Assembly (NCBI GenBank): GCA_015143735.1
Contig: VKHC01000011.1
Span: forward strand, 1-34,064
Direction: 5' to 3'
Source: Synura sp. LO234KE
Taxonomy: Eukaryota > Sar > Synurophyceae > Synurales > Mallomonadaceae
Length of the DNA: 34,064 nucleotides
Part shown: positions 1 through 34,064 of the stretch, one piece after another
Layout of the letters: each line of letters begins with the position of its first letter
Numbering within the stretch: position 1 is the stretch's first letter
Notes under the pieces: generated by a model
Databases searched by the model: none
What the model saw: only the letters and a program-made list of their open reading frames with translations
Told to the model about the DNA's origin: nothing
Program-made: the position numbers and the translations under genes

Positions 1-1527
1 CGAGCCTCCATCTGCACTGCTACTGCTCTGCCCAAAAATACTGGATGAACGACCTTCTTCCCTATTAGTCAGCGCGGCAGAATCTTGCTCCAGCGCGTCC
101 CCTAGAACCACAGACGCGAGACTTTTACCTTGTAGCGGGAGACACTTATATATCCCTTTCGGATCGTCCGAGTGGCATATGTCCGAGTCATTGTACGCGC
201 GGCGCACTCCAAGCAAGTCGTTGATGGTAGGGAAGATGTCGAGAAGCTCCACGGGTTTCGTGTAGTGCATCCCTTGAAATGGCGACTGGGGGTGGTGGAT
301 GAGGAGAGGCACTCGAGTGGACTCATCGAATAGTGTCCACTTCTCCCTGTGGATGGAGACAGAGGACACAGATATAAAAACAGGAGGGCAATAATAAGGA
401 GATGGAAGGTGACATGAGGTTGAGGTTGATGAATAGATTGTGCTGATGAAATGGACGACAAATCTGTCATGTGAGAAAGTTATAGTCATAAGAATCACAC
501 CCTAAGCTTACCAGAGGCCCTTCTCGCCGTTGTGTATGCCATGATCTGACGTAAGTATAACAGTTAGATTCCCCCACAAATTAAGCTCGTCAACTACGTC
601 GAGTATCCGTCCAATCTGCTTGTCGAGAAACGTAACTGCCCCACAATACCCTAACATTAGTTCATTTCTCATATCCTCCGGAATGACTAGATCGATGTCC
701 TGCCCTAGCCTTATTTCTCTCTTTGATTTCTGGCGCCCTTCTTCTGCCATGTATCTGAATTCCGGGTCAGCGCAGCATCGGTACGCAATGGCCGGAGATG
801 TAGGAGGAAACTTAGACTCTTTTTTTGTGAGTTTCCAAGATTGTTCTTTTCCTTTGTACATATTATAGTATTGATAGGGAAGGTGAACAGCTAAATGAGG
901 AAGCTTGAATCCAATTGCTGCCATAAAGTACTCTGGTCGCTTATGCAATTCACGGATGGTTTTCACTAACTTCGTCGTAAACATATGATCGCGAAAGAAC
1001 GTCTCCGGACGAACCTGATCTGGCATTGTAGATGCATTCATGTAGGCGCGTTCCCGAACTTGATATGAATACCAATCACCATCCCAATGGTCGTAACTCC
1101 AGACATTTTTGTCCGATGAATCCCAGTGAGATACTTTACCATAACCAGCGGTCGTATAACCAGACCGCGCCAACTTTGTAGGAAATATCATGTGCGGACG
1201 AAAGCTCCACTGAAAAGAATATGTGCCGGTAGTATCAGGTCGCAACCCTGTCAGCATACTGTCGCGGGAAGGATTGCAGACTGCTACTTGGCAATAGGCA
1301 TTATCGAATATGACTGACTTGCGCGAGAGTCGATCAAAGTTAGGAGTGAGCATGTGCTTACGCCCGTAGAAGTTCAACTCATTCCTCAGGTCATCAAAAA
1401 CAATAAACAGGAAATTTGTTTTCTGCAGGTTCGGAAAATCGATAAGTTTATCAGAGCACGCAATATCAAAAAAGAGAACAATTAAGAACAAAAAATTGGA
1501 CCGATAATTGACGGAGAGCAGTAGCAT
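1..1527 (-). CDS. Iduronate-2-sulfatase-like sulfatase (3' end outside window)
   Basis: Predicted secreted or lysosomal sulfatase of the iduronate-2-sulfatase (IDS) type, which in animals removes 2-O-sulfate from iduronate in heparan and dermatan sulfate. Exon 1 is 1527-512; a GT-AG intron (511-347) joins in frame to exon 2 (346-1), which runs off the left edge. A hydrophobic N-terminus (about residues 10-24) looks like a signal peptide. Visible active-site elements are the metal-binding pair D45-D46 (FDDLR), the CNPSR box (C84-R88) whose Cys would become formylglycine, GKVSH (K131, H134), GFKLPH (206-211) and SDHG (D328, H329). Across the intron the protein reads GEKGLW-EKWTLFDESTRVP, matching the IDS order. 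The last part visible is Ser-rich, with about 454 residues in the window. The IDS subfamily rests on motif order, the sulfatase fold on the CxPSR box. The true substrate is unknown. Confidence 0.9.
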
Positions 1528-2733
1528 TTCTCGAGTGATTCGTCCTAAAAGAAAATATAGTATTAGTAAAATCTAAAATCTTAACGGTGTTATTACACTT
1601 TCGTGTTATCAGGTAAGTCGCGAAAGTGAAATAGATTTTTACCCGTATAGGTCGTACGTAGATTTTGAATAAATTTGATTTTTACGTGTTGTTGTCGATG
1701 TTAACCTTGTTCATAATGAAAATATAATGCTAGTTACGAGCACTTGAAAAGTTTAATTATAATAATTTCGCCTCCGAGGTACTTTTATTTTTCTGCGGAA
1801 ATATTGTAGTTCTGTCCAAGTGAATTCGTAATTTAATAAATAGATTTTGCCGAAAATCTGCTAATTATTTATTACGAGGAAAATATAAAGAAAATAAAGA
1901 GGGGAAAGTCAGACGGCAGGATCAAGACATCGCCATTGGTAGACTAAGGAAATAATTATCCCCTACGTACCAAAGGTCAAATAGGCCGTTACCAATTAGT
2001 TAATTATAACAGGCAGAACGAGTGCCAAGGTGGTTTTCCAGATTTGTCTTAGTCCGAATTTCCAACATGTCTTTTGAGGATAATAATCACACTAAATATG
2101 GAATTTTACTACTTAGATTTTGATGGACAATTTTGGTGCACCGATGAGCAACCCGCCTCCACCAAATAGGCAGTCACGCCCCTCCACAATTTGTCAACTG
2201 TCGCCCGCTCAGAATGGTCCAGTTGCTGATAGGAATATCTTTTTTCCTTTGTGCATGGTGAATTTATTTGACGAAAAAAAAAAAGTGGTGGTTCTTCATC
2301 AATCTATAACGAGTCGAACGCGAACTTAATCACCAGACTTATCAGCTCAGTTGCAGAAAAAAAGTGGTCGTACTAGGGTAGGAGTGCTATCTCTGTGGGA
2401 AACTAGAGCAGAACTGCTGGGTTTTTGGTGCCCCTACTACCACGTTTGCCGCCTGGCCTCTGCTCCTCTTCTTACCAACGCACACAAATTACGCAATCCC
2501 CCCCCGCACGCACTTCAATTAAAAATGTTTACAGTGAGAATATTATAGTTAATGTTACTGAATTTAAACCTATGCAATATACCGGAAAGAAACTCATTTT
2601 AAAGTGTAAAATCAAGTCTTGCGGTTGGTGAGAAATTACTCAACAATAAGGAAATGGGAAATGGTTCAGAGGACGTACGGCAAATCAAATCGATACCCTC
2701 TTTGACCAAATTATATGATGCCCTTCGGCATAT
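1528..2733. other. Intergenic, no gene recognised
   Basis: AT-rich DNA between the start of the sulfatase gene and the 3' end of ankyrin/pseudokinase copy A. Short open stretches (for example 2120-2329 and 2654-2959 on +) have no recognisable domain; the latter is the antisense shadow of the pseudokinase exon. Two A-runs each followed by GTGGT lie near 2275 and 2358. The part next to 2734 (about 2685-2733) keeps weak similarity to the region beyond the stop of copy B, so it is probably the 3' UTR of copy A. Confidence 0.5.
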
Positions 2734-5373
2734 CTACTTAAGCATCAGCAAGCCCTCCATCATAACAGAGCAATCACGCGGGCGCTCCGTCGTGGATAAA
2801 GATAAACATTTGAAGACAAAGCGAATGAATTTTCGCTTCAACTCTACGGGCCAATCGGTATCCGACTCCACACTATCTCCTAGCGGACGAGCTCGGGCGA
2901 CCAGTCCCGGGGGACGCAGACTCGAGTCAAAGGCGACACCAGTCCCTGTCACCAGTTGAAGTAGCACAACGGCCAAGCTGTATACGTCGGACATCTGATT
3001 CAGTTCACCGGTTTCGTTATACAACGGATCGAGATAACCCGCGGAACTGCTTCCTGTCGCGGCAACATCCGCATCTCGGGGGAGATGGGATGGTGTAGGA
3101 GCCACGTGGCCGTTCCCAGCTGCAGTAAGCACCACGGCGCCTTCTAGTCCGGTCACAAGGGCTGTGCGCCCACCCGCAGTACTAGTCAACAATATCTTTG
3201 AAGGGCGTACATTTCGGTGCACAATCACCCAGCGCTGACCGTCATCACCATCTATGTTCGTGTGGGGAGAGTGTAGGTGAGCTAATCCAGAACAGATATC
3301 CTTCGCAATTTGCAGTCTGTCCTGATAACCCAATTCAGCCAGAGCCTGTCGGTTACACAATGCATCCAATAAGCTGCCCCGGTCAGCCAATGGGTACATG
3401 ATACCCATACAAGCCGGGTCCACACACGCTGCTACCATCGGCAAAATGTTCTTGTGTTTGACTGCAGAGAGAATATGCATCTCGTGGAGTATCGTTTGAT
3501 ATGCGAAAGGCACACCACCGCCCGTTGAAGTGTCCGATGATACTGATATCGTTTTCACGACTACTCTATTAAATCGATAGGTTCCTCTGAAATAAGACTT
3601 TGGTTTGCGCGATGGGGCATCCGAAGAATCTGTAGCTCTGGAAGAGGAAGAAGCGCTCAGCTTCGCAGAGAAGTTGAAAGTGATGGACATTATTTCTAGG
3701 CGAGAGACAAGCACTGGCAGCTCGTTCACGGCGCTATTCTCTCGAGTGGCAGCTGATCCTCCTCCATGATTCGTTGGTGGTGGGTGTGGAGGGTGGACCT
3801 GAGCAAAGTAAACATCGTACAGGGAAGTGAAATTCATCCAATACCATCTTAATCCATATATTATTAAACGAATCATGACTACAATCACACAATTGTACCT
3901 CCCGGTCTCGGCCATTCGCATACGATCCAGAATCGTACTCGACGGGGGAGGACATGGATCGATCCAGAGGGAAAGGCAGGCGGGGCACGGGGTCGGGGGC
4001 AGAGACGGTGCCCAGGGAGGAGGACCGCGCATCCAGCATTCTCCCCATTTTCTCTCGTGAGACGGGTGTGCCGATGGGACTTTGAGGCGCGGTAGAGGGC
4101 TGAGACCTCGAGCCTCTCATTCCATCTGAAATCGCCAGAGAGGCTAGAGCAGTGGGTGTGTAGTCTCCTCCTCGCCCTTCCACGTCTCTCCTTGAATCTT
4201 GACGGGGCGTAGACTGCGGAGATCCTTGGGATACGGAGTCGCTTCCGTTCCCACCGCCTAATCCCTTTCTCACTGACCGCTCCTTTGCGCCGTCATGGCG
4301 TAAAAGAGAAGAACACAGGGTACAGTTAGACAATCATGTCATGGAAAAGAAAGGACCCTGGGAGAAGATGTGTTAAGAATATACCTTTTTCATTTTTTCT
4401 AGAAGATTGGCAGTGCTTCTAAGCGCCTATCAAGAACATGCACATGTATTAATCCAGATATGGCTCGTTTCAATACATCCCCATCTATAGAAGGTAATAA
4501 TTCTAGCGTTAGCTGGACGTACCCTTTCCCGTTGAGCCTGAGATGACAAGGATATTAGATTTTATCAAATCCTACTGGAGCGTTTGCTTACCACGAGGTC
4601 TACCAGCGTGGCCGATAGATTCGGATCAGTTACAAGTTGTAGCGGTGTATTCCCTCCCTGTACATACACGAGATGGAATTTAGGAAAATGGTTTAGTGAT
4701 AGATTTATAAATAGTTATTACGTTTTCTTTTATATTGACATCAGCCCCTTTCTCAACCAATAACGTAGCTACAGCCACTCGGTTGTAAGCACACGCATAA
4801 TGAAGCGCAGTGTAGCCGAGCTTGTATAGAAAGAGAAATTAAAATCTCGAAATTTTATCGAAACAGTATGTGATACATTATCTTGCACATTTACGTCCGC
4901 TCCCCTCTCAGACAGCATTTCGGCAACAGACACACTTTCCGTATCGCATGCTAAATGAAACGGACTCCACCCATTGCTTTCTCTGATATTTAATTCGGCC
5001 CCTTTATCCACCAAGAGTTCTGCGACATCCAATCGGCCGAAGGCACATGCATAGTGCAGCGCCGTCCGATATTTCTTCGGTATTGATTTAAATTATCAAA
5101 TTTAAGATTCTGAGATTTGTACCTTATCTTGAGCATTTATGTTGGCACCACGCTCTGCCAATGAAGCTACTACTTTAAAATTTCCGTGCACAGAGGCACA
5201 CAAAAGAGGGGTGGAACCTTTCTACATATGGGGTAAACGAAAACAATTTTAAATACTGCATTAAAACTCACGTTATTAACAGCATCTACAAGACTGGGAT
5301 TTTCCTTTATAATACTTTGCACGCCTTTTGTATCTCCCTCTTTAGCGTACTGAAATAATTTCGACACAGACAT
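2734..5373 (-). CDS. Ankyrin-repeat pseudokinase, copy A
   Basis: Nine exons: 5373-5272, 5221-5123, 5074-4877, 4820-4722, 4657-4592, 4537-4523, 4426-4385, 4282-3899 and 3798-2734, joining in frame to 689 codons. Residues 35-188 hold ankyrin repeats of the TALHYACA...LLVEKGADVN type. Then come a short helical stretch (189-207), a Ser/Pro-rich linker (about 208-400) and a kinase fold to the C-terminus. The fold keeps the beta-3 Lys (VVVK, K417), a helix-C Glu (HEMHIL, E441) and RLK/Pelle-like GYLDPLY (589-595) and DVYSLAVVLLQL (606-617). The glycine loop is absent. The catalytic loop HRDLKxxN reads HRNVRPSK (529-536), losing Asp, Lys and Asn, and the DFG position reads GLE inside TGLEG (551-555). 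Phosphotransfer is therefore unlikely; I infer a scaffold or allosteric role. The layout recalls integrin-linked kinase, but the sequence is not ILK. Confidence 0.9.
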
Positions 5374-5585
5374 ATTCTAAAGACTAATAAGCTAATCTGT
5401 GCACTTAAGTCAAAAGCATTCAGAATAAGTTGATTTAAATAAGGGTCGTATGGCAGAAATAAATCAAACGAATGTAAGATAAAACACGTGGCTAAACAGT
5501 AGTTACAGTTCCCAATATGTTTCATTGATTTCTGTAACATTATGGAAATCAATAGATATATAAATTTATATCAACTTGATCAAAC
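5374..5585. promoter_or_regulatory. Shared divergent promoter, ankyrin/pseudokinase A and GT31 gene
   Basis: A 212-bp AT-rich gap separates the two outward-facing start codons, so both promoters must sit here or overlap the genes. It contains a perfect CACGTG box (5485-5490) within AAAACACGTGG, which recurs in the promoter of copy B. AATTTATAT lies at 5563-5571, 14 nt before the GT31 start codon. The promoter role is inferred from geometry. Confidence 0.6.
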
Positions 5586-7372
5586 ATGGTTAATACTCTT
5601 AACTTGATGAAATACCTCTCGCTTAGTTTATTACTGTGTAGCTCTATTTCGCTACGCAAAAAATGCCCTTGCACTCGTACTACGCGCAACGATCGCAGAA
5701 AGTATTTCATTTGCTCTCAAGACTTTAATTTACTTGCATTGAATCTTTCTCGTACAGAGTCCGATAGATCCGCTATCGAAATCATATCTAGTCAATATTC
5801 TGAAAATGCAAGGGTGTGTGACGCAATTTTACATGTACATCGTCAGCAATCAAAGCTTGACAATTATTCTTGCCCTGGTATATGCCACCCGATTCCTTAT
5901 TTGGAAATTTATATCAGTCGAGACGCTCGTGTTATTAAATATCATCACCCTTGCTCATATGATGAATCTGTGCTGGCGGGATGGCGTTCCCAGGACAGGG
6001 AATCAACAGAGCAATCTGCGATAAATATTCTGGAGTTTTTATTCTTCAGAAGATTAGCTGAATGTCAGGAGGAATATAAATGGGAAAACAAAGTCCATGA
6101 GGCCGCCTTATATCGGCGGAAAGTGCAAGGGTTAATTATTTGGGTGGGGTCCAAGAGTAGGGAGCACATTGGAGAACTTCAACGTGCTGTCTTATCTCGT
6201 GTCCCGCTTGAAGGAGAATCTGCTGTTATTGGATGGCACGTAACGGAAGATATCTTCCCTTGTAGTAAGGGAACTACGACTTGTCAGGAAGCAGACCATC
6301 AAGGTCATTTCCTACCGCTCATGCCCCTGACGCTACTTGGAGATAACCGTTGTGAGCAGGGGTGGGCTTGTGCCCAACGTCGACCATTACGCGCGCTTTC
6401 GCACGCCCTCTCCCTGTTCGACCCACAATTCCTCTTCATCGCCGACGACGACACGTATCTGAACTATCCGTATATGATTCAATCCCTCGGACACCGTATC
6501 CTCGGTGAGATGTCACGGTCACCGATCGTATTGGGAAACTTCATCGCGCCTCGGTAAATCACGTGTGCCTCCCTCTGTCCCCCTAACACGTGCTCGTTCT
6601 AAACCTCAACTTGTAACCGTTGCGAGCAGATATGGGCAGCTCTCTCCGAAAGGATTCTTTCTCGGAGGGGCAGGTTATTTGTTAGGCAAGGAGGCGCTGA
6701 GAAGACTTGTGAACAAAGAAGTATTTGAATGGGCTCAGCCAAGAGCCTCTTCTCACCGCAACCAACGCGCCTGGTCCCACGCCCACACGTTGTCGGTCGC
6801 ACGAGAAGCTCGTCTGACATCGCAGGCGGGAAACTGCTCATCTTCGTGCTTCCTCTCCAACGTGTCCAGCGCACAGACGTACGTCCCGCTGAGCGTGCGC
6901 CTGGTGGACTTGTGCCGCGACCTCATGGCTGGGGAACACACATGTCACCACAGGTACCCTTGCATTCCCTTCATTCCGTTGTCCGCGGATACTTATGTTT
7001 TACAACCTCACTACTGACCGCATCTGCAAACTTCCTTTTCCGTCTTGTGTCCTATGGGGAACCACACTACTAACCGATCGTCTGGCTGCTTGTAACAGTG
7101 ACCACTCCATGTCTCGTTGCCTCTTCTACGGCATGCAGTCCCATCCAAAAGGTCTCCCATGCGGATTCCAAGCGTCTCCATCGGAGTTAGCCTTAGGAAT
7201 ACCTCTCATGTGCGGACATACGGTCCTCCACTGCAATCTGTCCACCCATGTCACATGTCACAGATGGCGACCGACATCTTTCAATGACGTGACGCCGGTT
7301 CCCATCCAGAATAATAGCGTGACTGCCAACGATTCGGTGAATTCCTGGAGAGGCTGTCTCCCTGCTCCTTGA
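5586..7372 (+). CDS. GT31 (fringe / beta-1,3-galactosyltransferase-like) glycosyltransferase
   Basis: Predicted Golgi glycosyltransferase. Three exons, 5586-6553, 6630-6953 and 7099-7372, join in frame to 521 residues through GT-AG introns of 76 and 145 bp. The N-terminus (about residues 8-23, LMKYLSLSLLLCSSISL) is hydrophobic and fits a signal anchor of a type II membrane protein. The donor- and metal-binding motif is FIADDDTYLNYPYM (DDD at 287-289). The second family hallmark, FLGGAGYLLGKEAL (about 333-346), begins just after the first intron, which supports the splice. A Cys-containing segment (DHSMSRCLFYG) follows the second intron where GT31 enzymes carry their acidic ED-type motif. The C-terminal half is Cys-rich, as expected for a lumenal domain. 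The sugar donor and acceptor cannot be told from sequence. It shares its promoter with ankyrin/pseudokinase copy A. A possible polyadenylation signal AATAAA lies at 7452-7457. Confidence 0.85.
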
Positions 7373-7904
7373 TTTATTATCATTAATGTAATTATAGGCT
7401 TAGATGTGATCTAGATTTTGAAATCAAATCGATGTTTTTTCCCATCGTAAAAATAAACAAATGGGTACCAAAATGTCTTTAATTAATGTTTCCGATGAAT
7501 TCTCGAATAAGTCACCTCACTTGTCTCTCACGGCACAGCCATCACTGCAGTGATACTATTTATTTCTTGCGGCGGTCACAGTGAGTGGAAATACTAAAAT
7601 CTATTAATACGCTCTTAATAGTCTTCTTTCATTCCACTCTGTAAGAATTCGAAAAGGATTTATTTGCCACCACTAAGAGGTAAGAAAATTCAAGTATCAA
7701 AAAGCTTGGAGCAGAACAGCACCGAACTTAAGAAGTAGGAAAAAAATATTTTTCTCTTCGCTCGACTAAAGTACCATTCGGTAACAAAGAGGTGTATTTG
7801 GCGAATATGGAACACGGCAAATACCATATTCCCGAAAATCTTCTTGTAGTTAATTTACGATGAGGGCAGGAGGTAGCTAAGAAAACTAGCAATCAAGTGA
7901 GATC
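7373..7904. other. Intergenic and 3' UTR, no gene recognised
   Basis: AT-rich sequence after the GT31 stop, including AATAAA at 7452-7457 that could serve as polyadenylation signal. No open frame of note. It ends where the GC-rich retroelement begins. Confidence 0.5.
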
Positions 7905-7971
7905 CTTAAACCGCACCCCCCACCGAACCAACCACTCCCCATGTACCAAATGACAAACCCCGTAACCGAGT

Positions 7972-8101
7972 AGGGAGCTCCGTTCTCCTGGAGAGTTGTT
8001 AGTTTAGGTGGTGATGCGGGGTAACCTCTCATTTTGGTCTGTTTTTTCTTTCAGTCCTCAACTACTTAAACAAACTATACGATTTTCGGGAAGGGAGCTC
8101 C
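7972..8101. repeat. 111-bp insert flanked by 10-bp direct repeats
   Basis: AGGGAGCTCC occurs at 7972-7981 and again at 8092-8101. The 111 bp between them are missing from the corresponding 3' region of the related element near 27720-27770, where the flanking words (CCGTGACCGAGTAG and CTACACCCG) lie close together. The right repeat is part of a perfect 16-bp palindrome, GAAGGGAGCTCCCTTC (8090-8105). The structure looks like a small insertion with target duplication inside the retroelement tail; a deletion in the other copy is the alternative. Confidence 0.5.
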
Positions 8102-8130
8102 CTTCGCCTACACCCGCCCGGAGGAGGGAG

Positions 8131-9126
8131 TTAATCCCCTACTACATCCCCAAAGGCCTCAGGGGGAACAGGGGGGATACGCCAACGGTCATGACAGGTA
8201 GTAGCTAAGTGCAAGACTGCAGCACGGTGAAGGGACGAGAGGTAGCGTGTTACCGGCAGTAGACGGGGGTCCCGAAGACGGACCCGTGGCTCGCCGCACG
8301 AGCGGCGGAGTGGGTCCGAGGAGAAGGAAGCCCGGGGGCGCCGGGAGCAACGGGGTCGAAACGGAAGGCGGGCTACCGCACTGGAGGAGCCAGAGCGGCC
8401 CCAGGCCGCCAGTTGATCCGCCGCCGCATTTCCCAGTGCTTCGGGAGAGAAACCGCCCGTGTGCGCCTTGATCCAGGAAATGGCAAATGCATGATGGTCA
8501 CGGACCTCTTGAAGAAGGCGTCGGACATGCTGAATGAGAAACTTATTGCGGCGCGCCTTGATGGAGTTATCCCCGAAGTGGAGCACGCAGTACTCTCTGC
8601 CAGTGATCAAGTTGAGGCTTCGGCGAACAGGCTTGGAAGAGATCCTGTCCGAGACACGAATCCACTTGAGAGCATGATAAAAAGCGCTGATTTCACCTGT
8701 GTTGTTGGTCCGAGAGAGTGCCCCTAGCCAATCCGGTTCAGACCGGTCAAAAATCACGGGACCCCAGAGCGAGACAGGGGGAGCGGAGGCGCAAGTCAGG
8801 TACACCACCAACGCTAGCGAGGCAGAGCCGTCCGTGTAAAGTACCGCATCCGGGGAGGAGAGCGGGCTTTAGCCTAGGGTTACTGGCTGAGCGACGTAAG
8901 CTTCGGCTTTCTGATGGGTCTTGAACCACTTGAAATCGCTGCGAATGCCTATTGTATGTGGCTGGGCTTCTTTCCAGGAGGTGTAAACCCCCGAAACGTG
9001 ACCGAGACAAACGCCGTAGAACACTTTGGGTTCTTTGATGGGCCGAAGAGAAAACGGTTTATACTTGCGGTGTAGAGCGCGGAGGGTAATCGGGTCAGCC
9101 TCTAAACTGTTTTCCACGGCCTCCAT
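8131..9126 (-). pseudogene. Retroelement hybrid-binding domain plus RNase H, one in-frame stop
   Basis: Two open segments in the same reading frame, 9126-8872 and 8868-8131, are separated only by a TAA at 8871-8869. The first contains a match to the N-terminal RNA/DNA hybrid-binding domain of eukaryotic RNase H1 (also called viroplasmin domain): KVFYGVCLGHVSGVYTSW, a Gly nine residues later, then FKWFKTHQKAEAYV. The second is an RNase H with all four acidic positions recognisable: YTDGSA, NNTGEISAF, FGDNSIK and GNAAADQLAAWG, plus the usual His in KAHTGG. The reaction would be cleavage of RNA in RNA/DNA hybrids after reverse transcription. Apart from the stop codon this module looks fresh compared with the shifted RT upstream. 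It could be a host RNase H1 fragment, but related RNase H remnants nearby favour retroelement origin. Confidence 0.8.
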
Positions 9127-9930
9127 GTGTTTCCCCAGTTTCCTGGCTTCCCAGAGTGCGTCAATCCGCGGGCGGGACTAATGTGCGGGAGAAGTCAAGG
9201 AGCACGGCGTGAATGGTCTCAGATGAGTAAATAGGGAGAAGGACACTGGAGAGGGAGGTCAATTGGGCGGTGTTCCAGTTCCCCAAACAAATTCGATGAC
9301 CGTCGGGCGAGAGAACAAGTTGAATGAGCTGAGGAACTAGCCGCTGTTCTAGGTCGGTGCTGAGTACCTAGTGGTCCATTTGAGCGTTCATTGACACCCG
9401 ACACTGATGCAAGAGGGGGGAGGGATAGAGGCGGAAGACGTGGTCGTAGATGTCTGCTTCACATTGGTCGGGGGAGGAGCAGAGGAAGCACGTTCGTAAG
9501 GCCCTGCGTTCAGAAGCTGTGGAGGCTTCTTTGCAGGAGTTGTGACTGATGGTTCATTGCCGTTCATGGAGGAGTTTCTCGTAATGGCTCCGGGATCCTT
9601 GAGGGATCTTCATCGCAATGGACCTTGGCCGCAAAGTGATGGGAGGGTCACCACGAGAGGCACGGTCCAGGTCACGAGTGCGCTGGGCTTGACGACGCCG
9701 CAGGGATTGCACGCGCTGGTCCAGGAGGACGAGCAGGGGCGCTCCTGTGAAGAGGTCCCGCCAGGACCAGGAGTCTCCCAGAGGGCTCCCACAGGAAACC
9801 AATCGCTCAAGGGGTGGACCGTGAAGGAGGTCTCTTGCAGCAGGGGAGACGTTGAGAGGGGAGAGACGCCGGAGGCCGCGTAAGACTGGGCCAGGTGCAT
9901 ACCGAGGTCCGACGACTGGGAAATGGGTAT

Positions 9931-9990
9931 GAGAACCGAGACCGGGGGAGAGTGCAGTACGAGAACCGAGACCGGGGGAGAGTGCCGAAG
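9931..9990. repeat. Two tandem 30-bp units inside the retroelement
   Basis: GAGAACCGAGACCGGGGGAG starts at 9931 and again at 9961. The first 24 bases of each unit (9931-9954 and 9961-9984) are identical, and the last six differ. A local duplication in the decayed middle part of the element. Confidence 0.85.
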
Positions 9991-11410
9991 CGACACTAGG
10001 GCGGACAGGAAGAGTTGGACAGTTTCATTGAGCCATGCGGGTCACTTCACTCGCGAAGGAGGTCGGGGGCGAACGGAGCGAAGTCACTAGGGCGGGGTCG
10101 GGGATATGTATGATGAGGGGGGTCTCGTCAGAAGACGCCTGATGATCCCGGAGGGCACGAAGCAGCCCCATGAGGAGAACGGCCTGGGACTGGGGAGGAG
10201 CGTGGGACTTAGCTATTGCATCACAGTAGAGTCGCGAGGACCAGGCGACATGATCACAGGTGTGAAGCAGTGCGAGGGACACGCGGTGGACGCCTGTGTT
10301 GACTGCGTGCTGCAAGGGAGAGAACCCAGTACTGGTGTGGAGCGCAATATAGACATGATGGGGAGTCTGGTCCGAGGAGGAAGACGTGAGGCTGGGTTCT
10401 GGAGACGCAAGATGGGTGAGAGAGCCCATACGGCCAACATAAAACGGAGGGAGATAATGCGCCGACCGGTAGACATCTACCGTGCGAGGAAGCGCAGTGA
10501 GGGAGGAGAGGGCGCCGGGAATCTCCCCCCCCCGGCAGTAGGACGACCAGAGGAGGAGACAAGTGTATGAAGGGAAGTTCGAGCATCTCGTGTACCGAAG
10601 ATCTCTGGAAACCAGTCTTGCGTGGCCATAGAGCCATGGTACACGAGAGGACGGGACGGAGTTCGAAGAATCGTTCCTTGAGGAGAAGAAATAACCGGAT
10701 GTAATAGCTGCCAGCTGCAGTAAATGACCGTGAGGGAATGCCACCACGTGAAGGGAACACAACTGCTGTGGAAAGAATCTCAGTGATGCCTGTTGCCCCC
10801 GAGAGAAAGCCATCGGAGAAGTGCCAAGCTTGGCCCGGGTGGAGGGGTACAGCTGTGTCCGTTGGGAGGTTTAAGTGTTCAGTGCTCCCTGGAGCGCCTG
10901 TGGGGCCCATTGATTTCAAGCCAAAACCAGCAGGTACGCACGCGATCCCAGTGAACGAGATCCCCAAACTTGTCGAGATGAAAGGAATGAAGACATCTCT
11001 AGTTCGAGGGGGACCAGGTGTGCCTGTGGAGAGGAGATTCCACCAGGGACTGAGGTAAAGGCGGACACGCTCGCTGAACAAGGAGAGAGAGCTGCTTGGT
11101 GATGCAGGATTTCCTATTCCCTTTCCACCCGTACTCAATCAGGCTGGTGATCCAATGCCCGAGGCGGACAAGTTGGGGAGTGATGGCGGGGAGAGATAGG
11201 TGATGCGGAAATTGGTGACCCCGTCGGACAAGTGCATCGGCCGCCCATCGGGACCAATGATCTGCCAAATGAAGGACCCGATTCAAGGAGGTCCGTTTGC
11301 GATGCTGGATAATTTGAGAGAACCGTTGGTGCCCCTGGCCCCCTGCACTAGCAGGTTGGAAGAGGTTCTCAATTTGCGAGAACTTCATGTTTTTGGTCCT
11401 GCGTCGGATA

Positions 11411-12283
11411 TCAGTGGCAAATAGCTTGTCCAGTTCTTCGCACCATGCCAGGGACCAGTAGAACAGAACCCCCACATAGAGACATTTGGAGATAACTGAG
11501 ATTGACCGCTCGCGCGGACGCCTTCTTGATAGAGACCGCCGCCCGAATAGAGGCAATCAGGACAATGGAGGTCGAGTCTCCTGGGTTGATCGGATATTCG
11601 ACTCCCAGGCTCTTAAACGTTCCGTCGGACTTGAGGAAGATGAACTGCGGTATCCAGCCCGGAGCATGAACCCGGATGAACGGGGGGTCCGTGGTGGGTA
11701 GAACAAGACCGCGATAGTAAAACGCCCGAAGCTTGTGCGACGCGATGGTAAGATTGAAGACCATAGCGTATATGGGGACCAGGTCGGCCGTGCGCTGGAG
11801 CCCTTCCAGAGTAGAGACGAAGGATCGGAGATCATCCGCAACAAAGCAGATATCCCGCGCCGCGTAGTAGGAGCCGTCTGGGCGCCGCAGGAGAGAGTGG
11901 TGGCCAGACGTGGGGGGGTGTTCTTAAGCATGGTGAGCAGAACATCAAACACCGCAAGCCAAGTGAAGGGGCTGTGGATATCGCCTTGGCCGGTGCCGCG
12001 TTCGGGGTTGCTTAGCGCCTGCGAGCCCCTGGAGGTTCCAGCGTTCAAGGGCAAATGGAGTGCGTACCTTACTGTACTCAGTGTCGTCGAGGTCCACGAG
12101 CCACTGCATGATCGCGAGGGGACACCAAGGTGCTGCCAACACAGGAGGATGAGGGGTTTGGAGACGGAGTCAAACGCGTTCTTCGTATCCCAGGAGCACC
12201 CATAATGAGGCCATTGCTCATCCCAGGCGGTCTCGAGAGTGTTCAGGAATTGGAGGTTTGCTGTGTCCGTGCCTCGTTAATTT
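11411..12283 (-). pseudogene. Reverse transcriptase remnant with frameshifts
   Basis: Fingers and palm of a non-LTR-type reverse transcriptase, spread over several frames. In order on the minus strand: TDTANLQFLNTLETAWDE, then WDTKNAFDSVSKPLI (the palm Asp of motif A), VPLAIMQWLVDLDD in another frame, ERGTGQGDIHSPFTWLAVFD (motif B, the GQG loop) and RDICFVADDLRSF (about 11850-11820), which carries the catalytic Asp-Asp as VADDL instead of YADDL. The chain ends in an open stretch to 11411 with SLGVEYPINPGD. At least three shifts are needed to read through, so it is inactive. Both catalytic motifs survive, which suggests moderate age. Fusion to a downstream RNase H is seen in several non-LTR clades; I do not assign a clade. 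Confidence 0.8.
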
Positions 12284-13064
12284 AGTTAATATATTAAGTA
12301 AGGAATAGGAGTTAACCGGCGCAGGCAAAAAAACTCGTCCCCCGAACTGATAAACTACTAGTACTTCCTGTGTCCAAACTGGTGGCGACCTCCGGTTAAC
12401 GAATGCACCTGGGGTGCTAGGAGGAAATTAGTAACAACACGTGAACCGAGGAAATGATTTTGGTTACAGGAGGTGCCCTCCTGCGATATAACCCGTGGTC
12501 GAAACTTGGAGCTGTGCCTCCTTTTAATAAACCGTGCCACGAAGTGCTCAACGTGCCCAGATAATCGAAAAAGAATATTGACAATATATACTAGTAGCCG
12601 AGGGTAGGCAATGCCGGGGGTCTCTTTCAATTCTAGGATCTCTGGAGGAAGAAGGCAATCTGGAATGAAGAAACGTAAAGAAGGCACTGAGAGATACGCG
12701 GGTGTGAGTGACATGACCAATGGAGACAGTGCTGAACCGCTTCCGACGAGGAACCGGTGCAGTCTCGGGCAACTAGCCGGTCTGCCGCCGAATCGTCTAT
12801 TGCATCCCTAGATTAGAAGAAAATTGAGAAGATGCCACACCCAGATCACTAAGAGGCGTACTCGGTAATCGCTATTGTACAGAATAGAGTGTATTCCCGA
12901 CCCCCCATTCATTCATGAGGTACACCTCGGTCATGTTGCAGACACTACCTAGAAAGAAGCCAACCCGGTTTTTATCGTGGCGCTTCAATTCACGAAAGGC
13001 TCTGCCCTCTTTAGTGGTCTGGCTGGGTAGGAAATATTACCTACCCTGATCGCCGGAAACAAAA
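12284..13064. other. Between retroelement fragments, nothing recognised
   Basis: Mixed-composition DNA between the truncated RT and the next RNase H remnant. A 120-codon open stretch on minus (12720-12358) has no recognisable domain and no splice-supported partner. It may be further eroded retroelement sequence. Confidence 0.4.
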
Positions 13065-13430
13065 TCCCTCTGGGACCCGTTGATCTCGGCAATGCGGAGC
13101 GAACACTGGGCGGGCGTGCTGCACGCGATTAGGAACACCGGCGGTGAACTTGGCGCCTTGTCCTGGACTGGATAAGCTCTCGGAAGCTCCCAGCTGAAGC
13201 CCCCCTCAAGGACAATATCGTCTTCGATGGTGACAGTTGCGTTAAGCTCTTGGAGACCCACACTGTGTCAAACCGGTGGTCAACAAGCGCTAGCATAAAC
13301 TCGCTCCTTGATCGCGTCAAAAAGGACCATGATACTACTATCTCCAGGACGCCAGCCTACATGAATGCCAAAAATTCTCGGGCAAGAGGTAATATAGAAG
13401 CGAACTGGTTAACAGCGCGTGGCTGTAGAG
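13065..13430 (+). pseudogene. Degenerate RNase H remnant, inverted relative to the larger element
   Basis: On the plus strand SLWDPLI...NTGGELGAL (13065-13155) parallels SLWGPVI...NTGEISAF of the larger element. After a stop and a shift, INSLLDRVKK...ISRTPAYMNA...GNIEANWLTARGC (about 13290-13425) parallels INALLDQVKR...ISWTPAHTNS...GNAAADKLAARGC of the remnant near 28000. The active-site His has become Tyr (PAYM) and the last Asp has become Asn (EANWL), so it is dead. Only the RNase H part is identifiable. Its orientation is opposite to the other two copies. Confidence 0.75.
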
Positions 13431-15497
13431 TGCAACCTTCTTCCTTTACTCTGCCCTGAAAAAGATGCAGTGGTTGCCCTCGTCCACCTAGGTCCTCGTC
13501 ATGCTCCTCGCACGGACTATAGTCTGTCATCTTACGCGGCAACCCCCTCTCTGGAGAGCATTTAGTCCTTTCACTGCGCCAGTGCCAACATCCCACCGTA
13601 GGACCTGGTTGGCGACTAGAGTTCGGCACCGAGTGGCGTGTTCTTGCTAATTGATAGGGTGGTAATTGCTCAGTTTTCTTGCGTATATCTAGCTGATATT
13701 ATTAATCTCTCTTTTCCTGACTGAGTAAGTATCTACATAATTTTCGGCGCATGTTTTACCACCTGGAGTAAATAGCTGCTCTACTGCTAGTAATTAGTTG
13801 TAGCGCGGGTCTTTGTTTGTGTGTGAATGTGCGACTCACTCCCCGTCATGTCATTTCTTGTTGCCTTTAAAAACGTGGGTAGTTTTGACACCAGCTGTAT
13901 TCCAAGATTTTTTCTACTCCAGTTCTGAGAGGTTTCTACTTCTCGGAATGTTCATATAAGGTACTCATTTCATGGTATTTAAGTCCTTAAAATTCAAGTT
14001 TTGCGTGTCCGGAAGAAGCGCGGTCCCTGCCGTCAGACGCTCATCCAAGGATCCTGGATTCTGGATGAACGCAATTTATCAGAGCTCGTCCAAGTATCAG
14101 TATCTTGCTCTCACCACCTCCTTATCCTCCGATATTCAATTTTGGCACGGAGAGCACACCAGAGCTGCAACACCTCGCGTCCCTAGTGCCAATACTTGCT
14201 CTCGCAACCCGGAGTAACAAGAACTTTGGTGCCAGTCAGCACGGTCAGGCCTTGCTTGTCGGGTCAACCGCTCCAGTTTCAAGGTAACGTTTTCTTCCCT
14301 AATTCATGCGCTGCTGTGGGCATCGATCCCCATCTTGGTGGGCTAACTTTTGGCGCTGCAGTAAAACTTTCAGCTGCAGTGGAACCCCTGGAACTGCACT
14401 CAGTGTCTCCAAGATGAATACTCGCGTTTTAGCACCACTTTCCTAGACGGACAAAACGGAGCTACAGAATGCTCGAATCTGTCCGGCTGCGTTTCTAGGT
14501 CAAGTACGAGAAGACGAATTGGGCTGTACCTTCTCGTCCTGGTCAAAAAATGATCACCCCACCGCTGAAAGACGCCTCTAGGGCCTTTATGTCTAGCAGT
14601 GGAACCCTCCCCGCACTTTCAGGGATTTCTGGGACATTTCTTCCCAGCTCAAAATTACTACTTATTGAGTCTGTTCCAGGACCATATCTCAGTGCCGTGG
14701 CAGTCAGCCATAGATCCTTAGTGGACTGCGCTTTGAGAGCTCGTAAAGGATGCATGCCTAGAGTCGTTCCCCGACAGTTACCTTCACCCATGCCAGGAGT
14801 ATCTCCCACTCGGCTTTCACCACTTCGCTTACCGCCTGGAAGCATCGCTTCATCCGAGATCATTCCTGCATCGCTTCCCCAGAGTGAGGAAGCTTCTCCT
14901 GTTGTCCAGCCCCACGACGATCCAGACGACTTCGGTGATTTAATTTATTGATGAACCTCTATATCTACCGATGGACCGCTCCCCGCGGAACTGCGCGCAC
15001 GACAGAGACTTGTCGATGGACCCTAGAGCAAGATTTGTCGATGCGGCAAGCGCTAATTGCCGGCGATCTCTCCTTCCAGCCTATATTGAGCTGTGGTGGT
15101 CGCGCCTGGTTGAGAACTTTCTTACGTCTGATGCGAGTGGTGGGGTACCATCAGTGGGTTCTATTTAGTCGTAAGCGTAGAGGTACCCCGCATAGTCCAA
15201 GCACAAGTGAGAGTACCTCCTCTTGTTCGTTATAAATACCCTCTTGATTTTTTCTTTTCCTGTTCTGGTAGTATGACTCCTTCTCACATCATGTAGTTTG
15301 TTCTTACAAGAGAATATTTCATGTTGCTACATAACAGTAATAACTGTCGTTAGTTAATAGTTTTCGAAATATACCTCCTTTTGAAGTGAAATCGAATTTT
15401 TCGAGGAGGAATAGCTCAATAATGAGAAAACGTTATGGAGGATGAAAACTAAATCGAATCGACATCCTCTCTGACCATCTAAATACGGATATGTCTC
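13431..15497. other. Unrecognised region with protein-like fragments
   Basis: About 2 kb without an assignable gene. Between roughly 14100 and 15170 several plus-strand frames look protein-like. Segments include SPPPYPPIFNFGTESTPEL (about 14106-14165), VFFPNSCAAVGIDPHLGGL, a Pro/Ser-rich 133-codon stretch ending in DDPDDFGDLIY (14550-14951), and a stretch with YIELWWSRLVENFLTSD (about 15080-15130). They lie in different frames with stops between them. I see no match to a known family. A decayed ORF1/gag-like part of a retroelement is possible. 15240-15497 is AT-rich and probably the 3' flank of ankyrin/pseudokinase copy B. Confidence 0.35.
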
Positions 15498-18086
15498 TTA
15501 CATCAAAATTGAGAGGCCCTCCATCATAACAGAGCAATCACGCGGGCGCTCCGTCGTGGATAAAGATAAACATTTGAAGATAAAGCGAATAAATTTTCGC
15601 TTCAACTCCACGGGCCAATCGGTATCCGACTCCACACTATCTCCTAGCGGACGAGCTCGAGCGACCAGTCCCGGGGGACGCAGACTCGAGTCAAAGGCGA
15701 CACCAGTCCCTGTCACCAGTTGAAGTAGCACAACGGCCAAGCTGTATACGTCGGACATCTGATTCAGTTCACCGGTTTCGTTATACAACGGATCGAGATA
15801 GCCCGCGGAACTGCTTCCTGTCGCGGCAACATCCGCATCTCGAGGGAGATGGGATGCTGTAGGAGTAATGTTGTCGTTCCCAGCTGCAGTAAGCACCACG
15901 GCGCCTTCTAGTCCGGTCACAAGGGCTGTGCGCCCACCCGCAGTACTGGTCAACAATATCTTTGAAGGGCGTACATTTCGATGCACAATCACCAAGCGCT
16001 GTCCGTCATCCCTATCTATGATCGTGTGGGGAGCGTGCAGGTGTGCTAGTCCAGAACAGATATCCTTCGCAATTTGCAGTCTGTCCTGATAACCCAATTC
16101 AGCCAGAGCCTGTCGGTTACACAACACATCCAATAAACTGCCCCGGTCAGCCAATTGGTACATGATAGCCATACAAGCAGGGTCCACACACGCTGCTACC
16201 ATCGGCATAATGTTCTTGTGTTTGACTGCAGAGAGTATATGCATCTCGTGGAGTATCGTTTGATATGTGAAAGGCGCACCACTGCTCATTGAAGTGTCCG
16301 ATGTTACTGACAGCGTTTTCACGACTACTCTATTAAACCGATAGGATCCTCTGAAATAAGTCTTTGGTTTGCGCGATGGGGCCTCACACGAATCTGTAAC
16401 CCTCGAAGAGGAAGAAGCGCTTAGTTTTACAGAGAAGTTGTAGGTGATAGAGAGTATTTCTAATCGAGAAAGGAGAACCGGGTGCTCTTGAACGCCTCCG
16501 TATTCTCGAGTGGCAGCGGATGCTCCTCCATTATAAGATGATGGTGCGATTGGGTGGTGGACCTGAGCAGAGCGAGCGTAGTGAAGGGAAGTTCACCAGT
16601 ATCGCAATATATGCACATATACGAAAGTGGTTTTAGTAACGTATTCTTCAAAGAAGATATTAGGTATAGAAAAACAAGCACAAGGGTATGTATCACCTCC
16701 CGGTCTGTGCCGCGGTCCTGTGACCCAGAGGCATCGACAGCGTAGGGTTCTAAAGATTCGGATAGACAGGGTACGGGGGCAGAGAAGGAACCCAAGGAGG
16801 AGGATCGGGACTCTGTACTGAGCAGCCTGCCCCATTTCTTTGGAGAGGCCAGAGTAGGTGTGATGCCACTTGCGCCCTCGTCAGTATCCATGCACGAATC
16901 CTGACGAGGCGTTGTCTGTGAACTTTCCTGCGAAAGGGATTCCCCACGACCAAATCCCTTTCTCGCTGACCGCTCCTAGAATCAGTCAATCGATGACAGA
17001 GAAAACAATGCAGTAATATTCAGTTTTAGGAAATGTATGGGGATATATATATGGGTCCACAATTGCAACTCTACAACATTTACCTTCTTCATTTTCTCTA
17101 GAAGTTTCGAAGTGCTAATAAGGGCCTGCGCGAAACAAGGTGAATGTATTCTACCGGGCAATATTGTGTAACCTGTCGACTATCGCACAGATTCCCTCCA
17201 TCAGCCGTACTTACCTTTTCGCGTTGAGCCTGAAAATATGGGAATCACGTCAATTTATCAATGAATAGAAAGAAATCGTAAACTGACCAAGATATCTGCC
17301 AGCGTAGCTGATAGCTTCGGATTAGTGATGAGTTGTAACGGTGTATTCCCTCCCTATCCAATTACCATAGCAATGAGAGAGGCATGAATAATTTTGTATA
17401 TTGATTATATAATTATTACTCTCTCTTTTATATTGACATCAGCCCCTTTTTCAATCAACAAGGATGCTACAGCAACCCTCTCGTACACACAAGCGTAATG
17501 CAGCGCGGTATATCCATGCTGAGACATCAATCACATTCAACACATATTTCATATCATAATAAAGAGCAATATACATACATTGTCTTTTATATTTACATCG
17601 GCTCCACTTTCAGATAACATTTCTGCTATAGCAAAGTTTTCTTTATCGCATGCTAAATGAATTGGAGTCAACCCTTCTCTTTCCTGAATATTCAATGCAG
17701 CCCCTCTAGCCACTAAGAGTTCAGCGGCATCTTTGTGTCCATAGGCACAAGCGTAATGTAACGCCGTGCGAAGTTTCTTTTACATTCATTTTTATTTCCA
17801 ACCTTTAGCAACAATAATATTTACGGTACCTCATTTTGAGCATTGATATCGGCACCACATTGAACCAGAAGCACTACTGCGTTAAATTTATCGCGTGCAG
17901 ATGCCCATAAAAGGGGAGTAGAGCCTTTCTGTAGGTAAATGTCACACTCAAAGTCGATTTTTTTGAGTATTTCGAACAACTTACACTGTCTAAAGAAGTA
18001 TTTAAGGTAAGTAGATTCTCCTCGAGAGCTTTTTTTATACTCTTGAGATCTTCATTCCTCAAGAGGTCGCAAAAAGATCCAGACAT
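15498..18086 (-). CDS. Ankyrin-repeat pseudokinase, copy B
   Basis: Paralogue of the gene at 2734-5373, in the same orientation 12.8 kb away. Nine exons: 18086-17985, 17928-17830, 17776-17579, 17518-17420, 17353-17288, 17229-17215, 17125-17084, 16975-16697 and 16562-15498. They join in frame to 654 residues. Every exon has the same length as in copy A except the linker exon, which is 279 instead of 384 nt. Ankyrin repeats (35-188) show TALHYACAYGHKDAAELL and TALHYACVYERVAVASLL. The kinase fold keeps VVVK (K382) and HEMHIL, but again has HRNVRPSK (N496) and TGLEG for HRD and DFG, so it is also a pseudokinase. The last exon is almost identical to copy A over its 3' half, whereas ankyrin and linker exons differ strongly. 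It shares a promoter with the SMC gene. Confidence 0.9.
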
Positions 18087-18235
18087 ATTCGCTTGCTAGA
18101 TTTTCAAACTAATGACCACAAAAAACACGTGGTTTTCATGACATTTCCGTGAAATTTTATGAAAACATGAACTCGCTTCTGCACTTGCAGCGGCGACCAT
18201 GTCAAATTGCGGTCCTAAAACAATTTCAATACACT
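18087..18235. promoter_or_regulatory. Shared divergent promoter, ankyrin/pseudokinase B and SMC gene
   Basis: Only 149 bp separate the two outward-facing start codons. A perfect CACGTG lies at 18126-18131 inside AAAAACACGTGGTTTT, matching the box in the promoter of copy A (5485-5490). An out-of-frame ATG at 18199 precedes the SMC start chosen at 18236. The promoter role is inferred. Confidence 0.6.
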
Positions 18236-21200
18236 ATGCAGTCATGGCATTTGGCTGGACTGCATATTGAAAACTTTAAATCTATTAGGAAAGCGAATAT
18301 AGTTGTAAAAGGTCATATGCTCACCTGATCTATAAAAAATTGATCTTAACTACGCTTTAGATGGATTTACTATCTTACTTGGACCAAAGTGCGATACTTG
18401 CCCAATTACTAACATTAATAAGCTAATTTACATTCACATTAGCGGCTGTGGGAAAAGCAACCTTCTTGAAGCCATCGCATTTGGGCTGGGAATAAGTTTT
18501 CATGAGCTTAGGGTCGCTTCGCTTAAAGATATTTCTGGAGACACCAACCCGGACGGAAAAATTTCAGTCTCTCTTTCCTTTTCTAATAAAACTGCAACAA
18601 TAACACTTGAATCTTATATTTTGAATAACCAAAGAGGATATGTTGTCGATAATAACAAGTTCACAAAATTAGAGTACGACAATTTATTTACATTTACATT
18701 TAATACATATTTTGAGAAGAGGCTTTATTCTATTTCAGATTTTCTAATTTTATCAGTAGGACGCTGAATTTTCCAAGCGATTTCAAATGCTGGAACATAT
18801 CGCAATCCGCTGTTCACGAAATTGTATAATTTTTATTTTAGATTAATTAAATTATTTTCTGATATAGTACCGAATTGATGCTTAAGTAATATATATTTTA
18901 ATAATAATTTCTTTGAAACTTTATCCTTTCCTTGTTTATCAGATAAGCTCGCATCCAGATGCTCTATTCAACACTATATGCGAAGTATCGGGTACTAAAC
19001 ATCTGCTACTCTCCATGAAGGAAACTCGCGAAAGCATCATCCATTCAGCAAACGAAATACAGTCAGTGGAGATCGCAATCGATGTAATATGAGAAAATAA
19101 ATCTTGCTTGGATTTTGTGTTTAGACACCTTCAAAACCTACCAATACATATATTCATTCTTTACATCGGTCGTAAGATCGCTGACAGCTTAAAATGCATC
19201 CTTTTCAGAGTATTCGATCCGAGGTAAAGAAAGATGACCTCAAATTTGATCGATATCAAACTTACCAGAAGGTATGACTTCAATCACTACTCTCGAATCG
19301 AATAGTATTTGGGAGAAATGATACCATGCTCTATCTGAGAATATTCCTATTTCCCACTGTATTTATTCCGCTTTGATTTCGAAGTCGCATACAAGTCGTA
19401 ATTCCACACAACTTTCGCAACCAAATCGTATTCAATATATGAAATTCTGGAGCTTTAGTTCAGCGCTGCTGTTCGCCACAACTTTATTGTATCCTTTTTA
19501 CCTCGTTACATATCTGTCTTATTATCATTAATCAGGTACACGAAGATTTAAAAGGCTCCGTAGACAGAGAAAAAACTCTTCTGATTCTAGCAAAGCTTCT
19601 TACTGAAATAAAATCGCGGGAGTTGGCTGAGACATACTGCTCTACTCTGAATGATCGCTTTAATTCACTGCACACATTGAACCAACAGTACGTAGACAGT
19701 ACCGCTTATCACGCTACTCTGAAGCAAAGACAAGTCACGGGCAGAGCGAGAATTGAGTCGCTTCAGCGTCGGAGTCGTGAGTTAGTCCAGGAAAGCGAGG
19801 AGAAGCAAGAAATGCTGCAAGAGCTGACCGCTGAGAGAGGCGCCTATCGCGAGGAGAAGAGTTACGCGGAATCCGGACGGTTCGCGCTGGAGGGGGAGTC
19901 CAACGCCATTAATGCGCTGTACGTCCAACGTGTGGAATGTGATCTCCCCGCCCTCTGTGGTGAAATTGCAGCTGTAAAGGTGATAGTGCGGATGGACAAG
20001 TATCTGAGGGGATTTCATATATTTTGTAGTGATATGTTTATGGAGACAAGAAGTCTGCGAATACTGTAGTGGCAGACTCCCTTTCCTAATTCATGTCTTG
20101 TGACTTTGGAGATCGGCTCTCGTCCTGAGCTGTGATCTAAAGGCGGGACGAGCTTATCGAGGAGCTCACATGTATAAGAATATTGCTACTGTATTCGCTA
20201 CTGCTGCCCACGTAGGCGGATATGCGAAGTGCCACTGCTCGTACATCAGACCCACACGCCGCGCTGGAGTCGCTCCTGCAACAGAAGAGACGCGAGTTAA
20301 TCACGGTACACAATGCCTAGATCCCTGCTTTGATCAATGTCCTGTGACCGTACGCTGCTCGGTGTCCTGTGTCCAGCTGGAAGGTACTCATAAAAGCCGC
20401 GAGTCCGTGCTCATGTCCATAACGAACGAGGCGGCGAGGGTAATGGCCCGCAGGTCAGCGCTGAAGGATGAGCTGGACGCCAGTTTGTTAGAAAAGGAGG
20501 GTATGGAGCGGCAGTTACAGCGAACGACGGAGGAGAGGGATGCGATGCTGGTGAAGTTGCGTTCAGGGTTACTCGATGCTGACCATGTTTCTAGAGGTGA
20601 AGGAGGCAACGGTTGGCGTGGTGAAGAAGGTGAAGAAGGTCTACGTCACCGGCGGGAGAGGCTAGGAAGGATGCAGATTGAGGAAGGGAACGCGCGCAGG
20701 GCTCTGGGAGCGGTTATGAAAAGGATTGGTCTACCAGATTTATACGTGGCCAGCGAGGAAGGTGTTGATTTTGATGGCTATGTATGTCCCGGAGACTTGG
20801 GTTTCTTGGCCGATCATATCATACTTGCACCCTCTCCTATCGATCAAGGTTCGAGGAGAACCCCGAGTACCTCGGTGGGCACGGTGAACCACGCGATGCA
20901 GACTGTCATGGGGAATCATCTTCGCATCAGGTTATGCTCCAATCGACGAGTAGCTTCGACGATTTTAGAGCGCTACCAACGATTGGGATTGGAGGCTCGC
21001 ATTTGGCCGATTGACGAATTAAGTATTCCGCCGAGGCATGCCAACTACAGCGCTCTCATCGCCAGCCAGAAACATAATATTGCTGATCCGATGGACTATC
21101 TTACTGTTTCCGTTGCTCCTGGCATAGATACTCGCTCCTTGCAGCCCATGATACAGTCTTGTGTCCTGAAGGCTGTCGGGTCTTCGGTCATCGTGTTCGA

Positions 21201-23591
21201 TACCTCAGATGTGGACCTGGTCTTGAAGGAGCCCGGGGTTCAGTCATGTGTTACATTAGACGGCAATCTTCACACCAGAGGAATGCTACGAATTGTCGGA
21301 GGCAGTTACTCCTCCGCAGCCCGACCGGCAGTTACGTTGCTTGCTGAGTATCACAGCTCGTTGTGCTCGAGTCGCAATTCTCGAATGGCAAGAGTACAAT
21401 TGCAAGAAGCTGTGCAGGTAGGAGAATGCTTGCTGATGCTTTCGGGTAGATGGGATGAGGAAGAGCGATGCTTGAAAGACTTGGCTACAGTCTGTAGTAC
21501 ATTGCAAAGCGAGTACGATTGTTTGTCCGCCGAAGCGCAGAAGCAGCATCAGGTCCCTGTGCAGGCTGCAAGGGAGCGACTAGAGGCTACCGCTCGGGAG
21601 ATTCTTAGTGTTACCGAGGAGATACGCAGGTTGCAAGTGGGCTCAAGCAAAGGCGAGAAGGAGGAACTGGTACTGCAGTCGCATTATTCCGTTAAGCTGA
21701 GCCGTTTGGAAGCTCGACAGTTGGATCTCGAGGCCAGTGTAACGGACCTGACGCTGGAGCGCGAGCGTATAGCTAGAGCACTAATACGAATGAAAGAGTT
21801 ATGCGAAGATACAACCACATTACCTGAGCTGGATGCGAAGATTGCAGTATTGCAGGAGGAACTAGTGGCTCTACGCTCCGTACGCATTCCCGCTGTTGAA
21901 GCTGAGCGATTAGAAATCGAGGAATCACAGGTGAATCTGGAGCAGGAATTGCAACAGAGCTCTGCGGCAGCGCTGCAAATGGAAGGGAAGAGGGAGGAGG
22001 GCGAAGGGGAGTGCGCTCGTTTGTGGAAACTACTAGTGGAGACCGCGCTAAAGCTGGAAGACCAGGGAAGCGAGAGTTGTTGGTTAGAGGGAGATTGGAA
22101 GAGTGGATTGTTACAGTTACGAGACTCATTTGGCACTAGTGTCCCTGCTCATGTTTCTTCGCGTGGGAGAGTCTCGAAGAAAGGGGTAGGCAGCACCAAA
22201 TCCCACAAGACTGCTTCAAGAGGTGGGGGACAATCAAATGGTAGTGTGGTCGAGCACGTGTTGGAGATGACGGCGAAAGACCAAGACTCGTTGTCGATGG
22301 TGACTGTGTTAGAGTCTAGGGAAAGCATCTCGACTGCTTTATGTGATCGAGGGAAATGGTTTGGAGTCCGAGCTGAGGAAGGTAAGCAACGGTTGAGGGC
22401 CGATGCAGATACTTTTTTGGTAACACTATCGTCGGGAGGAGGATCTACCAAAACCGATGGAATAAAGGAAATGCTACAGCGCGTCGTATCCCAAGGAGAT
22501 GCGTATGATGTGGGCGAGATGTTGATAGCGGTTGAAGATTCGCTGGTGTCGGAGAAAGCCCTCTCGGCCGTGCTTTTGGACAAGCGAGTGGATCTAGAAG
22601 CTGCACTGTTTCTGAGTGATAGCAGCGGGACACCCTCATCAAAGAAACCGCGGGGCAGCAGCGGTAGAGGTGCAAAACATTTGGAGAGGAATGAGGGAGA
22701 GGGAGAGAGGGAAGAGGAGGGGTCTCGATGGACACAGATTGATGCCAAGATAAAGGAATTCCATCTCGCCCGTGAGAGGAAACGCGTTATGCTACATTCG
22801 TTGACGGAGAAGTGTGAGCAGGTAAGAAGAGTTGGCCTAAGGGAATGCAAATAAGATTGAGAGCGCTCACATATGACGAGGAGGATCTCGTAGTTGATGC
22901 TCTCGAACTACAATCTCCACAGAAAGCAATACATACTACTTGCTAATATCAATATCGCCTCTAAAATAATATTCTACACTAAACAATCCTATAACCGACC
23001 CAATCAATAGCCATTCTATTTCAGATTAAGCGTTCGGTGGCTGTGCTAGAATCGGGTTTGGTGGAAATTCACGAAATGACTAGTAAGATTCATGAGACTT
23101 CATTCGAGGCGGTGCGACAGCGTTGTGTTCGCTACTTTGAACAGTTGGTTCCAGGTAAGCGCGTAGACCTCGTGAAGGTCGACGAGAACAGTCTGGAGTC
23201 GAAAGGATTTCGATTTGAAGTGGAGTATATCGGTTTGGACAATGAGAGTCGAGGTGAGAAGGTGGGGACTGTCCGTGGCAGGAGGGGAGGACGGGACTCA
23301 GTCATATGCCGCGGTGTAAGCGAGCTGTCAGGAGGACAAAAAGCACTTCTCAGTTTAGCATTCGTATTTGCATTGGCAGTTCATCGACCTTCGCCTTTAT
23401 ATTTACTGGATGAGGTTGATGCTGCTCTCGATGAGACGAATCAACAAGCAGTAGCAAAAGTGATCGCCTCCATATTCAAAGACCGTCAAGTGATTTGCAT
23501 TAGCCACCATCGTGACTTCCAAACCAGCGCTATGCATTCCATTGTCCTTCAAATGAAAAATTCAGAAACCGTCCTTGTTCAACAGACTTGA
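18236..23591 (+). CDS. Divergent SMC-family ATPase
   Basis: Chromosome-structure ATPase with ABC-type heads and long coiled coils. Proposed exons: 18236-18311, 18361-18388, 18443-18673, 18739-18823, 18943-19083, 19209-19271, 19536-19999, 20143-20171, 20250-20305, 20377-22821 and 23025-23591, in frame to 1394 residues. Joins around 19999-20250 are the least certain. The start LHIENFKSI leads into Walker A GPNGCGKSN (33-41), built only after removing two introns. ISQSAVHEI is the Q-loop region, followed by the EVSGTKHLL signature. A hinge spans about 522-701 (VTLDGNLHTRGML). The C-terminal head has ELSGGQKALLSL (C-loop, about 1306-1317) and LYLLDEVDAALD (Walker B, 1331-1342). DEVDAALD and VASLKD recall SMC2, and IENFKS with ALDETN recall SMC1. 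Overall it is unusually divergent, so I do not assign a subtype. AATAAA at 23728-23733 may be its polyadenylation signal. Confidence 0.85.
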
Positions 23592-24687
23592 GTTGAAAAT
23601 CGCTCGTCCTGCGTATAAATGATCTACATTTGCGTTCATGCCTTCATGCTTATACATGTCCCTTTCTGCGGTCAAATACATGAGATGCGAGCGGAGTGAG
23701 CTGACGACGTCAAAATAGTCTTTTATGAATAAAATATCAGTGTAAATTATTCTTTGATCGGATAGCGTTTGGTTGAAGCAAATTAATTGTACTTACGCAC
23801 TTGGCTAAATAGTAACTCCTCAATTTTCGTTACTAATTACTAGTTATAGTTCTTACGAGCACACTTTGGCAGTATGAAGACATTATGCGAAATCCTATTA
23901 GGAGGAGTACATGTGCTCAAGCAGTGGTCGTCCTTCGATGGTCAACGACATAACTACCATTATAACGACGATCATATCCTCCTCGCTCCTCGATCAAGCT
24001 AGTAGCTCCTTCAGGAGCAGAACATGGTTATTGCTTCCTGAGGATGCAACTGTTGAGAAGGTCAAGGAAGTTTACTAGCTAAGATATTCTTATTTCCCTT
24101 TATTGCTCACGCTCCTCCTCTCCTCGGCCGCTTCATGGATGGCCGCTGGTGGCTGATTGCCGAGGAAGAAATTCCACTTGATAGTAGTACTCCTGTGATC
24201 ATAGTACTGGTTAACGATATGGTCTCGCTCTTATCGACCACACTACCAAGCTCATATCATCCTTAGAACCATAAGAAAACGTTTACAATTCTATTTTCGA
24301 TGTCGGTCACCACACTCGACAATTACTTTAAATTAATTCCTCTTGCTCTGTTTGTTGGTAACTCTGGGCCGTACTAGTACTCTACAGAAAACGCACTAAT
24401 TACGTTTAGACCGTGACTCTTATTCTGAGGCTCTATTTTACGGTACTTCACAGAATTTTCTTAGGGACGAGGAAGAGTCGATTCGAACGACGAAGGTAAT
24501 ATGTCGCACATAAGAGGCTTCACGCTCCGTGTTATTTCGTGGGCATTCAAGCTCCTGCTAAGTTGCGGTCAAAAACTTGCTTATGGACGAGATATTAATT
24601 TAGTTAAGGCAAAATGCTCGTAAGTAAACTCAATCAATATCCCTATCCCAATAGAATTAGTAGAAAAAGCTTGGCGGAGTGCACGCG
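23592..24687. other. Convergent intergenic region, no gene recognised
   Basis: About 1.1 kb between the ends of the SMC and SPCS2 genes. No open frame of note. It holds AATAAA (23728-23733), short inverted repeats such as GCTCCT/AGGAGC near 24006-24020, and scattered TAGTAGTAC-type words (near 24000 and 24184) that recur near 29590 and 32640-32710. The right part is the likely 3' UTR of SPCS2. Confidence 0.45.
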
Positions 24688-25670
24688 CTAATCGGATTTG
24701 CGGTGGTGTGTGATGGCCTCATATTGAAAAGTGTCGTATTTCTTTTCTCGAAACCTTTGGGCGTGCTTATGTACATCTTGAGTAAAGCCCGCCTGTACAT
24801 AAGGAAGACAAAATATGATTAATTATAGCGCATAGGCCAGGAAAGGAGCGAATGGAGTGGTAACGTACCTTATCGAACTCTCCTTTCTTTGTAAAGTATC
24901 GACCGACATACATATTCCCTAAAACAGACACTAAATAGAAAAAAAGAGTAAAGCGTGTAAAATTGCACCTATAGTTTCTGGGGCTTTCGGTAATTTGTGC
25001 TGTAGAGTCAGTTTAAAGGTTTCTTGAAATCTAGGAAAACTCGTTCGCACTAGAACTGGAAGGTCTCCGCTATCCTGATGGAAATTTCACGATAATTTGT
25101 TTTAAAGTGTTAATCATTAATTTGTTAGAAAATGTTCGCCAATTACTTACCTTATCAGGCTTTGTTATCATGATAACATCTTTGTCAATATATGTGATCA
25201 TGAATTGAAGTACAGAACTCAATATGAAGTAACTTGGATATAAAAACTTTTAGGGTGACCCTTTATTCATGAATACCGTGAAAGCATACCTAACACAACA
25301 AACTCCTAAGAGGGGGCGGCTTTTAGGGAATGGAAGAGGATAAAATTGAGCCGTCACAGCGAACAAGCACGACAGGAACATAAGGAACAATTTCAAGTTT
25401 TCCCAAGAATAATTTTGCTTGAATCCAAAGGAGTTAATCTGCATTAACCCACATTACTTATATTCCAGACAAATCTTATTTATTTTCTTACAGCCTCAAT
25501 AGTAGCGTCATCCAGGACCTGCTTAACTTTGACTGAATCACCCGTTTCAATCACTTGCGGAGGCTCAATGGTACTCGTAACTTCGGTTTCCTTATCTTGG
25601 TCTGAAAATATTACTTCATATCGAATTAATGATAAATTAAAAAAGATTTTTCACCTTCATCGTCCGACAT
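24688..25670 (-). CDS. SPCS2: Signal peptidase complex subunit 2 (SPC25)
   Basis: Subunit of the ER signal peptidase complex, which trims signal peptides during secretion. Seven exons, 25670-25655, 25601-25492, 25438-25290, 25232-25151, 25074-24969, 24918-24869 and 24792-24688, all joined at GT-AG sites in frame, give 205 residues (animal proteins are about 226). The acidic N-terminus is followed by the family opening VKVKQVLDD (30-37). Two membrane spans follow, about 57-75 (LKLFLMFLSCLFAVTAQFY) and 85-106, linked by PFPKSRP (78-84), the conserved lumenal turn. The cytosolic C-terminal domain includes DLPVLVRTSFPRFQETFKL and FTKKGEFDK, in the order expected for SPCS2. The first exon is only 16 nt. 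Divergent from, and 112 bp away from, the oxidoreductase gene. Confidence 0.9.
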
Positions 25671-25782
25671 AATTCAGGCGAGTTAAAAAAACAAACTTGT
25701 GGTTTTGAGAATTTCTCCATCCAGCCAAAAAAAAGCAGTGTACACTTACAATTTCAAGAATTTATATATTTCCTATATTTCT
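25671..25782. promoter_or_regulatory. Shared divergent promoter, SPCS2 and oxidoreductase gene
   Basis: 112 bp between the two start codons. It contains AAACTTGTGGTTTT (about 25694-25707), loosely like the CACGTGGTTTT words of the 18087-18235 promoter but without the CACGTG core, and AATTTATAT at 25759-25767, 15 nt before the plus-strand ATG. Confidence 0.6.
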
Positions 25783-27255
25783 ATGTCCACAGCTGCCAAA
25801 TCTCTTGATTTGATAGTATATGGAGCAACTGGGTTTACTGGAAAACTAATAGCCAAGTGAGCGGTTTGTTTTGGTTAAATATCTTGGAATGTACTAGACA
25901 TAATTTTTTGTCCTTAAAGGTTTATAAACCAGAATAGCTGGAGAGGATTAAAATGGGCTATAGCTGGTAGGCAAGAAATGAAGCTTCGAGATTTAAAGGC
26001 TGAACTTCAGAATGAGGATGTATTCAACCACGAAGGACCAGATTTTTTGGTGGCGGATGTAAAAAATGAAATGAAATTAAAGGAAATATTTTCGAAGGCT
26101 CGATTGGTCTTGAATTGCGTTGGCCCTTATCGTTTTTTTGGCGAGCCTGTAGTGCGTGCTGCTATTGAAGCAAAGTGTGATTATATGGATATTTGTGGGG
26201 AGCCAAAGTTTATAGAAGAGATGTACCTCAAATACGACGATACAGCGAAGGCTGCGCAGGTTTTAGTTATTCACGCGTGTGCATTTGACTCAGTTCCTGC
26301 TGATTTGGGTTTTTTATTTACGATGAGAAATTATGCCCCGAATTGTTGTCGCCATATCGAGAGCTTTCTTACAGTTCACTCCGGCAGTGGTGGGCTTGGG
26401 GGGCATTATACAACCTACGAATCCGCTGTACATGGTATTGGAGACAAAAGCTCTCTACAAAAGCTTCGATCAGAAATACAACAGAAATATCACCTTCCGA
26501 AAATAATCAATATCGGAGAGAAACTTAAACGCAATGACGGGCTCTTCTACCACTCTGCATCCAAGAAGTACGCGTTTCCATTCATGGGGGCAGATGCCGC
26601 GGTTGTCCGATCCACTCAGCGGAACCTATCTGTTTTAATTCAAGAGACCACATGGCCTCAATATGCAGCTTATTTCACGTTGGGGTCGTTATACAACAGT
26701 GTCCGCTTTCTATTCTACGGTTCTATTTTCCAGTTTCTCTGCAATTTCTCTCTTGGTCGATCGGTATTACTTAAATATCCAAAGCTTTTTACAAACGGAG
26801 TATTTTCGCATGAAGGACCTACGCAGGATCAACTCGAAGGGACCTCGTTCGATATGACATTTTACTCGCGGGGGACTGAGGCCCCGCCTGAAGGGAGCAC
26901 TGCAGGGCGCACCACCAAGAATGTCGTTACAAGAGTAACAGGACCCGAACCCGGATATGTCGCTACTCCTGCCATCCTAGTCGCGTTAGCTAAACTTGTG
27001 CTTACCAATCGTATTGGACCAGAGAAAGCACTTCAAGAATCCGATCGTACTTCCGCTACCCTTGCTTCCCGTGGCGATTCGTTTTCTACTTCTGCCTTAG
27101 CTCTGCCTCGAGGTGGCGTCTTGACACCAGGAAGTGCCTTCTACAATTGTCAGGAAGTTTACGATAAATTGCGGGAAGTTGGAATAGACTTTCAAGTGCT
27201 TGATGTCGCCAATACTGGGGGAAATGGTGACGTCCCTTTGGCGCGGCGGCGATAG
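25783..27255 (+). CDS. SCCPDH: Saccharopine dehydrogenase-like oxidoreductase
   Basis: Two exons, 25783-25856 and 25920-27255, joined by a 63-bp GT-AG intron, give 469 residues (human SCCPDH is 429). The first exon supplies the start of the Rossmann fold, LIVYGATGFTGKLIAK, with the nucleotide-binding GATGFTG at 14-20, so the intron is well supported. LVLNCVGPYRFFGEPVV and GEPKFIEEM follow as in the SCCPDH family. A hydrophobic segment (about 274-302) fits the membrane- or lipid-droplet-associated part of family members. The C-terminal block TGPEPGYVATPAI and RGGVLTPGSAF is diagnostic for SCCPDH-like proteins rather than true lysine-pathway saccharopine dehydrogenase. The reaction of this family is not established. 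Relative to the human protein it carries about 20 extra residues just before RGGVLTPG. Confidence 0.9.
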
Positions 27256-27687
27256 CGGCCGTGTATATAGTACTATTCTGAGAGGAGAATCTGAAGCCAT
27301 GATGGCGATGCGTCATGATTAATACCTACTTATTTTTTCTCCTTGTTGATGTAAGCAAGAAAGGTGCGTTCGAGTTAGAGATGCAGCAGAAGCCAATTGA
27401 ATACAAATTTCTTGTTCGTTATGCTGCTTTGCTCCATGATGAGTATTTATGAGATGTATTTATGATAAGTCCTGGAAATACCATAATGTTAAAGTTATTG
27501 TAGGACAAGAAGAAAGAAGATGTTAGACCACCCCCAGCAGGAAAATACAACAATTGCGATCCATTGTACCTCCTGGCCCGGCGAACAAAATTCTTTGCCG
27601 AAAATCCAATAGTTATTTATTACTAAGTAGTGAATATGACAGTCAAAACAGGGAAGTCAAACATAGCCTAAGGCACCTACTTGTAAA
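27256..27687. other. 3' flank of the oxidoreductase gene, nothing recognised
   Basis: AT-rich sequence with no convincing gene or motif, ending where similarity to the retroelement 3' region begins. Confidence 0.4.
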
Positions 27688-28652
27688 TAACCACCCTCCT
27701 ATATGTACCCTAGTAGGGCAAGTCCCCCGTGACCGAGTAGAGGGAAAACGGCTACACCCGGACTAAGGAGTTAGTCACCCACCAGGTCCCCATTATAATC
27801 ATGAACAGGGAGAGCAGAAAGAGTGAGAGAAAGAAAGCACGCCAGGAGACAGGTTGTTGGCGGGAGTCAAAAGGAGGCAGGCGAGGGTCTCGCCGAGGGG
27901 TGAGAGGGCGCTCCGACCGGCCGCGCGCCAGGGGCCCCTCAGACCGACACCGCGATCGAGGCCGGGAGGAGAGCGGTGCCGCTAAGGCCGAGCTCCGGAA
28001 GGCGAGGGCAGGGAGTCGGAATTGCGTCGAGAGGTGGGGGGCCACACACCCCCGAGCCGCGAGCTTGTCCGCTGCAGCATTCCCTTGGGCCAAGGGGTCG
28101 TCGGAGTTTGTGTGGGCCGGAGTCCAAGAGATAAAGATAGAATTGTCGCGCTTTACCTGGTCGAGGAGGGCATTGATGCGAGCGATAATGTGTTTGTTGG
28201 CGCGGTTTGATGGCGCGGGTCGCAAACAGTTTGAAGCAATAGAAACTGTCGGAGACGAGGTCGTAGCGCGGTGGGGAGGCTGGGTCGAGGGATTTGCGCC
28301 GCTTCCGGATCCAGTCCAGGGCATGCTAGAAGGCGCTGAATTCCCCCGTGTTGCTGGTGGCACGACGAGCACCCAGCCAGTCGCGTCCTGTAGGGGATGT
28401 AGAGTCTGGTCCCCATATTGCCCTGTCCCCTGGTGCCCGAAAAAGTGATGTCAACTCCCCATCCTGGAGAGCCGAGCCGTCAGTAAATATAAACGCTGAA
28501 CAAAATTCTTTAGCGACTCGTTGGATTGGAAGAGATCTCCTGCAAGAAAATGACATAGAAGGAAGGCTAGTTCCTAACGGCAAGTAGCGGAGCAGCAATT
28601 CCAGGAGTACGAAGCCTGTTGGTGAGGCCTGCTCATGTGAAGTGTTTGACAA
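27688..28652 (-). mobile_element. Retroelement 3' fragment with broken RNase H
   Basis: GC-rich minus-strand fragment related to the element at 7905-12283. RNase H words in order: FIFTDGSALQDG (first Asp), AIWGPDSTSPTGRDWLG, SNTGEFSAF (Glu), then TAG at 28328-28326 where the larger copy has Tyr (FYHALKWI versus F*HALDWI). VSDSFYCFKLF (Asp) follows, then a frameshift to IIARINALLDQVKR, ISWTPAHTNS (His) and GNAAADKLAARG (last Asp). All catalytic residues survive, so the nonsense and shift are the inactivating changes. The 3' region, about 27688-27800, resembles 7929-8160 but lacks its 111-bp insert. No RT or hybrid-binding domain is visible upstream, so it is 5'-truncated near 28652. Confidence 0.8.
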
Positions 28653-30651
28653 GGTGATCCTCCAGGCTCATAATTGATTTCTCGCCGCTGAAGAGCTTAT
28701 CTTGACTTTGTTGGCCCGCTCAGCACAAGGATATTGGGTAAAATTAGCGGACTTACTGCAGATAGCGCACATTTCTCAGAAGATACTTCAGCAGACGATT
28801 TGGAGCGATTCTGATAAAGGAAAGCTCATCGAATGATACTCCAGTCGTTTCAGGAGTACGATCAATGGGTCTGTCCCAGCACTTCCATACCGGCCCGCAT
28901 GACAACCCTTTCAAGGACATCTGCGCCTAAGGCGGGCTGGTAGTATCCTTGCCTTTCGGGTCACCTCCACCAGGTTTGAACTCAAAGAAGCTTTCTCGAT
29001 ATTCGCATCGGACCTGAGTCCCTCGTGGAGCAAGTTCGAACCAATATTTGCCTATCACGTTCCGAACTTTCTCCATGGCGACTCAAAATGGGCACAAGAA
29101 TATTTTTGCTGCACAACTAGACATTTCGGCGAGCCCAAGTCTACGCTCCAGAAAGTGGTGGGGACACTTCTCCCTGGAGCATAAGAATTCAGCCATCGGA
29201 GAAGGTCTCGAGGAATGAGTTTATCAATCTGCTGTGAAGCAAACTATTTTCCCCTGTGGAGGAAGCGTGACTGGCCTTGGACTCAGGCTTCATGCAACCG
29301 GATGAGGAGCGCCTCCCACTTACTACGCGGCGTCAGCGCAGGGCTGCCTCCCCCAGAGGGTGTTGGGAATGCCCTGTGTCAACAGTAGCCTTCACCGGCG
29401 ATCCCGATCTAGCCTACGGACGTCTCTGCCAATACTATTTTTGTGCTGGATAGTTGGGCATCAGCAGCGGTGGTGGTAGTTCCGGACTCTTGCCGGCCTC
29501 ACGTTCCGCCTACAGGGCTATCCCAGCTCTCGCCGGTGGCATCCGTCGTCTTGCATAATAGCAGCTCGCCGTTAGCAGCTAGTAGTACCCTTCGTCACGT
29601 TCCTCTTGTCACGACACGCTCATTGTTCTGTCCTCTTGCCTACTTCATTTCATGTCTCGCCACCGCGCTACACTCTCATACCATTTGCGCTTGTTCTGCC
29701 AGTCCGATTGGGCTTTCCCCACCCCTAGATGCGTGTGCACGGGTGGAGATTCTCCTCGCTCGAGTAGAGGACATAGAAGCGTTTTAAGGCAGTCCTCCGT
29801 GTGCAGTTATCCGGAGCCCTCTACTCGGCATCGGGACTTGCCACTGGGTTCCTCATAGTCTGCTGATCATGTTTGCCACTTAATAATAAATAACTAGAAA
29901 AATTTTGGCAAAATGCACCCCATGGAGCTTCCTCAGTGCAAGAATGCCTCGTGCCAATTTGCGCAATATCTGCCTAAGAAATCTGAAACTAGAGTTTCTT
30001 GGCTGTGGTTCTTGTGGTGCTAAATGAGTGTATGATTAGCGATTTCTCGTCTTGCTGCGGGGTAAGAATCGAGGTACGAGGTAGCACGACACAATCGAGT
30101 TTTGATTATATGACACGATGGCAGTACAGTAGCAAATACTATACTTATTTTGCTGCTGGTGCTTTGAGCACTGGCTGTGCTGACAACACCTCAGGGCAAT
30201 ACTAGTTGAAGAATGTCGTACTGTATAAACAGGAGGAGATTGATGGAGGATACTTCGCTCAATTTCGACGGCGAGGAGGAAGAAACGAAGAATAATAATG
30301 CGAAAGGATTGTTCCACACTGCCAACGAAATAATTTAGAAACCTTAATCAACAATAGACACTTAAGCATCTCGCAGCCAGAGAGAAGCTAATTCTAGAGA
30401 TACGGAGGAATTCAGTCTTGAGAATAACCAATAGGCAAGAGAATTCACGTAACTATTTGTAAATCCGACTTTTAACAATGGGGCGTTCCTAAATGTACCT
30501 TGGAAGCACTTTCCTATGCGGGTTAACTAGGAGGATGGTGGGGAAGGTTCCAATCGGACCGATTCGATGGGTTTCGAAATTGACAAAAAGTCCGTCTTCG
30601 ATATGACTTTCTCGACGTTAAAACCGATTCATATTAAATATACCTAAAACT
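28653..30651. other. Unrecognised region with one protein-like fragment
   Basis: 2 kb with no assignable gene. An open plus-strand stretch at about 28900-29183 encodes a protein-like segment, RFELKEAFSIFASDLSPSWS followed by FEPIFAYHVPNFLHGDSKWA and LQKVVGTLLPGA before a stop. A second stretch, 29443-29787, is Ser/Ala/Leu-rich. Neither matches a family I know; erosion of a retroelement gag/ORF1 or a lost gene are both possible. 29880-30651 is AT-rich and includes the likely 3' flank of the ABITRAM-like gene. Confidence 0.35.
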
Positions 30652-31314
30652 TTAGTGTTCGCTATCACGATTTTCAATAAGGAGGTCTGAATTTATACAA
30701 TCGACGCTGACGTGAGAGAACCGACAACTACTTCCACGACGACAACATCCCTTCTGATAGGCGAAGCATGTACCTGGAGATTTCGCCAAGCCTTTTTGCA
30801 ATAATTCCCAATAGTGATCATTCCCAGGCGTCGGAAGCGATGTATCTGGTAACAAGACACCCGCGTATCCTACACTTAGCTCTCGATTTGATAATAATAC
30901 TGGACTGACCATCAGTGATTCATTCACTTCAAGTAGCTGGCCTCCGATTGGAGTTACGAGTTCAATTTGATTACCCTCCGTGTTTGTTAAAGTCATAAAT
31001 TTTGATCCTGCTTTCAATATATAAGCACCACGCTTTTTCTTACCGGAAACACCAGGAGTATCCACGTTATAAACCACAGAAACAGCTTCAATACTCGGAG
31101 GAACAAAAAGAACACATATGCTATTTGGTAAAACGTAAGCTATTAAGTAATTGTCATCATCCATTGATAACTTGTAGCTGAATTTCCTCAGGGACTTATT
31201 TTCGTTTATCGAAATATCTTGGGCTCTTAATCCTAAGCAAAAATTGGGTCGCTTGCTAGAAGAAGATAACGTCTCGAATCGATCAACATATTCTCGTTTT
31301 TTACGTTTGGTCAT
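30652..31314 (-). CDS. ABITRAM: ABITRAM/Simiate (FAM206) homologue with C-terminal CCCH zinc finger
   Basis: Single-exon gene of 220 residues. The N-terminus has YVDRF (9-13) where animal ABITRAM has its VDRY motif. Residues 88-156 carry the family core: GVSGKKKRGAYILKAGSKF, then GGQLLEVNESLMVSPVLL, then VGYAGVLLP, in the same order and spacing as animal ABITRAM (VSGKFKRGA, GRLMEVNENI, GYIAVVLP). ABITRAM has been described as a nuclear, actin-binding, transcription-modulating protein with a lipoyl-like fold. Unlike animal members, the protein continues into GTCFAYQKGCCRRGSSCRFSH (starting at residue 181), a CCCH zinc finger with Cys183, Cys191, Cys197 and His201 (C-X7-C-X5-C-X3-H), a type that usually binds RNA. 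A basic start (TKRKKR) could be a nuclear signal. Head-to-head with the COMMD gene, 111 bp apart. Confidence 0.8.
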   Translation of the reverse strand: MTKRKKREYVDRFETLSSSSKRPNFCLGLRAQDISINENKSLRKFSYKLSMDDDNYLIAYVLPNSICVLFVPPSIEAVSVVYNVDTPGVSGKKKRGAYILKAGSKFMTLTNTEGNQIELVTPIGGQLLEVNESLMVSPVLLSNRELSVGYAGVLLPDTSLPTPGNDHYWELLQKGLAKSPGTCFAYQKGCCRRGSSCRFSHVSVDCINSDLLIENRDSEH

Positions 31315-31425
31315 GAAAAGAATAACCTCCTTTCAGTTAGTGTCATTATTGTATTTTGGGAATAGGTACGGAATTGGAATTATATAGAAGCCGGAAGACA
31401 AATGCATTAGAATAACAATTTATAT
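31315..31425. promoter_or_regulatory. Shared divergent promoter, ABITRAM-like and COMMD genes
   Basis: 111 bp between the two proposed start codons. AATTTATAT at 31417-31425 directly abuts the plus-strand ATG. If so, the COMMD 5' UTR is very short or its true start is further in. The promoter role is inferred from gene arrangement. Confidence 0.5.
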
Positions 31426-32414
31426 ATGCCTTCCTTTGAATCTCTGATACTCAATTCTGCTCCAGGCATATTTTTATTTCATTTCATTTATCATCATCGT
31501 TATTGATATTGCCGCAGGATTTTCTCGTTTTTGTCAAATTTTAAATAGGGTTGTAGAAAATGAGAAAAAATCGCTTGAAGAAATGGTAAATGTATTCATT
31601 TTTAGACGAAAGAATCTAACATATCTTTGAAGGCAGTATTGGTTTTTCAATCTAATAGGGCCGTGAATACGAAAGTGGAAGAACATCGAATTAATAATTC
31701 TTCTTCGCTCGATCATTCTACGTTACGAGCAGGGCTATCTTTTATTGCTCAGGCATTTTTCAAATCTGAATCTCTGCCTGTGAATGAATACGAATCAATC
31801 CTAAAAAGCGTCACTACCCTATCTCAACCAGCGATAGACATTTTGGTTAGATGTTACGAATCAGCGAGGAGTCTAAACTCTAATCAGGATGCCATTCTTA
31901 ATCAAGTATTTCTTAAATCAATTCAAATTTAAGCTCAATCTAACCATATTCAGTACATCAGGCCGGTAAATTGGTAGGCATTAAATGGCGAACGGGGGTT
32001 ACAGTCGCATCCAATAACTGTGATTCTATCATGACTCCATTTATAATGATCAATCTTCAAATAAAAGACTCTATTAACGGTCAAATAAAGAATCACCCTC
32101 TAGAGCTCACGTACCCAGAATTTCATGTAAGTTAGGTTATCATCGTCATATCCTCACTTCAAATTCAATTCAAATTCGACTTGATAATGTCGTAATCCCA
32201 CGCGCTTTTCTTTTCTTTTCTTGTTTCTTAAAAAAATTACTGCTCTAACTTTAATTCATATCGATATCTACTTCATCAAATGAACTGCTACCGTCATCTA
32301 AACACCAATCCGCTACTATTTCAAATCTTTTATTCTCCTTCCTCATACGATGCGTAGGATTTCCTAAGTACCATTCGGAAAACATCGAGAGCTCTTCATT
32401 CGAATCGTCTTTAA
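31426..32414 (+). CDS. COMM-domain protein, COMMD6-like
   Basis: Predicted subunit of the Commander (COMMD/CCDC22/CCDC93) endosomal recycling complex. Proposed exons: 31426-31465, 31518-31585, 31606-31905, 31962-32126 and 32358-32414, in frame to 209 residues. The middle exon encodes the helical N-terminal domain (SLDHSTLRAGLSFIAQAFF). The COMM domain begins after the 56-bp intron at AGKLVGIKWRTGVTVASNNC and runs through MTPFIMINLQIKD and HPLELTYPEFH, closely following COMMD6 (LVDFQWKLGMAVSSDTC). The last exon, DFLSTIRKTSRALHSNRL, supplies the final amphipathic helix, at the cost of a 231-bp intron. Without it the protein would end PEFHVS. Two joins are unusual: the first intron has a GC donor, and the second is only 20 nt unless a weak donor at 31550 is used (56 nt, also in frame). 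The COMM exon is secure; the ends are not. Confidence 0.75.
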
Positions 32415-32571
32415 TGTAACTCGTCAACGAAATGCAAGAAGAGGAAGGGGAGGAGGAGGAGGAGGAGGCGTTGGGATGGAGAGTTCGCGTCTTACAAGAT
32501 CGATTAGTCGCCTGCTTTGTTATCCTTGTAATAATTTTATATTTTTGAGAAGATTTGGACTTATTGATCAT
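32251..32571 (-). CDS. Possible small hypothetical protein, antisense to the COMMD 3' end
   Basis: Open frame of 106 codons with a Lys-rich start, a Ser run (from the GGA repeat), EWYLGNPTHRMRKENKRFEI and an acidic tail (FDEVDIDMN). No known domain. It overlaps the proposed last COMMD exon on the other strand, so at most one of the two may be coding there. The low-complexity run and lack of a family match keep confidence low. Confidence 0.2.
   Translation of the reverse strand: MINKSKSSQKYKIITRITKQATNRSCKTRTLHPNASSSSSSPSSSCISLTSYIKDDSNEELSMFSEWYLGNPTHRMRKENKRFEIVADWCLDDGSSSFDEVDIDMN
32449..32466. repeat. (GGA)6 microsatellite
   Basis: Six perfect GGA units, within an AG-rich stretch from 32436. 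It lies outside the proposed COMMD exons. Confidence 0.9.
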
Positions 32572-34064
32572 GAAGAGGATATTATCCTGTACTTAGGGCG
32601 GTGTATTGGCGCACTGATTCTTATCCTTACTATTTCGTCTAGTAGCTACTAGTGCATGGTCATGATAGTAGCATTACATGATGTCGTGGTGGTACTATTA
32701 CTAGCTACTACTAATACGCAGTCTCGCTCCTGTATCGGTCGAAATTTTACAATTACTGCAATAGCGAACAATATTACATCGTTTACAAACTGATAATTAG
32801 GCAGGAGTGTCGTCATGATAGCTTGAAGCAACAATTACTGTCATAGAGGTGGGCGGGGGTGCGGGGCGAGCTACCACTCGCTCATTTAGCTAGTAGGTGC
32901 TGGAAACACCACCATCTCGCCACTCGACGTGAACATGATTCTAAGGGCGCTTGCTTATATTTTGCATGGCTCAATTTTTATTCTTGCTTGAATGATACCG
33001 TGAATGAGCAATACAATTTCGAAACCTATAGTTTAGAAAGCTCAGGGGCAGAAGTACAATTTCTTAGTATCCTGGAGTGGTGAGTGGAATGAAAGAATAT
33101 CAAAGGAGGGAAGTAACATAGTATCTGCGAAAGTTTTACCGTATTGAAGTTGCTGTCGTACCGATTTGCATCGAAGTTTTTTCTACTCCCGCCGATTGCC
33201 CAGTGTTTGACTAAAATTTTGTCTATACAAAAGCTCTAGTAAAAACAAACATTCGACATTTGGGTCACTAAGGGATCGGGAATCAAGTTGATGCGCGGGC
33301 GTGTTGTTTGGGCCTCGTATGAGTGTGTGAAAGCAAAACTTATCGAACAGTAGCACTGACTGTCCTATCTCGGTTCCGAGGTTGCCACGGTAATCCTGGA
33401 AGCTTACCCATGATGATTTCTTGTCCAAGTGTAGGCGAATAACGAAAAATTTGCTTATAGGTATGATGAAGTATCTTGTAATGCGGCATGGGGTTCCTTC
33501 TCATAGTCTGGGCTCTCTGTTGTCTGACATCATCTCCTCCCGAGCCACTCCCTGGGCTCCATAGTAGTCGCGTTTTGGTTTCCAAAGTCTTTGGTCAAAA
33601 GAGCAGATTTGCATCGCTAGTTACATAAATAAAACCTTCGGGCTAGATTTGACTCATTTACCGCCTCTGGTCACCATTATGCGCCTTATCTCACTAGTCT
33701 GTAGGGTTACTACCTTCTGCCTACCTCAGAGTTCGTCTTTCGGCACAATTGGTGCTTCACACCGTTCTGACATCTCTGACCCTCCGTGCTATTAACGGAC
33801 CAGAACGTTTATGATCTATAATTCACATCTATAATTCACCTCTCCATATATATCTAGTTCATTACATGAACTGGTACCTGTTGGAATAAGGCAGTTATCG
33901 TATCTCTGTTTGGAATTAGCTAGGTTCACAAGAAGTAAGTCTTGATTTAATTGAACGAAATCGTAGCCTTAACTTAATTTATTATATAAAGATATCGTGC
34001 GTAGTCAGACCAACTTAGATGGACCGACCTTCAAAGTTCAAGCGCAATGATCATACCGATCATA
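32572..34064. other. No gene recognised to the right edge
   Basis: About 1.5 kb without an assignable gene. 32640-32720 is rich in TAGTAG/CTACTA words that also occur near 24000-24190 and 29590. Open stretches of 60-80 codons (for example 33183-33428 on minus) show no family features and no splice partners. Confidence 0.4.

Follow-up and report, generated by a model that had tools for sequence, protein, structure and literature searches.

Combinations of ankyrin repeats with a pseudokinase are already known from animal integrin-linked kinase (ILK), from plant ILKs (PMC5376563) and from RNase L (PMC4718504). In animal ILK, PINCH is bound by the ankyrin domain and parvin by the kinase-like domain (PMC6203859). 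The plant proteins Arabidopsis ILK1-3, which are Raf-like MAP3Ks, join ankyrin repeats to a kinase domain with a degenerate glycine loop and a lost DFG Asp, whereas green-algal and moss orthologues, as well as ILK4-6, have more canonical motifs (PMC5376563, PMC9403797). Moreover, the pseudokinase of Arabidopsis ILK1 is described in PMC9403797 as phosphorylating in vitro, an activity raised by an HRD to HRN change; loss of motifs is thus no proof of inactivity. Other described systems resemble parts of the locus reported here. TRIB1 is helped to hold an unusual form by a Lys-Glu salt bridge (PMC4718504), maize DRIK1 reads DLE for DFG and binds no nucleotide (PMC7158045), and in the kinome of Phytophthora infestans one TKL protein carries 15 ankyrin repeats (PMC3019232).

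Results

Structure of the AK1 gene

The window analysed here is the whole stretch of 34,064 nucleotides, contig C11 of an assembly of 8,092,067 bases in 549 contigs. In our splice model, whose introns have GT and AG ends, the gene AK1 runs on the minus strand from 5373 to 2734 as nine exons with every join in phase 0, yielding a protein of 689 residues; this bears out the gene position and the 689-residue product of an earlier sequence-only reading. Exon 1 (5272..5373) contains the start codon, together with an ankyrin-like repeat that is the first of the series and only partial, and is followed by one repeat in exon 2 (5123..5221), two in exon 3 (4877..5074) and one in exon 4 (4722..4820), all three exons being backed by Pfam matches, while exon 5 (4592..4657) ends the ankyrin domain with a partial repeat. 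Exon 6 (4523..4537) is only 5 codons long and equal in size to its counterpart in the second gene, AK2; exon 7 (4385..4426, 14 codons) probably encodes a capping helix, to judge from the splice model and helix 178-206 in a model of the related protein P0001; and exon 8 (3899..4282) encodes a low-complexity linker. The last exon, exon 9 (2734..3798), consists of 354 open codons and the stop codon, and encodes the remaining linker and the entire pseudokinase domain with all kinase motifs.

The spliced product thus reads as ankyrin repeats, linker and kinase fold, with Pfam matches to ankyrin families down to 1.8e-35 (Ank_4) and to Pkinase at 4.9e-14. The ankyrin region comprises five Pfam stretches, corresponding by eye to about six repeats of which the outer two are partial. 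Pfam finds ankyrin repeats followed by a kinase domain in both AK1 and P0001, and AK2 shows the same order by alignment. No RNase domain was matched by Pfam in AK1 or P0001, the C-terminus of AK1 being the kinase fold, and a search of NCBIfam returned only matches far below cut-offs. P0001 (EukProt, 863 aa) is an independent prediction with the domain order of AK1 and with 112 of its first 225 residues identical, and accordingly gives independent support to the splice model; a model of its full length is usable for the ankyrin part only (mean pLDDT 47.6, pTM 0.31).

Loss of catalytic motifs in AK1 and its relatives

All motifs named in the sequence-only reading lie within exon 9 of AK1 and read as it had stated. 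On the minus strand, the beta-3 Lys is retained in VVVK (3553..3564), together with the helix-C Glu; the catalytic loop is HRNVRPSK (3196..3219), in which Asn replaces the Asp and Lys the metal-binding Asn; and TGLEG (3139..3153) occupies the DFG region. An extra loss, beyond those that had been listed, is that of the APE Glu, which is Leu in GYLDPLY (3019..3039). The glycine loop, already reported as missing, is replaced at its expected position by a Ser-rich and probably disordered stretch (3619..3651, minus strand), modelled with low confidence (pLDDT below 50, model residues 22-32). AK2 has the same VVVK, helix-C Glu, HRNVRPSK, TGLEG and GYLDPLY.

Three protein searches, each scoring only the approximately 8,000 candidates that shared most words and listing the best 120, gave four relatives among the matches listed, one of the searches bringing no additional family member. 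Besides P0001, these are P0002 (ENA, 580 aa), P0003 (EukProt, 394 aa) and P0240 (ENA, 316 aa), so that the family consists of six sequences in all. P0003 is labelled with taxid 2988, Mallomonas, a synurophyte or golden alga, and with MMETSP, which we take to denote a transcriptome project. Members other than AK2 are only 37 to 44% identical to AK1. The three full-length members (AK1, AK2 and P0001) contain ankyrin repeats, which are absent from the sequences of P0002, P0003 and P0240, either because these are fragments or because they really differ.

In the alignment of the family, all six members have Asn for the HRD Asp, Lys for the Asn of HRDxxxxN, Leu for the APE Glu, and Gly for the DFG Asp, with L or M at the next position and an acid, D or E, after it (GLD, GLE or GMD), whereas the helix-C Glu and the alpha-F Asp are retained throughout. 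GY(L/I)DPL(Y/F), in which L stands for the E of DPE, and SDVYS also occur in every member, AK1 and AK2 reading SLAVV for SFGVV. The beta-3 residue is Lys in AK1, AK2 and P0240 and Arg in P0001, P0002 and P0003. The DFG motif was read from a MAFFT alignment, automatic profile columns having matched, for many rows, the G of GLD with that of DFG; under either alignment, no family member has an Asp at the DFG metal position. When the six members were aligned with 46 other kinases, drawn mostly by length from the 351 non-family proteins listed, 68 columns were invariant in the family and 8 of these differed from the residue held by at least 60% of the 46. Half of the eight fall at the HRD Asp, metal-binding Asn, DFG Asp and APE Glu; the remaining four are the changes G to A, E to D, A to C and E to Q. 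Across the 351 other proteins themselves, the HRD column holds Asp in 312 and Asn in 16, with no residue in 23.

With a kinase fold present, the HRD and DFG Asp residues lost in six of six proteins and the beta-3 Lys replaced by Arg in three of six, the reading of AK1 as a dedicated pseudokinase rather than a point mutant holds at the level of sequence. In the accompanying list of joint losses (proton acceptor, catalytic Lys, both metal ligands and nucleotide loop), the Lys is that of the catalytic loop, which is Arg in AK1 and three other members but still Lys in P0001 and P0003; its loss is therefore not part of the family signature. Hidden exons that would restore HRD and DFG were not found, both motifs being located in one long exon of AK1, the introns measuring 48 to 134 bases, and HRN and GLD standing in one frame of P0003, and none of the six members from the matches listed is a close homologue with intact motifs. 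Because the same replacements occur in relatives from other sources, AK1 and AK2 appear to belong to a conserved family of scaffolds and not to be damaged genes.

A scan of the 355 listed proteins (best 120 per search) for HRN or HGN with the following Lys returned the family and four plant U-box proteins, P0032, P0059, P0092 and P0106, in which HGN is followed by SGVG, SGFG, SGFG and SDYG, respectively. The two of them placed in the tree, P0032 and P0059, group with other U-box proteins there, indicating a separate loss. No report of this family came up in our searches of open-licence papers.

Kinase class

The 60 best of 510 solved sequences that match the family profile are RLK, RLCK or IRAK proteins by name, apart from a few with general names only. 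Closest by both sequence and fold among the matches listed are SYMRK, whose best structure entry is a D738N mutant, FERONIA, BRI1 and IRAK4. All four are catalytic kinases in nature, the plant receptors having extracellular domains and IRAK4 a death domain; kinases of this type act as receptors and in immunity in plants and animals. In a tree that leaves 12 of 43 branches open and is weak at its deep ones, the family falls among RLK/IRAK sequences and apart from two kinases of the same genome that we label Raf/MLK-like. A point against this class is the presence of Raf-like CTR1 as the last of the 60 best rows of a single-sequence search (7.2e-6). Profile matches, fold comparison and tree together support membership in the RLK/Pelle/IRAK class, in agreement with the RLK/Pelle-like character that had been noted from the motifs.

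Placement in this class makes it probable, as judged from sequence, that the ILK-like layout is convergent. ILK does not appear in the 60 best of the 510 solved matches; nor is it among the listed rows of the structure comparison, which excludes nothing. The suggestion that the layout arose independently of ILK is supported indirectly: the listed solved matches are of RLK/IRAK type, but CTR1 is listed as well and the tree sample contains no ILK.

AK2 and gene conversion

The sequence-only reading had seen two such genes in the window and suspected a family, and the second is indeed a paralogue with matching exon layout and motifs. AK2 (15498..18086, minus strand) has nine exons in the splice model (18086-17985, 17928-17830, 17776-17579, 17518-17420, 17353-17288, 17229-17215, 17125-17084, 16975-16697 and 16562-15498) and encodes 654 residues. 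Eight of the nine exons are equal in length in the two genes, exon 8 measuring 384 bases in AK1 and 279 in AK2.

Over the ankyrin exons (187 codons), AK1 and AK2 differ with a dN of 0.26 and a dS of about 1.3, which is near saturation (dN/dS about 0.19), and this low dN against a high dS indicates purifying selection on the amino acids. By contrast, dS is about 0.10 over the final 293 codons of exon 9, and the two exons share a run of 140 identical bases. Third positions differ in 18 of 288 codons inside the segment 3618-2755 and in 133 of 273 outside it (exon 8 left out), and none of 200 shuffles produced a low-divergence segment as strong. The kinase domain of the pair has thus been homogenised, and this tract (2755..3618, minus strand) is a probable product of gene conversion, conversion limited to the pseudokinase being the simplest account. 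Within it dN/dS is about 0.45 on few changes, by itself no sign of constraint. Forced global alignment gives 42 to 58% identity for the introns and 500-base flanks of the two genes. Conversion may suit a kinase module that fits a common partner while the ankyrin modules diverge, or it may have been a neutral accident.

Elsewhere in the window, a probable SMC-type gene on the plus strand (about 18440-23591) would be back to back with AK2: its C-terminal part matches SMC_N (23040-23588, 8.3e-24), a Walker A-like stretch is seen by eye near 18450, and the frame 20170-22851 has no Pfam match. RNase H domains on the minus strand at 8131-8811 (2.5e-9) and 27752-28372 (7.3e-5, just below cut-off), the former between AK1 and AK2, are probably remains of retroelements, and a sulfatase domain (508-1527, minus strand, 3.4e-30) resembles iduronate-2-sulfatase by eye.

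Other kinases of the genome

A genome search with the exon 9 product reached five places, namely AK1, AK2 and kinases on contigs C182, C55 and C192. A motif scan of 64 loci, which required HRD-like and DFG-like strings and is consequently biased to recognisable motifs in a possibly incomplete assembly, yielded 13 other catalytic loops, 12 of which keep the Asp as HRD or HGD; HRN with GLE was seen in AK1 and AK2 only. The thirteenth, that of the kinase on C55 (L004), combines HSN with an intact DFG, which makes this kinase another possible pseudokinase. That on C182 (L003), RLK-like with HRD, DFD and, by eye, a C-terminal RING-like segment, is the family's neighbour in the tree (92/92); as long branches may meet there, it was not accepted as a sister.

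Ankyrin exons also lie near kinases on C38 (HGDLNPTN, DLD), C5 (HGDLKPLN, DLD) and C152 (HADINPSN, DFD); their motifs are of a different type by eye, and kinship with the family was rejected. On C5 (L057, 1727-4000), the kinase domain lies 3' of the ankyrin exons and is followed in frame by a TIR domain (TIR_2, 1.9e-11), and on C152 (L058, 1979-4252) a kinase follows ankyrin exons in what looks by eye like the same order, with no Pfam match to TIR. The genome may accordingly contain ankyrin-kinase-TIR fusions.

Discussion

We favour, with moderate confidence, the interpretation that AK1 and AK2 represent a family of RLK/Pelle/IRAK-class pseudokinases joined to ankyrin repeats and acting as non-catalytic scaffolds. 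The ankyrin domain would hold one partner and, across a flexible linker, one face of the folded dead kinase domain would hold a second, which most likely comes from a pathway of RLK/IRAK type; phosphotransfer would not occur. The Lys at the position of the metal-binding Asn would pair with the acid of GL(D/E), giving a closed pseudoactive site like that of Tribbles.

Retention of the beta-3 Lys in AK1, AK2 and P0240 and of the helix-C Glu in all six members argues against a pure scaffold, which needs neither, and would suit a nucleotide-sensing pseudokinase that still binds ATP, perhaps free of metal, and so tunes partner binding in the manner of animal ILK and STRAD-alpha. The Lys at the metal position could contact phosphates, and F-actin bundling by the ILK complex is described as sensitised to Mg-ATP in the pseudoactive site of ILK (PMC6203859) and STRAD-alpha as binding ATP without cations (PMC4718504). 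We nevertheless consider a sensor unlikely in view of the unrecognisable glycine loop, the Arg at the beta-3 position of P0001, P0002 and P0003 and the absence of the DFG Asp from every member. Activity of an atypical kind, with the displaced acid of GLD/GLE or with Mn, is quite improbable: such an acid does stand two residues past the lost DFG Asp in six of six members, and Arabidopsis ILK1 is described in PMC9403797 as active with GFG and preferring Mn. Against it stands the joint loss of the proton acceptor, the two metal ligands, the glycine loop and the APE Glu, whereas ILK1 is described as changed in DFG and the glycine loop but retaining the HRD Asp (PMC9403797, PMC5376563).

A draft assembly in 549 contigs and kinase exons that are very similar between copies could also point to a decaying gene pair or an assembly artefact. 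Yet both copies have open frames across nine exons with GT/AG ends, the same substitutions recur in four proteins from other sources, the ankyrin dN/dS is low, and introns and flanks are not recognisably alike, so that this is not one locus assembled twice. We rejected assembly or pseudogene error on the shared replacements, and regard decay or artefact as extremely improbable.

Building on the scaffold reading, a wider history can be sketched, although we hold it to be rather doubtful. An IRAK/RLK-type kinase would have become a scaffold by one coordinated rewiring (HRN..K together with GL-D/E) before the sampled lineages split, its pocket being convergent with Tribbles and its layout with ILK; gene conversion would let neighbouring paralogues go on sharing the dead kinase module as their ankyrin modules diverge for different partners. 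The result would be a signalling family of protists that includes a synurophyte protein.

Animal ILK, like AK1, combines N-terminal ankyrin repeats with a C-terminal pseudokinase; the family is set apart from it by a fold closest to RLK/Pelle/IRAK and by a long linker of low predicted order. Tribbles proteins have no ankyrin repeats and belong to a different kinase group. Like the family, TRIB1 carries Lys at the metal-binding Asn, SLE where the family has GLD/GLE, and a degraded glycine loop (PMC4718504). It keeps the catalytic Asp and lacks the helix-C Glu, whereas all six family members have Asn and Glu at these positions and are therefore not Tribbles; in addition, the Glu of the TRIB1 salt bridge precedes SLE, while the acid of the family is the third position of GL(D/E). 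TRIB1 is the nearest physical model for the pocket and ILK that for the layout, both as likenesses and not as kinship.

Plant ILKs differ from the family in their Raf-like class, in GFG as opposed to GL(D/E) and in the in vitro activity described for ILK1. RNase L shares ankyrin repeats and a pseudokinase with the family, but has an RNase domain, unlike AK1 and P0001, and binds nucleotide canonically (PMC4718504). Compared by description, maize DRIK1 and other plant RLK pseudokinases are likewise of the RLK/Pelle class and act without catalysis, but DRIK1 is an LRR-VI-2 receptor with a transmembrane segment and no ankyrin repeats (PMC7158045). The IRAK-like proteins of Phytophthora infestans, also compared by description, are of stramenopile origin and IRAK class and, like the family, predicted to be inactive (5 of 5); four of the five have a transmembrane segment, and the passages on them in PMC3019232 make no mention of ankyrin repeats.

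If our reading is true, the family adds another case, probably of independent origin, in which a dead kinase became joined to ankyrin repeats, none having come up for the RLK/IRAK class in our searches of open-licence papers. Its fixed pocket rewiring (Asn to Lys together with DFG to GL-acid) would resemble that of Tribbles by convergence, making it testable whether kinase folds become scaffolds by few repeatable routes, and a dead RLK/IRAK-class kinase in microbial eukaryotes bears on what further roles that class has.
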